Shown here: positions 1-64,000 of the stretch, piece after piece
Layout: each line of letters opens with the position of its first letter
Numbering within the stretch: position 1 is the stretch's first letter
Origin: Alphaproteobacteria bacterium
GTDB taxonomy: Bacteria > Pseudomonadota > Alphaproteobacteria > Caulobacterales > Hyphomonadaceae
Direction: 5' to 3'
Assembly: GCA_018222605.1 (NCBI GenBank)
Contig: JAAEZZ010000002.1
Span: 310,001 to 374,000 of the forward strand
DNA: 64,000 bases
Notes under the pieces: generated by a model
Told to the model about the DNA's origin: nothing
The model's database searches: none
Seen by the model: the letters and a program-made list of their open reading frames with translations, nothing else
Translations under genes and position numbers: made by a program

Positions 1-1
1 C

Positions 2-67
2 GCACAAGGCACACAAGCCTTCCTGCGCCTCCCACAACCGCCGGAATTGCGGCGTATCAGGCGGTAG
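2..67 (+). CDS. Possible C-terminal end of a gene cut by the window edge
   Basis: One plus-strand frame is open from base 2 to a TAG at 65-67, convergent with folD. The 21 codons give a basic tail ending in RRIRR. This is too short to assign to any family and could be chance. The only support is position: a gene converging on folD would be expected to end about here. Treat it as a placeholder. Confidence 0.2.
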   Translation, partial: AQGTQAFLRLPQPPELRRIRR

Positions 68-78
68 AAAGGACTGGC

Positions 79-966
79 TCACAGTCCTTCCGGAACGTTC
101 CAGCCGCGACGGGCGCAAGCCGCCAGAACCGTGTTGCGCAACAGGCAGGCAATGGTCATCGGGCCGACACCGCCCGGCACAGGCGTGATGTGGCCCGCCA
201 CTTCTGCACAACCGGCATAGTCTGCATCGCCCACCAGCCTGGTCTTGCCCTCACCCTTCTCAGGCGCATCCACGCGGTTGATGCCGACATCGATGATCGC
301 CGCGCCGGGCTTCACCCAGTCCGCCTTGACCATCTCCGGACGGCCCACAGCCGGCACCAGAATATCGGCCTCACGGCACACCGCCGGCAGATCTTTCGTG
401 CGGCTGTGCGCGATCGTCACCGTGCAATTCTCGGCCAGGAAAAGCAGCGCCGCCGGCTTGCCGACCAGAATGGAGCGTCCGATCACAACGACATGCTTGC
501 CGGAGAGGTCCGCCCCCAGCGCACGTTTTGCAAGAATGACGCATCCCGTCGGCGTGCAGGCTACCAAGCCCGGCTTGCCAAGGGTCAAACGCCCGGCGGA
601 CACTTCCGTCAGGCCGTCAACATCCTTGTCGGGGGCGATCTTCTCAATCGCAGCATCCGCATCCAGCCCTTTGGGCAACGGCAGCTGCAGCAGGATACCA
701 TCTACGCTGTCATCCGCGTTCAATTCGGTGATCAGGCTCTCGACATCCTGCTGGCTGGCCGTTTCAGGCAGGCGGTGATGAACCGACACCATGCCCGCCT
801 CTTCTGTCTGGCGTACCTTGTTACGGACATAGACCTGGCTGGCCGGGTCTTCGCCAACCAGTACAACAGCCAGAGAAGGCTGGCCCGGCAACTGGCTGAC
901 GGCCTTCGCCACACTGGCGCGGACATCTGCCGCAATCGCTTTTCCATCAATCACGCTGGCGCTCAT
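79..966 (-). CDS. folD: FolD: methylenetetrahydrofolate dehydrogenase / cyclohydrolase
   Basis: Bifunctional cytosolic one-carbon enzyme: oxidises 5,10-methylene-THF to methenyl-THF with NADP and hydrolyses it to 10-formyl-THF, feeding purine and formyl-Met synthesis. The 295-residue length is normal. Family signatures seen: the catalytic Y46-x3-K50 pair (YVRNK), [10 protein letters not shown] near 120, the cofactor-site GRSILVGKP near 190, and PGGVGPMT near the C-terminus. The ATG at 966 is chosen because the protein then begins as FolD proteins do; a longer open frame upstream reads through yggU. Its ATG overlaps the yggU stop by four bases, so it is translationally coupled as the last gene of a yggT-yggU-folD run. 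Confidence 0.97.
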
Positions 967-1244
967 GGCTCTGCATCCCCGGCAAGTTTCGCCGCCAGAT
1001 CGGGCGGCCCGTCTATCTCGAGGCCTTTTAACCGGTTCTTCGTGCCCGTCACCACCTTGACCGCAGACTTTGGGACGCCCAACCATTTCGCGACCACTTT
1101 TTCCACGGCGGCATTGGCCTTGCCCCCTTCGGGCACGGCACGCACGCGGACTTTGAGATAGGTTCGCCCGGCCGCATCGGTTTCCCAGGTCTCGACCCGG
1201 TCAGCCGACGCATTTGGCTGCACGCGAACGGTCAGCCGATGCAT
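963..1244 (-). CDS. YggU / DUF167 family protein
   Basis: Small 93-residue cytosolic protein of the DUF167 (YggU) family, biochemical role not established. Family marks are an N-terminal beta strand with RVQPNAS, then [11 protein letters not shown] near 33-43 and a central [18 protein letters not shown] segment, which together are characteristic. The stop overlaps the folD ATG (ATGA), and the start lies three bases after the yggT stop. The yggT-yggU neighbourhood is a recurrent pairing in proteobacteria, which supports the call. Confidence 0.9.
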
Positions 1245-1247
1245 GGT

Positions 1248-1541
1248 CTACAGCGGAACGACAGAATAGCCGTACCGGATGATCACGCGTTCCAGGAAGA
1301 AAATGATGAGCAGCACAACCATCGGCGTCAGATCCAGCCCGCCCATCGGCGGCAGGATGTTCCGAATGGGCCGGTAAACCGGCTCCGTGATTCTCTCCAG
1401 ACCGCTCCAGATGTTGCGGATGGTCGGATTCTGGATGCTCAGCACATTGAACGCGACCAGCCAGGACAGCACGGCCTGAACAATAATAATAAAGGTAACA
1501 ATCCGAAGGATCAGCAGAACCAGATCAAGAATGGCGGCCAT
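1248..1541 (-). CDS. YggT family membrane protein
   Basis: 97-residue integral membrane protein of the YggT family. It has two hydrophobic helices, roughly 3-25 and 66-90, around a loop carrying the family-like ITEPVYRPIRNILPPMGGLDLTP region (about residues 48-70). The family is linked by earlier work to osmotic or membrane physiology and, through relatives, to chloroplast and division proteins; the exact role here is unknown. The ATG at 1541 is preferred to an upstream TTG at 1556 because a GGAG lies nine bases before it. It heads the yggT-yggU-folD run. Confidence 0.88.
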   Translation of the reverse strand: MAAILDLVLLILRIVTFIIIVQAVLSWLVAFNVLSIQNPTIRNIWSGLERITEPVYRPIRNILPPMGGLDLTPMVVLLIIFFLERVIIRYGYSVVPL

Positions 1542-1701
1542 AGGGCGACGCTCCAATAGTTTCTTTCATTACCTTCACTTAGGGTGATGCCCCTACCGTG
1601 CGCAAGAGATTGGCCTGTCCTTTCCCTTGAACAGGGGTAAGGTTTGACATTCAGCTCAACGCCAAACACACAGGCGATCTGCAGCAAGGGGCATTCAAGG
1701 C

Positions 1702-2946
1702 ATGACAGACACCGACAAGCCTCTTCTGCCGCTCAGCGCCTTCCAGCAAGCAATTATCGGCATGGCCATGGTCGCCATGGGCGCCGGCATGACGATCAAT
1801 TTTGTGGTTGTCGCACCGCTCGCGCGCAAGGCTGGCCTGACCGAGATTGAAGTTGCCGGCATCCTTACCCTGTCTGCTGCACTTTATGCCCTGCTCATCC
1901 CCACCTGGGGCCGTCTGGCAGACCGGTTTGGCCGCAAGCGGGTGATGGTCTTTTCCATGTTCGCCATGGGTCTGACGAACATGGTATTCGTGCTGGCCCT
2001 GAAGGCGGCGCTGGCAGGACTCGTAACCGGCCTGTCCACCTTCTTCCTGCTCGCCTTTGTGCGCCTATGGTTCGGCCTGCTTGCGCCGGGCCTACAGCCT
2101 GCCGCCATGGCCGCGATGACAGATGCAACGACGCCCCTCACCCGGGCCGGGGGCCTTGGCATGCTGGGTGCCTGTATGAGTGTCGGCTCCATCATCGGGC
2201 CAGCTGGGGCGACAGTGCTTGCGCCCTATGGGGCGCTGATGCCGATCTGGGGCTCGATCATCTTCAATCTGTCTGCCGGACTACTGCTGGCCTTTGCCTT
2301 GCCGCCGACACGCAAGCGTCCGAAATCCAGTTTGCGCCCCGAACCACTGGCCGTGCGGGACCCACGCGTCTTCCCGCATCTGGCATTCCTGTTCTGCTAT
2401 TTTTTCGCGATCGGCATGGTGCAGCAGACCATGAGCTGGTTCATTGAGGACCGCTACAGATTCGTGGATACCGCCGCCCGCAGTGCTGAAGAGTCCGTGG
2501 TTCTGCATACGGGCATCGCTTTTGCCTGCCTCGCCGCAGGCATGATCATCATGCAGTTTGGCTTTGTGCAACCGCGCAGACCGGACCCGCGCAAGATCCT
2601 GCCGGTGGGACTGGCTTTTGTTGCCACTGGCTATGTCTGTGCGGACTTCTTCTTTCCCTTCTGGAGCCTTGCGCTCAGTTTCTTCACGATTGGCTGCGGC
2701 GCCGCACTCGCTGTGCCGGCCGCCAATGCACTAGGCAGCCTCTCCGTGGAACGTCATGAACAGGGATCAGCCGCAGCCCTTCTGGCCGCCGCGCCGCCAT
2801 CCGGATTTATTTTCGGCCCGCTGGTAGGCGCGACTCTGTATTCCTTGATGCCATCCCTGCCACTATACAGCGCGGCAGGCGTGCTGAGCCTTTTGACCGT
2901 CTACGCCCTTCTGGTAACTGCTCGCCGTCCCCTGAAACTTCTCTGA
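1702..2946 (+). CDS. MFS transporter, probable drug/solute exporter
   Basis: 414-residue major facilitator with about twelve hydrophobic helices. The cytoplasmic loop between helices 2 and 3 carries the family signature GRLADRFGRKRVMV (about residues 72-85), the motif A typical of proton-coupled antiporters. Charged loops are short and there is a longer central loop with PPTRKRPKSS near 200. The substrate cannot be read from sequence; a TetA/EmrD-type efflux role is most likely for this layout. It stands alone between the divergent yggT and a small lipoprotein gene. A TTGACA lies at 1644-1649 but no convincing -10 follows. Confidence 0.85.
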   Translation: MTDTDKPLLPLSAFQQAIIGMAMVAMGAGMTINFVVVAPLARKAGLTEIEVAGILTLSAALYALLIPTWGRLADRFGRKRVMVFSMFAMGLTNMVFVLALKAALAGLVTGLSTFFLLAFVRLWFGLLAPGLQPAAMAAMTDATTPLTRAGGLGMLGACMSVGSIIGPAGATVLAPYGALMPIWGSIIFNLSAGLLLAFALPPTRKRPKSSLRPEPLAVRDPRVFPHLAFLFCYFFAIGMVQQTMSWFIEDRYRFVDTAARSAEESVVLHTGIAFACLAAGMIIMQFGFVQPRRPDPRKILPVGLAFVATGYVCADFFFPFWSLALSFFTIGCGAALAVPAANALGSLSVERHEQGSAAALLAAAPPSGFIFGPLVGATLYSLMPSLPLYSAAGVLSLLTVYALLVTARRPLKLL

Positions 2947-3034
2947 CCGTCAAGAGTGGGAGGAGCAGGTGGCAAGGGCACCTTTCTGCGACTGAAAAAT
3001 TGGTTACGCAGGATACATATTTTGGAGATTTCCC

Positions 3035-3520
3035 ATGTCTGGACTTCGTCTTGCCGCCGCCTGCCTGATAGCCCTCTCTCTTCTGGCCGCCTGCGGCCAG
3101 CAGGCGCCGACAGCGACCAACCCCGAGTCGGCTGAAACAGCCCCTCCGCAATCGCAGATACGTCAGCAGGATGCATCCGCACCTTCAGAAGAGACCACCC
3201 CGGCACCAGGCCAGCCAGAGCTGGAAGCTCTGGCTGGCCGCTGGGTTTCCGATGATGATCCGCGAGCGGGCATGATCATCACCGGAGACCAACTCGAAAT
3301 GACCTACAACGGCGACATTCTGAGCACAGATCATCTTGATGTCGTCGAGACATGCGGCGCGGCAACTGCCGCAAAAAACATCCCGTTGATCAAAACCACC
3401 TCGGAAGATGACGAGGCACTGTGTTACAGCGTGCTGGAGGCCAGCGACACCAAACTCGTGCTCAGCTACCTCGCCCGTGGCAACACGCTCAGCTATTCAC
3501 GCGCCGGGCAAGCCCAATAA
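3035..3520 (+). CDS. Small lipoprotein of unknown function
   Basis: 161 residues with a clear lipoprotein signal: a basic start, a hydrophobic stretch and the lipobox LLAAC, giving Cys20 as the mature N-terminus. A low-complexity Pro/Thr/Glu linker (about 22-66) precedes a compact domain starting near LAGRWVSDDDPRAGMIITGDQLEMTY, reminiscent of small lipocalin-like 'ALAGRW' folds that report a value and bind small ligands; this resemblance is weak. Two cysteines sit in the domain (near CGAAT and CYSVL) and could form a disulfide. GGAG at 3024-3027 fits the ATG. No function assigned. Confidence 0.75.
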   Translation: MSGLRLAAACLIALSLLAACGQQAPTATNPESAETAPPQSQIRQQDASAPSEETTPAPGQPELEALAGRWVSDDDPRAGMIITGDQLEMTYNGDILSTDHLDVVETCGAATAAKNIPLIKTTSEDDEALCYSVLEASDTKLVLSYLARGNTLSYSRAGQAQ

Positions 3521-3541
3521 AACGAGCCAGCCATATACAGC

Positions 3542-3913
3542 CTATGCCATAGTGAAGGCATTCAGCTTGTTGCCATCCGGATCACGGAAATAGGCCGCAT
3601 AGAAACCGCCCTCCCCGCGCGGGCCGGGCGCACCTTCATCCGTTCCACCATTGGCAAGGGCGATGTCATACAGACGTTGAACCTGATCCTGGTCCTTTGC
3701 CTCCAGCGCAACCATGGTGCCATTACCGACACTGGCAGGCTGGCCATCATAGGGCAGCGTTGCGGCAACACCGGCTGCGCCGCCCGGTGTGCCCCAGGCG
3801 ATGTAGGTATCTGTTTCCATCATCCGGCCTGTTCCCATTTCCTTCGCGATAGCATCGTAGAACTTGGCCGAGCGGGCCATGTCTGTTGTGCCAAGCGTTA
3901 CATATCCAATCAT
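3542..3913 (-). CDS. VOC family (glyoxalase/bleomycin-resistance fold) protein
   Basis: 123-residue single vicinal-oxygen-chelate domain. It opens with MIGYVTLGTTDMARSAKFYD, the usual first strand and helix, and ends with FYAAYFRDPDGNKLNAFT, the usual last strand with a metal-type Asp/Asn turn. The metal-binding His of true glyoxalase I is not evident at the first strand, so it may be a non-canonical or non-metal member. The ATG at 3913 follows GGAGGGACGAT and gives the expected N-terminus; the frame extends farther upstream but without family sequence. Cytosolic; substrate unknown. Confidence 0.85.
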   Translation of the reverse strand: MIGYVTLGTTDMARSAKFYDAIAKEMGTGRMMETDTYIAWGTPGGAAGVAATLPYDGQPASVGNGTMVALEAKDQDQVQRLYDIALANGGTDEGAPGPRGEGGFYAAYFRDPDGNKLNAFTMA

Positions 3914-4145
3914 GTATCGTCCCTCCTTGCTGCGGACACAAAGGAACATACCATGAACATGTTTTACGACAAGTCTGGCGGTTAAATTACCTGTTGAATT
4001 CCGCCCGGCAGCTTTCCTCAGAAAAAAACGCACTGGAACCTGATACGGCGTGTCCATGCTCCGCCCGCCGGACATGCCCTGTTGCACCCGGAACCGGCAC
4101 CCGTTTCACGGATTAATTGAACATAGTCATATGGAGGAAGGACCC

Positions 4146-4382
4146 ATGACCAATCGTTCGGCAATATCCCTGCTCATTTACGGGATGGTACAGGGCGTGC
4201 TGTTTGGCGCGATCCTGCTGGCTGTTCTGTACATTCCCGTTCTGAAAGCAAACGCAGCCATCTTTATTCCGCTGGCAGTCCTGCTCAGCGTGATCGTGGC
4301 AATCCCCCTTGCCTGGAAGATTGCCCCGAAGCTGAGGGCCCGCCATCAACGCCGTATGGCGCGGAAGCATAATCTGGCCTAG
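4146..4382 (+). CDS. Small two-helix membrane protein, unknown
   Basis: 78-residue protein with two hydrophobic segments (about 6-27 and 35-56) and a strongly basic C-terminal tail (KLRARHQRRMARKHNLA), so probably both ends are cytosolic. GGAGGAAGG at 4134-4142 gives a strong ribosome site a few bases before the ATG. I do not recognise the family. It is isolated between two convergent-facing neighbours, with a 230-base upstream region that would hold its promoter. Confidence 0.65.
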   Translation: MTNRSAISLLIYGMVQGVLFGAILLAVLYIPVLKANAAIFIPLAVLLSVIVAIPLAWKIAPKLRARHQRRMARKHNLA

Positions 4383-4391
4383 GATCAGGCA

Positions 4392-5165
4392 TTACATCGC
4401 GCTGATGCCGCCATCCACCTTCAGCTCGATCCCGGTAACGAGTTTCGATTCATCCGAGGCCAGATAAAGAACGGCATAGGCAATATCATCCGGCTCACCG
4501 ACACGACCGAGCGGGATCTGACGGCCCAGCTTGGCGAGCGCCTCTTCCTCACCGAACATTTCCTTCGTCCGGTCAAGGATCGGCGTATTGATGAATACAG
4601 GGTGTACGGAGTTACAACGGATTTGACCGCCCGTCTTGGCGCAATGTAGTGCAATCGATTTTGAAATATGGCGCACAGCCGCCTTTGCCGTGTTGTAGGA
4701 CACATAATTTCCGCTGGCGATGATACCGGCAATCGACGAGATGTTGATGATCGAGCCTAGGCCGTGATCACGCATCAGGGGGATGCCGTATTTGCAACCC
4801 AGGAAAATGGAATCCACATCCACCGTCTGAACGTGCTTGAATGTCTCGTAATTCTCGTCCTCGACAGAACCAAGAGATCCGATCCCGGCATTGTTGACCA
4901 GCACGTTCAGACCGCCCATCGCGTCATGAGCGGCTTTCAAAACTTCCTGCCAGCGGGCCTCGTCGGTCACATCATGCTGCCACGCAAAGGCCGTGCCCTC
5001 TCCATGGGCTTCATTGATGGAGGTAGCGACGGCTTCCGCCCCTGCCCCGTTCACATCGGTAACGGTGACCTTGGCGCCTTCACGCGCGAACATGCGCGCC
5101 GTGGCTTCGCCCAACCCCTGGGCTCCGCCCGTAATGAACGCCATTTTTCCTGATACACGACCCAT
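4392..5165 (-). CDS. SDR-family NAD(P)-dependent oxidoreductase
   Basis: Classical short-chain dehydrogenase/reductase, 257 residues. Seen in order: the nucleotide-binding TGGAQGLG (about 12-19), an acidic end of the second strand (TVTDV) favouring NAD over NADP, LVNNAGIG near 90, the catalytic serine in INISS near 142, YNTAK (catalytic Tyr and Lys) near 156-160, and a VDGG tail. Closest in feel to hydroxysteroid or cyclopentanol-type alcohol dehydrogenases; the true substrate is unknown. The ATG at 5165 is chosen over one at 5180 because GGAGGAG lies just ahead of it. Upstream are repeated CTGATA half-sites (5183-5220). Confidence 0.9.
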   Translation of the reverse strand: MGRVSGKMAFITGGAQGLGEATARMFAREGAKVTVTDVNGAGAEAVATSINEAHGEGTAFAWQHDVTDEARWQEVLKAAHDAMGGLNVLVNNAGIGSLGSVEDENYETFKHVQTVDVDSIFLGCKYGIPLMRDHGLGSIINISSIAGIIASGNYVSYNTAKAAVRHISKSIALHCAKTGGQIRCNSVHPVFINTPILDRTKEMFGEEEALAKLGRQIPLGRVGEPDDIAYAVLYLASDESKLVTGIELKVDGGISAM

Positions 5166-5271
5166 ATGCGGCTCCTCCAACTGATATCTGATAGTTATGC
5201 CTACCCGTATCAGCGCGTTAGCAAGCCGCCTAGACTGCCCCTAGGGGAAGTTTGCCGCAGGTCCCCCACAC

Positions 5272-5565
5272 TCAGGTCAACTTGCCTGCCAGATCGTCCA
5301 TGAACTGGCCAAGCTCAACATCCTTGGGCGAGACGCCATCCACATCATGCGTGGTCAGCGTAACCTCCACCTTGTTGTAGACATTGAACCATTCCGGATG
5401 ATGATCCATCTGCTCGGCCTTCAGGGCGACAGAAGACATAAATCCCCAAGCCGTCTTGAAGTCATCGAACTTGAACGTCTTGGTGATCTCGTCACGCTCG
5501 CCTTCACCTTTCGTCCAGCCTGTCAGCTTTGCGAGGGCGGCGTCTGCGCCAATCTTGTCTGTCAT
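5272..5565 (-). CDS. phhB: Pterin-4a-carbinolamine dehydratase
   Basis: 97-residue cytosolic enzyme that dehydrates 4a-hydroxy-tetrahydropterin so the cofactor of aromatic amino-acid hydroxylases can be recycled. Family signature [20 protein letters not shown] spans about residues 51-70, containing the catalytic His pair and the HPEW motif, and [10 protein letters not shown] follows. It lies four bases downstream of the 5569-6162 lipoprotein gene, so it is probably the last gene of a HAD-lipoprotein-phhB unit. No phenylalanine hydroxylase gene is visible nearby, so its partner must be elsewhere or the role is moonlighting. Confidence 0.93.
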
Positions 5566-5568
5566 GGT

Positions 5569-6162
5569 CTAATCCTCTTCATCCTGTCCCAGGACGTAGT
5601 AAACCCAGCGCCCATTACCAGCGATGGCTGTGCGCATGCCGGGATATCCTTCGCCCCTGCGTATCTTCTCAATCCCGTCATCCCCGATCAGTTCCCTCAA
5701 ACGCCGCCTTTCCTGGAAGGTCAGCTTCTCCGGAATCAGATCATGCGCGTCGCGCGCGGCCAGATCCGGCCAGACAAACCATATCTCGCCATCGATCTGC
5801 CTCATGCCGACCGGCAGGTCGAACAGCGCCCGCAATCTCAAATTCGGGTCTACTCCCGTCCGGCGCATCAGATCCCAGAATTCGCGGTGCGGTGTCCCGC
5901 CGAAATTCGAGACAAAGTCCTCATATTCATTCGCCTTTCGAGACAATCGTGTCAGAGAGCCCGCCGTCGCATAGGACAGCAATTCATCCCGCGTCTCTTC
6001 GGCTGCCTCGGTCAGCACAACCGGCTGACGCTCGTGAGGGGGGTGTGTCAGGCTGTCTTCCGGCAGGACAGGTTGCGGCCCGCCCTCCTTCGGGGAACAT
6101 GCCCCCAGCAGCACCAGCCCCACCCCGGCCAGTGCGACGGCTGCAGCCCTAGACCACGTCAT
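5569..6162 (-). CDS. Lipoprotein, unknown function
   Basis: 197 residues starting with a lipoprotein signal whose lipobox is LLGAC, giving a mature Cys at about 22. The mature part is soluble, alternating charged helices with aromatic strands (HREFWDLMRRTGVDPNLRLR; IWFVWPDLAARDAH) and ends in an acidic DEED. No family recognised. Its start overlaps the stop of the upstream HAD gene by 14 bases, which implies co-translation, and phhB follows immediately. Probably an inner- or outer-membrane-anchored periplasmic protein. Confidence 0.7.
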   Translation of the reverse strand: MTWSRAAAVALAGVGLVLLGACSPKEGGPQPVLPEDSLTHPPHERQPVVLTEAAEETRDELLSYATAGSLTRLSRKANEYEDFVSNFGGTPHREFWDLMRRTGVDPNLRLRALFDLPVGMRQIDGEIWFVWPDLAARDAHDLIPEKLTFQERRRLRELIGDDGIEKIRRGEGYPGMRTAIAGNGRWVYYVLGQDEED

Positions 6163-6799
6163 AACCTGTGGCGGCCTGCAGGTCTGCCAGCAACTGGTCT
6201 TCGCTGAGCACCTTGATGGTTGTCATGCCCATATCCCTGGCAGGTTTCAGATTGTGTCCGATATCATCCAGATAGACGCACTCTGCCGGATCGACATCGA
6301 GCGCCTCACACATCAGAGCATAAATCCGCGGGTCCGGTTTGCGGATTCCCAGTTTCGAGCTTTCAATCACATGATCGAACATTGTGAAGACTTTCGCCAC
6401 CTGCTCGGCCTTTGCCTCATCATTGGTCATGGAAGCGCCCTTCCCGACCGGGGCATTGTTGGTGATGCAGCCCACTTTGCCATGCTGCTTGCAGACTTCC
6501 AGCGCCTTGACCACGCGCGGGCGCAAACTTCCGGAGAGCAGTTTCAGCACTTCTCCGCCTGGCACCTCGTGTCCCATCGCCTTTGATTCCTCGCGGAACA
6601 TGGCATCGAACTCTGCCGCCGTGACCAGACTCTGCTCCAGCTTGGCCCAGGCATTGTCCAGCGGATTGGTGGCATTAACGGTGCGGATGAAATCCTTCGG
6701 CAGTCCGCGCTCAGCCTCGTAAACATTGAAGGCGTCGAAGGGCGAGGAGGTAAAAACGCCCCCGAAATCCCAGATAATGGCTTTATATGTCTTGCTCAT
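6149..6799 (-). CDS. HAD-superfamily hydrolase, YihX/epoxide-hydrolase-N type
   Basis: 216-residue HAD domain. Motif I is WDFGGVF (about 10-16): the nucleophile Asp is present but the usual second Asp is replaced by Gly, as in the YihX and sEH N-terminal branches. Motif II is CITNNAP near 110, the motif III lysine lies in SSKLGIRKPDPRIY near 145-158, and motif IV is YLDDIGHN near 172. The cap is a helical insert after motif I. A small phosphate-ester or sugar-phosphate substrate is likely but not readable. It heads a three-gene minus-strand run with a lipoprotein gene and phhB. Confidence 0.85.
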   Translation of the reverse strand: MSKTYKAIIWDFGGVFTSSPFDAFNVYEAERGLPKDFIRTVNATNPLDNAWAKLEQSLVTAAEFDAMFREESKAMGHEVPGGEVLKLLSGSLRPRVVKALEVCKQHGKVGCITNNAPVGKGASMTNDEAKAEQVAKVFTMFDHVIESSKLGIRKPDPRIYALMCEALDVDPAECVYLDDIGHNLKPARDMGMTTIKVLSEDQLLADLQAATGYDVV

Positions 6800-6900
6800 G
6801 CATGTCCTGTAACCGGCCCGGCGGCGTTTTCAAACCTTGAACATTGCGAGCCCGCATCTAGGGTGGCGACGATTGCAACAAATTACAGGGAGTTTCGTCC

Positions 6901-7818
6901 ATGGGCGTTCTGGAAGGCAAAGTGGTCCTCGTTACCGGCGGGGGCAATGGCATTGGCAAGGAAACAGCCCTGCTGGCCGCGCGCGAAGGCGCAAAAGTCG
7001 TCGTCAACGATCTGGGCAGCAGCCTGACCGGCGCCGATGAAGGCAGCGCAGGGCCGGCTGAAACGGTCGCGAAGGAAATTCGTGATGCCGGTGGCGAAGC
7101 TGTTTCCAATTCTGACAGCGTCACCGACATGAAAGCCGTCGAAGGCATGATCGAGCAGGCCAAGGACACATTCGGAGATCTGCACTCGATCATCAATCCG
7201 GCCGGTATCCTGCGGGACGGCATGTTCCACAAGATGAGCGAAGATGACTGGGACAGCGTAATCGACGTACACCTTCGCGGCACGTTCAACGTGACCCGCG
7301 CCGCCATCGAAATGTTCCGCGAGAAGGAGGATGGCAACTTCGTGCTGTTTACCTCCACGTCCGGCCTGATCGGCAATATCGGCCAGGCAAACTATGCCGC
7401 GGCCAAGATGGGCATTGTTGGCCTGTCGCGTATCATCGCCATGGAAGGTGCGCGCAAGAATGTCCGTTCCAATGTGATCGCGCCCTTCGCCTGGACGCGC
7501 ATGATTGCCTCCATCCCGGTGAAGGATGAAGCCGGGGCCGAGCGTGTTGAGCGGATGAAGAATGGCATGCGCGCAGACCAGGTCGCCCAATTGGCCGTTG
7601 CCCTCTGCGCCGACAAGGCGAAAGAAACCTCCGGCCAGATCTTTGCCGTGCGCGGCAATGAAGTGGTGCTGTTCGACCAGCCCCGCCCGGTAAAGTCCCT
7701 GGCCCGCCTCGAAGGCTGGACACCGGAAAGCCTGCTCGATCAAGCCCTGCCGGCCATGAAGGCCAGTTTCTTCGACATGGGCGCTTCGGCCAGCGTCTTC
7801 CCTTACGATCCAGTCTGA
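6901..7818 (+). CDS. SDR-family dehydrogenase resembling the MFE-2 / 3-hydroxyacyl-CoA domain
   Basis: 305 residues. The Rossmann motif TGGGNGIG at about 12-19, a long loop with GSSLTGADEGSAGPAE (about 41-56) and VHLRGTF near 118 are features of the dehydrogenase domain of peroxisomal multifunctional enzyme 2 and its bacterial relatives, which oxidise (3R)-hydroxyacyl-CoA. Catalytic Ser is in STSGLIG and YAAAK supplies Tyr and Lys. The usual NNAG reads NPAG here (about 98-101). A GGGAG sits nine bases before the ATG. A matching MaoC-type hydratase gene lies at 53,551-54,426, so the two halves of an MFE-2-like activity may be encoded separately (inference). Confidence 0.85.
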   Translation: MGVLEGKVVLVTGGGNGIGKETALLAAREGAKVVVNDLGSSLTGADEGSAGPAETVAKEIRDAGGEAVSNSDSVTDMKAVEGMIEQAKDTFGDLHSIINPAGILRDGMFHKMSEDDWDSVIDVHLRGTFNVTRAAIEMFREKEDGNFVLFTSTSGLIGNIGQANYAAAKMGIVGLSRIIAMEGARKNVRSNVIAPFAWTRMIASIPVKDEAGAERVERMKNGMRADQVAQLAVALCADKAKETSGQIFAVRGNEVVLFDQPRPVKSLARLEGWTPESLLDQALPAMKASFFDMGASASVFPYDPV

Positions 7819-7833
7819 TAGGCGGAGACCTGC

Positions 7834-9381
7834 TTGGAAGAAGATGGTGTCATCTATCAGAAGTGCGTCACCGGCGGCGATGGAGAACTCTATTGCCGTC
7901 CGGTCGAGGCCGTGGAAGCAACGGATCAGGTCACCGCGCCTGCCGAAGATATACTTCCGCCCGTAGAGGACATCGTCAATCCAATCCTCAAATGGCTTGA
8001 GCCAGTTCGCCCGTTTCTGGATGATCCGGCGAGCTGGCTCCAGACCAAGGCGCAACAGCCTGAAATTCTCTACCCCATAGCCATCCAACTCGCCTGCATC
8101 ATTGCGGCGCTGTCGCTGGGCGCGCTGCTGACCCCTCTGGTCAAGCGCGCGGTGACCGTCACCCTGCGCCGCTTCGTGGAGCCGCCACGCCGGGAAGGCC
8201 TGGACGTTCTGCAAAAGGCCGTGCGGCCGGCCATGTGGTCCATCATGCTGGCCTTGGCAGTATCTCTGCTGGGAACCATTGATCACCCGCTCATCCTTGT
8301 CCGGACGGCCCTGTCGCTTTCCATTGCCTGGCTCGTGATCCGCGTCTCCCTGAGTTTCCTGCCGGAAGAACTGCGCGGCTTTGCCTCTGTCCTGACCTGG
8401 ACCTTTGCGATCTTCTTTGCCTTGGGCGTCTTGCCGGATGTTATCAACTGGCTGTCCGGCATCGGCCCGCCCTTTGGCGAGCGGCGGATCAGCCCGGTCT
8501 TCATTTTTCAGGCCATCATGACTGCAGCCGTGCTGCTATTCGTGGCCAACCGCGCCGCCAAGTCGATGAAGAAACGGGTCAATCACCTGCCCAAGGTGGA
8601 ACCCTCCATCCGCATCCTGATCGGCAATGCCATCCAGATTGTGTTCCTCGTCGCGGCTGTGCTGCTGACGCTGGCCGGGCTCGGCATCCCCCTCGGCGCG
8701 CTGACGGTCATCTCCGGTGCCATCGGTCTCGGCTTTGCCTTCGGCATGCAGAAAGTCGTCTCGAACTTCGTCTCGGGCATCGTGCTTTTGTCGGAACGCT
8801 CCATCAAGCCGCAGGACGTGATCGAAGTGGGCGAGACATTTGGCGTCGTGGAGTCGCTTGGCCTTCGCTACACCTCCATCACCACTCAGGAAGGCAAGGA
8901 ATTCCTGATCCCGAACGAAAAGCTGATGACCGATACGGTGATCAATTGGAGCTTTTCGAACAAGCGCGTGCGCATCCATAAGGAGTTGCGCATCGACTAT
9001 ACGTCAGACCTTGAGGAAGCGATCAATATCGTCATCGAGGCGGCCAAATCGACAGACCGCGTAATCAGCTGGCCCAGCCCGAATTGTCTCGTGAAGGATT
9101 TCACCGATGAGTGCATCGTGCTGGAAATGCGCTTCTGGATTGTGGACCCGCAAAACGGCACCGCCAATGTCGCCTCGAACATTCTGCGGGAAGTCTGGAA
9201 GCGCTTTACCGAGAATGGCATGTCCGTGCCGCTGCGCCGCAAGGAGCTGTATATCGAGCCGGACTCATCTCTGAAGGTGGAGATCGCGAGGCCGAAACGC
9301 ACCGCCTCACAACAGCCTGATCCCGAACCTGCGACCGAACCAGGCACAGAGACCGACCAGGAAGAAGACGACAAGGCTTGA
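7834..9381 (+). CDS. MscS-family mechanosensitive ion channel
   Basis: 515-residue membrane channel that opens on membrane tension to release osmolytes. An acidic extracytoplasmic N-terminus (about 1-70) precedes several hydrophobic helices, then the family core: a glycine- and alanine-rich pore helix GAIGLGFAFGMQKVVSNFVSG (read about 289-309), IKPQDVIEVGETFGVVESLG, and IPNEKLMTDTVINWS. The C-terminus ends with a Pro/Glu/Asp-rich tail (PDPEPATEPGTETDQEEDD). The start is TTG: no ATG fits, and GGAG lies six bases before it, 16 bases after the SDR stop, so the two genes are probably co-transcribed. Confidence 0.92.
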   Translation: MEEDGVIYQKCVTGGDGELYCRPVEAVEATDQVTAPAEDILPPVEDIVNPILKWLEPVRPFLDDPASWLQTKAQQPEILYPIAIQLACIIAALSLGALLTPLVKRAVTVTLRRFVEPPRREGLDVLQKAVRPAMWSIMLALAVSLLGTIDHPLILVRTALSLSIAWLVIRVSLSFLPEELRGFASVLTWTFAIFFALGVLPDVINWLSGIGPPFGERRISPVFIFQAIMTAAVLLFVANRAAKSMKKRVNHLPKVEPSIRILIGNAIQIVFLVAAVLLTLAGLGIPLGALTVISGAIGLGFAFGMQKVVSNFVSGIVLLSERSIKPQDVIEVGETFGVVESLGLRYTSITTQEGKEFLIPNEKLMTDTVINWSFSNKRVRIHKELRIDYTSDLEEAINIVIEAAKSTDRVISWPSPNCLVKDFTDECIVLEMRFWIVDPQNGTANVASNILREVWKRFTENGMSVPLRRKELYIEPDSSLKVEIARPKRTASQQPDPEPATEPGTETDQEEDDKA

Positions 9382-9403
9382 AGCCTCTGCCCCTACGGAC
9401 GCC

Positions 9404-10471
9404 TCAGAATTCCGGCGTGTCGTCATCCGGTTCCGGCTCAGTCAGGCCTTCCCCTTCGATGTCGCGGGGGCGTAGCTCAACCGGGCCGCCATCCATGGCT
9501 TCCGATTGCGCCGCTTCTGCTTCTGGTGACAGGGGCTCTGGCTCTTCATCCGTAACAACCGGCTCATCGGACGCTTCGCCAAACCGCTCCTGCGCACCTT
9601 CCAGGAAGGTGTCGAAGTCATCTCCGCCAGCGGCATCACGCTCCGGCACCATATCCGCCGGCTGATCGGAGATTTCATCAGATTCCGGACCGGTTTCCGG
9701 TGCCGCTGGCAAATCGGGTAAAGGCTCCGGCTCAGGAGCTGGCTGGTTCTGGGGCGGTTGCGACGGTGCGGGCTGAGGCTCTGAAGCGCCCAGCACACAG
9801 GCGGCGAGGCCCTGACTGCGCACCACGCGCATGCGCGCCTGCAGCGTGCCGGCCCGGCGGCTCACATATGGCCCCGGCGGATCGACCCGCCATTTGTTCG
9901 GGCTCGGCAGAACGGCTGCCAGCAAGGCTGCCTCACGCTCGGTCAGGTCCGCTGCGGATTTGCCAAAGCGTGCCTGCGCGGCTGCTTCAGCGCCAAACAG
10001 GCCATCGCCCCATTCGGCAACATTCAGATAGACTTCCATGACCCGCGCCTTGCCCCAGAACTGGTCAATGAAAACGCCCATCCACATGTCGCCCAGCTTG
10101 CGCGGCACACCGCCACCATTCCATAGGAAGACATTCTTCGCCGTCTGCTGCGTGATCGTGGAGGCTCCGCGCGTGCCCTTACCTTCGCGGCGCTCTTCAA
10201 GAGCTTTCTCGATGGCTTCCATATCGATGCCGTCGTGCCCGCAAAATCGCGTATCTTCTGCGGCGATCACGGCACGGACAAGATGCGGCGAAATCCGGCT
10301 GAGCGGTACGGCATCCCGCCGCACTGTCTCTCCGCCTGCGGCACGCTGCATCATCAGCACAGTTCCCGGCACCGGCAACCAGATCAGCGCGAGGGCATAG
10401 ACGTGGAACGCAACGAAAATGCCCGCCAATATGCGCGCGGTCCATTTCAGAAAGGTCAGAAACCCGCTCAT
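9404..10471 (-). CDS. mtgA: MtgA-type monofunctional glycosyltransferase with long acidic tail
   Basis: Inner-membrane transglycosylase that polymerises lipid II into glycan strands. After one N-terminal membrane helix (about 5-30) the GT51 motifs appear in order: AVIAAEDTRFCGHDGID (catalytic Glu, about 69-85), GASTITQQTAKNVFLW (about 101-116), KARVMEVYLNVAEWG (about 137-151) and ALLAAVLPSPNKW. The catalytic domain ends near residue 225, where family members normally stop; here about 130 more residues follow, dominated by Pro, Glu and Asp. The ATG at 10,471 shares one base with the queG stop (TGATG), so translation is coupled. Confidence 0.92.
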   Translation of the reverse strand: MSGFLTFLKWTARILAGIFVAFHVYALALIWLPVPGTVLMMQRAAGGETVRRDAVPLSRISPHLVRAVIAAEDTRFCGHDGIDMEAIEKALEERREGKGTRGASTITQQTAKNVFLWNGGGVPRKLGDMWMGVFIDQFWGKARVMEVYLNVAEWGDGLFGAEAAAQARFGKSAADLTEREAALLAAVLPSPNKWRVDPPGPYVSRRAGTLQARMRVVRSQGLAACVLGASEPQPAPSQPPQNQPAPEPEPLPDLPAAPETGPESDEISDQPADMVPERDAAGGDDFDTFLEGAQERFGEASDEPVVTDEEPEPLSPEAEAAQSEAMDGGPVELRPRDIEGEGLTEPEPDDDTPEF

Positions 10472-11583
10472 CAATCCATCATCCATTCGGCCAGAACGCC
10501 TGGATCGGTCTCCCGATCCATCCAGGCCGCCTTTTCTTCAGCAAATCGGGCGGCATCAAGGCGCGCCAGCGCCCACACCGCCGCCCCACGCACAACAGGC
10601 GCCTCATCCTGCAGCAGGGGCAACAGGCTGGAGATCAGCCGCCCCTCCCCCGAATTGCCGATCGCGATGCAGACATTGCGCACAAACCTGTCGCGCCCGA
10701 TCCGCTTGATCGGGCTGCCAGAAAACACTTCCCGAAAATCCGTATCCTCCAGCGCGGCCAGTTCATCTAGTCCCGGCACTTTCAGTTCGGCGCGCGCATG
10801 AAACGCCGCTTCACTGGCTGCCTCGGCGAACTTGTTCCACGGACAGATGGCCAGGCAGTCATCGCAGCCATAGATGCGATTGCCCATAGCCGCACGAAAC
10901 TCCTGCGGAATGGGCCCGGAATGCTCAATCGTGAGATATGAAATGCATCGCCGCGCATCCAGCGTGTAAGGCGCAGGAAACGCGTTTGTCGGGCAGATAT
11001 CCTGACAGGCCCGACAGCTGCCACAATGGTCCGTCTCCGGCGTATCCGGCTCCAGCTTGGCCGCCGTCAGCATCACGCCCAGAAAAAACCAGGAGCCCAG
11101 CTCGCGGCTGACCAGATTGGTATGCTTGCCCTGCCAGCCAAGCCCGGCCTTGTGTGCCAGCGGCTTTTCCATCAGCGGCGCAGTATCGACAAATACTTTA
11201 ACCTCCGCGCCGCTCTCAGCCACGAATTCACGGGCGAGCTGCTTCAGGCGCTTCTTCAGCGTGTCATGATAGTCCCGACCCCGTGCGTATACGGATATAT
11301 TGCCCAGCGTCTTGTGTTGCAGCGTGTCCAGCGGATCATGATCCGGCCCGTAATTCAGCGCGACAACGACGGCTGACTTGGCATCCGGCCACATTGCAGT
11401 GGGTGCCTTGCGCCGCTCCAGCGTGGTTTCCATCCACTCCATGGAGCCGTGATGACCCGCCCCAACAAAGGCTTCCAGCCGTTCCCCTGCCTGCCACGGC
11501 TCATCCGCGCGGGTGATCGCCACCGCATCGAAGCCAAGGGACCGGGCCAGGTCCTTGACGCGTATGTGCAGGGGATCGGGCAA
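10471..11583 (-). CDS. queG: QueG: epoxyqueuosine reductase
   Basis: 370-residue cobalamin- and iron-sulfur-dependent enzyme for the last step of queuosine synthesis in tRNA. Two ferredoxin-like clusters are visible: CGSCRACQDICP (about 182-193) and CDDCLAICPW (about 232-241). The N-terminal cobalamin-binding fold carries AITRADEPW and SMEWM, and the C-terminus has a HEAT-like repeat region (about 295-350) as in the full-length family. The start is TTG at 11,583, just after the GST stop; no ATG gives the conserved N-terminus, and the ribosome site is weak. Forms a GST-queG-mtgA run. Confidence 0.95.
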   Translation of the reverse strand: MPDPLHIRVKDLARSLGFDAVAITRADEPWQAGERLEAFVGAGHHGSMEWMETTLERRKAPTAMWPDAKSAVVVALNYGPDHDPLDTLQHKTLGNISVYARGRDYHDTLKKRLKQLAREFVAESGAEVKVFVDTAPLMEKPLAHKAGLGWQGKHTNLVSRELGSWFFLGVMLTAAKLEPDTPETDHCGSCRACQDICPTNAFPAPYTLDARRCISYLTIEHSGPIPQEFRAAMGNRIYGCDDCLAICPWNKFAEAASEAAFHARAELKVPGLDELAALEDTDFREVFSGSPIKRIGRDRFVRNVCIAIGNSGEGRLISSLLPLLQDEAPVVRGAAVWALARLDAARFAEEKAAWMDRETDPGVLAEWMMD

Positions 11584-11586
11584 AAC

Positions 11587-12261
11587 TCAAAAATCCAAAT
11601 CTGCGTAATGGGCGACCGGGCGCACCGCTTTCAGCCGGTCTGTCAATAGAGGACGGAAACTTGGCCGCGATTTCAGGCGCGCATACCATTCCTTGAGGTC
11701 AGGCACAGCGTCCCATTCCACATCGCCAAAATAGTCATAGGCCGACAAGTGCGCCGCCGCAGCCAGATCTGCCAGAGAGACCTGCCGTCCAGCCAGATAG
11801 CCATTGATCTCGACCATCCCGTTCAGGAAAGTCAGCCGCCCGCGCAGAGCGTGCGCGCCCCGCCGCAGACGCGCCGAGTCCGGCTGGCGGTCCCGCCTCA
11901 CCCATTGCATCACGCGCTCAGTCAGCAGCGTGTCAGTAACTTCCTCACACGCTGCCTCTACCCAGGCCCACAGCCGTCTGGCTTCAGCGCGATCCGCTGC
12001 ACTTTCTGGCAAAAGCGTCGTCCCGTCGCCTGTTTCCGCCAAATGCTCACAGATGGCCCGTGTGCCGCAGGCGAACATGCGCGGCTCTGTATTCAGGTCC
12101 ACAATTGCAGGTGCCACTGCGCCATGCGCAAGCCTGGAAATGTCCGGATGCGGTGACCAGGGTGGGGATTCCAATGTCTCAAACGCCTCTCCCCTTTCGC
12201 CAAGAGCGAGGCGGACCAGCCGGCCAGCCGGATCAAGAGGCCAATGGTAAAGCCGTTTCAT
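11587..12261 (-). CDS. Glutathione S-transferase family protein
   Basis: 224 residues with a thioredoxin-like N-terminal domain (RLYHWPLDPAGRLVRLAL at about 3-20) and an all-helical C-terminal domain. The cis-proline usual before strand 3 is at AVAPAIVD near 50, and the helical ICEHLAET follows, as in the GST fold. The N-terminal residue for glutathione activation is not obvious (no SNS or CP motif), so activity is uncertain; it may bind glutathione or act in a stress role. Three bases separate its stop from the queG start. Confidence 0.85.
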   Translation of the reverse strand: MKRLYHWPLDPAGRLVRLALGERGEAFETLESPPWSPHPDISRLAHGAVAPAIVDLNTEPRMFACGTRAICEHLAETGDGTTLLPESAADRAEARRLWAWVEAACEEVTDTLLTERVMQWVRRDRQPDSARLRRGAHALRGRLTFLNGMVEINGYLAGRQVSLADLAAAAHLSAYDYFGDVEWDAVPDLKEWYARLKSRPSFRPLLTDRLKAVRPVAHYADLDF

Positions 12262-12383
12262 ATTCGGACCATCTCATAACAGGCCTGAAGACGCTGTTAA
12301 ATTCATATGTGCCGGGTACTTTTGGTTTTTTCCGTCTTGTGTTTCAACTGAAAGAATATTCCAGAGACAACAGGATTCTTGAT

Positions 12384-15116
12384 ATGAAATTTTCTCGATT
12401 TGGCGCTACTCTGCTAGGCGCTGCCTCGGTTATTGCCCTTGCTGCCTGCGGAAATGATACGAGCGGTGCCAAGGCCAGCCTGACGCCCACACCGGTCGTT
12501 CAGCCTGTCAGCCAGCAGACACCGCCTGCCGGCCAGCTGCCGGAGGGTGTCACCCCGACAGCTTACCGCCTGGATCTGAAGACAGACCCACGGAAAATAG
12601 GCTTCTCCGGGACGGTAGAGATTGATGTTGACCTCAATGCTCCACACAGCCGGATCTGGCTGCACTCTGTTGATCAGGACATTCTGCTTGCGCAGGCTGT
12701 TCTGGCTGATGGCACAATCATTCCAGCGACCTTTACAGGGGATCAAGCCCCGGGCGGTGTCTCGCGCCTGGACTTTGAAAACCCCCTGCCAGCTGGCAGG
12801 GTGACGCTGGAGCTGGATTATACCGCGCCTTACAATATGGGCCTGGCCGGTCTCTACAAAGCTGTTCAGTCAGACACGGATTATCTGGCGACCCAGATGG
12901 AACCCATCGACGCGCGCCGTATGCTACCCTCTTTTGACGAGCCGCGCTTCAAGACTCCCTGGACCGTAACCGTCACTGTACCGACCGGCATGGCCGTGGT
13001 TGCCAACGGGGCCGAGACAGAAACCGAAGAACTAGGCGACGGCTGGACGCGCCACGCCTTTGCCACCACCCGCCCGATCCAGAGCTATCTGCTGGCGCTT
13101 GCCGTCGGCCCCTATGAGATGGTGACCGGCAATCCTATTCCAGCCACGAAATTGCGCAGCGAGCCTGTCCCGCTTCGCGCCTTCGCGCCAATTGGTAAAA
13201 GCGCAAAGCTGGCAGGCGCCGTCGATATCACCGATGAGATGGTGCTGTGGCAGGAATCCTATTTCGATTACCCCTACCCCTATGGGAAACTGGATCTGAT
13301 CGCCGTTCCGGATTTTGCCTATGGCGCCATGGAAAATGCGGGCGCCATCATCTATCGCGAAGCGGCCCTGCTCATTGATGACCAGACCAGCCTCAGCCAT
13401 CGCCGCGGCATCTATACCACGCATGCACACGAATTGGGCCACCAATGGTTCGGGAACCTCGTCACGCCGAAATGGTGGAACGACATCTGGCTGAATGAAG
13501 CCTTCGCGACATGGATCAGCCTGAAAACCATGAATGGCGTTGACCCGGAAGGCGGTTGGGAACTCGCCCCTATCATGACGGGCCTGACCGCCATGGGGAC
13601 AGACAGCCTGATTACCGCCCGCCAGATCCGCAACCCGATCAATGCCAATGGCGATATTCTGGACGCGTTTGATGCCATCACCTATCGCAAAGGCGGTAGC
13701 GTGCTGAACATGTTCGAGACCTATCTTGGGCAAGACGCCTTCCGGGATGGTATCCGCCTCCACATGCAGCGGTTTGCAGACAGTGTCGCCGATGCGGATG
13801 ACTTCATGCAAAGCCTGGCAGACGGCTCCGGCCAGCCCGGCGTGGTTGATGCATTCACCAGCTATATCAACCAGCCAGGCATTCCTGCACTAGACGTGCA
13901 AGTGACTTGTGAAGCTCCTGACGCCGGGCTCATCACGGTCACGCAGAAACGCTATGCACCGCTCGGCTCGCAAATCGAGGCAGATGCTCAGACCTGGAAC
14001 ATACCCTTCGCGGCACGTGTCAGCAGCCCATCAGGCGATGGCATTGTGAGGCAAATGCTGGTCGGTCAGGCCACGGAGATCCCGCTGGATGGCGCTTGTG
14101 CAGACTGGGTCATGCCCAATGCCGGCGGCACCGGCTATTGGCGGTTCGACACCAACCCTGAAAACCTCGCTGCCCTGACGGAAAACCTCACCACGCTGTC
14201 TGGCGGCGAGCAGATCATGTTCGCAGACGCCCTCGCCTCTGGTTTCAAGGCTGGCAAGATCAGCACACAAAACCTTCTGGATGGGATCGAGGCCACGGTT
14301 GACGGACACCCCTATGCCGTCGCCACAGCAACGGAAATCATTCCCACACTGGACAGCCTACTGGCGGAAGAAGACAAAGCTGGCCTGCATGCTTGGGTAC
14401 AGAGCGTCTTCGGCCCTCTGGCAGACCGTCTGGAATCCCAGCCCGCAACGGCAATGGATCCGAAGGAAATCCTGCTTCGCGATGAGCTGTACAGCCTGCT
14501 GCTGACTTATGGTGATCGCCCGGAGGAGCGGGCTGTTCTGCTGGAACGCGCCAAAGCCTATGTTGGAGTGGACGGAGCGCCGGACCCGAAGGCCATCGCG
14601 CCGGAAGACCTCTCTGCGGCAATGAAGGTTGGCGTGCAGGAAGGCGGACAGGAATTCTATGACGCCGCTCTGGCCTATATGCAAAACTCCACCAACCAGA
14701 CCGAACGCGCGACCATCCTGCGCGCCATCGCAAGCGAGAGCGATGAACGCGGCCTGGCAGACATCATGAAAGCCGTTCAGGGCAATGGCTTTTCAGGAAA
14801 CGAGGTCTACACCGTCATGACCAGCGCGATGTATAATGGAGAGCATCGCGCGACGGCCTGGGGCCTGTTCCAGGCCAGCTTTGACAATATACTTCCGCTG
14901 ATTCCGGAAATCCGTAAGCCTCAGATTGCGGGTATTGTCGGCAGCTTCTGCACAGCAGAGGAAACCGAAGCGGCCCGCGCTTTCTTCGAATCCCATGCCG
15001 CCCAGATCCCCGGCTATGAGCGGTCCCTGGCCCAGGGCGTTGAGCGCAGCCAACTGTGTAGCGCACTGAAGGCAGAGAAAGCCAAAGACGTAAGAGCCGC
15101 TTTCGAAGACAACTGA
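12384..15116 (+). CDS. M1-family zinc aminopeptidase, lipoprotein
   Basis: 910-residue secreted peptidase that trims N-terminal residues from peptides, anchored by lipid: LAAC lipobox near residue 20. The M1 signature set is complete: the exopeptidase motif GAMEN near 314-318, zinc motif HELGH near 351 with the third ligand Glu in NEAFATW about 18 residues on, and a downstream Tyr region at YRKGG. A long helical ERAP-like C-terminal domain follows. The ATG at 12,384 is used because the lipoprotein signal begins there. A terminator hairpin lies at 15,162-15,195, between this gene and the convergent gdh. Confidence 0.95.
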   Translation: MKFSRFGATLLGAASVIALAACGNDTSGAKASLTPTPVVQPVSQQTPPAGQLPEGVTPTAYRLDLKTDPRKIGFSGTVEIDVDLNAPHSRIWLHSVDQDILLAQAVLADGTIIPATFTGDQAPGGVSRLDFENPLPAGRVTLELDYTAPYNMGLAGLYKAVQSDTDYLATQMEPIDARRMLPSFDEPRFKTPWTVTVTVPTGMAVVANGAETETEELGDGWTRHAFATTRPIQSYLLALAVGPYEMVTGNPIPATKLRSEPVPLRAFAPIGKSAKLAGAVDITDEMVLWQESYFDYPYPYGKLDLIAVPDFAYGAMENAGAIIYREAALLIDDQTSLSHRRGIYTTHAHELGHQWFGNLVTPKWWNDIWLNEAFATWISLKTMNGVDPEGGWELAPIMTGLTAMGTDSLITARQIRNPINANGDILDAFDAITYRKGGSVLNMFETYLGQDAFRDGIRLHMQRFADSVADADDFMQSLADGSGQPGVVDAFTSYINQPGIPALDVQVTCEAPDAGLITVTQKRYAPLGSQIEADAQTWNIPFAARVSSPSGDGIVRQMLVGQATEIPLDGACADWVMPNAGGTGYWRFDTNPENLAALTENLTTLSGGEQIMFADALASGFKAGKISTQNLLDGIEATVDGHPYAVATATEIIPTLDSLLAEEDKAGLHAWVQSVFGPLADRLESQPATAMDPKEILLRDELYSLLLTYGDRPEERAVLLERAKAYVGVDGAPDPKAIAPEDLSAAMKVGVQEGGQEFYDAALAYMQNSTNQTERATILRAIASESDERGLADIMKAVQGNGFSGNEVYTVMTSAMYNGEHRATAWGLFQASFDNILPLIPEIRKPQIAGIVGSFCTAEETEAARAFFESHAAQIPGYERSLAQGVERSQLCSALKAEKAKDVRAAFEDN

Positions 15117-15161
15117 TTTTACGCCCTCTGCCCTTCACCGGGCAGGGGCAACCCAACAGAG

Positions 15162-15195
15162 AACGGCGCCCGTCACGAGACAGGCGCCGTTTTTT
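15162..15195 (+). terminator. Intrinsic terminator after the M1 aminopeptidase gene
   Basis: Nine-base inverted repeat AACGGCGCC / GGCGCCGTT (15,162-15,170 and 15,183-15,191) with a 12-base loop, followed by a run of T. It lies 45 bases after the aminopeptidase stop. There is no matching A-run on the left side, so it serves the plus strand best. Confidence 0.85.
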
Positions 15196-15217
15196 GTTTG
15201 TGAACTGAGCCTCTGGT

Positions 15218-18200
15218 TTAGCCGCGCATGAACTGGCGCACCGCATCAGCTGCCAGCGCGAAGCGGGCGAAGGTCCAGGTCCGGTCCTTGCCGAGCGCGG
15301 CCAGCTCCTGCAACAACACCTTACGGGCCTCATTGCGCTCTTCCAGCCACTGATGGGCACCGCCCATATCTAGCGCCTTCTCGGCCGCTTCAGCCTGCAT
15401 GCGGACAAGTTCGGAGATCTGCCGACGCCCGGCCACGCGATCCCAATAGCCGCCCTTCTTCAAACCCTCACGCGCGGAAGACCGAAGACGGTCAATGCGC
15501 AGCTGGTCTCCAATGATGTAGAAGGCTTCGCCTGCTTCTTTCACGCCATAGGGCTTGCCCTCAGCCATATCGACCACAAGCAGACCTTGCGCAAAATGCC
15601 CCATGGCCGATGCCCAGCGCGCCAGATCTTCCGGCGCACCACGCTTCATCAACCCACGGGCTGTCCGCTCGATACGCGCTGCCGGAAATGGCGAATGAAT
15701 GGAGGCGAGCGCTGCCTTGAACTCGTTCAGCGGCGTCTCCGTCTTGGCAACCATCTCGCCGACACGCAGCGTCGGATAGGTACGTGCAAACCAGACAGCA
15801 GCTTCCATCATGGCGCTGGAGGCAAGCAGCCGCAGATCCGTCTGCACCTCAGCCGGGACGGCATTGTCCAGCGCGTCCACTTCCTTCTGGAAGCTGTCGA
15901 AATGCAGGACAGCATGGGCTGCCGCAAGGCCGCGCGTCACGGCGACATTGTCCGCATTCGACACTTCCCTCAGGCGCAGCAACGCAACGGGGCCAGCCAT
16001 GTCGATTACGCGGTTGGCAATGATCGTCGCGATGATCTCCCGCTTCAGTCGGTGATTCTGCATCGCCTCGTCATAGCCATCGATCGGGCTTGGAAAGTAT
16101 CCCTTGAGCACCTGCTCGAAATACGGATCATCCGGAATGTCCGAAGCGACGATATCGTCAAACAGCGTAATCTTGGACCAGGCGAGCAGCACGGCCAGTT
16201 CCGGCCGTGTCAGGGCCTGGCCGTTCTCGGCGCGGACTTTCATCTCTCCCGTATCCGGAAGAACCTCCAGCTCGCGGTTCAGAACGCCCCGCCCTTCCAG
16301 ATAGACCATCAGGCGCTCCAACGCGTCGTGGTCATACGTGGCCGTTGCCTCTGCCAGCGTCAGCGCAAAGGTCTGGTTGTAATTGTGGCGTAGCACCAGC
16401 GCCGCCACATCATCCGTCATCTCGGCCAGCAGCGCATTGCGGTCTTCTGACTTCAGCTGTCCCAGACGAATAGCCTCAGCGGCCAGGATCTTGATGTTCA
16501 CTTCGTGGTCAGAGGAATCGACCCCGGCGGAGTTGTCGATCGCGTCCGTATTCACCCGGCCTCCGGACAGCGCAAACTCGATCCGGGCGGCTTGGGTCAT
16601 GCCCAGATTGGCACCTTCCCCGATGACTTTGACTTTCAAATCATTGGCATCGACACGAATGGCATCATTGGAGCGATCGCCCGCATGGGCATGGCTCTCA
16701 TGTGCCGCCTTCACATAGGTGCCGATCCCGCCAAACCAGAGTAGGTCTGCCTGAGACTTCAACAGCGCATGGATCAGTTCATCCGGTGTCACGGCATCCT
16801 TGGCGAGCCCAGTCAGCGCCTTTATCTGGTCTGTCAGGTGGATCGACTTCGCACTCCGCTCGAAGACACCACCGCCTTCAGAGATAAGCGACATATCATA
16901 ATCGGCCCAGCTGGAGCCCTGCTTGTTGAACAGGCGCTCGCGCTCAGAAAGGTTCCGCGCCGCATCATCCGGCTCCGGATCAATGAATATATGCATGTGG
17001 TTGAACGCGGCCACCAGACGGATCTCCGGCGATAGCAACATGCCATTACCGAACACGTCTCCACTCATGTCTCCCACTCCGATCACCGTGAACGGCTCGG
17101 TCTGGATATCGCGGCCCACCTCGCGGAAGTGGCGCTTGACCGCCTCCCAACCGCCGCGGGCCGTGATGCCCATCTTCTTGTGGTCATAGCCTGCAGAGCC
17201 ACCTGAGGCGAAGGCATCGCCCAGCCAATGGCCCATCTCTTCGCTGATCGCATTGGCAGTGTCAGAGAAGGTCGCCGTGCCCTTGTCAGCCGCCACGACC
17301 AGATACGGGTCTTCCCCGTCCCAAATCACGGTATTAGCCGGGTGCACCACATCGCCGTGCACCAGATTATCCGTCAGCCCCAGCAGGGAGCGGATGAATT
17401 CCTTGTACGCATCGCGCCCGCTTTCGAACCAGGCATTGCGGTCCGACCGGTCGGCCAGCTGTTTGGGATAAAACCCACCCTTGGATCCGACCGGCACGAT
17501 CACGGCATTCTTCACCTGCTGGGCCTTCACGAGGCCCAGAACTTCGGTGCGATAATCAGACGCCCGGTCAGACCAGCGCAGGCCACCGCGAGCAACCGGT
17601 CCGAAGCGAAGGTGCACACCTTCCACTTGCGGACTGGACATGAAGATTTCGCGGTACGGCTTCGGCTCTGGTAAATCCTCCACCTCACGGCTGGCAATCT
17701 TCAAGCTGATGAAATCATGCGCCGCGCCATCTTCCCGCGTCTGATAGTAATTCGTCCGCTGCACGGCCGGGATCAGATCGGCGAGACGGCGCAGAACCTG
17801 GTCATCCGCCAAGGCAGAGACGCTGCGCAGGGCATCTTCAATATCCCCTCTCAGCGCTTTTGCCTTCTCGGCGCGCGCCTCAAGCGTCAGGTCCAGAGAC
17901 GGGTCAAACCGGACATCGAACATATCCAGCAACAAGCGCGCAATCTCAGGATGGCTGGCAAGCGCCGTCTCCTGAACATCCTGTGGCTGCTCCATGCCGC
18001 TCTGGCGGCGATAGCCTGCCAGTGTGCGGATCAGCGCCGCTTCGCGCCAGTTCATTCCGGCAGACAAGACCAGACGGTTGAACCCATCATTCTCCGCACG
18101 TCCCCCCCAGACCGAGACAAAGGCATCTTCCAGCGCGTTGCGAATATCCTCGATCAGCAAGGGTGCGCCAGAGGCCGTCCGCATGGACAGATCATGGATC

Positions 18201-19942
18201 CAATAGGTATCAGGTGCATCCTTTACCGGTTTCTCTACCGGTCGCACCGGATAGCCCGTCTCGAAATCGACATACAGCCCCATCTTTTCAAAGATCGGAA
18301 CACAGGCTGACAGTGGAATAGAGCCATTGCGGGCATAAATCTTGATACGGACCGTATCTTTTTCAGCATCTTCCCCGCGGAAAGCCCGTGCCAGGATAGG
18401 CTGCTCTGCTGTCAGGTCTGCCATGGCGGCAATGTCCAGCACCGCCTCTTCCGGACTGAAGGCCTCGCGATAGGCCGCATTGAAAGCCCCAATAAAAGTT
18501 CGTGCTCCCTTGTGAACCTCCTCTGGAAGAGACGCCCCCATCAGGGCGGTTCGAAAGCCTTGGTCCCAGGTGCGCGCAAGATTGGCGATGCGCTGCTCCA
18601 AGCCTTCAGTATCCGGCTCCGGATGGCCCTGATTCAACCAAATCTCGAAATGCACCCGCACCAGCGTCTCGGAATCAAAATACGGACGGAACCGTGTGAT
18701 GCGACCTTTGTAGGATTTCACCAACTCGTCCGTAATGCGCTGGCGCAGGGCCGTATCATAGGCTTCCCGCGCAACATAAACGATGGCCGTGACATAGCGG
18801 TCGAACTGGTCACGGCGAATGAACACGCGCGTGCGCGGACGGCCAATCAGGTGCAGCGCTCCCATGATGATCGGCCCCAGTACGCGCGATTGCGTCTGGA
18901 ACAGTTCATCGCGCGGCCAGGTCTCCAGCAGATTGGCAAGAGCCTTTTCTGTGTGGCCGCCCGGCGTGGCGCCAGAGGCCTGGATAATCTTGGCGACGCG
19001 GCGCCGGATGAACGGAATGGCGCGGGCCGGCTCATCATAGGCTTCTGCGGTAAACAGGCCCAGAAAGCGCACTTCGCCATTTACCCGTCCTTGTGCGTCA
19101 TATTTCTTGACGCCCACATAGTCGCACGCCACGCGGCGGTGCACGCGGCTCATCAGCGTAGACTTTGCAACAATCAGCGGGAACGGCTCGGCCAGCAAGG
19201 CGCCAATCTCCGGCGTCAACACTAGAGGCTCAGCCTCACGCGACAGGACGTTCAGATCCTCATCGCGCAGAAGGCCCAGATTGGAGCCCTCAACCATGAT
19301 CGGTTCTTCGGGCAGAACATGACCGTCCTGATCCGTCTCGAATTCATATTCGCGGCAGCCCAGGAAGACGAAATGTTCCTTGGACAGCCATTTCAGGAAG
19401 GCAACGGCCTCTTCGCGGTCTGCCGGTTTGAGATGGTCAAGCTCTGCCACGCGCTCCACTTCGGATTTCATGCGCTGGCGCATCGCTTCGAAATCAGCCA
19501 CCACGAGCGCGTTGTCAGTCAGCGCCCGGCGGGCACCGGCCTCAAGGCGCTTGGCCTCGTCGGCGGTCAGCATCGGCAGGTGCACCTGGATGACCGAAAT
19601 CATCTGCCCTTCCCCTGTCCGCACAATCGGGTGGAACAAGGTGCGCACTTCAAAGCCCTGCGCCGCACATTCACCGAGCAGGGAGTCGACGAGGAAAGGC
19701 ATGTCCGGCCCGACAGCTTCCAGGATGGAGCGCGACAGGCTGCCCTCTGCGCCCTGTGCATCCAGCAGGATGCGGACATCCTGTTTGCCAGGCTCAGACT
19801 GCTCTGCCCAGGCCCACAACTCACGCGCCAAGACGTTCAAGTCCTGGCCGGTCAGGCCGCTCAGGTCTTCATGACCTGACTCCCTGTGAATCTGCTCTGA
19901 TACCTGCTCGACAGGAGCGGCTGGGGCGGTTGTGACTGTCAT
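15218..19942 (-). CDS. NAD-specific glutamate dehydrogenase, large (about 180 kDa) class
   Basis: 1,574-residue enzyme that oxidatively deaminates glutamate to 2-oxoglutarate and ammonia, the large NAD-dependent class of Caulobacter, Pseudomonas and Streptomyces. A long N-terminal regulatory part (ACT-like regions, roughly 1-700) precedes the catalytic core: LRFGPVARGGLRWSDR near 830, the substrate lysine region VPVGSKGGFYPKQ near 865-880, then VIGVGDMSGDVFGNGMLLS near 1010. The C-terminal segment (about 1250-1574) is helical. The ATG at 19,942 is preferred; a TTG six codons upstream also fits. The 400-base region upstream carries a candidate operator and hairpins. Confidence 0.95.
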   Translation of the reverse strand: MTVTTAPAAPVEQVSEQIHRESGHEDLSGLTGQDLNVLARELWAWAEQSEPGKQDVRILLDAQGAEGSLSRSILEAVGPDMPFLVDSLLGECAAQGFEVRTLFHPIVRTGEGQMISVIQVHLPMLTADEAKRLEAGARRALTDNALVVADFEAMRQRMKSEVERVAELDHLKPADREEAVAFLKWLSKEHFVFLGCREYEFETDQDGHVLPEEPIMVEGSNLGLLRDEDLNVLSREAEPLVLTPEIGALLAEPFPLIVAKSTLMSRVHRRVACDYVGVKKYDAQGRVNGEVRFLGLFTAEAYDEPARAIPFIRRRVAKIIQASGATPGGHTEKALANLLETWPRDELFQTQSRVLGPIIMGALHLIGRPRTRVFIRRDQFDRYVTAIVYVAREAYDTALRQRITDELVKSYKGRITRFRPYFDSETLVRVHFEIWLNQGHPEPDTEGLEQRIANLARTWDQGFRTALMGASLPEEVHKGARTFIGAFNAAYREAFSPEEAVLDIAAMADLTAEQPILARAFRGEDAEKDTVRIKIYARNGSIPLSACVPIFEKMGLYVDFETGYPVRPVEKPVKDAPDTYWIHDLSMRTASGAPLLIEDIRNALEDAFVSVWGGRAENDGFNRLVLSAGMNWREAALIRTLAGYRRQSGMEQPQDVQETALASHPEIARLLLDMFDVRFDPSLDLTLEARAEKAKALRGDIEDALRSVSALADDQVLRRLADLIPAVQRTNYYQTREDGAAHDFISLKIASREVEDLPEPKPYREIFMSSPQVEGVHLRFGPVARGGLRWSDRASDYRTEVLGLVKAQQVKNAVIVPVGSKGGFYPKQLADRSDRNAWFESGRDAYKEFIRSLLGLTDNLVHGDVVHPANTVIWDGEDPYLVVAADKGTATFSDTANAISEEMGHWLGDAFASGGSAGYDHKKMGITARGGWEAVKRHFREVGRDIQTEPFTVIGVGDMSGDVFGNGMLLSPEIRLVAAFNHMHIFIDPEPDDAARNLSERERLFNKQGSSWADYDMSLISEGGGVFERSAKSIHLTDQIKALTGLAKDAVTPDELIHALLKSQADLLWFGGIGTYVKAAHESHAHAGDRSNDAIRVDANDLKVKVIGEGANLGMTQAARIEFALSGGRVNTDAIDNSAGVDSSDHEVNIKILAAEAIRLGQLKSEDRNALLAEMTDDVAALVLRHNYNQTFALTLAEATATYDHDALERLMVYLEGRGVLNRELEVLPDTGEMKVRAENGQALTRPELAVLLAWSKITLFDDIVASDIPDDPYFEQVLKGYFPSPIDGYDEAMQNHRLKREIIATIIANRVIDMAGPVALLRLREVSNADNVAVTRGLAAAHAVLHFDSFQKEVDALDNAVPAEVQTDLRLLASSAMMEAAVWFARTYPTLRVGEMVAKTETPLNEFKAALASIHSPFPAARIERTARGLMKRGAPEDLARWASAMGHFAQGLLVVDMAEGKPYGVKEAGEAFYIIGDQLRIDRLRSSAREGLKKGGYWDRVAGRRQISELVRMQAEAAEKALDMGGAHQWLEERNEARKVLLQELAALGKDRTWTFARFALAADAVRQFMRG

Positions 19943-20341
19943 GGGAAAATGTGCTCGCAAGAGATCTAAACGATGCCCCCTCCCTTACCCCGCTAAACCC
20001 GCAAGGACAACCGAGAGGTTACAAATGAAACCGGTTTAGACCGAAGGAAAGGCGCTTGACTGATAGTCCTATCAGATTAGTAAGGGCACTCAGACCTTAC
20101 CCCCGAAATAAGCGGACCCGCCGAACGGGGACGTGTCCGGCGGGCCCTACAGGCCGATTCCGCAGGCTGGGTGGGGGGACGCACGCGGAGGGCCTGATTG
20201 GATAATGTGGTGTCGCGGCAAGGAAGAGCAAGCCCTTGGCCCGGCCGCAAGGATTACATTTCAGTGATGTCTGAGTCCCAATCCGAAACTCTTGATCATG
20301 AGTCGAGTTTCAATTGCCACGAAACGGCAAAATCCTCCACT
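19943..20341. other. 400-base intergenic region with dyad and tandem hairpins, no gene seen
   Basis: Between gdh (minus) and the AI-2E permease gene (minus). Contents from left: the gdh leader; TTGACT at 20,056-20,061 joined to a perfect dyad CTGATAG-TC-CTATCAG (20,060-20,075); then stem-loops at 20,117-20,144 (CCCGCCG/CGGCGGG), 20,150-20,196 (CAGGCC/GGCCTG plus CCGC/GCGG) and 20,215-20,248 (GCGGCAAGG against CCTTG...GCCGC), and an inverted repeat GAAACTC/GAGTTTC at 20,285-20,311. There is no reading frame above 60 codons unique to it. It could be a long structured gdh leader on the minus strand or a small RNA on the plus strand. No known RNA family is recognised. Confidence 0.5.
20056..20075. 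promoter_or_regulatory. Candidate operator dyad CTGATAG-TC-CTATCAG
   Basis: A perfect 7-2-7 inverted repeat at 20,060-20,075 overlaps the end of TTGACT (20,056-20,061). This size and symmetry suit a TetR/MarR-type dimeric repressor overlapping a promoter element. It lies about 118 bases upstream of the gdh start. The -10 that should pair with the TTGACT on the plus strand is poor (TAGTAA at 20,078-20,083). Regulator unknown. Confidence 0.4.
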
Positions 20342-21451
20342 CTATAACGCAGCTTCACTGCTATCTTCGACGTCTGGCTTAACGCCTTTTCCCTGTGGGT
20401 TGCCGTCCGCTGAAAGCAGAATCGCGATCCAGCGCGTACTCGGTGATTGCGCAAACAGTATCATCATCAACACAGTCAGCGGGGCCGACAAGAACATTCC
20501 GGGGATGCCCCACAGCGCGCCCCATATGGCCAGCGACAGCAGTACGACGAGTGCAGAAAGATTGAGGGATTCGCCCATCATGCGCGGCTGGATGAAGTTT
20601 CCGATCGAGAATTGCCAGAAACTCACCATCGCAAACACAATCGCGGCGTAGATATAGCTGTCCTGCGGCGGCGTTCCCGGCACCCAGCCTGGAAGATCTG
20701 GCTGCACCAGAGCAAACAGAGGCGGCACAAGGGCGGCGACGATTGAGCCAACAGTCGGAATGTAATTCAGCACGAAGATCAGCGCCGACAGGAACAGCGC
20801 ATTCTTCACGCCCAGCGCCAGAAGCGAGACATATGTCAGCACCGTGATCAGTGCAGAAATCACGGTCTGGGTCCACAAATAGACCTCAATGCTCTGGCGC
20901 GCCTCATCGCCGATCTCGCGCACCTGATGGCGGGTCTCAAAGCCGGGGAAGATATTGTCCAGTTTCCGCGTCCATGACGGCTGGGCGAAAAACAGGAAGG
21001 CGACATAGATCAGGATCAACACCAGATCGCCGGAAAGGTCTCCCGTCGCATTGGCAATCGTCGCAAAGAAGCGCTGGCCGGTCTCATTGAACAACAGCTC
21101 CTGTAGGGTCGGAGCGTTCGCCATGTGCAACAGGCCGTACACATCCCCGATCATGTCATTGATCCGGGTTTCATACTCGCCCCCGTCTCGCCCGAACTCG
21201 GCAATGCCATTGGCCATCAGCGCGAGGAATCCGAAAAATCCACCCAGCACGCTGAGAATGGCGATGGCCCGTGCCAGGCCGATCTTGATTGTGCGGGACC
21301 AGTTGTCGATGACAGAGGCAAAGCCCTCGATCACCAGAAACAGGAAAACCGCTAGAGCAAACGGGGCGAGTATGCCGCGCCCATAATACAGGAGGGTGAT
21401 GATCACGCCCGTGGCGACAATCCAGATTCCCACTTTGGATGCTCTGTCCAT
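20342..21451 (-). CDS. AI-2E family transporter (PerM-like permease)
   Basis: 369-residue inner-membrane protein of the AI-2E/PerM family. Paired hydrophobic helices occur at the N-terminus (about 8-50), a central soluble section (about 75-190) follows, and the conserved C-terminal membrane block begins near FILNYIPTVGSIVAALVPP (about 233-250) and continues to GKPF-like helices ending near SAPLTVLMMILFA. Members export varied small molecules or act in sodium-proton exchange; the substrate here is not readable. The ATG at 21,451 has GGAG five bases ahead, better than the ATG four codons upstream. Confidence 0.88.
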   Translation of the reverse strand: MDRASKVGIWIVATGVIITLLYYGRGILAPFALAVFLFLVIEGFASVIDNWSRTIKIGLARAIAILSVLGGFFGFLALMANGIAEFGRDGGEYETRINDMIGDVYGLLHMANAPTLQELLFNETGQRFFATIANATGDLSGDLVLILIYVAFLFFAQPSWTRKLDNIFPGFETRHQVREIGDEARQSIEVYLWTQTVISALITVLTYVSLLALGVKNALFLSALIFVLNYIPTVGSIVAALVPPLFALVQPDLPGWVPGTPPQDSYIYAAIVFAMVSFWQFSIGNFIQPRMMGESLNLSALVVLLSLAIWGALWGIPGMFLSAPLTVLMMILFAQSPSTRWIAILLSADGNPQGKGVKPDVEDSSEAAL

Positions 21452-21591
21452 ACCCGCTCCCATATCTTCAGGTGCACGGTGATCGCAGCCTTATCCTCCG
21501 TCAAGGTCCGGCTGCGCAATGCACAGCCGGACTCTTGCCGAATCCGCTGAATTCACTAGCGTTCGCAGGCGAATGAACTGAAGGGGCAAGC

Positions 21592-23118
21592 ATGACGGAC
21601 TCCATCTTTATCGGCGGGGCAGATGCAGAGGGCACAGGCACGCCGAATGTGGCGCAGGAATTGTTGCTGAAGATCGCCAACCGGCACGGCATCGTCGCTG
21701 GCGCGACCGGCACCGGCAAGACTGTTACGCTGCAAATCCTGGCGCAGGGCTTTTCCGATGCGGGCGTCCCGGTCTTCTGCGCCGATGTGAAGGGAGACCT
21801 GTCCGGCATCTGTGTCCCCGGCAGCAAGGATCACAAGCTGCACGACAAGCTGGTCTCCCGAGCCGAAAAGATCGGCCTTGAGAATTATGAATACAAAAGT
21901 TCGCCCACCGTGTTCTGGGATCTGTTCGGGGAGAACGGTCACCCGGTCCGCACGACAATCTCCGAAATGGGCCCCCTACTCCTCTCCCGCCTGATGGGTC
22001 TGACCGAGGCGCAGGAAGGCGTGCTGACAATTGCCTTCGAATATGCCGACGACAACAATCTGCTGCTGCTGGACCTGAAAGACCTGCGCAAGCTGCTCGT
22101 CCATATGAGCGACAAGGAAATCCGCGCGGAACTGAGCCAGCAATATGGCAATATCGCCTCCTCTTCTCTCGGCGCGGTGCAGCGCAATCTGCTTGTACTG
22201 GAACGCGAGGGCGCAGACTTCTTCTTCGGCGAACCGGCGCTTGAGCTGTCAGACATGATGCGCACCACGACGGATGGCCTCGGCATCGTCAATGTGCTGG
22301 ACGCCACGCGCCTCATCAACAGCCCGAAACTCTATTCCACCTTCCTGCTCTGGCTCCTGTCGGAACTGTTCGAACAGCTGCCGGAAGTGGGCGATCCGGA
22401 AAAACCGAAGCTCGTCTTCTTCTTCGACGAGGCTCATCTCCTGTTCGATGACGCGCCGGACGCGCTGTTGCAAAAGATCGAACAGGTTGTGCGCCTGATC
22501 CGCTCCAAAGGCGTCGGCGTTTTCTTTGTCACACAGAACCCGCGCGACCTGCCGGAAAGCGTGCTGGCGCAGCTCGGCAACCGTATCCAGCACGCCTTGC
22601 GCGCCTACACGCCGTCGGAGCGCAAGGGCGTGCGCGCGGCAGCGGACTCTTTCCGCACAAACGAGTCCTTCGACACAGAGGAAGTGATCACCCAGCTCGG
22701 TGTCGGCGAGGCCCTCGTCTCGACGCTGGATGCCAAGGGCGCGCCGAGCATCGTTCAGTGGACGGTTGTTCGCCCGCCTGCCTCCCGTCTCGGTCCGGCG
22801 ACAGAGACAGAACGCCGCCAGGTTCAGGCCGCCAGCCCCGTCGCCGGCAAGTATGACACATCCATTGACCGCGAGTCCGCCTATGAAGTGCTTGAGGCCA
22901 AAGAGGCCAAGGCCGCCAAGCAGGCAGAAGAGCTCGCCAAGAAGGAAGCCAAAGCCAAGGCCGAACTTGAGAAGAAGAAAAAACGCACGACCAGCACCCG
23001 CAGCCGCTCACGCCGGATGAGTTCACTGGAAAAGGCCGGCAACCAGGCCGCCCGCACAGCCAGCCGCGAAATCGTCCGCTACGTTCTGCGCGGTATCTTC
23101 GGCAATCTGAAACGCTGA
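21592..23118 (+). CDS. HerA-like ATPase, DUF853 family
   Basis: 508-residue cytosolic P-loop NTPase. Walker A is GATGTGKT (about 37-44), Walker B is LVFFFDEAHLLFDD (about 274-287), and the arginine-rich sensor region VTQNPRDLPESVLAQLGNRI follows. The layout is that of DUF853 (YjgR of E. coli), a HerA/FtsK-related motor whose function is not settled. The last 80 residues are a Lys/Ala/Glu-rich, probably helical stretch (KEAKAAKQAEELAKKEAKAK) and a basic SRSRSRR segment, a likely nucleic-acid or membrane contact. AAGGGG lies just before the ATG. Confidence 0.9.
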   Translation: MTDSIFIGGADAEGTGTPNVAQELLLKIANRHGIVAGATGTGKTVTLQILAQGFSDAGVPVFCADVKGDLSGICVPGSKDHKLHDKLVSRAEKIGLENYEYKSSPTVFWDLFGENGHPVRTTISEMGPLLLSRLMGLTEAQEGVLTIAFEYADDNNLLLLDLKDLRKLLVHMSDKEIRAELSQQYGNIASSSLGAVQRNLLVLEREGADFFFGEPALELSDMMRTTTDGLGIVNVLDATRLINSPKLYSTFLLWLLSELFEQLPEVGDPEKPKLVFFFDEAHLLFDDAPDALLQKIEQVVRLIRSKGVGVFFVTQNPRDLPESVLAQLGNRIQHALRAYTPSERKGVRAAADSFRTNESFDTEEVITQLGVGEALVSTLDAKGAPSIVQWTVVRPPASRLGPATETERRQVQAASPVAGKYDTSIDRESAYEVLEAKEAKAAKQAEELAKKEAKAKAELEKKKKRTTSTRSRSRRMSSLEKAGNQAARTASREIVRYVLRGIFGNLKR

Positions 23119-23151
23119 GGCGCTGAAACGCAGGATGAAGCGGGCTGCCGC

Positions 23152-24072
23152 CTAGTTCGGCAGGCGGCCATTCCCGTTGGGGCTGTCCTCGTCCTCATCG
23201 TCGGCATAGGCGAGGTCGTCCTCCAAACCCTTGTCTTCCGGCAAATCCACCTCGTCTTCCATCTCGCTTTCGATTGCCCGTTCTTCTTCGGCGTAGGATT
23301 CAGCCTCGTCGGCGATGTCTTCATCGTGCAGGTCCTCGACCTCATCCTCGGCGTCCAGCTCCATGACCTCCGGCTTAGGCTTGCGCCGCTTCCAGAATGG
23401 CGCATGGGGGTCAGCCTTTCGGTCATACTGCATGCTGTAATATTCATGGGCCGTATGGGTCAGTGGCCGTGGCGTCAGGTGCAGGCCATACTGGCGCAGG
23501 CGTTCTACCACTTCATCGCGCAGATGCATGCCGGGCAGCAGGTTTGCGGCAAAGCCATGCCCCTTCATCCAGTCCCGCACATGCCAGCTGCGCACCGTGC
23601 CCGCTTCCGACGGGCGCGCACCACCATGTTCTTCCCACATATAAAGCGTCGCGATGCCATTGATCGTCGCGTCCATGGCATCGTCCAGCGCATAGGTCAG
23701 GTCCCGCTTCTGGGCGAGCGCCGCCCGCAGCGCCATCTTGCGCGCTTCGAGCTCCTGATAGGTCGCGCCGATCACAGCAATCGCATTGCGGTTCGTACGG
23801 ATCAGGGAGGCGTTTACGCCGTCCAGCTGTGGGTGGCGCACGGGCAACAACACATCCGGGCCGGCTTCCTGCGTTTCAGAAATCTGGGCAATCTCATTGA
23901 CCATGCGCTGCAGATTAATGCGCATCTCGTGGCTTACACCATCCAGCGCCGAAATCGCGCCATCGCGCTCTTCTTCCCGAAGGCGCCACAATTGCCAGGC
24001 AATCAGCAACGCCGCCGCGATCAGCAGCATCAGGCCGCCGGTGAAAAAACCGTAGAATTGCGTTTCACTCAT
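23152..24072 (-). CDS. Membrane-anchored protein with acidic tail, unknown
   Basis: 306 residues. One N-terminal membrane helix (about 8-28) is followed by a charged coiled-coil-like section (about 30-75), a central region, and an Asp/Glu-rich C-terminus of about 70 residues (from VMELDAEDE to DEDEDS). No family recognised. The ATG at 24,072 follows GGGGA at a reasonable distance; upstream in-frame ATGs add no recognisable sequence. About 55 bases upstream is TTAA-CTGAAGA-TAAA (24,127-24,141), one base from a full CtrA box. Confidence 0.6.
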   Translation of the reverse strand: MSETQFYGFFTGGLMLLIAAALLIAWQLWRLREEERDGAISALDGVSHEMRINLQRMVNEIAQISETQEAGPDVLLPVRHPQLDGVNASLIRTNRNAIAVIGATYQELEARKMALRAALAQKRDLTYALDDAMDATINGIATLYMWEEHGGARPSEAGTVRSWHVRDWMKGHGFAANLLPGMHLRDEVVERLRQYGLHLTPRPLTHTAHEYYSMQYDRKADPHAPFWKRRKPKPEVMELDAEDEVEDLHDEDIADEAESYAEEERAIESEMEDEVDLPEDKGLEDDLAYADDEDEDSPNGNGRLPN

Positions 24073-24150
24073 TCTGAGATCCCCTGAACGCATTTCCGGC
24101 GTTGCGCCACCCCCGCGCGACAACCGGTTAACTGAAGATAAACCTTACCC

Positions 24151-25023
24151 TCAGAGCGCCCGGCCTGCAATCACCTGCAATTTTTCCACAAAATCAGGGT
24201 CGCGCGCATCCGGAGCCGTGATCAGGGCGTAGTCCAGGCACGTATCGGTGCCATTCGGATCGGGTGTACGCTCCGTTCCGGACAGTCTTTCTGCCAGCTT
24301 CACAACGGCCTTGCGCGCAATTGCGCTGTTCTGGCGCATGATCTCCAGCACATTGGTGACAGACACAGCTTCGGTCTCTTCCCGCCAGCAATCATAATCC
24401 GTCACCATGCACAGGATGGCGTAGGGTAGCTCAGCTTCACGGGCCAGCTTAGCCTCCGGCATCGCCGTCATACCAATCACATCACAGCCCCATTGCCGAT
24501 AGAGCCTGGATTCCGCCAGAGATGAGAATTGCGGGCCTTCCATGGCAATATAGGTACCGCCCCGATGCAGCGTCGCACCGGAGGCTTCCACGGCCTCTGC
24601 GGCCAGTTCCGACAGGCGCGGACACACGGGATGCGCCATCGAGACATGCGCCACCATGCCAGCGCCAAAGAAGGTCTTGTCTCGCGCAAAAGTGCGGTCA
24701 ATGAACTGGTCGGCCGCCACGAAATGGCCGGGCGCATAGTCCTCCTTCAGGCTGCCACAGGCAGAGATGGAGAGAATGTCCGTCACACCAGCGGCTTTCA
24801 GCGCGGCGATGTTTGCCCGGTATGGCACTTCGGTCGGCGTCAGGCGGTGGCCCTTGCCATGGCGCGGCAGGAAGACCAGCTCCACCTCCCCTATCCGGCC
24901 GCGCACCAGCGCATCGGACGGCGCGCCCCAGGGCGTCTCCACCTTCTCCTCGCGGCGGTCTTCCAGACCATCAATTTCGTACAGGCCGGATCCGCCAATG
25001 ATGCCGAGGGTCCATTTGCTCAT
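24151..25023 (-). CDS. mtnP: S-methyl-5'-thioadenosine phosphorylase
   Basis: 290-residue cytosolic phosphorylase that splits 5'-methylthioadenosine into adenine and methylthioribose-1-phosphate for methionine salvage. Marks of the MTAP/PNP family: the phosphate loop IGGSGLYEIDG (about 9-19), FLPRHGKGHRLTPTEVPYRAN (read about 52-72), the base-site NISACGSL, and AMEGPQFSSLAESRLYR with the catalytic Met-Glu-Gly-Pro near 187. GGGAG lies six bases before the ATG. No other methionine-salvage genes are visible in the window. Confidence 0.95.
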   Translation of the reverse strand: MSKWTLGIIGGSGLYEIDGLEDRREEKVETPWGAPSDALVRGRIGEVELVFLPRHGKGHRLTPTEVPYRANIAALKAAGVTDILSISACGSLKEDYAPGHFVAADQFIDRTFARDKTFFGAGMVAHVSMAHPVCPRLSELAAEAVEASGATLHRGGTYIAMEGPQFSSLAESRLYRQWGCDVIGMTAMPEAKLAREAELPYAILCMVTDYDCWREETEAVSVTNVLEIMRQNSAIARKAVVKLAERLSGTERTPDPNGTDTCLDYALITAPDARDPDFVEKLQVIAGRAL

Positions 25024-25041
25024 GCGTGACTCCCAAAACTG

Positions 25042-25075
25042 AAAACCCCGCCCTTGGATCAGCCAGGAGCGGGGT
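25042..25075 (-). terminator. Intrinsic terminator of the petABC operon
   Basis: On the minus strand a GC-rich stem CCCCGC...GCGGGG with an inner CCTGG/CCAAGG helix and a five-base loop is followed by TTTTC. It sits 27 bases after the petC stop and before mtnP, so it ends the bc1 operon. Confidence 0.8.
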
Positions 25076-25101
25076 CGTCAATTCAAAGAGATGTCAGAAG
25101 C

Positions 25102-26043
25102 CTAGTGCTCTACATTCCGCCAGATGCGCTTGTAGGAGAACCAGAGCAGAATGGTCAGAATGCCCAGATAGACCATGACGGCCAGGCCCAGGGATTTGCG
25201 CTTGGTCTGCTTCGGTTCACCGGCCCAGGCCAGGAACTGCGCCACATCATGCGCCATCTGCTCAACTGTTGCCGGTGTTCCGTCAGTGAACTCTACACGG
25301 CCTTCGATCAGCTGCGGCGGCATTGCCAGGAAGCCACCCGGAGGGGCGTGACGCGGATCACCCAAATAGTTCGGCGTCGTGTCGCCAGCCATGTACGGGT
25401 TGTAGTACTGGCCCGGATTGACCTTCAGCAGGCCTTCGGCGTGCTCTTCACCATGACCGCCCAGTTTGGACATGTCGATATAGCTGACCGTTTCACCATC
25501 GACTTCGCGCTCAACAAACGCGTCCTGATCCGGATAGCCTGATAGCAGGCTGTAGATATAGGAAGCGCCGCCATGGCGAGCCTTCGTGATGACGGATAGG
25601 TCCGGCGGGGCCGCACCATTGTTCGCGGCGCGTGCTGCGTTGACGTTCGGATACGGGCTGCGGAACGTGTCCGCAGGCGTGGCCGGACGATAGTCAAACT
25701 CACCAATATCGTTCGGCGTCGGGCTCAGAATCTCGTTCTGGGCAGCCAGCGCCTTCACATAAGGGTTGTCGTTCGGGTTCGGATACTCCGGATCGTAGAA
25801 CGGACCACCCGGCTCACCCAGATTGCGGTAGCTCATCAGCTTCATGGAGTGACAGGAAGAACAGACTTCCTTGTACACCTGATAGCCACGTTGCAGCGAT
25901 GCCTGGTCAAACTGGCCCGTGACGCCTTCGAACGGCCAGCCGTCCTCCGGTGCATGCGGGTGCTTGGCATCGCCAGCAGCATGCGCCGATGCGGCGAGCA
26001 CGAGACCGGCAAGACCGGCGGTGAAGATACGGAACGCTTTCAT
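25102..26043 (-). CDS. petC: Cytochrome c1 of the bc1 complex
   Basis: 313-residue periplasmic haem protein that carries electrons from the Rieske centre to cytochrome c. A cleavable signal peptide (about 1-22, ending AHAAG), the c-type haem site CSSCH near 60-64, the sixth-ligand Met in the MPPQLIEGRVEF region near 240, and a single C-terminal anchor helix (about 287-305) followed by KRIWRNVEH are all seen. It is the last gene of petABC; its ATG lies 18 bases after the petB stop, with GGGGA close by. Confidence 0.96.
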   Translation of the reverse strand: MKAFRIFTAGLAGLVLAASAHAAGDAKHPHAPEDGWPFEGVTGQFDQASLQRGYQVYKEVCSSCHSMKLMSYRNLGEPGGPFYDPEYPNPNDNPYVKALAAQNEILSPTPNDIGEFDYRPATPADTFRSPYPNVNAARAANNGAAPPDLSVITKARHGGASYIYSLLSGYPDQDAFVEREVDGETVSYIDMSKLGGHGEEHAEGLLKVNPGQYYNPYMAGDTTPNYLGDPRHAPPGGFLAMPPQLIEGRVEFTDGTPATVEQMAHDVAQFLAWAGEPKQTKRKSLGLAVMVYLGILTILLWFSYKRIWRNVEH

Positions 26044-26060
26044 GATTTCCCCAAAGCTCC

Positions 26061-27524
26061 CTATTCAGCCGGTGTGGCAGCAGCATCAGCATCTTTGTGA
26101 CGCTTCAGCACGGATTTATGGATCGATTCCGGCAGCTCTTTTGGTTTCTCGGTCAGGCCGAGGAAGAACAGAAGAACGAAGAAACCGAAATAGCAGAATG
26201 TCAGGATCAGTGACAGGTGACGAAACGCGAAGGTCGGCGCCGGGACGGCCGAGATGGAGGCGTTGGCGTCTTCCGGAAGCCCCTCCATGAAGCGGCGGGC
26301 GTCGACATAGGCTTCGCTTCCGCCCTTGTACTCGCTCGTGGCTTCACCGCCATTGCCGTCATTATAGCTGACCACCAGCTTGGCTTCACCCTGCAGCGCC
26401 GGGATCACGGCATCGTCAGGGTTGGCGGCACCGCACCAGCCGAGCAACAGGCAGACTGCGACAAAGCCGAAGAAGAACTGCTTGGCCACCGGACGATAGC
26501 GCATGGACTTGACCTTGGACGTGTCCAGCCATGGCAGGATGAACAGCACGGCGATGGCTGCGAACATGAAGATCACGCCCAGCAGCTTGGCCGGGATCGG
26601 GCCAAGGTCGAAAGTGATGGCGCGCAGGATGGCGTAGAATGGCAGCAGGTACCATTCCGGTACGATGTGCGACGGCGTCACCAGCGGGTTGGCTTCGACA
26701 TAGTTGTCAGCATGGCCCAGAACGTTCGGAGCGTAGAAGACGAAGACGGCAAACATGATCAGGAAGATCACAATCGCGAAGGCGTCTTTCACCGTATAGT
26801 ACGGGTGGAACGGCACAGTGTCTTTCTTCACATCCTGAACTTCAACACCGGTCGGGTTGTTGTTGCCCGGCACGTGCAGGGCCCAGACGTGCAGCACAAC
26901 CGCGCCGGCAATCATGAAGGGCAGCAGATAGTGCAGCGCGAAGAAGCGTTGCAGCGTCTGGTTCCCGATGGACGGTCCGCCCATCAGCCAGGTCTGAATG
27001 CTCTCACCCACCAGCGGGATCGCGCCGAACAGGCCGGTGATCACGTTGGAGCCGTGATAGGACATCTGGCCCCAGGGCAGCATATAGCCGAGGAAGGCGG
27101 TACCCATCATCAGCAGGTAGATGACACAGCCAAGGATCCAGAGGATCTCGCGCGGCGCCTTGTACGAGCCATAATACAGGCCGCGGAACATGTGGATATA
27201 GACCGCCAGGAAGAACATCGACGCGCCATTGGCGTGGATGTAGCGCAGCAGCCAGCCAAACGGCACGTCGCGCATGATGCGCTCGACCGAGGCAAAGGCG
27301 CCATCGACGCTGGCTTCATAGTGCATCGCGAGGATCACACCGGTCACAATCTGGATGACAAGACAGACCGCCAGAATGCCGCCGAACGTGTACCAGTAGT
27401 TCAGGTTCTTCGGCGTCGGAAAATTGATTGCGGTGTCTTGGGCGAAACGCACCAGCGGCAGACGCGAGTCCAGCCACTTCGTAAAGGCGTTGGTCGGGGT
27501 GTAGGAGGATTCGTGGCCACTCAT
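26061..27524 (-). CDS. petB: Cytochrome b of the bc1 complex
   Basis: 487-residue inner-membrane subunit carrying the two b haems and both quinone sites. Visible: helix A-B with [18 protein letters not shown], the Qo-site motif near [23 protein letters not shown] (about 140-160), haem-ligand His residues in helices B and D, and the conserved [15 protein letters not shown] near 290-304 (PEWY). The C-terminus is extended with a soluble insertion (about 375-430) before the last helix, longer than the usual roughly 430 residues. AAGGGAAGG lies ahead of the ATG. Confidence 0.97.
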
Positions 27525-27540
27525 CTACGGTATCCTTCCC

Positions 27541-28113
27541 TTAAAGCGAAATGTTGATCACGGTGTCGGACACATATTTGTAGTCCGGTACCGGGAGGTT
27601 TCTGGGGGCCGGACCTTTGCGGATGCGACCGGACGTATCGTAGTGCGACCCGTGGCACGGGCAGTACCAGCCACCAAAGTCACCTGTGTTGCCCTGGGCG
27701 GGACCAACCGGAACACAGCCAAGGTGCGTACAGGAGCCGGACGTGACCAGAATGGCGCGGTTCAGCGTGCCATCGGGCTTGGCGTGCAGACGCTCGTCAT
27801 CGGTTTGCGGATCGCGCAAGGTGGAGACATTCACAGCCTCGGCTGCGGATATCTCGGCCGGTGTGCGGTGGCGCACGAAGAACGGCTTGCCGCCGATCAG
27901 GACGCGGATCTCGCCGCCCAGCGGAATTTTGGAGATATCGACATCAAGTGCCGAAGCCGCCTTGGTGTCTGCAGCCGGGTTCCACTGGTCAACAGCAACC
28001 CAGGCAAACATGGCCGCGCCGCCGAAGGCAGCCGCACCCGTGGCGATATGGATGAAATTGCGGCGATCTTCGTCGATAAGCTCGCCATGGTCGTGTGCAG
28101 GTGTATCAGTCAC
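27541..28113 (-). CDS. petA: Rieske iron-sulfur subunit of the bc1 complex
   Basis: 190-residue 2Fe-2S protein that takes electrons from ubiquinol. Tat-type signal anchor DRRNF followed by a hydrophobic stretch (about 17-40), then the cluster motifs CTHLGC (about 130-135) and CPCHGSHYD (about 151-159). A GTG start at 28,113 is chosen: it gives the normal short acidic N-terminus and has GGGA upstream, whereas the open frame continues upstream with no family sequence. It is the first gene of petABC, 17 bases ahead of petB; the 186-base gap to hemF holds a divergent promoter region. Confidence 0.94.
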   Translation of the reverse strand: MTDTPAHDHGELIDEDRRNFIHIATGAAAFGGAAMFAWVAVDQWNPAADTKAASALDVDISKIPLGGEIRVLIGGKPFFVRHRTPAEISAAEAVNVSTLRDPQTDDERLHAKPDGTLNRAILVTSGSCTHLGCVPVGPAQGNTGDFGGWYCPCHGSHYDTSGRIRKGPAPRNLPVPDYKYVSDTVINISL

Positions 28114-28299
28114 GCTTTTCCCGTCCCTTGAAGGCAGAAATCTGGGCCCGTCATACAGGAGGCCGCCCGCTTGCACATTGCGGCAAGTGGGCGCGGGTGT
28201 CCCCCCGTAAAACACTTTGTGCAGGCCGTTATCCTGACTTGGCGCCTGTGACAACAGGGGGCTTGCAAGTGTCGCACTCCTGGCGGCATGTGTCGCGCC

Positions 28300-29184
28300 A
28301 TGACAGATACCGACCTTACCCCCCGAAAAAACCGCGCCCGAGACTGGTTCCGCAGCCTTCAGGAAGACATCTGCGCGCGCTTTGAAGCGCTGGAACTGGC
28401 CGCCGATCGCCCCCTTTACAGCGGAGATGCCGGCCAATTCGAGCTGACCGAGTGGAAACGCGGCGATGGCAGCGAAGATCTGGGCGGCGGCCGCATGGGC
28501 CTGATGCGTGGCAAGGTGTTCGAGAAGGTCGGCGTGCATTTCTCTGAAGTCTACGGAACCTTCTCAGAAGCGTTCGCTGCGCAGATTCCGGGCGCCGATG
28601 CTTCAGACGGGCGCTTCTGGGCCTCTGGCATCTCCCTGATCGCCCATCCCCGCAATCCGCGCGTCCCGGCCGCGCACATGAATACGCGTATGCTGGTCAC
28701 CAGCCAGAGCTGGTTCGGCGGCGGCGGAGACCTTAACCCCCTGCTCGCCTATCAGCGCGACCAGGAATTTGAGGATTCGGTCGATTTTCACGCCGCCATG
28801 AAAGCGGCCTGCGAAACGCATCCCGGCGCCGACTATCCGCACATGAAAGAGCATTGCGACACCTATTTCCACCTCGCCCACCGCGACGAGCCGCGCGGCA
28901 CCGGCGGCATCTTCTATGACCGCTTCAATACCGGCGACTGGGATCAGGACTTTGCCTTCACCCAGGAAGTCGGGCGGCAATTTGCTGACATCTACCCCAA
29001 GATCGTCGCGCGCCGCATGAATGAGGCCTGGAGCGAGGCCGAGCGCGAGGAACAGCTGATCCAGCGCGGGCGCTATGTGGAATTCAATCTGCTTTATGAC
29101 CGCGGCACCACGTTCGGCCTGAAAACCGGGGGCAATGTGACGAGCATTCTCTCCTCCATGCCGCCTGTGGTGAAGTGGCCATAA
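28300..29184 (+). CDS. hemF: Oxygen-dependent coproporphyrinogen III oxidase
   Basis: 294-residue enzyme that oxidatively decarboxylates coproporphyrinogen III to protoporphyrinogen IX in haem synthesis. Signatures in order: [19 protein letters not shown] near 60-80, HMNTRMLV near 123-130, the active-site [14 protein letters not shown] near 138-151, HYxT-like [23 protein letters not shown], and the C-terminal [20 protein letters not shown]. The ATG at 28,300 is used; an ATG four codons upstream is also possible and the ribosome site is weak for both. It stands divergently from petABC, with tspO next on the same strand. Confidence 0.96.
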
Positions 29185-29198
29185 CGCTCTTTTATTCC

Positions 29199-29225
29199 GC
29201 GTCAGGCTCCAAACGGGCCTGACGC
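29199..29225 (+). terminator. Hairpin after hemF, probable terminator or processing stem
   Basis: Perfect nine-base stem GCGTCAGGC / GCCTGACGC (29,199-29,207 and 29,217-29,225), nine-base loop, 15 bases past the hemF stop. It is followed by C residues rather than T, so it is an imperfect intrinsic terminator; it may instead protect the transcript end. Confidence 0.5.
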
Positions 29226-29380
29226 CCCCCTGCCCCGCCGAGTCATTCCGGAACACACACGGCCGAAATTGTCCTGTTTTTGGGCACTCTCCCGAAAAAT
29301 CGCCGCGCAACAGGGCATTGCCGGGGTTTGATTCGCTTACTGAATGACGGTCTCTCCATCTCCGGATATAAGCTGGATAG

Positions 29381-29881
29381 ATGATCGCGGCTGAAAGAAA
29401 ACCTTTTCCCTGGGGGGCAGGGATACTGCTCCTGCTGGCGACGGTGGCCGCTGTCGCTGCAGGAGCAGTAATATCCTCCAGCCGGAATGACGCTTGGTAC
29501 ACCGCGCTCAGCAAGCCGGCCCTGACCCCTCCCGACTTCCTCTTCTCACTCGTCTGGCCCGTCCTGTTTGTGCTGATGGCCGCTGGCGCGCTGATGGTAC
29601 TGGAACGCGCCGGCAATTTCGAACGCGCGCTCAGCCCGCTGGGCATCTATTACACCATGCTCGCCGTGAATGCGTTCTGGAGCCTGGCTTTCTTTGGAAT
29701 GCAGGATGTCGCGCTGGCGCTCGGCGTAATCACCGCGCTGTGGCTGCTGATTGTCGCGATGATGCAGGATTTTGCGCGCTATTCGCGGCCGGCCGCCCTG
29801 CTCCAGTTTCCCTATCTCATCTGGGTCAGCTTCGCGATCTATCTGAACCTGTCTATTCTGGTGATGAATTCAGATAGCTGA
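29381..29881 (+). CDS. tspO: TspO/MBR family tryptophan-rich sensory protein
   Basis: 166-residue membrane protein with five hydrophobic helices. The family signature is clear: WYTALSKPALTPPDFLFSLV (about 39-58) then a helix, and aromatic residues at NAFWSLAFF and YLIWVSFAIYLN. TspO binds porphyrins and, in photosynthetic and other alphaproteobacteria, tunes tetrapyrrole-dependent gene expression in response to oxygen. Placement right after hemF fits that role. Its 3' end overlaps the convergent cca gene by 29 bases. Confidence 0.93.
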   Translation: MIAAERKPFPWGAGILLLLATVAAVAAGAVISSSRNDAWYTALSKPALTPPDFLFSLVWPVLFVLMAAGALMVLERAGNFERALSPLGIYYTMLAVNAFWSLAFFGMQDVALALGVITALWLLIVAMMQDFARYSRPAALLQFPYLIWVSFAIYLNLSILVMNSDS

Positions 29882-31073
29882 GCAGGTCTGCCCGCCCCAG
29901 CTTGAAGCCGGACGTGATCCACGCCTCTTCCGCGGCGCGCAGAGCTGCGCCGATCTCGGCCCCTTTCAGGCCTGCTGACAGCGCATCAGCTCCGCCCAGT
30001 GGAAATTCAGGCCGCGACCAGTCTGCTACCGTATCCAGCAAAGCCTTGAGCCGGTCCGGCGTCGCATGCTGCGCCGCCTCAATCACTGCGCGGTCGATAA
30101 TCGTTTCAGCCCCATGGCGATAGAAGGCTTCCGACCAGCTCTCCTGCCCCTCTTCCAGCACATGGCCGAGCGCTGGCGCCGCCCAGCCTGTCAGGCGGTC
30201 CGCCTCCGCATTGGAGAGGCGCAAATGATGCGCAAGCTGAGACACTTCCCGCACGCGGCGCGGCACCAGAGCCATCAGGCGCTGCATCGGGTCCGGTGAC
30301 AGTCCGGTCTCTGCCTCCACACCGACAAGGGAGGGTATCTCCGACGCGGTCGCGCCGGGCAGAATGGCCGCCAGCACACCGCTGTCTTCCATGGCCAGCA
30401 AGGCATCCGACGGGTCCGGCGCCTGTAACAGACGTTTCAGCTCCTTCCAGATGCGCTCGGCGGCAATCTGCGCGAGGCCCTCTTTCTGACGCGCGCAGGC
30501 GGCCAGCCCCGCCTCATCAATCCCCGCGCCATACCAGGCATTGAAGCGGAAGAAGCGCAGGATGCGCAGATAATCTTCCCGCAGGCGCTGATCGGCCTCG
30601 CCAATGAAGATGACCTGGCCATCAATTGCATCCTGGATAGATCCAGGCACGACTTCATGCAGCGTTCCGTCGGCGCTCGCATAGATGGCATTCAGCCGGA
30701 AATCCCGCCGCTGGGCATCTTCTTCCCAATCCTGCGTGAACGCGACCACGGCGCGGCGGCCATCGGTTTCGACATCCCGGCGAAGGCTGGTAATCTCGAA
30801 AGGCCGTGAGTTCATGATCGCAGTGATCGTGCCATGCTCAATCCCGGTCGGGATGGCGCGAATGTCTGCCGCCTTCAGCGCGGCCAGCGTCTCCTCGGGC
30901 GTCAATTGCGTGGCGATATCAATGTCATCCACCGGCGCGCCGCGCAGCGTGTTGCGCACGCAGCCGCCGACAAAACGCGCGGTGTCTGGCCGGGCAGCAT
31001 TCAGCGCCGCCATAACCGCGACAGTTTCCGGCAGGCTCAGCCAGCTGGCCTCAAGGCGCTCAGTTGCCGTCAT
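29853..31073 (-). CDS. cca: CCA tRNA nucleotidyltransferase (class II, poly-A-polymerase-like)
   Basis: 406 residues. The nucleotidyltransferase head has FVGGCVRNTLRG and DIDIAT (metal-binding Asp pair, about 44-50), then the conserved RRDFRLNAIY (about 122-131) and REDYLRILRFFRFNA, which mark the CCA-adding/poly(A) polymerase family. Adds or repairs the 3' CCA of tRNA. Two adjacent ATGs exist at 31,076 and 31,073; the ends of the DUF6111-like gene overlap it by about 14 bases, so translation is coupled. Confidence 0.93.
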   Translation of the reverse strand: MTATERLEASWLSLPETVAVMAALNAARPDTARFVGGCVRNTLRGAPVDDIDIATQLTPEETLAALKAADIRAIPTGIEHGTITAIMNSRPFEITSLRRDVETDGRRAVVAFTQDWEEDAQRRDFRLNAIYASADGTLHEVVPGSIQDAIDGQVIFIGEADQRLREDYLRILRFFRFNAWYGAGIDEAGLAACARQKEGLAQIAAERIWKELKRLLQAPDPSDALLAMEDSGVLAAILPGATASEIPSLVGVEAETGLSPDPMQRLMALVPRRVREVSQLAHHLRLSNAEADRLTGWAAPALGHVLEEGQESWSEAFYRHGAETIIDRAVIEAAQHATPDRLKALLDTVADWSRPEFPLGGADALSAGLKGAEIGAALRAAEEAWITSGFKLGRADLLSYLNSSPE

Positions 31074-31506
31074 CATCCGGCTGCATCGCTTCCGGCAGCT
31101 CCACTTCCGCACCGGGATCATCACCGGGCGCACGAGCGCCAATCTCGCTGGCATCATGCGTGCCGGTCGTCTCTCCCGTAGCGCCGGTTGCAGGCCGCAC
31201 ACCCGAACGCTCTCCCGGCAAGCCGACATTCTCGACATGCGGATCACAGGGATAGTCGCGCGCCGGAATGATCTTGCCATTCTCAAAGCGGGCCGGCTCG
31301 TGACAGACATCGCGTTCCTTCGGCTCCATCAGGATCAGCACGAACCAGGTAATCGTCGCCAGGGCGATACCGATCAGGAACAGAATATTGATCGGCCATT
31401 TGCGCCGGCCTTCCTGTTCCGCGCTGGAGGTCGCCAGCAGATACAGTCCGAACACGATGAACGGGATCGAGAAGATGAAGATTTCAAAGATTATCCGTCC
31501 GGCCAA
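31060..31506 (-). CDS. Small membrane protein, DUF6111-like, upstream of cca
   Basis: 148 residues with two N-terminal helices (about 5-25 and 38-58) and a long polar, Pro/Gly/Asp-rich C-terminus. A short two-helix protein of this kind often precedes cca in alphaproteobacteria (DUF6111); the match is by layout and resemblance only. The start is a TTG at 31,506 with GGAGGA about nine bases upstream and no better codon. Function unknown. Confidence 0.55.
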   Translation of the reverse strand: MAGRIIFEIFIFSIPFIVFGLYLLATSSAEQEGRRKWPINILFLIGIALATITWFVLILMEPKERDVCHEPARFENGKIIPARDYPCDPHVENVGLPGERSGVRPATGATGETTGTHDASEIGARAPGDDPGAEVELPEAMQPDDDGN

Positions 31507-31593
31507 GACTGTACGTCCTCCACTGCCTAATTCCTTAGATAAGGGTTTGAACCTGTGTGCAAAACCCTAAAAGGCCTGCAAGCGGCTTGAGCC

Positions 31594-32223
31594 TCAGTCA
31601 TCATAGAGGGTCTGATAGAGCTGGCGGATGATCCCGGCGGTCACACCCCAGATGCGAAATCCGCCATGCGGCATCTCGTAATAGCGCCGCGTCTTGCCCT
31701 TGTAGACAGCCTCGCCAACCTGATGATTGGCAATATTCATCAGGAAATCGAGCGGCGTTTCAAACACATCCGCCACTTCGGTCGGGTCCGGGATAGGCTT
31801 GAAGTCTGCGGGCAGCAGGCCCACGACTGGCGTGATGCGAAAGCGCGTGCCGGTCACATAGGGCGCGCTGCGGGCCAGCACCTCCACCTCTTCCGGGCGC
31901 ACGCCGACTTCTTCTTCCGCTTCGCGCAGGGCAGCGGCCACTTCGTCCACATCAACAGGGTCCACCTTGCCGCCCGGAAAGGCGACCTGACCCGCATGAG
32001 TCTTCATCGTGTCCGGCCGCAGCGTCAGCAGAGCGGTTGGCCCGGCCTTGCGCGGAATCACGCCGATCAAGACCGCCGCCGGTCGGATCATTGCCATCTC
32101 TTCCGGCGTCAGGAAATCCAGGTCGCCATATTCCTTCAGCCGCCCCGGCCCGTGCGGCGGGTCGAGGCGAGAGGTCACGCGCAACAGGAAGTCATCAAGT
32201 CCGGCCCAGCCCAGCACGCTCAT
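31594..32223 (-). CDS. NudL-type Nudix hydrolase (CoA pyrophosphatase family)
   Basis: 209 residues. The Nudix box reads GGKVDPVDVDEVAAALREAEEEVG (about 95-118): GX5EX7REUXEEXGU with a spacing typical of CoA-type members, and RPAAVLIGVIPRK plus LTLRPDTMKTHAGQVAFPGG precede it as in the YeaB/NudL group. Such enzymes split CoA or related dinucleotides; activity here is inferred. Its ATG shares four bases with the DUF1285 stop (ATGA), so the pair is coupled. Confidence 0.9.
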   Translation of the reverse strand: MSVLGWAGLDDFLLRVTSRLDPPHGPGRLKEYGDLDFLTPEEMAMIRPAAVLIGVIPRKAGPTALLTLRPDTMKTHAGQVAFPGGKVDPVDVDEVAAALREAEEEVGVRPEEVEVLARSAPYVTGTRFRITPVVGLLPADFKPIPDPTEVADVFETPLDFLMNIANHQVGEAVYKGKTRRYYEMPHGGFRIWGVTAGIIRQLYQTLYDD

Positions 32224-32822
32224 GAATCCTGCATCAGGGGAAAAAACACGCCCTGACTCCACACGCCCAGCGTCTCGTCCCCGTCCGGGCCGGGCTCTGC
32301 CATATTGGCCAGCTCATAGAAAACAGGCCGCGCCAGTTTCGCCTCCAGCCCGCCGCGCACTTCGACATAGGGCGCAGGCTCACCGGTCTCGTCATCAAAG
32401 GCCACGCGGATCGGCGCATCCGGGCCCGCCAGCGTCACATCGCCAAGATTGGTGAGGAAGGCCAGCGTCTGCTCGCGGCCCGGTTCGCCCGCCCGGTCCA
32501 CCCGCACGGCCACGAATGGCGCATCTTCGACATGCACGATCACTTTTTCGTAAGGCGTCACCAGCCAGATCCGGCCGTCTTCCTCCCGCTTCAGGATGCG
32601 CGAGAACAGCTTCACCAGCGCTTCGCGATTGATGCGCCCGCCCTCATGCCACCAGCTGCCATCAGCATGGATCTCCATATTGATGTCAGCCGAGCGCTCC
32701 GGATTCCACAGATGGACTGGCGGCAATTTGCCGTTGACCTTGCCATCGGGAAGGATCGCTTTAAGCGTCTCCTCAAGACTGATTATGGGCTTGTGACTGG
32801 AATTCACGTTTTGCTCCGCCAT
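32220..32822 (-). CDS. DUF1285 family protein
   Basis: 200-residue cytosolic protein of the DUF1285 family, no known activity. Recognised by VHLWNPERSADINMEIHADG and SWWHEGGRINREALVKLFS (about 36-73) and IWLVTPYEKVIVHVEDAPF (about 85-103). The gene heads a DUF1285-NudL unit divergent from moxR. In other alphaproteobacteria DUF1285 commonly neighbours this Nudix gene, moxR and cca, so the order is ancestral. It is likely structural or regulatory rather than catalytic (inference). Confidence 0.85.
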   Translation of the reverse strand: MAEQNVNSSHKPIISLEETLKAILPDGKVNGKLPPVHLWNPERSADINMEIHADGSWWHEGGRINREALVKLFSRILKREEDGRIWLVTPYEKVIVHVEDAPFVAVRVDRAGEPGREQTLAFLTNLGDVTLAGPDAPIRVAFDDETGEPAPYVEVRGGLEAKLARPVFYELANMAEPGPDGDETLGVWSQGVFFPLMQDS

Positions 32823-32881
32823 GATCCGGCCTTAGACATAGGTTTGTTTATTAAAGACGAAAACCCGGAGGCGCCCTTTTG

Positions 32882-33880
<999 letters not shown>

Positions 33881-33890
33881 CGCAGACTGA

Positions 33891-34757
33891 ATGACTCCCT
33901 CTGCCGATCTTCGTGCCGAGGCCGAGAGCCTTGCCCGCCAATTGCCCGGCCTGAACTTCAAGGCCGAGGCCAGCGAAGCTGCGCATATCGGCTCCGCCGG
34001 CCGCCGCCGCGCGGGCACGGGCGAGCATTTCTGGCAGTATCGCCGCTATGCCCAGGAAGACGCCGCAGAGCGGGTTGACTGGCGCCGCTCTGCCAAGGGC
34101 AATGACTTGTTCGTCCGCGAAACAGAGCTGGAAACCGCGCGCACCGTCTTGTTCTGGTGCGATGACTCTGCCGGCTTCCGCTGGAAGGGAGAGCACGATC
34201 TGCGCACCAAGGCCGAAGAGGCCCGCCTCCTGATGCTGACCATGGGCATCATGATGTCCAAGGATGGAGAGCGCGTCGGCATGCTGGGCGCGGGCCGCTC
34301 TGCCAGTTTCGGCAAGAAGGCCATTGCGCGCCTGTCTGAAGATCTGGAACGTGGCACCGGCGGGAATTTCCCTCCGCCCCCGCGCGCCGCCGCCACACTG
34401 ATCATCGCGTCAGACTTCTATGATCCGTTGCCGGACTGGCGGGCCCGTCTCGCGCCGATTGCCGCCAAATGCCCGGAAGGCATCCTGCTCGCCATCTCTG
34501 CGCCCATCGAGGAAAGCTTTCCCTTTGAAGGCCGCGTGAAGCTGCGCCGCCCCGGCACAACGGCAGACCGCATTCTCGGCCGCGCCGAAACCCTGCGCGA
34601 GGACTACCTCCGCCGTTTCGCAGAGCAGCGCGCGGGCCTGAAGACACTCGCCCATCAGATGGGCTGGCGCCTCGTCACCCAGACGGTCGGCCAGCCAAGC
34701 CTTGAGGCTGCCGCGCGGCTAAAGGCGCAGATCGAAAGCTTCGGGGCCAGACTATGA
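33891..34757 (+). CDS. DUF58 domain protein of the MoxR operon
   Basis: 288-residue cytosolic protein with the DUF58 signature RRYAQEDAAERVDWRRSAKG (about 51-70) followed by the VWA-like strand TVLFWCDDSAGFRW. It has lost most of a classical MIDAS. DUF58 proteins recurrently follow moxR and precede BatA/BatB-type genes. The ATG lies 10 bases after the moxR stop; the end overlaps the next start by four bases. Confidence 0.88.
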   Translation: MTPSADLRAEAESLARQLPGLNFKAEASEAAHIGSAGRRRAGTGEHFWQYRRYAQEDAAERVDWRRSAKGNDLFVRETELETARTVLFWCDDSAGFRWKGEHDLRTKAEEARLLMLTMGIMMSKDGERVGMLGAGRSASFGKKAIARLSEDLERGTGGNFPPPPRAAATLIIASDFYDPLPDWRARLAPIAAKCPEGILLAISAPIEESFPFEGRVKLRRPGTTADRILGRAETLREDYLRRFAEQRAGLKTLAHQMGWRLVTQTVGQPSLEAAARLKAQIESFGARL

Positions 34758-37606
34758 CATCGCTTGGCCCCTTCCTGCTCGGCGCGCCCTGGGCGCTGGC
34801 CGCCCTGATCGCCTTGCCGGTGATCTGGTGGGTGCTGCGCGCAACGCCGCCTGCCCCGAAAGATATCGAGCTGCCTTCGCTTCGCCTGCTGGATGGTGTC
34901 GAGCCGCGCGAGGAAACCCCGGCGCGCACGCCCTGGTGGGTCTGGCTGATCCGTACACTGGCGGTCGCCGCAGCGATCATCGGCCTGTCGCAGCCCGTCT
35001 ATGCGCCCGGTGCGCGCATGGAAACCGCAGAAGGCACGGGCAGCCTCCTGATTGTTGTCGACAATGGCTGGGCCTCTGCGCCGCGCTGGCCGGAACTGAT
35101 CAATGCCGCAAGCGCCACGCTGGACACTGGAAGCCGCGATGCGCCGGTCCACCTGCTGCTCACCGCGCCGCAGCAATTCAATCCGGACCCGGCCGAACGC
35201 GTTTCCCGCGCAGACATGGACAAGCGCCTGTCTTCCCTGCGCCCGCAGGCCTGGGCACCGGATCGTCAGGATGCGCTGAAGCGCCTGAAAGACTCCGGCT
35301 TCAAACCCGACCGTATCTTCTGGGCCAGTGACGGCCTGGAAAGCGATGGCGGACAGGCCTTTGCGACAGAGCTGGCCAATATGGCGCCACTGACCGTCTT
35401 TGCTGGGCCGCCACCCGGCGTCGCGGTGATTTCCAGCATCCGCGCACAGACCGATTCCGTCTCCGTCACAGCTCGTCGCGCGTCCCCTCGCGGGGACTCT
35501 ACAGGCTTTGTCTCCGCGCTCACGCTGGATGGTTCAGCGCTCGCAACGGCTCCGCTCAGCTTTGCGGATGGCGAGACTGAGGCCGTTGCAGAGTTCAAGA
35601 TTCCAGCCGCAGCCCTCGCCCGCATTTCCCGCTTCAACGTGACTGGCCAGCAGGGCGCAGGCACCGTCTGGCTCTGGGATTCGTCTGATCGCTCCCGCCG
35701 GGTCGGCCTTGTCGATGCGGGCAGCGCGTCTCAGCCGCTCTTGTCTGATATGCATTATATCCGCAAGGCGCTGGAGCCTTTTGCGACGATCTCCGAAGGC
35801 TCGATCGAAAACCTCGTTGCGGCCTCTCCCGATGCGATCATCATGAGCGATATCGGCCAGGTCCTGCCGCATGATGCAGAGCTGCTGCACAAATGGGTCG
35901 AAGATGGCGGCGCGCTGATCCGCTTTGCCGGCCCGCGCCTTGCCGCGCAGGGTGATGACCTTCTGCCCGTTGCGCTGCGTCGCTCATCCCGCGCGCTGGG
36001 TGGCGCGCTCGCCTGGGACGAACCGCAGGCCATGGCCCCCTTCCCGGAGGCGTCTCCCTTTGCAGGCCTGAAAGTGCCGCCGGAAGTTCGCATCCGCCAG
36101 CAGGTTCTCGCCCGTCCGGGGCCGGAGCTTGCCTCCAAGACCTGGGCGCGCCTCGCCGATGGCTCTCCCCTTGTCACTGCAGACCAGCGCGGCAAGGGCA
36201 CGCTGATCCTGTTCCACATCACCGCCGGGCCGGACTGGGCAGACCTTGCCTATTCCGGAACCTTCTCTCAGATGCTGCGTCGCTCGATTGCCGCGGGCCG
36301 GGGCGAGGCCGTCAATGATGCCGAGGGGTCCTACACGCCGACGCTGACGCTGGATGGCTATGGCCGCCTGTCTGCCGCCGGGCCGAATGCCGCGCCGATG
36401 AAGGCTGCAGATTTTGGCACGGTCAACCCCTCCGAAGCGCATCCGCCGGGGTTGTATCAGGGCCCTGCAGGAACCCGCGCACTGAATGCCGGCGCGGGAG
36501 AGCGCCCTGCCCTGATCGTGAACTGGCCGGTCTCTGCCCGCCTGCTGGGCGATGCCGAGGCGCGGTCCCTGCGCCTTGCCGGACCGCTGCTGGGCTTTGC
36601 CGCGCTGTTGCTGGCGCTGGACCTGTTCATCGCGCTTTCCGTGTCAGGACGGCTTCCCCGCTTTGGCCGAAAGGCCGCGAGCGCGGGCGTTCTGCTGGCC
36701 GCAGGCTTTCTCGTGCTCACCGCGCCGCAACAGGCAGACGCGCAGGCCATTCAATATGAATTGATGCCGGACGGCACCTATCGCCGGATCACCATGGACT
36801 CTCGCACCATTCGCCTGCCCAACACGCCCGGCACCACGCAAAAGGAAATCAATGCCGCGCTGGACATGCGCCTCGCCTATGTCGAAACGCCTGACCGCGC
36901 GCTTAATGAGCGCACCCGCGCCGGCCTGTTCGGCCTGTCCAACATTCTTCGTCTACGGACCTCTGTTGAACCAGCAGAGCCGGACGGCGTGAATCTTGAG
37001 ACGGATTCGCTGGAACTCTATCCCCTTATCTATTTCAACATACCGGACTCCATGCCGCCCCTGTCAGAGGCTGCCATCACCAATCTGAACACCTATCTGC
37101 GCTCTGGCGGCGCGCTGGTGATTGATACGCGCGCTGGCGGAACGATTGGCACAGAGACGGATGTGACACGGCTTGAAACCCTGCTCGAAGGGCTCGACGC
37201 GCCGCCGCTTCAGCCGGTGGCCGAAAACCATGTCCTGACGCGCAGCTTCTACCTGCTCGACGATTTCCCCGGCCGCTATGCCCATCGCCGCCTCTGGATC
37301 GAACAGGCTGGCGATGCCTCCGCGCCGCGCGGTGATGGCGTCTCCCGCCTCTTTATCGGCGATGCGGACTGGGCGTCCGCCTGGGCCATTGATGAGCGTG
37401 GGCGGGATCTTTACTCCGTAGACGGCGGTGAGCAGCAGCGGGAAATGTCGCGCCGGTTTGGCGTCAATCTCGTCATGTATGTGCTGACCGGAAACTACAA
37501 GGATGATCAGGTTCACCTGCCTGCCCTGCTGGAACGGCTGGGCGAAGGCGAGGAAGAGACCGGGCCGGATGCGCCGACCAATATCTTTGATGGGGAACCG
37601 CAATGA
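34754..37606 (+). CDS. BatA-like N-terminus fused to DUF4159 C-terminus
   Basis: 950 residues. N-terminus has the BatA/aerotolerance-type pair of helices (about 8-25 and 60-82) with LPSLRLLDG between. A long periplasmic-like middle follows (about 85-610), a helix near 615-640 and a further helix near 650-672 precede the C-terminal DUF4159 domain (about 680-930), recognised by ELYPLIYFNIPDSMPPLSE, GGALVIDTRAG and RSFYLLDDFPGRY. It is membrane-anchored with two large soluble parts. Start overlaps the DUF58 stop and its own stop overlaps the next start, so all three are coupled. Confidence 0.85.
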   Translation: MTSLGPFLLGAPWALAALIALPVIWWVLRATPPAPKDIELPSLRLLDGVEPREETPARTPWWVWLIRTLAVAAAIIGLSQPVYAPGARMETAEGTGSLLIVVDNGWASAPRWPELINAASATLDTGSRDAPVHLLLTAPQQFNPDPAERVSRADMDKRLSSLRPQAWAPDRQDALKRLKDSGFKPDRIFWASDGLESDGGQAFATELANMAPLTVFAGPPPGVAVISSIRAQTDSVSVTARRASPRGDSTGFVSALTLDGSALATAPLSFADGETEAVAEFKIPAAALARISRFNVTGQQGAGTVWLWDSSDRSRRVGLVDAGSASQPLLSDMHYIRKALEPFATISEGSIENLVAASPDAIIMSDIGQVLPHDAELLHKWVEDGGALIRFAGPRLAAQGDDLLPVALRRSSRALGGALAWDEPQAMAPFPEASPFAGLKVPPEVRIRQQVLARPGPELASKTWARLADGSPLVTADQRGKGTLILFHITAGPDWADLAYSGTFSQMLRRSIAAGRGEAVNDAEGSYTPTLTLDGYGRLSAAGPNAAPMKAADFGTVNPSEAHPPGLYQGPAGTRALNAGAGERPALIVNWPVSARLLGDAEARSLRLAGPLLGFAALLLALDLFIALSVSGRLPRFGRKAASAGVLLAAGFLVLTAPQQADAQAIQYELMPDGTYRRITMDSRTIRLPNTPGTTQKEINAALDMRLAYVETPDRALNERTRAGLFGLSNILRLRTSVEPAEPDGVNLETDSLELYPLIYFNIPDSMPPLSEAAITNLNTYLRSGGALVIDTRAGGTIGTETDVTRLETLLEGLDAPPLQPVAENHVLTRSFYLLDDFPGRYAHRRLWIEQAGDASAPRGDGVSRLFIGDADWASAWAIDERGRDLYSVDGGEQQREMSRRFGVNLVMYVLTGNYKDDQVHLPALLERLGEGEEETGPDAPTNIFDGEPQ

Positions 37607-39642
37607 TTGATGCGACCCGTCTGGGCTTTGACCCCTTCCTCGGCTGGCCGGTCCTGTGGATCGTCGTGGCGCTCGCTGCGCTGGCCTGGCTCGGCTATCT
37701 GTTCCTGCGCGGCAAGGCCTGGGCGACCAGAGGTCTGGCGCTGACGCTTCTGGCGGCGGCGCTGTCCAATCCATCTTTAGTGCAGGAAGAGCGCGAGCCC
37801 CTTCCCTCTGTCGCAGCGGTCATCCTGGACCGTTCCGAAAGCATGGAATTCGGCGACCGCGAAACCGCCGCCTCCGCCGCTTTCGCAAATCTCAAGGCGC
37901 AGCTGGATGCAGACCCGTCCCTTGAGGTGCGCGTGCTGGAGAGCGATCCCGGCGATGACGGCACACATCTCTATGGCGCGCTGGAAGGTCTGATGGCGGA
38001 TGTTCCGCGGGACCGGATTGCCGGGGCCATCTTCATTACCGATGGCCAGATCCATGACCTGCCCAAGCCGGAAGATGACGACCGCCACATCGGCCCGCTT
38101 CATGGCCTGATCGTCGGCGACCCAAATCGCGGCGACCGCCGAGTGACGATTGTAGACGCGCCGGATTTCGGCATCGTCGGCGAGACCGCAAATCTGGTGA
38201 TCCGCGTCGATGACCCCGAAGGCGACGATGTGGATGTCACCGTTTCCGTGAATGGCGAAATGACGGAGAGACTGCGCATCACACCGGGCGAGAATACCAG
38301 CCTGCCGATTGAGATTGAGCGGCGCGGCGAGAATGTAATCGTCGTCGAGACTCCGCCTGGACGTCAGGAGCTGACGCTGGCGAACAATCGCACGGCGACG
38401 ACGCTTTCCGGTGTGCGAGACCGTTTGCGCGTCCTGCTGGTGACCGGCAAACCGAACCAGGCTGGCCGGGTCTGGCGGGATCTGCTCAAGTCAGATCCGT
38501 CTGTCGATCTGGTCCACTTCACCATTCTGCGCCCGCCTTACAAGACCGATTACACGCCGACGGAAGAACTCGCGCTGATCGCTTTCCCGACCGAGGAATT
38601 GTTCGAGGACAAGCTGAAGGAATTCGACCTCATCATCTTCGACCAGTATGAGCGGCGCGGTGTGATCACCCAGTCTTACCTGGCCAATATGGCGCGTTAT
38701 GTGGCCGATGGCGGCGCGCTGCTGATTGCGGCGGGCGAGCCGTTTGCCGGGCCGGGCAGTCTGGCGCGCTCTCCGCTGGCATCTGTTCTTCCGGCCGCGC
38801 CGACGGGGAATGTCTATACCGGCAATTTCACGCCCGAGCTGACCGAAGCGGGCAAGCGCCACACAGTGACCTTGCCGCTGGAAGGACGCAAATGGGGCGG
38901 CTGGATGCGCTATATCGAGGCCACGGCCAAGGCGGGTGATGTTCTGATGAGCGGGCCGGAGGGCAAGCCGCTGCTCATTGTGGACCGCGTCGACAAGGGC
39001 CGGGTTGGCATGCTGATGTCAGACCAGATCTGGCTGTGGGCGCGCGGGCATGATGGCGGCGGTCCGTTTGCGGAGCTGATCCGCCGGGTTGTTCACTGGA
39101 TGATGAAAGAGCCCGAATTGGAGGAGCGCAAGCTGAGCCTTGTGGCCGAGGGCGACACGGCGCGCGTGGAGCTGCGCACCCTGCTGGATACCGCGCCGCC
39201 GCTGACCATCGAGACGCCGGAAGGCAGCCTGATGGAGCCGGAATGGCGTGAGCAGGCCCCGGGCCAGTTCGTGGCCGAAGCGCCGATTGACCAGCTGGGC
39301 CTTTACCGCGCCGAGGCGGGCGGCCTGGAGGCTGTGGCGCTGAACGGACCGGCCAATCCGAAGGAATATGCCGATCTTCAGTCCACGACCGAGGTGCTGG
39401 CGCCGCTGGCGCGCGAGACGGGCGGCAATGTCTTCCGCCTGAATGAGGCCGGCACGAATCTGCCGGACATTCGCCGCGTGGGAAATCGCGGCACGGCCTC
39501 TGGCGGCACCTGGCTGGGCCTGAGGGAGCGCGGCGCTTATGCGGTACGGTCTTCCTCCAGCCAGCCTTTGCTGCCGGGAATTCTGGCGGCGATCGGCCTG
39601 GTGGCGCTGTTGCTGCTGGCCTGGCGGCGCGAGGGGAAATAG
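37603..39642 (+). CDS. VWA-like membrane protein closing the moxR operon
   Basis: 679 residues, membrane-anchored by two N-terminal helices (about 12-30 and 37-55) and a C-terminal one (about 655-675). A von Willebrand A-like strand AAVILDRSESMEFGD (about 68-82) carries a degenerate MIDAS of DxSxS type. A class I glutamine-amidotransferase-like region follows (about 265-420: LRVLLVTGKPNQAG, DLIIFDQYERRGV, GGALLIAAGEPF). No catalytic Cys triad is evident. A MoxR partner by context. Coupled to the DUF4159 gene by an ATGA overlap. Confidence 0.82.
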   Translation: MIDATRLGFDPFLGWPVLWIVVALAALAWLGYLFLRGKAWATRGLALTLLAAALSNPSLVQEEREPLPSVAAVILDRSESMEFGDRETAASAAFANLKAQLDADPSLEVRVLESDPGDDGTHLYGALEGLMADVPRDRIAGAIFITDGQIHDLPKPEDDDRHIGPLHGLIVGDPNRGDRRVTIVDAPDFGIVGETANLVIRVDDPEGDDVDVTVSVNGEMTERLRITPGENTSLPIEIERRGENVIVVETPPGRQELTLANNRTATTLSGVRDRLRVLLVTGKPNQAGRVWRDLLKSDPSVDLVHFTILRPPYKTDYTPTEELALIAFPTEELFEDKLKEFDLIIFDQYERRGVITQSYLANMARYVADGGALLIAAGEPFAGPGSLARSPLASVLPAAPTGNVYTGNFTPELTEAGKRHTVTLPLEGRKWGGWMRYIEATAKAGDVLMSGPEGKPLLIVDRVDKGRVGMLMSDQIWLWARGHDGGGPFAELIRRVVHWMMKEPELEERKLSLVAEGDTARVELRTLLDTAPPLTIETPEGSLMEPEWREQAPGQFVAEAPIDQLGLYRAEAGGLEAVALNGPANPKEYADLQSTTEVLAPLARETGGNVFRLNEAGTNLPDIRRVGNRGTASGGTWLGLRERGAYAVRSSSSQPLLPGILAAIGLVALLLLAWRREGK

Positions 39643-39708
39643 CGCAGCACGCCCGGCCGGACCCCGCATGGGCGGGCCGGCAACAGGCGCTGAAATTTCA
39701 GGCAGGCC

Positions 39709-40374
39709 TCAGGATGTGTTGGCCGGCTCTGGCCAGTCAGACAGGGCGCGGCTGACAAAGCCCGGCAGGGATGTGGCGACAAGGCCCAGTTCCGGCCCGA
39801 GGCGGAAGGCGCTTTGCGCAGGCGGGCAGATCGGCCTTGGCTCCCCACCCTGTTTCAGTTTCTGAAGCTGGCGCGCGACGCGCTTTGCGGCGGCCTGCGG
39901 CTTTTTCAGCACACGGTGCAGCGCGATGATGTGCGCCAGCAAGGGCGCGGCGGGCACCGGACCGCTGGGCACGAGACGCCCGGCCCCCTGCCCGGCAAAC
40001 GCATCTTTCCAGTCTTCGACATAGGGCGTGCGCGCGCCGATCAGGCGCAGGCGGTATTCCGGCGGCGCGAGGGCGCGAAAGCTCTGCGTTACATCTTCTG
40101 CCCCATCTGGCAGGGCAGACTGACCCGAAACAGCCCCAAAACTATCCCGTTTCTGTCCCATGGCACAGGCGGGTAAATCCAGCCCCAGCGCCATCAGCAG
40201 GATCAGACGGCGGACGATCACTTCAATAGCTTTCAGCCGCCCGCGCACTTTGGCGCGCAGGCTTTTCGTCACGGTTTTGGGTTCCAGGTGAAGGTTCGCG
40301 TCCCCGCGCACGGAAAACAGCGCCTTGCGCGCCGCCTCCAACCCCTGCTCGATAAACCCGCTCAACTCACTCAT
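39709..40374 (-). CDS. Hypothetical protein, alpha-helical, unknown
   Basis: 221 residues with no clear signal peptide; one moderately hydrophobic helix near 52-70 (VIVRRLILLMALGLDLPA). Basic residues dominate the N-terminal third and the end is Pro- and Gly-rich. A central motif PPEYRLRLIGARTPYVEDWKDAFAG (read about 104-128) looks conserved-like, but I do not recognise a family. It converges with the moxR operon and is divergent from the AT-rich island gene, with codon use like the rest of the chromosome. Confidence 0.6.
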   Translation of the reverse strand: MSELSGFIEQGLEAARKALFSVRGDANLHLEPKTVTKSLRAKVRGRLKAIEVIVRRLILLMALGLDLPACAMGQKRDSFGAVSGQSALPDGAEDVTQSFRALAPPEYRLRLIGARTPYVEDWKDAFAGQGAGRLVPSGPVPAAPLLAHIIALHRVLKKPQAAAKRVARQLQKLKQGGEPRPICPPAQSAFRLGPELGLVATSLPGFVSRALSDWPEPANTS

Positions 40375-40432
40375 GCCGCAGAGTCTATGAGCGCGGGTTT
40401 TCAGACGGATTGGGCGATGCGCATATTCAAAT

Positions 40433-40480
40433 TAGGCTATATAATCTACTCATGAACGAATCACAGGGAATAGGCTATAT
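40433..40480. repeat. 10-base direct repeat TAGGCTATAT spanning the island gene start
   Basis: Exact copies at 40,433-40,442 and 40,471-40,480, 38 bases apart. The first overlaps the -10-like TATAAT, the second lies in codons 7-10 of the gene. A repeat straddling a promoter and start is a plausible operator pair, though the second copy also encodes protein. Confidence 0.4.
40440..40445 (+). promoter_or_regulatory. TATAAT -10 element six bases before the start codon
   Basis: A consensus -10 at 40,440-40,445 lies six bases before the ATG at 40,452, placing the transcription start at or next to the A of ATG and predicting a leaderless mRNA. There is no Shine-Dalgarno sequence, which agrees. No good -35 is seen. 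Confidence 0.5.
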
Positions 40481-41999
40481 TGGCGAGAACGCATTTGCAG
40501 ACTTCTGCACGCGTGAAGGTCTACACTGGTCAAAACCAGAGCCAGATACGACCGGGAAAGACTTCATCGTAGAGTGGCCTCACGAGTCAGATTATACTCT
40601 TGATACGAGGCCTCTGAAGTATCGTTGCTATTGCCAAGTTAAGACGACAACTGTTGACAGCAAATCGGTCAAAGTAAAGCTCAGCGCACTTGAATGGCTT
40701 GTAAAAGATTTTCTGCCGACATTTGTTATCACGCCCGTCTTAGATCGTAATAAGAAATTTGAGCACTTCGTGGGTTTTCATATTTCATCTGAACTTCTCT
40801 CGAGATCACTTAAGAAGCTGCGCAAAGCTGATTATGAGAACAAAGACCCCAACAAATCTTGGATGACGCTCAGCCTTTCAAAAGGAAAAGTATTACGCAC
40901 AGATAAAGATATGCGAACCTACTTAGAAAGCTGCATAGGCCCGAGCTTGAGTGATTACATTCAGCACAAAGAGGAACAACTCAGAACACTGGGGTATGAT
41001 GATGAGGGACCGGAATTCCAAGTAACGTTCACTATGGAAGACCCCCGTGAGTTTGTTGAGTGCCTTATGGGCGAAAGAACCCTACAGGCTGAGTTCAGTG
41101 AAGCCCAAAGGACAAGGTTCGGCATCAAGGCCAAGGACGCATTCTATTCCAACCTTGCGGGCAAAGGAAAACTCTCGGTCTTAGCAGAGTACGATCAGAC
41201 GCTTCACTTACACACCGTAAATGAAAACCATGATCGCATATCATCCATCAGCCTACCCGCGAAAAGAGTAGCTCTACCAGACATACCGCCGAAATACTGG
41301 AGAGCAGAAGCAAATAATGGACTTATAAAACTTACAATATCGACATCAAGTTGCGAGATAACACTCCTAAATAATTCTCTGAACACCGATTCATTTGAAT
41401 TAGAGGATATTATCCGTTCCCTGTCATTCTGGAATGATTTCTTACGAGGCAGAAAACTGGAGATGGTATTTGAGGGGAGTAGTGTTTCCCAATACCTAGA
41501 AATAAACGATGATCAAGGTGCCGAGTTCAATTGGCTAACAAATGCAATAGACTTGGCAGAAAAAGCAAAGCTGATCCTAGACTATTGCGAGGTAAAAAAT
41601 GCAAAAGTTAGATTCCAGGAATTATTCAATAGGCGTTTAGACATATTGAAGGCAGCCCAATATATAGACGCAAAATCACTTTGCGATCTCAACTTTATTC
41701 TGCACATTCCTAGTGCCGGTTTGAACAGTACATTTAAAGAGCTATCTGAGAACAGCACAATCCTGGTAACGTTACCAGCCATTATTGGGAACATCGTTGT
41801 GTGTTTTGGCATTGCGTACACAACACATATTGAACAGCAGGAGGATGGCATTAAACTCACGCCAAAAAGTAGGTTTCCTATAGGGGGAAAAGCTCTTTCT
41901 ACCGACAATTCTCGCGAAGAGTACGATATATTCGCAGAGGATCTTTATAATAAGATCATGCCCACCAAAATCCTCAAGACCCCCTTTGGAACTCCCTAA
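40452..41999 (+). CDS. AT-rich island gene: DUF4365/PD-(D/E)xK-like N-terminus, unknown C-terminus
   Basis: 515 residues. The N-terminus fits a DUF4365-type nuclease fold: E12 (GE), D37 in GKDF, and Q62-x-K64 in CQVKTT, in the order E...D...QxK of PD-(D/E)xK enzymes. The remaining 400 residues are mixed alpha/beta, with no recognised domain. Base composition is unlike its surroundings: sampled 60-base lines run about 35-53% GC, against about 73% in a sampled line just upstream. The stop overlaps the convergent nitroreductase stop by four bases. No integrase, transposase or tRNA lies beside it. A defence or DNA-processing role is possible but inferred only from the nuclease-like motif and isolated foreign composition. 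Confidence 0.75.
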   Translation: MNESQGIGYIGENAFADFCTREGLHWSKPEPDTTGKDFIVEWPHESDYTLDTRPLKYRCYCQVKTTTVDSKSVKVKLSALEWLVKDFLPTFVITPVLDRNKKFEHFVGFHISSELLSRSLKKLRKADYENKDPNKSWMTLSLSKGKVLRTDKDMRTYLESCIGPSLSDYIQHKEEQLRTLGYDDEGPEFQVTFTMEDPREFVECLMGERTLQAEFSEAQRTRFGIKAKDAFYSNLAGKGKLSVLAEYDQTLHLHTVNENHDRISSISLPAKRVALPDIPPKYWRAEANNGLIKLTISTSSCEITLLNNSLNTDSFELEDIIRSLSFWNDFLRGRKLEMVFEGSSVSQYLEINDDQGAEFNWLTNAIDLAEKAKLILDYCEVKNAKVRFQELFNRRLDILKAAQYIDAKSLCDLNFILHIPSAGLNSTFKELSENSTILVTLPAIIGNIVVCFGIAYTTHIEQQEDGIKLTPKSRFPIGGKALSTDNSREEYDIFAEDLYNKIMPTKILKTPFGTP

Positions 42000-42667
42000 A
42001 ACCCCCGGAACACAGCTGCTTCGTCTACGGATTTTCTTTTTGAGACCACGGCATTGGCGGGGAAGCTGTCGTCGGGCCAGCCCATGGCGATGCAGGTCTG
42101 GATCACCTGATCCTCCGGGATGCCCGCATGTTCGCGCACGACGGGGCTTTGCATGATGCCCTGAGAATTGATCACACAGCCGAGCCCGCGCGACCAGGCC
42201 GTGTTGACAATGCAATTGACAACGCCGCCACAATCAAAGGGCGGAATATCCCCGCCGGCCAGCGCCTTGTCATAGGTGATGACGATGGAGACCGGGGCGT
42301 CAAACTGGCGGAAGCCGCGCAGCACCCAGTCCGTGCGTTTCTCCTTGTCGTGACGTTCTATGCCCATCGCCTCGAACAGCTGCACGGCAATCTCAATCTG
42401 GCGCTGGCGGTGCACGCCCTCATAGGCCGGGCCCATGCGAAATTCGCGGCTGTCGGGCACGCCGGCCACGTTCCGCTCCACATTCCCTTCGCGGATCTTG
42501 TCCAGCACGTCGCCCGCGACAACGTAGAAATTCCAGGGCTGGGAATTCAGCGAGGTGGGCGCGCGCATGGCCAGCTCCAGAATCTCGCGGATCAGCTGTT
42601 TCGGGACAGGCTTGTCCAGATAGCCGCGAATGCTGCGCCGTGTCTTGATGACTTCATCATATTCCAT
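41996..42667 (-). CDS. Nitroreductase family flavoprotein
   Basis: 223-residue FMN enzyme of the nitroreductase fold. Typical signs: RRSIRGYLDKPVPKQLIREI (about 9-28), APTSLNSQPWNFYVV (about 34-48) with the Arg/Ser/Asn that bind FMN phosphate, and GLGCVINSQGIMQSP (about 165-179). It uses NAD(P)H to reduce nitroaromatics or quinones; the natural substrate is unknown. The ATG at 42,667 gives the family N-terminus; the frame continues upstream without homology. Converges with the island gene. Confidence 0.92.
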   Translation of the reverse strand: MEYDEVIKTRRSIRGYLDKPVPKQLIREILELAMRAPTSLNSQPWNFYVVAGDVLDKIREGNVERNVAGVPDSREFRMGPAYEGVHRQRQIEIAVQLFEAMGIERHDKEKRTDWVLRGFRQFDAPVSIVITYDKALAGGDIPPFDCGGVVNCIVNTAWSRGLGCVINSQGIMQSPVVREHAGIPEDQVIQTCIAMGWPDDSFPANAVVSKRKSVDEAAVFRGF

Positions 42668-42851
42668 GGGGTGGGCCCTTCCCTGCTGTATTATCTTGTT
42701 ATCCGCGCATTGCGCTTGCGGCGCCACGATAGCCCCCTGCCCCAGCGTCACAAAAGCGGTTTTGGCAAGGGGGCATTTTTCCGGCTGCATTCTGCGCGGC
42801 GCGCGCTAGACTGGCCGCCGATCACGGGACGATCCAAGGGAGGGATTCACG

Positions 42852-43253
42852 ATGACAGCCATGGCAGCCGCAACACTCTATGTGGGCCTGTTCGCCCTGT
42901 TGATGCTGGTTCTGAAGGCCAATGTCGCCCGCGTGCGGGCGAAGGAAAAGGTGATGTTCGGCGATGGCGACAATGACGCCATGCTGCGCGCCATCCGCGT
43001 GCAGGGCAATGCGGTGGAAGATGTGCCCATCGTGCTGATCGGCCTGGTGGCGCTGGGCGCGATGGCCGCGCCGGTGTGGACGGTGCACGCGCTGGGCGCG
43101 GCGTTCCTGCTGGGGCGGATTCTGCACGCGGTGGGGCTGGGCGGCTCTTCCGGGGGCAGCCCGGGGCGGATGGTCGGCACGCTGCTCAGCCTGGTGGTAC
43201 TGCTGCTGACGGCGGGCATCTGCGTCGGCATGGCGGTGGCGCAGGTGATCTAG
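42852..43253 (+). CDS. MAPEG family membrane protein
   Basis: 133 residues with four hydrophobic helices, as in MAPEG (membrane-associated proteins in eicosanoid and glutathione metabolism). Signature LRAIRVQGNAVEDVPIVLI (about 45-63) carries the Arg/Asn/Glu set; then FLLGRILHAVGL. Bacterial members are thought to be glutathione transferase-like or peroxidase-like. GGGAGGG lies just before the ATG. No operon partner is evident. Confidence 0.9.
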   Translation: MTAMAAATLYVGLFALLMLVLKANVARVRAKEKVMFGDGDNDAMLRAIRVQGNAVEDVPIVLIGLVALGAMAAPVWTVHALGAAFLLGRILHAVGLGGSSGGSPGRMVGTLLSLVVLLLTAGICVGMAVAQVI

Positions 43254-43269
43254 GGCGCGCGAAGCGGCC

Positions 43270-43761
43270 CTAGAGCGCGGTGACGAGGCCGGAGAGCTGG
43301 CTGGCATCCCCGGCGAGGCTTTTGACCATGACACGCGCCTGGTCCTGCGGGCCGGGAAAGGTCAATTGGTGCTTAGGGGTGACGGTGAAGCCGATCTCGG
43401 TGAAATAGCTGGGCGCGCCGATCAGGATGGCGGCGGGCCAGCCGGCGGCCTTGCCGGCCTCCAGGGCGGCGGCGGTGACGGCCTGGCCCAGGCGGCTGCC
43501 CCGATGGCTGGGCGCAACGGCGACCGGGCCGTAGAACAGCGCGCGGTCAGCGGCCTTGCCCACTTTCAGCGGCCAGACCCGGCAAACGGCAATCACCTTG
43601 CCCTCCAGCACGGCCACGCGGTTGATCTCTGGCAGGGAGCGCGAATATTCGCGCAGGCGCTCTGCCGTCTTGGCAAAGTGACCAGGACCAAAGGTGCGGT
43701 CGAACAGGTCTTCGATCGCTTCGGCGTGCAGTTCGGGTGTTTCAGGGACAATCTGGGGCAT
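43270..43761 (-). CDS. GNAT family N-acetyltransferase
   Basis: 163 residues of the GNAT fold. The acetyl-CoA-binding motif A is seen as YGPVAVAPSHRGSRLGQAVT (about 77-96), with the R/Q-x-x-G-x-G/A loop reading HRGSRLG. A C-terminal strand FTEIGFTVTPKHQLTFPGP resembles YhbS-type acetyltransferases that end with a 'GF' turn. Substrate not readable. Its stop lies 16 bases from the convergent MAPEG stop. Confidence 0.88.
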   Translation of the reverse strand: MPQIVPETPELHAEAIEDLFDRTFGPGHFAKTAERLREYSRSLPEINRVAVLEGKVIAVCRVWPLKVGKAADRALFYGPVAVAPSHRGSRLGQAVTAAALEAGKAAGWPAAILIGAPSYFTEIGFTVTPKHQLTFPGPQDQARVMVKSLAGDASQLSGLVTAL

Positions 43762-43826
43762 GGCGAGCGCGTTTAGGGCGCATTGGCCTGCTGTTCAAGC
43801 AACAGTTTCCTGAAGGCTGCTATGCA

Positions 43827-44474
43827 TCAATACTTGATGGAGCAGCCATAGGGCTGGGTGTTTGCCGTCTCGACCGGCTCTCCCGCTGCGAGGCTGTCCA
43901 TCGCCGCGCGGACATAATTGGTGGCGGTCTCAAGGTCTGCCACCCGGGCGGAGGGCTTGTCGTCAATCGCGCCCTGATAGGCAATCGCGCCTTCGGGTGT
44001 GATGAGGAACATGTGCGGCGTGGTCTTGGCGCCATAGGCGCGGCCAATCTCTCCGCTGGCATCGAGGATGACATGGGCAGGTGTGGCGCCGCGGGCCGTG
44101 TTCATGTCCAGCACTTCCGCGCCTGTACGATGCCCCTGCTTGCCGGGCGCCGACGAAATCACCGACAGCCAGACCACATCGCTTTCGGCCGCATCCGTCT
44201 GCAGGCCCTGCATGCTGGCAGGCGGAACAGCATAGTGTTTCTGCACGAAGGGACAGCCATCATTGGTCCATTCCAGGATCACGGTCTTGCCGGCAAAGTC
44301 AGCCAGCGAGACGGTCTCCCCTGTCGCGGTGACGCCCGTAAAGTCCGGCGCGAGTTCTCCCGGCTCTGTCGCCGACGAGGTCTGCACGGTGGACGCGATC
44401 AGGGCCCCGGCCGTCAGAGCGACCGCTGCGGCCATACCGGCAGCGATGGAGAAATTGCGTCGGCTCATGAACAT
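43827..44474 (-). CDS. Tat-exported redoxin / peroxiredoxin-like protein
   Basis: 215 residues. Twin-arginine signal SRRNF followed by a hydrophobic stretch (about 3-30), then a thioredoxin-fold domain: LAPDFTGVTATGETVSLADF, the active-site NDGCPFVQKHY with a single Cys (peroxiredoxin-like, no CxxC), and a second Cys near the C-terminus in YGCSIKY. This two-Cys layout is that of AhpC/TSA-type redoxins. It sits 48 bases after dsbD on the same strand, so DsbD is its likely electron source. The ATG at 44,474 has AGGA nine bases upstream. Confidence 0.85.
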   Translation of the reverse strand: MFMSRRNFSIAAGMAAAVALTAGALIASTVQTSSATEPGELAPDFTGVTATGETVSLADFAGKTVILEWTNDGCPFVQKHYAVPPASMQGLQTDAAESDVVWLSVISSAPGKQGHRTGAEVLDMNTARGATPAHVILDASGEIGRAYGAKTTPHMFLITPEGAIAYQGAIDDKPSARVADLETATNYVRAAMDSLAAGEPVETANTQPYGCSIKY

Positions 44475-44522
44475 TCCGGATCTTCCTTTCGCAAGGGCTC
44501 GGCCAGTGAGGGGCATCCTGCC

Positions 44523-46625
44523 TTATTCCTGGCTGACGAGTCCAATGACAAGATTTTTGGAGAGGATCTCCGGCAGGATTTGCGGCTCCGTGCTGCCCGC
44601 CGGATACCAGAGATACATCGGCACGCCGGCGCGCTGGCGGCGTTTCAGCTCATCCGCGATGACGGGGTCCTTGCGGGTGAAGTCCGCAACCAGGAAGGCC
44701 ACATCATTGTCATGGAAGGCCTTCTGTACGGCGGCCGTCTTCAGCGTCGTCATCTTGTTGAGCTGGCAGGTGGCACACCAAGTGGCGGTGAAGTCTACAA
44801 AGACGGGACGGCCTTCTGCGGTCAGCTCAGCGACGCGCTCCGGGCTCCAGGCTTCGGTTTCATATTTCTCCGCATAGAGACTTGATCCGCCCGCAGTCTC
44901 CCCTGCTGTTCCGGCAGCATGCACAGCCGGATAGACGAGGCCCGTGACCAGCACCACCGCGGCGAGCGCCTTCAGCAGCGGACGCGTGCTGCGCTTGCCG
45001 AGCCAGATGCCAAACGCGATCAGGGTTGCGCCCGCCACAGCCCAGGCCACAGTGCCGGGGCCAGAAACCGCGCCCAGCGTCCACAAGAGCAGCGCCGCCG
45101 TCAGGAACATCGGGAAGGCAAAGAACTGCTTCAGCGTTTCCATCCAGCGGCCCGGCTTGGGCAGCAGGCGGGACAGGCCGGGCACGAAGCTGAGGATCAG
45201 ATAGGGCAATGCCAGACCAAAGCCCATGGCAAGGAACACCGCCATCACGGCAATGGCGGGCTTGTCCAGCACCGCGCCAAGCGCTGCACCCAGGAATGGC
45301 CCGACACAGGGCGCGCCAACGACCGCTGCCAGCACGCCGGTGAAGAAAGCGCCCATCGCGCCGCTGCGCGCGGCCAGGCCGCTGCCGGTATTCTGAATGG
45401 AACCGCCCAGCTCAAACATGCCGAGCAGCCATAGTCCGATCACGAACATGACCAGGGCCAGAATGGCAACCGTCGGCCCGTTTTGCAGCTGGAAGCCCAG
45501 CGTGGCCGTGCCAGTCGCCTGACGGATCAGGATGATGGCGAGCGCCAGCGCGGCAAAGGAGACCAGCACGCCCGCCGTATACCAGAGGCCATGGCTGCGT
45601 ACTTCGTCCTCATGACCGGACGAGACCGCATGCACCATTCCCATCGCCTTGATGGACAGGACAGGCAGCACGCACGGCATCAGGTTCAGGATCAAGCCGC
45701 CCAGCAATGCGGCGAGAACCAGCCCGACAAGGCCCGCCCCGCTTCCGCCGCCGGATGTGCGCGAGCGCTTCGCCGGTGTGCCAGACGTATTGGCAAAAGC
45801 CTCCCCCTGCGCTGCCGAAAACTCATAGCCGGTCCGCTCGCCATTTTCGGCTTCCACGACGATGATGCCGTCCAGCGTGCCATCCAGCGCCTCTGCATCC
45901 GGCACCAGTTCCAGCGTCGCGCCTTCACTGCCAAAGCTGAGAGGCTGGTCGGCCGGATGGCTGATCTCGTGATTGAAGGGATAGAAGCGAATGTCGGAAG
46001 ACGGATCAAACCCGAAAGACGGCTTCAGGCTGAGCTTCCAGGGCGTGGCAGAGGTATCAATACGCGCCGCACCATCATATTCCAACGGGGCCTGCGCGAC
46101 CCATTCGCCGATCAATGTGCCGTTTTCCGTATCAGGTTCGCTGACGCCGACCGGCAGGGACAGGCTGACCTCTGCCGTTTCCGGCACGCAGATCTCTTCG
46201 CAGATCAGATAGTCTGCCAGCAGATTGATACGTACCGTACGCTCGGCATCCGCCGGGATGGTGACCGGGAATGGCAGGACCAGGCGCTCATCATAGCCAT
46301 AATCCATGATCTCCCCTTCCACGACGGGAAGGAGATGCGGGATCGGCCAGACAAAGTCTCCCAGCGCGCCGTCCGGGATCGTGCTGCCCTCCAGAAGATC
46401 GATCCGCGGCGGCAGGCCGGCATCCCCGGCATTGCGCCAATAGACGTGCCAGCCTTCATCCAGATCCATCTTCAGGGCGACATAGAAGGTTTCGCCCGGC
46501 AGAACGGCATGGCGCTCTGAAATCAGTTCCACCATGGCATGCCCGCCATCGACCGGCTCGGCATGGGCAGCAGGGAAAACAGACAGTAAGGCCAGCGTCA
46601 GGCTGGTCAGGAGGGCACGGAGCAT
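44523..46625 (-). CDS. DsbD-family thiol:disulfide interchange protein
   Basis: 700 residues. Signal peptide (about 1-22), periplasmic N-terminal domain (about 23-280) with YLICEEICVPETA carrying a Cys pair, then a block of about eight hydrophobic helices with the CcdA-type LMPCVLPVLSIKAMG and GAPCVGPFLGAALG (conserved Pro-Cys), and a C-terminal thioredoxin domain with WCATCQLNK. It carries reducing power from the cytosol across the inner membrane to periplasmic partners, probably including the adjacent redoxin. The ATG at 46,625 has AAGGA six bases ahead. Confidence 0.93.
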   Translation of the reverse strand: MLRALLTSLTLALLSVFPAAHAEPVDGGHAMVELISERHAVLPGETFYVALKMDLDEGWHVYWRNAGDAGLPPRIDLLEGSTIPDGALGDFVWPIPHLLPVVEGEIMDYGYDERLVLPFPVTIPADAERTVRINLLADYLICEEICVPETAEVSLSLPVGVSEPDTENGTLIGEWVAQAPLEYDGAARIDTSATPWKLSLKPSFGFDPSSDIRFYPFNHEISHPADQPLSFGSEGATLELVPDAEALDGTLDGIIVVEAENGERTGYEFSAAQGEAFANTSGTPAKRSRTSGGGSGAGLVGLVLAALLGGLILNLMPCVLPVLSIKAMGMVHAVSSGHEDEVRSHGLWYTAGVLVSFAALALAIILIRQATGTATLGFQLQNGPTVAILALVMFVIGLWLLGMFELGGSIQNTGSGLAARSGAMGAFFTGVLAAVVGAPCVGPFLGAALGAVLDKPAIAVMAVFLAMGFGLALPYLILSFVPGLSRLLPKPGRWMETLKQFFAFPMFLTAALLLWTLGAVSGPGTVAWAVAGATLIAFGIWLGKRSTRPLLKALAAVVLVTGLVYPAVHAAGTAGETAGGSSLYAEKYETEAWSPERVAELTAEGRPVFVDFTATWCATCQLNKMTTLKTAAVQKAFHDNDVAFLVADFTRKDPVIADELKRRQRAGVPMYLWYPAGSTEPQILPEILSKNLVIGLVSQE

Positions 46626-46748
46626 GGAGCGTCCTTCGCGTGGAAACGGCGTTTCTTCAGATTTGACGACCATATGCCCGTTCTGGCCAGCATATTGAAG
46701 GGCCTCGCTTATTCGTGATCGCCGCAGGGGGTGCGTACAGCCGGCATG

Positions 46749-46777
46749 AAAAAAGGGCGGCTCCACTGGGCCGCCCT
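46749..46777 (-). terminator. Intrinsic terminator of sapC
   Basis: On the minus strand AGGGCGGC / GCCGCCCT forms a perfect eight-base stem with an eight-base loop, followed by a T-run (A-run on the plus strand at 46,749-46,754). It lies 30 bases after the sapC stop. Confidence 0.85.
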
Positions 46778-46806
46778 CGTCTCAGATCTGTATATTTCAG
46801 GCCGGA

Positions 46807-47616
46807 TCAGGCCTCGGCAGGGGCAGCCGCCGGCTGCTGCACACGCAGGGCACGCTGGATCACGGTCTGCCAGTTCAGCAGGCCCAGCAGGTGCGCATAG
46901 ATCGCGCCGATCGCGCCATTATTGCGCAGTTCCAGGTACTTCTCCTGCGGCAGGGCGTTCAGCTTCTCTTCGGAGATGGCCCAATAGTCAGCGATCTTCT
47001 GCGGCTGACCTGAAGGATTGCCGTCTGCATCGCGCGGCTGGAAGGAGATCGTCTTCTGCTCGAAGAGGTCTGCGTTGCGGATCAGCTTGACGAACTCACC
47101 TGTTGCCTGACGCTGGCGCTCGAATTCCTTGCAGAATTCGATGGCATCATTGGTGAATTTGCTTGGCTGACCGTTTTCGAAGAACGCAATTTCCGGCTGG
47201 TTGGTGACCATCGGGGCCTGACGGTCCACGCAGAGCACAAGACGGTCGGATTTCTCGTCAGACGCGAACACGAACGGATAGCGGCGCACGAAGGCCGGGA
47301 CGTAATACTCGTCTGCAACCATGCCCTCATCGGTGACGAAGAGGTTCTGGCCCTGACGCACACCCATGACAGCCACCGGTGTACGATCATCACCGACAAA
47401 AATGATCGGATACGAGCCTGCCGCCATTCCGAATTCGGTAACGGTTATCGGCACAGCATGGGCTTCACGAAGAAAGGCGAAAGGCTGATCGATCTTTTTG
47501 ATGCCAAGTCCGGCATGGGCTTCCGCATTCAGCGGTTGCGGCTGCTTGTAAAACATGACTTGACCAGCAAGCGGGGCTTGCCCGCCGGACTGCGGCGTTG
47601 CAGGTGTTGTGTTCAC
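46807..47616 (-). CDS. SapC family protein
   Basis: 269-residue protein of the SapC family, named after an S-layer secretion gene region, though the activity is not established. Family features: an N-terminal segment QVMFYKQPQPLNAEAHAGLG, IPYI-type strand AVPITVTEFGMAAGSYPIIF and VPAFVRRYPFVFA (about 108-120). GTG at 47,616 is preferred as start since GGGAG sits eight bases before it. No S-layer or type I secretion genes lie in the window. Confidence 0.85.
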   Translation of the reverse strand: MNTTPATPQSGGQAPLAGQVMFYKQPQPLNAEAHAGLGIKKIDQPFAFLREAHAVPITVTEFGMAAGSYPIIFVGDDRTPVAVMGVRQGQNLFVTDEGMVADEYYVPAFVRRYPFVFASDEKSDRLVLCVDRQAPMVTNQPEIAFFENGQPSKFTNDAIEFCKEFERQRQATGEFVKLIRNADLFEQKTISFQPRDADGNPSGQPQKIADYWAISEEKLNALPQEKYLELRNNGAIGAIYAHLLGLLNWQTVIQRALRVQQPAAAPAEA

Positions 47617-47721
47617 GGTTAAGACTCCCGAAATTGTTGGCAAACCGATACCGGAATTAGGCAGAGGCTACAACAGTCGATACGGCCAGAACTGCAGTCA
47701 GGAAAAGGCGATATTTCAGAC

Positions 47722-49608
47722 ATGTTTGCATCCTTGATCGGTAAGTCCGGCAAAGCGCTCCGTCCCCTGCTTGTCGGTCTGTCTGCCCTGCCCCTGCTGG
47801 TGATGTGCGCGCCGCCGGTCGATGATGCCGGCACACCGCGGCGCATTGCCCGGCAGGTGGACCAGCTGCTGACCTCCATCGCGCAGACTGAACTGGCGGC
47901 TGACCCTGAACTCGCTACGCGCCTCGGCCTGTCAAAGGACACGGCGGGCTATGAGTTCAATGCCTATCTGACGGACCGCTCGCAAGCGGCCTATGAGCGA
48001 ATGCGCGTGACGCGGCTGGAGACGCTGGAGGCGCTGCTGGCGGCCCCGCGCCCGGCGGCAGGCGGCAATCAGGCCCGGCATCTCGATACGGTGATCCATG
48101 CCTATGAGACGGCCGAGACGCTGTTCGTTGCCGGCCACGGGCAGACCGGGCTGGGCCAGGCCTACCCCTATGTCGCAGACCATATGCGCGGGGCCTATAT
48201 CGACGTTCCGGACCTGATGACCCGGTCCCATCCGGTCAATACGGCGCAGGAAGCGCGCGATTATGTGGCGCGCCTCAGCCAGATTGCCCCGACCCTGCAG
48301 GATGAACGCCGCCGGATGGAGGCCGATGCGCGGTCCGGCATCATCCCGCCGGTCTTCATTCTGGAGCGCATGCAAGGCCTGATTGAGGAGATCGCCACCG
48401 GCCCGGCCGAAGAGCATATCCTTGTCACCACGCTGGGAAACCTGATGGGCGGACCGGAGGATCTGAGTGAGGCGGAACGCGAGAAGTTGCTGGAAACCGC
48501 AATCGGGCTGGTGCGTGATGAGGTTCTGCCCGCCTATTCGGATTTCTGGACGGCGCTGGAAAAGATGAAAGAAATCGCCCCGCAGGAGCCCGGCGTGTGG
48601 CAGCTGCCGGATGGCGAAAGCTATTATGACGCCGCGCTGCAGGCCTACACCTATGAGGGCATGACGGCGGAGGCCTTGCACGCGCAGGGCGTTGCCGAAG
48701 TGGAACGGCTGGGCGACGAGCTGATGCAGGCGCTGGAAGCGCAAGGCTATGCCGAGGGCACGCTGGGCGAGCGCCTGGCCCTGCTGACGGCAGAGGAAGG
48801 CCAGCTTTACGAGGACACGCCGGAAGGACGCGAAGCCCTGCTGGCCCGGCTGCGCCAGCATCTGGCAGAGGCGCAGGCGGATGTCAGCGAGGTGATGCCC
48901 TATATGCCGCTCACGGTCGTATCAGTACGCGCGGTGCCGGACTTTCTGCAAAGCTCTGCCCCGTCGGCCTTCTATAATGCCGCGCCGGCCAATGGCTCAG
49001 CCCCCGCGCAGTTTGAGATCAATCTGGCGGACATGACCGCCTGGCCGGACTTTACGCTGGCCACGCTGGTCTATCACGAGACGATCCCGGGCCACCATCT
49101 GGAGAGCGCCCTGACGGCAGAGCGCGCGAACCTGCCGCTGATCCGCCAGATGATCTGGAATGTGGCCTATGGCGAAGGCTGGGGCGTCTATGGCGAAGTG
49201 CTGGCCGATGATCTCGGCCTGTATGACGAAGACCCTCTGGGCCGGATCGGCTATCTGCAATCCATGCTGTTCCGGGCGGCGCGCCTGGTGGCGGATACCG
49301 GCGTGCATCATATGCGCTGGACCCGGCAGGACGCGATTGACTATCTGACGGAGACGACCGGCCTGCCGCGCGAGGCGATGGCGCAGGAAGTGGACCGCTA
49401 TACGGTGTGGCCGGGACAGGCGGCCGCCTATTGGGTCGGCGCGAAGCGTATTCTGGATCTGCGCGAACGGGCCCAGCGCGTTCTGGGGCCGGATTTTGAC
49501 CTGAAAGCCTTCCACAAAGTGGTACTGAACGGCGGCCCGCGCCCCCTGTCCATTCTGGAGGATGATGTGGAACGCTGGTACATCGCAGAGCTGAACGCCA
49601 GCAAATAG
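47722..49608 (+). CDS. DUF885 family protein, probable lipoprotein metallopeptidase-like
   Basis: 628 residues with a hydrophobic N-terminus and a possible lipobox LLVMC (Cys about 29). The DUF885 core includes the zinc-like YHETIPGHHLESAL (about 452-465), the HExxxHH-type motif, plus EGWGVYGEVLADDLG and a C-terminal RAQRVLGPDFDLKAFH. Bacterial members of this family have been proposed to be metallopeptidases or hydrolases. The ATG lies 13 bases after an AAAAGG, an awkward spacing; an in-frame ATT at 47,713 sits at a better distance (AUU start possible). Confidence 0.87.
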   Translation: MFASLIGKSGKALRPLLVGLSALPLLVMCAPPVDDAGTPRRIARQVDQLLTSIAQTELAADPELATRLGLSKDTAGYEFNAYLTDRSQAAYERMRVTRLETLEALLAAPRPAAGGNQARHLDTVIHAYETAETLFVAGHGQTGLGQAYPYVADHMRGAYIDVPDLMTRSHPVNTAQEARDYVARLSQIAPTLQDERRRMEADARSGIIPPVFILERMQGLIEEIATGPAEEHILVTTLGNLMGGPEDLSEAEREKLLETAIGLVRDEVLPAYSDFWTALEKMKEIAPQEPGVWQLPDGESYYDAALQAYTYEGMTAEALHAQGVAEVERLGDELMQALEAQGYAEGTLGERLALLTAEEGQLYEDTPEGREALLARLRQHLAEAQADVSEVMPYMPLTVVSVRAVPDFLQSSAPSAFYNAAPANGSAPAQFEINLADMTAWPDFTLATLVYHETIPGHHLESALTAERANLPLIRQMIWNVAYGEGWGVYGEVLADDLGLYDEDPLGRIGYLQSMLFRAARLVADTGVHHMRWTRQDAIDYLTETTGLPREAMAQEVDRYTVWPGQAAAYWVGAKRILDLRERAQRVLGPDFDLKAFHKVVLNGGPRPLSILEDDVERWYIAELNASK

Positions 49609-49706
49609 ACCCTCTTTGGCCGTCAAACCAACGTGCCCCTGCCCCAAAACGGCCATGACTGGATTACCATCCTGTCATACAGTGGACGCATATTGGAGGG
49701 ACACAC

Positions 49707-51395
49707 ATGCACATCAAACGGATTATTCTGGGAAGCGTGGCCGCCGCCACATTATTGGCAGCCTGTCAGAGCGAAACAGCGCCAGGGGACGAGGCGGCTT
49801 CGGAAACAATCATCGTCACGGCCAACCGCGCCGAGGATTATTCGCCCACGCCACCTCCCCCAGCCCCGCCGCCACCCGCAATGGCCGGTATGGTGAGCCA
49901 ATCGAGAGCGATGGTCTCACCGATGCCAATGCCGCAGCCGGAGTTCCGGGATCAGTATGAAGATGTGGAGGCCAATCCGGTCAAACTGGTCAGTGAAGAG
50001 CCGGTCTCGACCTTTTCCATTGATGTAGACACAGCCTCCTACGCCAATGTTCGCCGCTTCCTGGAGAGCGGCGTGCTGCCGCCCAAGGATGCGGTGCGCA
50101 TCGAAGAGCTCATCAATTATTTTGATTACACCTATCCCCAGCCCGGCGCGGAGGAGGCCCCCTTCTCCACCCAGGTGAACATCATGCCGTCTCCATTCGC
50201 GGAGGGACGCGAACTGATGCAGATCGGCATTCAGGGCCGCGACATTGACCGGAACGCAAGGCCGCCGGTGAATTTGACCCTTCTGATGGATGTCTCCGGC
50301 TCCATGTTCTCAGACGACAAGCTGCCGCTGGCCAAGCAGGCGATCAAGCTGATGCTGGACGAGATGGAGCCGACCGACACGATTGCCATCGTCGTTTATG
50401 CCGGGGCCGCCGGTGAAGTGCTGGAGCCGACGCCCGTCAGCGACAAGCGCAAGATTGTTGCCGCGCTGGAAGGCCTGCAGGCCGGTGGATCGACCGCAGG
50501 TGGCGAAGGCCTGCGTCTTGCTTACTCCTTGGCGGAAATGGGCATGAAGGAAGATGCGGTGAACCGCGTCATGCTGCTGACCGATGGCGATTTCAATGTC
50601 GGCATTTCAGACCCCGAACAATTGGAAGATTTCGTTTCGCGCAAGCGGGAAACGGGCATTTACCTCTCCGTGATCGGATTTGGCCGCGGCAATTACAATG
50701 ATGCGATGATGCAGAAGATCTCGCAGGCCGGGAACGGCACGGCGGCCTATGTCGATACGCTGAGCGAGGCCCGCAAGGTGCTGGCGGATGATCTGTCCGG
50801 CAACATGTTTCCGATTGCGGACGATGTGAAGATCCAGGTGGAGTTCAACCCGGCACGCGTCGCCGAGTATCGTCTGATCGGCTACGAAACCCGCATGCTG
50901 GACCGCGAAGACTTCAATAATGACAAGGTGGATGCTGGGGATATCGGTGCCGGTACCAGCGTGACGGCGATCTATGACATCACGCCGGTCGGCTCATCCG
51001 CCACACAGATTGATCCCCTGCGCTATGGCGACAAGGGCAAGCCGGCGGGGGATCCGTCCGGGGAGTATGCCTTTGTGAAACTGCGCTACAAGGCGCCGGG
51101 CGCGGCAGACTCTGTTCTACTGGAACGTCCTGTCACGACGGCAGACCGCGTGGACAGTGCGGACGCCGCCCCGCAATGGGCCCGCTTTGCCACGGCGGTG
51201 GCGGGCTTTGGCGAAATGCTGAAAGGGGGTGAGACCCTCGGCACCGGTTTCGGGTGGGAGGCAATCCGAAATCTGGCATCCGGCGCCAAGGGCCCCGATG
51301 AGTTTGGCTATCGGGCAGAATTCATTGAGCTGACTCGGCTGGCAGAGACGGCCGAGGCACAGGCCGCCCTGAACACGCCGAGCCGGGAAGACTAG
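49707..51395 (+). CDS. YfbK-like VWA lipoprotein
   Basis: 562 residues. Lipobox LLAAC (Cys about 19), an unstructured Pro-rich linker (about 25-75), then STFSIDVDTASYANVRRFLE and a von Willebrand A domain with an intact MIDAS: DVSGSMFSDDKLPLAKQA (about 193-210) and a threonine region LLTDGDFNVG. The C-terminal DUF3520-type region continues from FNPARVAEYRLIGYETRML. YfbK/YfbL-type proteins are membrane-attached and of unsettled role. GGAGGG six bases ahead of the ATG. Confidence 0.9.
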   Translation: MHIKRIILGSVAAATLLAACQSETAPGDEAASETIIVTANRAEDYSPTPPPPAPPPPAMAGMVSQSRAMVSPMPMPQPEFRDQYEDVEANPVKLVSEEPVSTFSIDVDTASYANVRRFLESGVLPPKDAVRIEELINYFDYTYPQPGAEEAPFSTQVNIMPSPFAEGRELMQIGIQGRDIDRNARPPVNLTLLMDVSGSMFSDDKLPLAKQAIKLMLDEMEPTDTIAIVVYAGAAGEVLEPTPVSDKRKIVAALEGLQAGGSTAGGEGLRLAYSLAEMGMKEDAVNRVMLLTDGDFNVGISDPEQLEDFVSRKRETGIYLSVIGFGRGNYNDAMMQKISQAGNGTAAYVDTLSEARKVLADDLSGNMFPIADDVKIQVEFNPARVAEYRLIGYETRMLDREDFNNDKVDAGDIGAGTSVTAIYDITPVGSSATQIDPLRYGDKGKPAGDPSGEYAFVKLRYKAPGAADSVLLERPVTTADRVDSADAAPQWARFATAVAGFGEMLKGGETLGTGFGWEAIRNLASGAKGPDEFGYRAEFIELTRLAETAEAQAALNTPSRED

Positions 51396-51397
51396 CC

Positions 51398-51745
51398 TCA
51401 GGCGGCGATCGGCGCCGCGTCAGCCCGGTTGTGACCTGAAAAGCAGACCGGGCTGAAGCCCTCTTCAATGTCGGCGGCCATCGCCTTGCGGGCCGTCGCA
51501 TCAAATTCCAGCGCCACAAAGACCGCATTCGCGCCATAGCGCTCAGCATCCGCCAGCGCCCAGATCGGCTGAACATCATTCGGCCGCCCGGACAACTCAA
51601 CAACACGAATGATGCGCCATCCATATGTGTCGGGGGCAGCGAAAATCGCCACACCGGCCGTGCGCGCCCAGGGCGCTTCTGTTGCAACACGCTGGAACTG
51701 CCAAGCTTTACCGGACTGTCCCCGAAATCTGACTTCGATACCCAT
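51398..51745 (-). CDS. Small protein of unknown function under putative LexA and CtrA control
   Basis: 115 residues, soluble, without signal or membrane helix. Composition is ordinary with Trp-rich turns (AWQFQRV, EAPWARTAG, YGWRIIRV) and a C-terminal CFSGHNRADAAPIAA. I do not recognise a family. The ATG at 51,745 has GGAG seven bases ahead. Just upstream are a perfect alphaproteobacterial LexA box (51,771-51,785) between the likely -10 and -35, and a perfect CtrA box (51,812-51,826). The combination recalls SOS division-control genes of Caulobacter, but the sequence is not like SidA or DidA as I know them; that link is only by promoter. Confidence 0.65.
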   Translation of the reverse strand: MGIEVRFRGQSGKAWQFQRVATEAPWARTAGVAIFAAPDTYGWRIIRVVELSGRPNDVQPIWALADAERYGANAVFVALEFDATARKAMAADIEEGFSPVCFSGHNRADAAPIAA

Positions 51746-51763
51746 GTTCATGCTCCGTTCTGG

Positions 51764-51769
51764 TATATA
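51764..51769 (-). promoter_or_regulatory. Probable -10 of the 51,398-51,745 gene
   Basis: TATATA on the minus strand, about 18 bases before the ATG. It would start the transcript near 51,757, giving a 12-base leader that includes GGAG. The -35 is poor, as often for a promoter whose strength is set by other factors. Confidence 0.4.
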
Positions 51770-51770
51770 T

Positions 51771-51785
51771 GTTCCTATAATGTTC
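51771..51785 (-). promoter_or_regulatory. LexA SOS box GTTC-N7-GTTC
   Basis: Perfect match to the alphaproteobacterial LexA consensus: GTTC (51,771-51,774), CTATAAT, GTTC (51,782-51,785). A further GTTC lies six bases on (51,792). On the minus strand it reads GAAC-N7-GAAC, upstream of the probable -10 at 51,764-51,769, where LexA binding would block RNA polymerase. The only gene it can serve is the 115-residue protein on the minus strand; no plus-strand gene begins before rpsU. Confidence 0.8.
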
Positions 51786-51811
51786 CAGAACGTTCCGCAA
51801 GAAGTTTTTAG

Positions 51812-51826
51812 TTAACAGTGGGTTAA
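51812..51826 (-). promoter_or_regulatory. CtrA box TTAA-N7-TTAA
   Basis: Perfect TTAA-CAGTGGG-TTAA, the consensus of the cell-cycle regulator CtrA. It is centred about 41 bases upstream of the LexA box and lies 16 bases before the DUF2794 stop. Placement around -60 relative to the predicted start suits an upstream activator or repressor site. One such 8-base-specific match is expected by chance rarely in a high-GC intergenic stretch this short. Confidence 0.65.
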
Positions 51827-51841
51827 CGCATTGCGTGAAAT

Positions 51842-52177
51842 TTATTCGACTACCCGGAAGCGACTGCGGTCGAAAACCCGTAATACCTGCAACAGATCAC
51901 GTCCCCGGCGCAGCACCTGCCCAGCCTGTCCGTAGACGACGTACTGGCCTTGCATGTTTGCGAGATGGGGCTGTTTTTCTATGCGCCAGGTGGGGTTTTC
52001 GGCATGGCGGCGGAAGATGGCAAAAATGGCATGGTCCTTGTGCATACCAATCGCGTAATCCCTTGCCTGGCCTGACATGACGAGCCGGCCATAGACATCG
52101 AGAATCGGTTGCATCTCAGTTTTGTGGAAAGCGATTCGCGGTTCCGGGGGCGTTATCTTGTGCGGTGTTTCAGCCAT
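51842..52177 (-). CDS. DUF2794 family protein
   Basis: 111-residue cytosolic protein of the alphaproteobacterial DUF2794 family, function unknown. Recognised by FHKTEMQPILDVYGRLVMSG and ARDYAIGMHKDHAIFAIFRR (about 19-58), and a basic end FDRSRFRVVE. The ATG at 52,177 is used; GGGAG stands close before it, and upstream in-frame starts add nothing family-like. About 40 bases upstream is a weak CtrA-like TTAG-N6-TTAA. Upstream 250 bases hold no gene. Confidence 0.85.
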   Translation of the reverse strand: MAETPHKITPPEPRIAFHKTEMQPILDVYGRLVMSGQARDYAIGMHKDHAIFAIFRRHAENPTWRIEKQPHLANMQGQYVVYGQAGQVLRRGRDLLQVLRVFDRSRFRVVE

Positions 52178-52427
52178 TTCTCCCTTTCTCGACTCTCCCG
52201 TCACGCGAAAACATGACGTTTAAGCTCGCCTAACGATGATTTAATGCGAATTCAGGGCAATTGGGGCAGATTTGCCATGTTTCCGCCTTGCGTGCGCCCT
52301 GCACGGCGATCATCTTTGAATGGTCGGGCGGAGGTGTTTACCAGGCACCCCGGACCCATCAGCCCCCCCAGCCCCCTGGGGCGCTTGATCAGCTTCTGCC
52401 CGACATCTTATCCCTTCCATCCGATAC
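52178..52427. other. Non-coding gap between DUF2794 and COQ9 genes
   Basis: 250 bases. Holds the DUF2794 promoter region on the left (a near-CtrA site at about 52,219-52,233) and the tail of the COQ9 transcript on the right, with a short C/G-rich palindrome (CCCCCTGGGG) near 52,370-52,381 but no T-run. No credible gene seen. Confidence 0.4.
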
Positions 52428-53063
52428 CTACTTGTTTCCGGACCTATTGGGACGCGAGACGGGCAAGGCGTCAAGAAGGGGTTTGGCAACACGGCCCAGA
52501 TTTCGGCCAATGCCGGAGGCTTGGGCCAGTCGTCTGTCGATGAATATTCCAAGCTCTTCATCAGAAGGATGGTCCAGCCACTTCATGACTATGGATGGCA
52601 GGGCGGCGGCCAGAAGGCCGCGCTTGGAATATCGATTATAATCTGTCGCGGTGTCGCCTGCGGCGTCCCACACCATGTCGGCGACCTTCCAGGTCCGCTG
52701 CAGGGCGGGCGCGGCGCTCCAGGGCAGCATGCCCTTGATGGCAGCGCGCCGGACGGCTTCTCTATGGGGCTCCAGCGCCTCCAGCCAGGCCAGAATGCCT
52801 GCGCGCACTTTCCCGGGCACCTTGAGCTGGCTCATATCCTGCGCAGCGAGCGTGTCACGCGCTGTGTCGGCAGCCTGGTCAAAGAAGGCATCGATCAGGT
52901 CTGTTACGCCATTTGGCGCCGCCAGAGCCTGCTCTCCAGGCGACAAACCAGCCGAATCGGCCGCTTTGGTGGCGGCCGCCTCAGTCCAGCCGTCAAAAGG
53001 CACTTCCGGAAGCAGGGAATCCAACCAGCGGAACCGAAGGGTTTGGGACGGCGTTGTAGACAT
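52428..53063 (-). CDS. COQ9 family ubiquinone biosynthesis protein
   Basis: 211-residue protein related to mitochondrial COQ9, a lipid-binding partner of the COQ7 hydroxylase in ubiquinone synthesis. The N-terminus (residues 1-110) is a TetR-like helical bundle and the C-terminus carries the family segment TATDYNRYSKRGLLAAALPS (about 138-157) and WLDHPSDEELGIFIDRRL. The protein is confined to alphaproteobacteria and mitochondria, which helps place the organism. Divergent from rpsU, 127 bases apart. Confidence 0.9.
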   Translation of the reverse strand: MSTTPSQTLRFRWLDSLLPEVPFDGWTEAAATKAADSAGLSPGEQALAAPNGVTDLIDAFFDQAADTARDTLAAQDMSQLKVPGKVRAGILAWLEALEPHREAVRRAAIKGMLPWSAAPALQRTWKVADMVWDAAGDTATDYNRYSKRGLLAAALPSIVMKWLDHPSDEELGIFIDRRLAQASGIGRNLGRVAKPLLDALPVSRPNRSGNK

Positions 53064-53088
53064 AACTGAACCTCATGGCTTAAGGGGC

Positions 53089-53118
53089 TTGGCCAAAGCC
53101 CTACACCCGTGATATAGG
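53089..53118 (+). promoter_or_regulatory. Probable rpsU promoter
   Basis: TTGGCC at 53,089-53,094 and TATAGG at 53,113-53,118, spaced 18 bases. Each matches four of six consensus positions. It would start transcription near 53,125 and leave a leader of about 65 bases. Confidence 0.4.
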
Positions 53119-53190
53119 CGCCGCTTCCCGGTCTGTCAGGCCGACACATAACCGCATCGGGGCGACGCCCCAAACGAATGGAGAAGAACA

Positions 53191-53400
53191 ATCGTACAGA
53201 TCGTCGTCCGCGATAACAATGTTGAGCAAGCCCTGCGCGCCCTGAAGAAAAAGATGCAGCGCGAAGGTTTGTTCCGGGAAATGAAGGCCCGTCAGTACTT
53301 CGAAAAACCTTCCGAGAAGAAAGCCCGCCAGCGCGCAGAAGCTGTTCGCCGCGCTCGCAAGCTTGCTCGTAAGCGCGCTCAGCGCGAAGGCCTGGTATAG
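53191..53400 (+). CDS. rpsU: Ribosomal protein S21 with an ATC start codon
   Basis: 69-residue small-subunit protein that helps 30S subunits pair with mRNA. The sequence is typical S21: (M)[38 protein letters not shown], then the basic helix [19 protein letters not shown]. In frame, between the stop TAA at 53,149-53,151 and the S21 core there is no ATG, GTG or TTG; the first is an internal ATG at codon 22. ATC at 53,191 falls exactly where S21 begins and lies seven bases after GGAG (53,180-53,183). I therefore annotate an AUC start. A standard start-codon caller would miss or truncate this gene. A terminator follows. Confidence 0.9.
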
Positions 53401-53426
53401 GCCCTTCCCGGTTATCCGGTTTCTTT

Positions 53427-53465
53427 AAAAGCCCTGCCAGCCCGCGCTGGTGGGGCTTTTTGCTT
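53427..53465 (+). terminator. Intrinsic terminator of rpsU
   Basis: AAAAGCCC (53,427-53,434) pairs with GGGCTTTT (53,453-53,460) and CCAGC with GCTGG inside, loop CCGC, followed by TTTTTGCTTTTT. It lies 26 bases after the stop. Confidence 0.9.
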
Positions 53466-53550
53466 TTTGGCCTCCCCTTCCGTCAGCATTGCAGCCCGCC
53501 TGATCCGCGTGTTGAATGCAGAAAACAAACTGGTGAGGAGATGCCGCGTC

Positions 53551-54426
53551 ATGCCAATCAATGTTGAAGCCCTGGGATCAAAGGGCACCCCGCGCAGCTG
53601 GGCGTGGAATTCGAAGGACGCGCTGCTCTATGCGCTGGGCGTTGGCGCGGGAATGGCCGATCCGGTCGGCTCCGAGCTGGAATTCACCACAGAGAACACG
53701 ATGGGCGTGGACCAGAAAGTGCTGCCGACCTTTGGCGTGCTGGCCGGCTTCAATGCGACAGGCGGCAAAAGCGCAATGTCGAATGCCGGCACCTATGATC
53801 CGCGCATGCTGGTACATGGCGAACAGGGCATCCGCCTGCACCGCCCGATTCCGGTAGAGGGCGAGATCACGCTAGTGGACGAGATCACCGGCATTTACGA
53901 CAAGGGCAAAGGTGCAGTCATTTCCACAAAGGCGGTCGCCACGCTGAAGGCCGACGACCAGCCGCTGTTAGAGCTGACCTCGTCTGTCTTCATTGTCGGC
54001 GAAGGCGGCTTTGGCGGGGACCGAGGCCCGGCGGACACATCCAACAAGGCGCCCGAGCGCGAACCGGATATCAGCGTCACCTATCAGACCCGCGAGGACC
54101 AGGCCCTGCTCTACCGGCTGAGCGGGGATCGCAATCCGCTGCACTCCGACAAGAAATTCTCGGATGTGGGCGGGTTCCCGAAACCCATCCTGCACGGCCT
54201 GTGCACCTATGGCTTTACCGGCCGGGCGCTGCTGGCCTCGCTTTGCGACAATGATCCGGCGCGGTTCAAGGCGATGGAGGGCCGCTTTTCATCCCCCGTG
54301 CTGCCGGGGGAGACGCTGACCATCCGGATATGGACCGGCGAAGGCGCAGACGGCACCGCCATATTCCAGACCGTCGGCGGCGATGGCCGGGTGGTGCTGA
54401 ACAATGGCGGCTTTGAGTTTGGGTGA
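53551..54426 (+). CDS. MaoC-family (R)-specific enoyl-CoA hydratase 2
   Basis: 291-residue double hot-dog protein. The hydratase 2 motif is clear: YRLSGDRNPLHSDKKFS (about 190-206) with catalytic Asp and His. The N-terminal hot-dog lacks these residues, as usual for the MFE-2-type hydratase domain; HGLCTYGFTGRALL follows. It hydrates trans-2-enoyl-CoA to (3R)-hydroxyacyl-CoA. The ATG at 53,551 gives the expected start (MPINVEAL). Pairs logically with the SDR at 6,901-7,818. Confidence 0.9.
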   Translation: MPINVEALGSKGTPRSWAWNSKDALLYALGVGAGMADPVGSELEFTTENTMGVDQKVLPTFGVLAGFNATGGKSAMSNAGTYDPRMLVHGEQGIRLHRPIPVEGEITLVDEITGIYDKGKGAVISTKAVATLKADDQPLLELTSSVFIVGEGGFGGDRGPADTSNKAPEREPDISVTYQTREDQALLYRLSGDRNPLHSDKKFSDVGGFPKPILHGLCTYGFTGRALLASLCDNDPARFKAMEGRFSSPVLPGETLTIRIWTGEGADGTAIFQTVGGDGRVVLNNGGFEFG

Positions 54427-54455
54427 GCCTGTATACTGACGGGACAAGGTGGCCC

Positions 54456-55850
54456 CTAAGCCGCCTTCCCTTTCAGGCCGATCATGCGCTTCAGGGCGCT
54501 GCCCATGTCTCCGATGCCCGCGCCGTGCACGGCACCTGCGCGGTAAACCTTGGTAGCCCCCCACAGGACCAGAGCCGTGGTAGCGGCCATGATCCCCATC
54601 TGCGCCAGAATTTCCCACATGGGCGGATCCTGCGGCATCCGAAGGATCAGCAAGAAGGGCGTGAAGAACGGAATCCACGACGCGATGTCGACAATCGGGG
54701 AGCCCGGGTCCTGAAAGGCGATGAAGATGGCAAACATCGGCAGCATCAGCAGGATCATCATCGGGCTGAGCAGGGTCTGCGCCTCCTGAATTGTATCGCA
54801 AAGGGAGCCGAGCGCCATGAAGATGACGCCATACATGACATAGCCCAGAAGGAAGCTGATAAGGCCCGGCACAATAATGGTCGGGTTTGCCAGCGCCGAC
54901 AGAAAGGGCGCGATCAGACTGCCTGTGCCGGGCACCTGGGAGGCAATCACACTTGCGCCGACAAAGGCGAACAGCCCCCATGAGATCATCATGGTGGAGG
55001 TGACCGCGAACACGGCCAGCAGTTTGCCTGCCAGCAATTGCGGCAGCTTCACAGAGGTCAGCAGCGTGTCGAAGATCTTGTTGGAGCGTTCCTCGATCGT
55101 GCCCATCAGCAGATACTGGATGATCGAGAACACCATCAGCCAGAGGAAGTAAGCGAGCCCGCCCGCAACGAACATCGGCGCGCGGTCTGCCATGGTGACG
55201 TCTGCGCCCTCTGCGGTCTGTTCTGCCTCAGGCCGGATACGCTTGGCCGGCACCTTGAAGGCGGATTCGTCGACATTCTTGAGGAAATCCTCGCCAAGGC
55301 CTGCATCCTTCAAGGCCTCACGCCGCGCGAGCCGCAACATGGCGTCTTCGGTCAGATAGCGCAGCTGGGTGACGTTTACGTCGTCACTCCAGTATTCCAG
55401 CTCATCCTTGTCGGAAGACAGGACAAGCGCCGCAAAGAGCGGCTTGTCGCCCACAGGGCCGGAAACGGTCTTCTCTCCCAGCAGGTAGGGGCGCAGGCCA
55501 TCAATCGTGTCAGCCGGTGCAGGCACGCGAATGAATTTCCGGTCTGCCTGCGTATTGGAAATCTGCGCGCTGGTTTCATCCGGCATATCCATCTGTTCGG
55601 CCAGTTGGCTGGCCGTTTCGCGGTCAGCCTCCTCCCGGCGCTGGAACTCGGCCTCGATGGCATCGGCGTAGAGCGTCGTACCGGGCTCGACCACAGCGTA
55701 ATAGCGCACAGGCGAGGACTGCGCGGCAAAGCCTGCCAGACTGCCACCAATGATCATGAAAAAGGGCACGGCGGCCAGGCTGAGCCAGAAGCCCCATGCC
55801 TTCACATAGCCCAGATAGTCTCGGCGGAAGATCAGCAATATGTTGCGCAT
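54456..55850 (-). CDS. ABC-2 type permease, NatB-like
   Basis: 464-residue membrane subunit. An N-terminal helix (about 20-42), a large extracytoplasmic domain (about 45-230) and about six more helices from 235 to 440 match NatB-type ABC-2 exporters. The GTIEERSNKIFDTLLTSVKLPQLLAGK cytoplasmic helix (read about 254-280) contains the family EERSN-type motif. Exports sodium or an unknown substrate with the ATPase encoded just upstream. Its ATG overlaps the ATPase stop by one base (TGATG). Confidence 0.9.
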   Translation of the reverse strand: MRNILLIFRRDYLGYVKAWGFWLSLAAVPFFMIIGGSLAGFAAQSSPVRYYAVVEPGTTLYADAIEAEFQRREEADRETASQLAEQMDMPDETSAQISNTQADRKFIRVPAPADTIDGLRPYLLGEKTVSGPVGDKPLFAALVLSSDKDELEYWSDDVNVTQLRYLTEDAMLRLARREALKDAGLGEDFLKNVDESAFKVPAKRIRPEAEQTAEGADVTMADRAPMFVAGGLAYFLWLMVFSIIQYLLMGTIEERSNKIFDTLLTSVKLPQLLAGKLLAVFAVTSTMMISWGLFAFVGASVIASQVPGTGSLIAPFLSALANPTIIVPGLISFLLGYVMYGVIFMALGSLCDTIQEAQTLLSPMMILLMLPMFAIFIAFQDPGSPIVDIASWIPFFTPFLLILRMPQDPPMWEILAQMGIMAATTALVLWGATKVYRAGAVHGAGIGDMGSALKRMIGLKGKAA

Positions 55851-56818
55851 CAGGCGGCCTCCCCTTCTGCCGCTTCAGAGGCAGCAAGCGCCTCGGCATC
55901 CGCTTCTCCCACCAGAGAAACGAAGACATCCCGCAACCGGGCCTCATCTGGCGCAAAGCCCCGAATGGGCGCGCCTGCCTCCAGCGCCGCACGCAGGGCA
56001 TCCTGCGCCTCCCGCCCGCGCGGCAGTTCAATGCGCCAGGTATCGCCATGGGCTTCATCGGCAACGCGGGTAGCCTCAAAGCCGGTATTGGCAAGTGCTG
56101 CCGCCATGTCAAAACCGGGCTCCACCGTGATCCGTGCGCCCTGCCCCAGTGTGGAAAAGGCCTCGGCCAGCGTACCATCCAGCACCTTGCGCCCCCGCGC
56201 CATCATGATGATGCGATCGCACAGCCGTTCGGCGTGCTCCATGACATGGGTGGAAAACAGGATCGTTGCACCGCGATCATGCTCGGCACGGATCAGATCT
56301 TCCAGCGCCTGCTGGTTGACCGGGTCCAGACCGGAGAAAGGCTCATCCAGGATCAGGAAGTCCGGCCGGTGGGCCAGTGTGGAGAGAATCTGCACCTTTT
56401 GCGCCATGCCCTTTGAGAGCTTGGAAATGCGCGCGCGGCTGAATTCATCCAGCCCGGTTGCCTGCAGCAGCTCATCGGCCCGCGCGCGGGCATCGCTTGC
56501 AGAAAGGCCTTTCAGGCGCGCGAAATGGGTGATCGTGTCCCGGGCGGTCATCTTCTTGTAGAGGCCGCGCTCTTCCGGCAGGAAGCCGACACGCTTCAGG
56601 GCTTCGATGCCAGGCGCGCGGCCGAACAGCTCCACATGGCCCTCATCTGGCGGCATCACGCCCAGCGCCATGCGCAAACTTGTCGACTTGCCCGCCCCGT
56701 TGGGGCCGAGAAAACCGATGATCTGCCCCTCGGGGACTTCCATGGACAAATTGTCGACGGCGGTGAAATGGCCGAAGCGTTTTGTCACGGAAGACAGGAC
56801 AAGAGGGGAGACGGGCAT
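55850..56818 (-). CDS. ABC transporter ATP-binding protein, NatA-like
   Basis: 322-residue ATPase: Walker A GPNGAGKST (about 39-47), Q-loop region, Walker B FLILDEPFSGLDP (about 154-166), and a switch His in STHVMEHAERL. The signature reads LSKGMAQKV instead of the usual LSGGQ, as in the DrrA/NatA group. It has the C-terminal DUF4162-like extension beginning near EPGFDMAAAL. It forms a coupled pair with the permease. Dicistronic operon on the minus strand. Confidence 0.92.
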   Translation of the reverse strand: MPVSPLVLSSVTKRFGHFTAVDNLSMEVPEGQIIGFLGPNGAGKSTSLRMALGVMPPDEGHVELFGRAPGIEALKRVGFLPEERGLYKKMTARDTITHFARLKGLSASDARARADELLQATGLDEFSRARISKLSKGMAQKVQILSTLAHRPDFLILDEPFSGLDPVNQQALEDLIRAEHDRGATILFSTHVMEHAERLCDRIIMMARGRKVLDGTLAEAFSTLGQGARITVEPGFDMAAALANTGFEATRVADEAHGDTWRIELPRGREAQDALRAALEAGAPIRGFAPDEARLRDVFVSLVGEADAEALAASEAAEGEAA

Positions 56819-56934
56819 AAGCTTTTAGCCTTTCCAACGTATCGGCAGATACGCACAGCGATTCTCGATAAGGATAAAAGTCATTTGCCTGCAACGCCTT
56901 GCCAAGCCCTTAAAGGAGTCGCAGCATACCCGAA

Positions 56935-57174
56935 ATGAAGCGTACCGACCCTCTTTTTCCGCCATCAAAGGTGGATCTGGCCCTTGGAAACAGGACGCTG
57001 CGCAGCTATGCGCTGCAGCTGGCGCGCATCGAGGCCGCCCTCTCCAGAATGGAGACCGGCCAATATGGACGGTGCACGCAATGCAGCGCGCCGATCCCGA
57101 TCCGCCAATTGGAGGCAGACCCGGCCCTGTCAGCCTGCTCGAACTGCGAAGAACCTTCAGACCAGTTGGTCTGA
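56935..57174 (+). CDS. TraR/DksA-type C4 zinc-finger protein
   Basis: 79 residues. The zinc finger is CTQC (about 47-50) with CSNC (about 68-71), and the GQYGRCTQCSAPIPIRQLEADP segment is typical of DksA/TraR proteins. It lacks the long coiled-coil of DksA, so it may not reach the RNA polymerase secondary channel. AAAGGAG sits 17 bases before the ATG, too far for a usual start, and an ATA three codons upstream stands seven bases from it; an AUA start (reading MPEMKRTD) is possible. Confidence 0.8.
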   Translation: MKRTDPLFPPSKVDLALGNRTLRSYALQLARIEAALSRMETGQYGRCTQCSAPIPIRQLEADPALSACSNCEEPSDQLV

Positions 57175-57184
57175 CGGGCTGGCG

Positions 57185-57487
57185 TCAGATCATAACTCCG
57201 AACAGCCAGATGAAGAATTGCACGATCAGGGCCGTCACAATCAGCATCACCACAGTCGCCATCCAGCGGCCACCGAGGTTCAGGAACAGGCCAGCCGCAA
57301 CCCCGACAATCGCCATCAGGCCAAGCGAGATGATCCAGTTGATGCCGATCGCAATGGACAGGACTGCATAGCCAACCATCAAAATGATGATCAGGCTACC
57401 CCAAGTGCTTCCCTTGATGAAACCATCCCAGGTCGACTTCTGGTCGGTGATGTCCATTTCTCCGCGATGATATTCGCTGGCTGCCAT
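57185..57487 (-). CDS. aa3-type cytochrome c oxidase subunit IV
   Basis: 100-residue membrane protein. The first part, YHRGEMDITDQKSTWDGFIK (about 6-25), matches the bacterial subunit IV motif, followed by three hydrophobic helices. In related bacteria this subunit is a small accessory of the aa3 oxidase; the catalytic subunits are not in this window. A promoter with TTGACC and TATTAC lies just upstream (57,522-57,549). Confidence 0.85.
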   Translation of the reverse strand: MAASEYHRGEMDITDQKSTWDGFIKGSTWGSLIIILMVGYAVLSIAIGINWIISLGLMAIVGVAAGLFLNLGGRWMATVVMLIVTALIVQFFIWLFGVMI

Positions 57488-57521
57488 GTGGGCGCTCCCC
57501 GTGAAATACGTAACATTCCGG

Positions 57522-57549
57522 GTAATATATGAGGCGCGGCACGGGTCAA
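57522..57549 (-). promoter_or_regulatory. Promoter of the cytochrome oxidase subunit IV gene
   Basis: On the minus strand TTGACC (57,549-57,544) and TATTAC (57,527-57,522) with a 16-base spacer. It lies 35 to 62 bases before the ATG at 57,487. Confidence 0.4.
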
Positions 57550-57569
57550 GCGCGGCAAAGCGCTACAGG

Positions 57570-58013
57570 TCAGTTCAATTGCTCTTTCTGGCGCGGTTTT
57601 TTCGGTGTGAAAGCCTGCGGAAGCGGCGCGGCGGGCACGCCCTCTTCCCTCAAGGCCTCTGATTCCTCTGGCGTGGTCTCGCCCCAAATCGGGCGGCTGT
57701 CCTGTTCGCCATAATACATGGATCGCGCTTCATCTGCGAAACTGTCGCCGACATAATCAAAATTCTCGGCCACATGATCGCGCGCCTTGCGGGCAAATTC
57801 GCGTATCATCTGTTCTTCCTCCGAGCCGGTCTTCGCCTTGGCTTCAGAGGTGCGCACGGAAGGCGCCATGATCTGCTTGGAGACATTGGCACCGCCGCAG
57901 TCGATGCAACTGACCAGCTTGCGGGCGGCCTGCTCGTCAAACGCCGAGGACGAGGCAAACCATGCCTCGAACTCGTGCTCGCAATCGCCACAGATGAGTG
58001 CGTATCTGATCAT
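57570..58013 (-). CDS. DUF1178 family protein
   Basis: 147-residue cytosolic protein with a zinc-ribbon-like start: ALICGDCEHEFEAWFASSSAF (about 5-25) and VSCIDCGGANVSKQIMAPSV (about 34-53), CxxC pairs typical of DUF1178. The C-terminus is acidic-then-basic. Function unknown. It lies 12 bases after grxC stop on the same strand, a common alphaproteobacterial pairing with a glutaredoxin. Confidence 0.88.
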   Translation of the reverse strand: MIRYALICGDCEHEFEAWFASSSAFDEQAARKLVSCIDCGGANVSKQIMAPSVRTSEAKAKTGSEEEQMIREFARKARDHVAENFDYVGDSFADEARSMYYGEQDSRPIWGETTPEESEALREEGVPAAPLPQAFTPKKPRQKEQLN

Positions 58014-58025
58014 GGCGTGCCTGTC

Positions 58026-58283
58026 TTATGCCTCCAACAGTGTGTCCAGCTTGCCGGAACGCTCCAGGGCCATCATGTCGTCACAGCCGCCAATGTGCTG
58101 ATCGCCGATGAAGATTTGCGGGAAAGTGCGACCGCCATTGGCACGCTCGACCATTTCGGCCTTCTTCTCGGCATCCATGCCGGCATCAATCTCCTCAAAG
58201 GCAATATTCTTCTCTTTCAAAAGAGCGACGGCGCGACTGCAATAAGGGCAGAACTGGCGCGTATAGATCGTGACATCAGCCAT
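58026..58283 (-). CDS. grxC: Glutaredoxin 3 type
   Basis: 85-residue glutathione-dependent reductase. Active site CPYC (about 12-15), cis-Pro in TFPQIFI (about 53-59) and the GGCDDMM helix start (about 65-71) match the Grx3 group. It reduces protein disulfides and mixed disulfides. The ATG at 58,283 gives the family N-terminus MADVTIYTRQ. Lies between comF upstream and DUF1178 downstream. Confidence 0.95.
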   Translation of the reverse strand: MADVTIYTRQFCPYCSRAVALLKEKNIAFEEIDAGMDAEKKAEMVERANGGRTFPQIFIGDQHIGGCDDMMALERSGKLDTLLEA

Positions 58284-58317
58284 GTTTGAAGCTCCGAATA
58301 GTGAAATATGACCTCTT

Positions 58318-59076
58318 CTATATGGTAACATCTGTTTCGCGCACAACGCGGGCAAGCACCAACACGTCCACTTGTTGCGCGCCTGCCTTCAGCAGGGCAC
58401 GCGTGCACGCAGATAGGGTCGCGCCGGTTGTCAGCACGTCATCGATCAGCACGATGCGTTTACCCTGCACATGCCCGAGCGCACGGGGAGAGACCGCGAA
58501 CGCCCCCGCCACATTGCGGCGGCGTGACCTCGCAGAGAGACCGCCCTGTGTCGGCGTGCGCCGCTTGCGCTTCAGGGCGCTTACCCGGCATGGCACGCCG
58601 GTTCTGGTAGATAACGCCATGGCGAGCCAGGCCGACTGGTTGAAACCGCGCGAGACGAGCCGCGTATAGTGCAAGGGCACGGGAATGATCAGGTCGGCCT
58701 CTGCCAGCAGGGCTTGCCCGGCCTGCGCCATCCAGCCGCTCATGACCTGAATGCCGTCACGCCGCCCGGATCGCTTGAGGTCCAGCACGATGCGGCGGCT
58801 GGCCTGCTCATAGACCATGGCGGCGCGGGCGCGGGCCCAGCGGGGGGGCCTGGCGATACAGGGCGCGCATTGCGCCCCTGGCCCCAAATCCATCTCCATC
58901 GGGCTGCCGCAGCTTTCACAGACTGGGCCGGAAATGAAGCCGATGGCTGCAAACTCGGCGGGCGACAGAGGTCCCTTGCCCGCCCCCCTCTGGCCGCTTA
59001 CGAGTGAGCGCGGGGGCCACAGAAAATCCGCCACCCCCCGCAAAAATTCCTTTGCCATGCGACCTTGCAGGTCCAT
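58318..59076 (-). CDS. ComF family phosphoribosyltransferase-like protein
   Basis: 252 residues. A zinc-like Cys cluster CESCGSPM...CAPCIARP (about 53-80) is followed by the phosphoribosyltransferase fold ending in RIVLIDDVLTTGAT (about 209-222), the PRPP loop. The PVPLHYTRLVSRGFNQS strand (about 136-152) is typical of ComF/GntX. In competent bacteria it serves DNA uptake; here the role is unknown. The start at 59,076 is a choice between several nearby ATGs on the minus strand; it overlaps no plus-strand coding. Confidence 0.87.
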   Translation of the reverse strand: MDLQGRMAKEFLRGVADFLWPPRSLVSGQRGAGKGPLSPAEFAAIGFISGPVCESCGSPMEMDLGPGAQCAPCIARPPRWARARAAMVYEQASRRIVLDLKRSGRRDGIQVMSGWMAQAGQALLAEADLIIPVPLHYTRLVSRGFNQSAWLAMALSTRTGVPCRVSALKRKRRTPTQGGLSARSRRRNVAGAFAVSPRALGHVQGKRIVLIDDVLTTGATLSACTRALLKAGAQQVDVLVLARVVRETDVTI

Positions 59077-59086
59077 ATCGCCGCCC

Positions 59087-60001
59087 ATGACCTCCCCGGT
59101 ATCCCCGCCTGCTTCCCCGCCCCGCCTGTTCGATCGCGCCCGCGTGGCACGCAATCGCGACAAGGCCGCCGCAAACTATCCTGACTATGCGTTCCTGAAG
59201 GCGCGCGTGTCGAGAGACATTGCCGAGCGTCTTGAGGATACTTCCCATGATTTCCCTCATGCGCTGGAGCTGGGTGCGCATGATGGCCAGCTGAGCCGGA
59301 TGCTGATGGAAACCGGCAAGATCAAGCAGATCGAAGCGACAGATGTTTCCCCGAAAATGGTTGAGCGGATGCAGGCAACCGGCCTGACAGCGCGCCAGAT
59401 GGACGAGGAAATGCTGGAGGTGGAGCCCGCCAGCCTGGACCTGATCGTGTCCGCCCTGTCGCTGCACTGGGTGAACGATCTGCCGGGCACGCTGATCCAG
59501 ATCCGCAAGGCGCTTAAACCGGACGGCCTGTTTCTGGGCGCACTGTTTGGCGCCGGAACGCTGGCCGAGCTACGCGCCTGCCTCATGGAAGCGGAAACCG
59601 AGCTGAAAGGCGGCATTGCCCCGCGCATCTCCCCGCTGCCCGGCCTGCAGGACCTGGCAGCGTTGATGCAGCGAGCGGGCTTTACCCTGCCGGTTGTGGA
59701 CCGGGAGACCGTAACAGTACGCTATGCCTCACCGCTGAAGCTGCTGGAGGATTTGAAAGGTATGGGAGAGCGCGCCGCATTCATGCCGGGCACCGGGCAG
59801 CCTTTGCCGCGCAGCGTGCTGATGCGTACGCTGGAGCTGTATCTGGAGAATTACCGCGACCTGGACGGCAAGATCCGCGCAAGTTTCGAGATTGTGCACC
59901 TGTCAGGCTGGGCGCCCGCAGACTCGCAGCCCAGACCCTTGAGACCAGGCAGCGCAAAAGCCAGCCTGGCGGACGCGATACGAAAGCATGGAACAGCCTG
60001 A
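59087..60001 (+). CDS. NDUFAF5/BioC-like SAM-dependent methyltransferase
   Basis: 304 residues. Starts with RLFDRARVARNRDKAA, the family-like N-terminus, then the SAM site ALELGAHDGQLSRMLM (about 64-79) and VSALSLHWVNDLPG (about 122-135), the signature shared with mitochondrial complex I assembly factor NDUFAF5. The human protein hydroxylates an arginine of NDUFS7. A complex-I assembly role is the best guess. It starts divergently from comF, about ten bases apart, and no Shine-Dalgarno is visible. Confidence 0.87.
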   Translation: MTSPVSPPASPPRLFDRARVARNRDKAAANYPDYAFLKARVSRDIAERLEDTSHDFPHALELGAHDGQLSRMLMETGKIKQIEATDVSPKMVERMQATGLTARQMDEEMLEVEPASLDLIVSALSLHWVNDLPGTLIQIRKALKPDGLFLGALFGAGTLAELRACLMEAETELKGGIAPRISPLPGLQDLAALMQRAGFTLPVVDRETVTVRYASPLKLLEDLKGMGERAAFMPGTGQPLPRSVLMRTLELYLENYRDLDGKIRASFEIVHLSGWAPADSQPRPLRPGSAKASLADAIRKHGTA

Positions 60002-60011
60002 ATCGGCTGTC

Positions 60012-60185
60012 TTAGCTCATCGTCGTTTCAACTTCAGTGAACGTACCATTTATGGACGTGGCGATGGCTGTGATACCACCGACAATCGCCAAGGCGATCA
60101 GACCGATCACCAAGCCATACTCCACGGCCGTGGCACCGGATTCCTGACGAAAATACTGGCGCAGGGTGGCTTGCAAGTTTGACAT
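60012..60185 (-). CDS. Flp/Fap-type pilin, orphan
   Basis: 57-residue Flp pilin. The prepilin-peptidase site is SG followed by ATAVEYGLVIGLIALAIV (about 18-35), with the Glu-Tyr at +4/+5 that marks the Flp family, and a short hydrophilic tail. Mature protein would be about 40 residues. The start ATG has GGAG five bases ahead and is only two bases past the mutT stop, so the gene is co-transcribed. No tad/cpa assembly genes are in this window. Confidence 0.9.
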   Translation of the reverse strand: MSNLQATLRQYFRQESGATAVEYGLVIGLIALAIVGGITAIATSINGTFTEVETTMS

Positions 60186-60187
60186 GG

Positions 60188-60604
60188 TCACTCCGAGTCT
60201 GACGTTTTACCCGAAAGCACGTCAAACAGGGGGATGTCTGCCGCCGGCGCCGGATAGGTGTGCAGGTCCTGCGGACTGACCCAAGCGAAGCTTTGTCCCT
60301 CTCTCGGATGCAAGTCGCCTTCCCAGCACTTACAACCGAAAAGTGGCATCAAAAGGTGAAAATCCTGATAACCAAAACTTGTAAAAGTGATTGGTTTCAA
60401 TGAATTTTCATCGACCCTTATGCCCAGCTCTTCTTCCAACTCGCGCACAAGGGCCTGTTCCGGGGTTTCCCCCTCCTCAACCTTGCCGCCGGGAAATTCC
60501 CACAGCCCGGCCATGGATTTTCCCTTTGGCCGCTGGGCCAGAAGCACCCGGCCCCGTTTATCATACAACGCAGCCGCAACGACGAGCACCATTCGGCGCG
60601 TCAT
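60188..60604 (-). CDS. mutT: MutT-type 8-oxo-dGTP diphosphatase
   Basis: 138-residue Nudix hydrolase that removes oxidised dGTP. Nudix box [23 protein letters not shown] (about 38-60) has the GX5EX7REUXEEXGU spacing, with the MutT-like preceding [18 protein letters not shown] 4-base ATGA overlap joins it to argJ, and flp follows two bases later. Confidence 0.93.
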
Positions 60605-61851
60605 GTACGGTAGGCTCCATTGATGTCGACATAGCCATGCGTCAGGTCGCACGTCCAGACCGTGTGGGATTGATCCCCCACCCCGGCATCGACGCGGATC
60701 GTGAATTCCGGCTTGGCGAAGACCGCAGAAGCCTCCGCTTCGGAGTAGTTTTCCGCCCGGCCGCCATGTTCGGCGACCAGAACATCATCAAACCAGATCG
60801 ACAGCTCATCCATCTTGATCGGCTCCAGCGACTTACCGACTGCCATCACGACCCGGCCCCAGTTTGCGTCGCCTGCCGCCATGGCCGTTTTGATGAGCGG
60901 GGAGTTCGCAATCTCGCACGCCATGATCTTGGCGGAGAGACGCGAGACGGCGCCCTCTACCGTGACCGTGACAAATTTGCTGGCCCCTTCTCCATCCTTG
61001 ACGATGAGCTGCGCCAGGTCGAGGCAAACAGAGTGGAGCGCTGTGGCAAAGGCATCAAAGCGCGGATCTTCCGCCGACATGATCGGCTCCATACCGCTGG
61101 CACCTGTCGCAAAGACCATCAGCGTGTCGGAGGTCGACGTATCGCCATCCACGGTGATGCTATTGAACGTCTCGTCGGTAATGTCTTCCAGAAGTTCCTG
61201 CAGCAGGCCCGGCGCGATGGCAACATCGGTGAAGACATAGGACAGCATGGTCGCCATATTCGGCGCGATCATGCCGGACCCCTTGGCAATACCGGCAATA
61301 TTGATGGTGGTGCCTTCGATCTCCAGCGACATGCCCGCGCCTTTCGGGAAGGTATCGGTGGTCATAAAGGCCCTTGCGGCGGCTTCCCAATCGGCCGCGC
61401 CGAGCTTTGCGGCCAGGTCCGGCACGAAGGACCCGATATAGTTCGGGTCTGCGAGCGGCTCGCCGATCACACCCGTTGCGGCGAGGAAGCAGGACTCTTT
61501 CGACACGCCGAGTGTTTCGGTCAGCGCCTTGAGGGTCGCCTCATTCTTCAACACACCCTTGGGGCCGGTGAACGCATTGGAATTACCCGAATTGGCAACC
61601 AGCGCCCGCGCCATGCCCCTGCCTGCTTCCAACGCTTCGCGGCACCAAAGCACATCGGCCGAAGCCGTGCGCGACACGGTGTAGACGCCGGCACAGCTGG
61701 TGCCCTCCTCAAAGGCAAACAGGAAGACATCATCGCGCGTAATACCGCGACGCGCATAAAAGCCACGCGAGCCCGTTGCGGCCCGCACACCTTTCACATC
61801 CGGCAGGTCAGGAAAGCTGGCGGGCGCAAAGGGAGAGGGTTTCAGGTTCAA
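60601..61851 (-). CDS. argJ: ArgJ: bifunctional glutamate N-acetyltransferase / ornithine acetyltransferase
   Basis: 416-residue self-cleaving enzyme of the cyclic arginine pathway. The Thr nucleophile lies in [13 protein letters not shown], where the chain is cut. Other marks: [12 protein letters not shown] (about 87-98), ATGVIGEPL and the C-terminal [10 protein letters not shown] ending. Its start overlaps the stop of the upstream parvulin gene by four bases and its stop overlaps the mutT start, making a coupled parvulin-argJ-mutT-flp unit. Confidence 0.95.
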
Positions 61852-62804
61852 AGTTCGGGTCCTTCTGCATCGGTATCTGTGGCAAGCGCGCCTTCGGAGC
61901 GTTCGGCTTCCTCTGTAATGGAGAAGCCGGATTCCGGCACGACATGGCCGGATTTGCCGCCCTTCTCAATAGTCGCTTCGGTACGCAGGCGGCGCAGGAT
62001 CTTGCTGACCTGGTTGAGCGTCAGGAAGGTGACGATTTCCGGCCGCATCTCTTCGCGGCTCTTTGGCGGACTGGTCCGGCGGTCTTTCACCTTGATGATG
62101 TGCCAGCCATCTGCGGACTGGAAGGGCTCGGAGACACCACCAACCTTGGTATTGGCGATGGCAACGGGAAACGGGTCCGGCAAATCATTGGGCGCGACAT
62201 AGCCGAGATCGCCGTTTTCCATGCGCGTCGCGGTATCGAGCGAGTTCGCCACCACGAGGCTTTCAAAGGATTTGCCATCCTGGATCTGCTGATAGACGCG
62301 GCGAGCATCCTCTTCGGTATCGAGCAGGATGTGCGCGACGGAAACCTCGTCATTATCCTGCTGCAGCAGGATCTGTTGCTTGTACATCGCCTCGATACTG
62401 TCTTCCGTCACTTCGGAGGCGACGAGGTTTTCGACCAGCAGATTGCCGAGGATGCGCTCGCGCGCCATTTCCAACCGTCGCTTGGCCGCCGGTGTGTTGG
62501 TCAGGCCGCGCGTCATAGCCTCCTGCGCCATCAGCTTCTGATCGATCAACTGATCCAGCACCATGTCATAACTCTCATCGCCGGGGCCAAACTCCTCCCC
62601 TGGCGTGATCAGGCCGCGGGCCACAGCCTCCAATTCAACATCGCTCACATAAATCGGATCATCATTAACCCTGACAGCCGTCACGCCTTCGACCTGAATG
62701 GAGGGCTCTTCTTCCTCCGGAGCGCCGCAGCTGCTGAGGGCGACAAGAGACAAGGCCGCCAAAAGCGGCTGCAGGGATTTCAAAAAGGGCTTCTGTAGCA
62801 GCAC
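61848..62804 (-). CDS. Parvulin-type peptidyl-prolyl isomerase, lipoprotein
   Basis: 318-residue periplasmic chaperone/isomerase of the SurA/PrsA type. The lipobox ALSSC is followed by acidic residues (Cys about 26), which in many bacteria retains a lipoprotein in the inner membrane. The parvulin core is recognised by VSVAHILLDTEEDARRVYQQ (about 155-174) and ENGDLGYVAPNDLPDPF (about 196-212), GGVSEPFQSADGWHIIKV. The start is GTG at 62,804 with AAAGGAG eight bases upstream; the frame continues farther upstream without support. Confidence 0.9.
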   Translation of the reverse strand: MLLQKPFLKSLQPLLAALSLVALSSCGAPEEEEPSIQVEGVTAVRVNDDPIYVSDVELEAVARGLITPGEEFGPGDESYDMVLDQLIDQKLMAQEAMTRGLTNTPAAKRRLEMARERILGNLLVENLVASEVTEDSIEAMYKQQILLQQDNDEVSVAHILLDTEEDARRVYQQIQDGKSFESLVVANSLDTATRMENGDLGYVAPNDLPDPFPVAIANTKVGGVSEPFQSADGWHIIKVKDRRTSPPKSREEMRPEIVTFLTLNQVSKILRRLRTEATIEKGGKSGHVVPESGFSITEEAERSEGALATDTDAEGPEL

Positions 62805-62991
62805 GGTAAAGTCTCCTTTGGGCTGAGGGCACTGCATTGACACCCCAATGCGGCGTTCTTAAGTCTGACCCGCGCGTTGGTCGAGAGGTTTCGGCCAGCG
62901 GATGCGCGGTGGGAGAACCCGCAAAGATCCTGTCCGGCCTGCTGATCAGGATTAGAGTTTTGTCGCCCCAGATCAATTGGTGCTGCCTGAT

Positions 62992-64000
<1,009 letters not shown>

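Follow-up and report, generated by a model that had tools for sequence, protein, structure and literature searches.

A conserved near-cognate start codon of rpsU in Hyphomonadaceae and its possible link to initiation factor 3

The rpsU gene for ribosomal protein bS21 in the 64,000 nucleotide stretch of Hyphomonadaceae DNA analysed here ('the window') begins at an ATC codon, in a position where near-cognate codons are the rule throughout the family. Comparison of sequences establishes where this start lies, that it is conserved, that AUG is avoided and that rpsU and infC have a start codon class in common. We infer further that the output of S21 is weak, that it depends on initiation factor 3 (IF3) and that this serves a physiological purpose; the explanation as a whole, in which rpsU starts at AUC and an IF3-rejected class of codon keeps S21 synthesis weak and IF3-responsive, is fairly probable.

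Apart from infC, bacterial genes that have been characterised as starting with an IF3-rejected codon are very few. The near-cognate start of rpsU is found family-wide and in most of the sampled genomes of the order, in which three other ribosomal protein genes use AUG, and it provides a testable link between the stringency of initiation and the composition of the 30S subunit.

The rpsU locus and the codon at residue 1

The features of the locus, in window coordinates, are:

53191 to 53400, plus strand: rpsU, ribosomal protein bS21 (TIGR00030, PF01165), 69 residues if ATC initiates, stop codon TAG at 53398 to 53400
53191 to 53193, plus strand: ATC start codon, residue 1 of rpsU, near-cognate in 59 of 59 readable family genomes
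53194 to 53196, plus strand: codon 2 of rpsU, GTA, the same in 40 of 40 congeners
53180 to 53183, plus strand: GGAG Shine-Dalgarno core, ending 7 bases ahead of ATC
53149 to 53151, plus strand: in-frame TAA, upstream closure of the rpsU frame
53178 to 53216, plus strand: out-of-frame ATG mini-ORF, 13 codons including the stop, overlapping the Shine-Dalgarno core
53159 to 53171, plus strand: leader hairpin, sequence GGGGCGACGCCCC
53427 to 53460, plus strand: intrinsic terminator-like hairpin 3' of rpsU, 15 pairs with a T-rich tail
52428 to 53063, minus strand: COQ9-family gene, divergent from rpsU (TIGR02396, 99.4 bits; PF08511)

The rpsU product scores 69.1 bits against TIGR00030 (cut-off 28.95) and 72.6 bits against PF01165 (cut-off 27), with each model covered over its length, and is the sole S21 match in its own genome. 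Its frame ends in GLV before the TAG, and the protein is 99% identical to that of Hyphomonas sp. L-53-1-40, the nearest named relative by S21, which probably places the genome in Hyphomonas. The NCBIfam model that detects the divergent COQ9-family gene, TIGR02396, bears the name diverge_rpsU. The terminator-like hairpin downstream implies that rpsU is probably transcribed alone. A promoter scan at rpsU gave no match, no Rfam model scored near its gathering score there, and the out-of-frame mini-ORF is judged to be incidental.

Two GC-rich hairpins, at 53159-53171 and 53129-53143, are seen in the rpsU leader, their form being kept while their sequence changes within the genus; in the clade that carries ATC, the 53159-53171 stretch can instead pair with codons 4-8 so as to enclose the start. 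Leader folding was considered as a special feature of rpsU and set aside, since it is not distinctive against the S15 and S20 controls: the mean folding z-score for the region from -65 to -12 is -1.05 in the genus, -0.97 in the family and -1.50 in the order (S15 -1.35, S20 -0.67), and for the region from -40 to +27 it is -1.29, -0.20 and +0.27, respectively (S15 -0.98, S20 -0.34).

A preliminary description of this DNA had noticed that the rpsU frame lacks ATG, GTG and TTG between the upstream stop and codon 22, and that ATC falls at residue 1, seven bases past GGAG. Both observations are borne out by the window, where the first such codon after the TAA is the ATG of codon 22 (53254). The comparison of rpsU starts across genomes that it had proposed gives strong support to its assignment of the start to ATC, since a near-cognate codon is found at residue 1 in all 59 readable genomes of the family and in 90 of 99 in the order. 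ATG, which it had imagined might prove to be the codon in all close relatives, occupies this place in 0 of 40 readable genomes of the genus and 0 of 59 of the family. A sequencing error at 53,191-53,193 is excluded, because ATC stands in the same place in other members of the genus (loci L002, L004 and L120, Hyphomonas sp. L-53-1-40) and ATC or ATA in 40 of 40 readable congeners. The ATC is thus real and conserved, but the range of start codons proved to be wider than had been stated, with ATA, ATT and CTG at the same place.

These counts come from a survey of 101 genomes (the window's own and 100 relatives), 100 of which gave an S21 match; the match in one (G037) is a fragment without the N-terminus and an incomplete genome (G011) gave no match, leaving 99 in which residue 1 could be read. 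The codon is ATC in 51, ATA in 20, CTG in 18, TTG in 6, ATG in 3 and ATT in 1, so that the combined ATC, ATA, ATT and CTG class accounts for the 90. The genus (n=40) has ATC in 23 genomes and ATA in 17; the other genera of the family (n=19) have ATC in 15, ATA in 3 and ATT in 1; and the other families of the order (n=40) have CTG in 18, ATC in 13, TTG in 6 and ATG in 3. Leucine-type codons at these 99 loci are always CTG or TTG, never CTC, CTT, CTA or TTA. One family member (G045) has two S21 genes, L058 with ATA and L078 with ATC, and the second copy, L078, was left out of the counts. The three ATG genomes (L089, L090, L279) all belong to one genus, g20, and their rpsU loci show no clear GGAG and encode a changed N-terminus, MVEIYVRQ.

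Residue 1 is ATG or one base removed from it in 99 of 99 order loci, an exclusivity not to be expected of an ordinary internal codon, nor of a gene initiated at codon 2. A FastTree tree of rpsU from which residues 1 and 2 were left out implies at least nine changes of the codon at residue 1, compared with a mean of 43.8 for shuffled labels. Of the 64 third codon positions of rpsU, 61 differ between members of the family and 35 of these 61 show at least three bases, yet the start codon has no G at its third position, where A, C and T all occur. Codon 2 is also constrained in the genus: GTA makes up 3 of the 94 Val codons in four window ORFs, yet is codon 2 in all 40 congeners. GTG is found at codon 2 in none of the 99 order loci, an absence that would avoid a competing start.

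The class at large shows two patterns. A sample taken across its families (104 genomes searched, 100 with S21) provided 101 loci from 98 genomes, all outside the order. In 69 of these loci the gene starts at codon 2 (GTG 44, ATG 16, TTG 9), and the preceding codon is random-looking, being ATG or one base off in 4 of 69. Where codon 2 offers no such start, residue 1 is ATG or one base off in 29 of 32 loci (Fisher p about 1e-17), a contrast which argues for residue 1 as the true start, with AUG avoided. These 29 are divided between non-canonical codons (16) and ATG, GTG or TTG (13). Two of the 16 non-canonical loci are doubtful, L264 (ATT ATT) and L250 (ACG CTC). A search of the phylum provided 30 loci. 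In the 15 that are of gamma/beta type, residue 1 is ATG in 14 and TTG in one, making this an established start position; five loci from outside the class (L331, L332, L335, L337, L339) have GTG at codon 2.

Named loci, which overlap the survey of relatives and are thus not an independent count, show the same two patterns among the best 80 of 420: seven are near-cognate at residue 1, and the remaining 73, most of them Rhizobiales, use codon 2 (GTG 70, TTG 2, ATG 1). The seven comprise two Hyphomonas, one Hyphomonadaceae and one unassigned alphaproteobacterium with ATC or ATA, Aquisalinus with ATC, and a Parvularculaceae bacterium and an unassigned proteobacterium with CTG.

The start rules of the lineage are not simply relaxed: in the same lineages, searches of 31 genomes for each of the S20, S15 and S18 genes provided 30 loci per gene, and ATG is the start in all 30 in each case.

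Start codon class, infC and the supply of S21

The class of codon used by rpsU is also that of infC. Sixty-one genomes were searched and 47 order loci inspected, one of which (L402) is cut by a contig end. With starts assigned by eye from the conserved RRP/RKP-type beginning, some loci having an in-frame ATG a few codons later, infC begins with ATA, ATC or ATT in 45 of 46 readable loci and apparently with TTG in one (L406). The window's own genome has its infC (L305) near 189919 on the minus strand of contig G000:C9, where it reads AGGAGATTCGCC-ATA-GCT-CGC and starts at ATA; by inspection, ATA in that context was again the commonest start among 30 infC loci of the class sample. The two starts are not strictly coupled, because two g20 genomes (L400, L401) have ATC at infC although their rpsU has ATG (the third is unreadable).

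IF3 represses starts other than ATG, GTG and TTG, and the available portion of PMC5472188 gives infC autoregulation and sigR (GTC) as worked examples and names ATC as the infC start of Streptomyces. The AUC, AUA, AUU and CUG starts of rpsU are within the class that IF3 rejects; the TTG (six) and ATG (three) starts are outside it, so an IF3-discriminated rpsU start is not universal in the order. Judged from infC and from published IF3 biology, sensitivity to IF3 would be the best mechanism for the rpsU start, and this link, which the preliminary description had also suggested, gains indirect support because infC shares the start class while S20, S15 and S18 use ATG in 90 of 90 loci.

According to the preferred explanation, the AUC at 53191 would be decoded as fMet by the ordinary initiator tRNA, aided by GGAG. 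Retention of the codon within the rejected class (AUC, AUA, AUU, CUG) would hold S21 synthesis below the level set by AUG and cause it to vary with IF3 activity and the stringency of initiation, as is known for infC. The purpose may be to match the supply of S21 to the capacity for initiation; bS21 is described in the accessible text of PMC10931766 as a late joiner of the 30S subunit that exchanges easily and supports Shine-Dalgarno pairing. Conservation of the rpsU start, set against AUG in S20, S15 and S18, implies selection for weak or fidelity-dependent synthesis of S21 and suggests that its output may be tied to the strictness with which ribosomes choose start codons.

Alternatively, the near-cognate codon could act as a passive volume control on a strong promoter, with no physiologically useful response to IF3. 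This is possible, though it is the less probable account, and it is possible especially because many other Alphaproteobacteria use GTG for rpsU. A codon-2 GTG, which is not rejected by IF3, starts 44 of the 101 class loci and 70 of the best 80 of 420 named loci, so that what these genes share may be the weakness of the start, and not IF3; the TTG of six order genomes fits the same idea. However, GTG or TTG would suffice for a volume control, yet 90 of the 99 order genomes use the IF3-rejected class, which is the class of infC in these lineages. Moreover, some response to IF3 would be expected of any codon of this class, useful to the cell or not.

Other candidate starts and database entries

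The remaining alternatives place the start elsewhere. Initiation at codon 2, which is GTA here and GTT or GTC in other genomes, as a derivative of a GTG start and comparable to the GTC of Streptomyces sigR, is highly improbable. Most rpsU loci of the class sample do start at codon 2, most often with GTG, and sigR shows that GTC can initiate (PMC5472188, in the part available), but a start at codon 2 would free residue 1, which is instead confined to ATG and its one-base neighbours in all 99 order loci and is the established start position in the 15 gamma/beta-type loci. Spacing from the Shine-Dalgarno core does little to tell a residue-1 start from a codon-2 start, because codon-2 loci show a similar, if broader, spacing to residue 1; in the near-cognate order loci the spacing peaks at 6-7 bases.

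Met is removed before Val in mature proteins. A near-cognate start gives Met-Val-Gln, from which removal of Met would leave Val-Gln-Ile, equal in length to the Met-Gln-Val that arises from a codon-2 GTG, and the mature length may therefore be the same in both patterns.

A slightly longer S21 is hardly credible for this gene, whether translation began at the 53178 ATG and shifted frame by +1 or, in the case of relatives, used an in-frame ATG or TTG ahead of residue 1. An in-frame alternative start before rpsU is absent in the window and present in some relatives: 11 of 40 congeners have an in-frame ATG over the Shine-Dalgarno core, four codons upstream, and five other family genomes have a TTG two codons upstream of residue 1, so that in those genomes, unlike in the window, translation could start elsewhere. 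Across the 90 near-cognate order loci, an in-frame ATG, GTG or TTG before the upstream stop is absent in 45 and present in 43, and in 2 no stop was reached; 20 of the 40 congeners have no such start. The ATGGAG motif is found genus-wide, and 10 of the 19 family genomes outside the genus have it as well. However, the ATG lies 13 bases from residue 1 in 29 congeners and 12 in the other 11, it is missing from 9 of the 19 other family genomes while GGAG stays, and the ATG at 53178 in the window has no Shine-Dalgarno core ahead of it. A frameshifted start at 53178 was rejected on the varying distance and the missing ATG. Finally, it could be supposed that S21 has only 48 residues and is made from the codon-22 ATG, the first in-frame canonical start and the one listed by a mechanical ORF finder, the preceding codons being degenerate or the result of a sequencing error. 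This can be dismissed: residues 2-21 are conserved in relatives, the match to the S21 chains of solved ribosomes begins at about residue 4, TIGR00030 and PF01165 are matched from their first position, and other assemblies have the same start region.

The start at residue 1 may account for N-terminal extensions in some S21 entries of these bacteria. Among 16 database entries, which were picked and are not a sample, four begin at residue 1 with MVQI (P0001, P0002, P0028 and P0064, labelled Henriciella sp.), so the codon is already implicit in databases. In the other 12 the annotated start lies further upstream: P0051 and P0127 are longer by two residues and the rest by 11 to 49, reaching through the Shine-Dalgarno region. 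Extensions that run back through this region are seen in P0003, P0005, P0013, P0083, P0086, P0163 and P0179. Such extensions are probably a consequence of the unusual start and, judged from its conservation, the upstream starts would be wrong. The entry for Brevundimonas sp. Root608 (P0179) starts 21 residues upstream, and the DNA of locus L086, which would appear to come from the same genome, has CTG after AAAGGAGAGTTCAAC. Gene finders that are limited to ATG, GTG and TTG are thus given a warning.

No paper on a non-canonical start of rpsU or S21, and no description of the conservation or meaning of the rpsU start, was found in searches of an open-access library; the main text of PMC10783764, PMC10754441 and PMC10117765, as far as available, contains no mention of such a start.

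Comparison with known systems

The closest parallel is the autoregulation of infC (AUU, AUC or AUA), which shares with rpsU a near-cognate, IF3-rejected start after a Shine-Dalgarno core in the same lineages. The two differ in that infC encodes the discriminating factor itself and its loop is direct, whereas a loop for rpsU would pass through IF3 or the composition of the 30S subunit. The pcnB gene of E. coli, with its AUU start, resembles rpsU in having a start of this class outside infC, but does not encode a ribosomal protein. Streptomyces sigR is, like rpsU, a gene other than that for IF3 with a codon outside ATG, GTG and TTG; it has a low output, as is proposed for rpsU, and annotation had moved its start to an upstream codon, a mistake that some of the S21 entries here appear to share (PMC5472188, in the part available). 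In contrast to rpsU, sigR uses GTC, encodes a sigma factor and has had its start shown by experiment, that of rpsU being read from comparative sequence.

The bS21 autoregulation of Flavobacterium concerns the same gene and has the translational start region as its control point, as is proposed here. In the portion of PMC9976891 consulted, its logic rests on 30S subunits that lack bS21, since ribosomes without bS21 prefer rpsU by way of an extended Shine-Dalgarno sequence. The Flavobacterium signal is thus an extended Shine-Dalgarno sequence combined with an occluded anti-Shine-Dalgarno, whereas here an ordinary GGAG stands before an unusual start codon; by inspection, an exceptionally strong extended Shine-Dalgarno sequence is absent from the window and its congeners, which have the GGAG(A) core only. 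A loop of the Flavobacterium kind would therefore need discrimination at the start codon. A speculative and rather unlikely extension of the analogy is that the near-cognate start serves as a sensor of the 30S pool, with rpsU and infC forming a module for initiation fidelity and S21 occupancy. Subunits free of bS21, through late assembly or loss of bS21, would reject near-cognate codons less strictly, would translate rpsU preferentially and would then be completed by the S21 so made.
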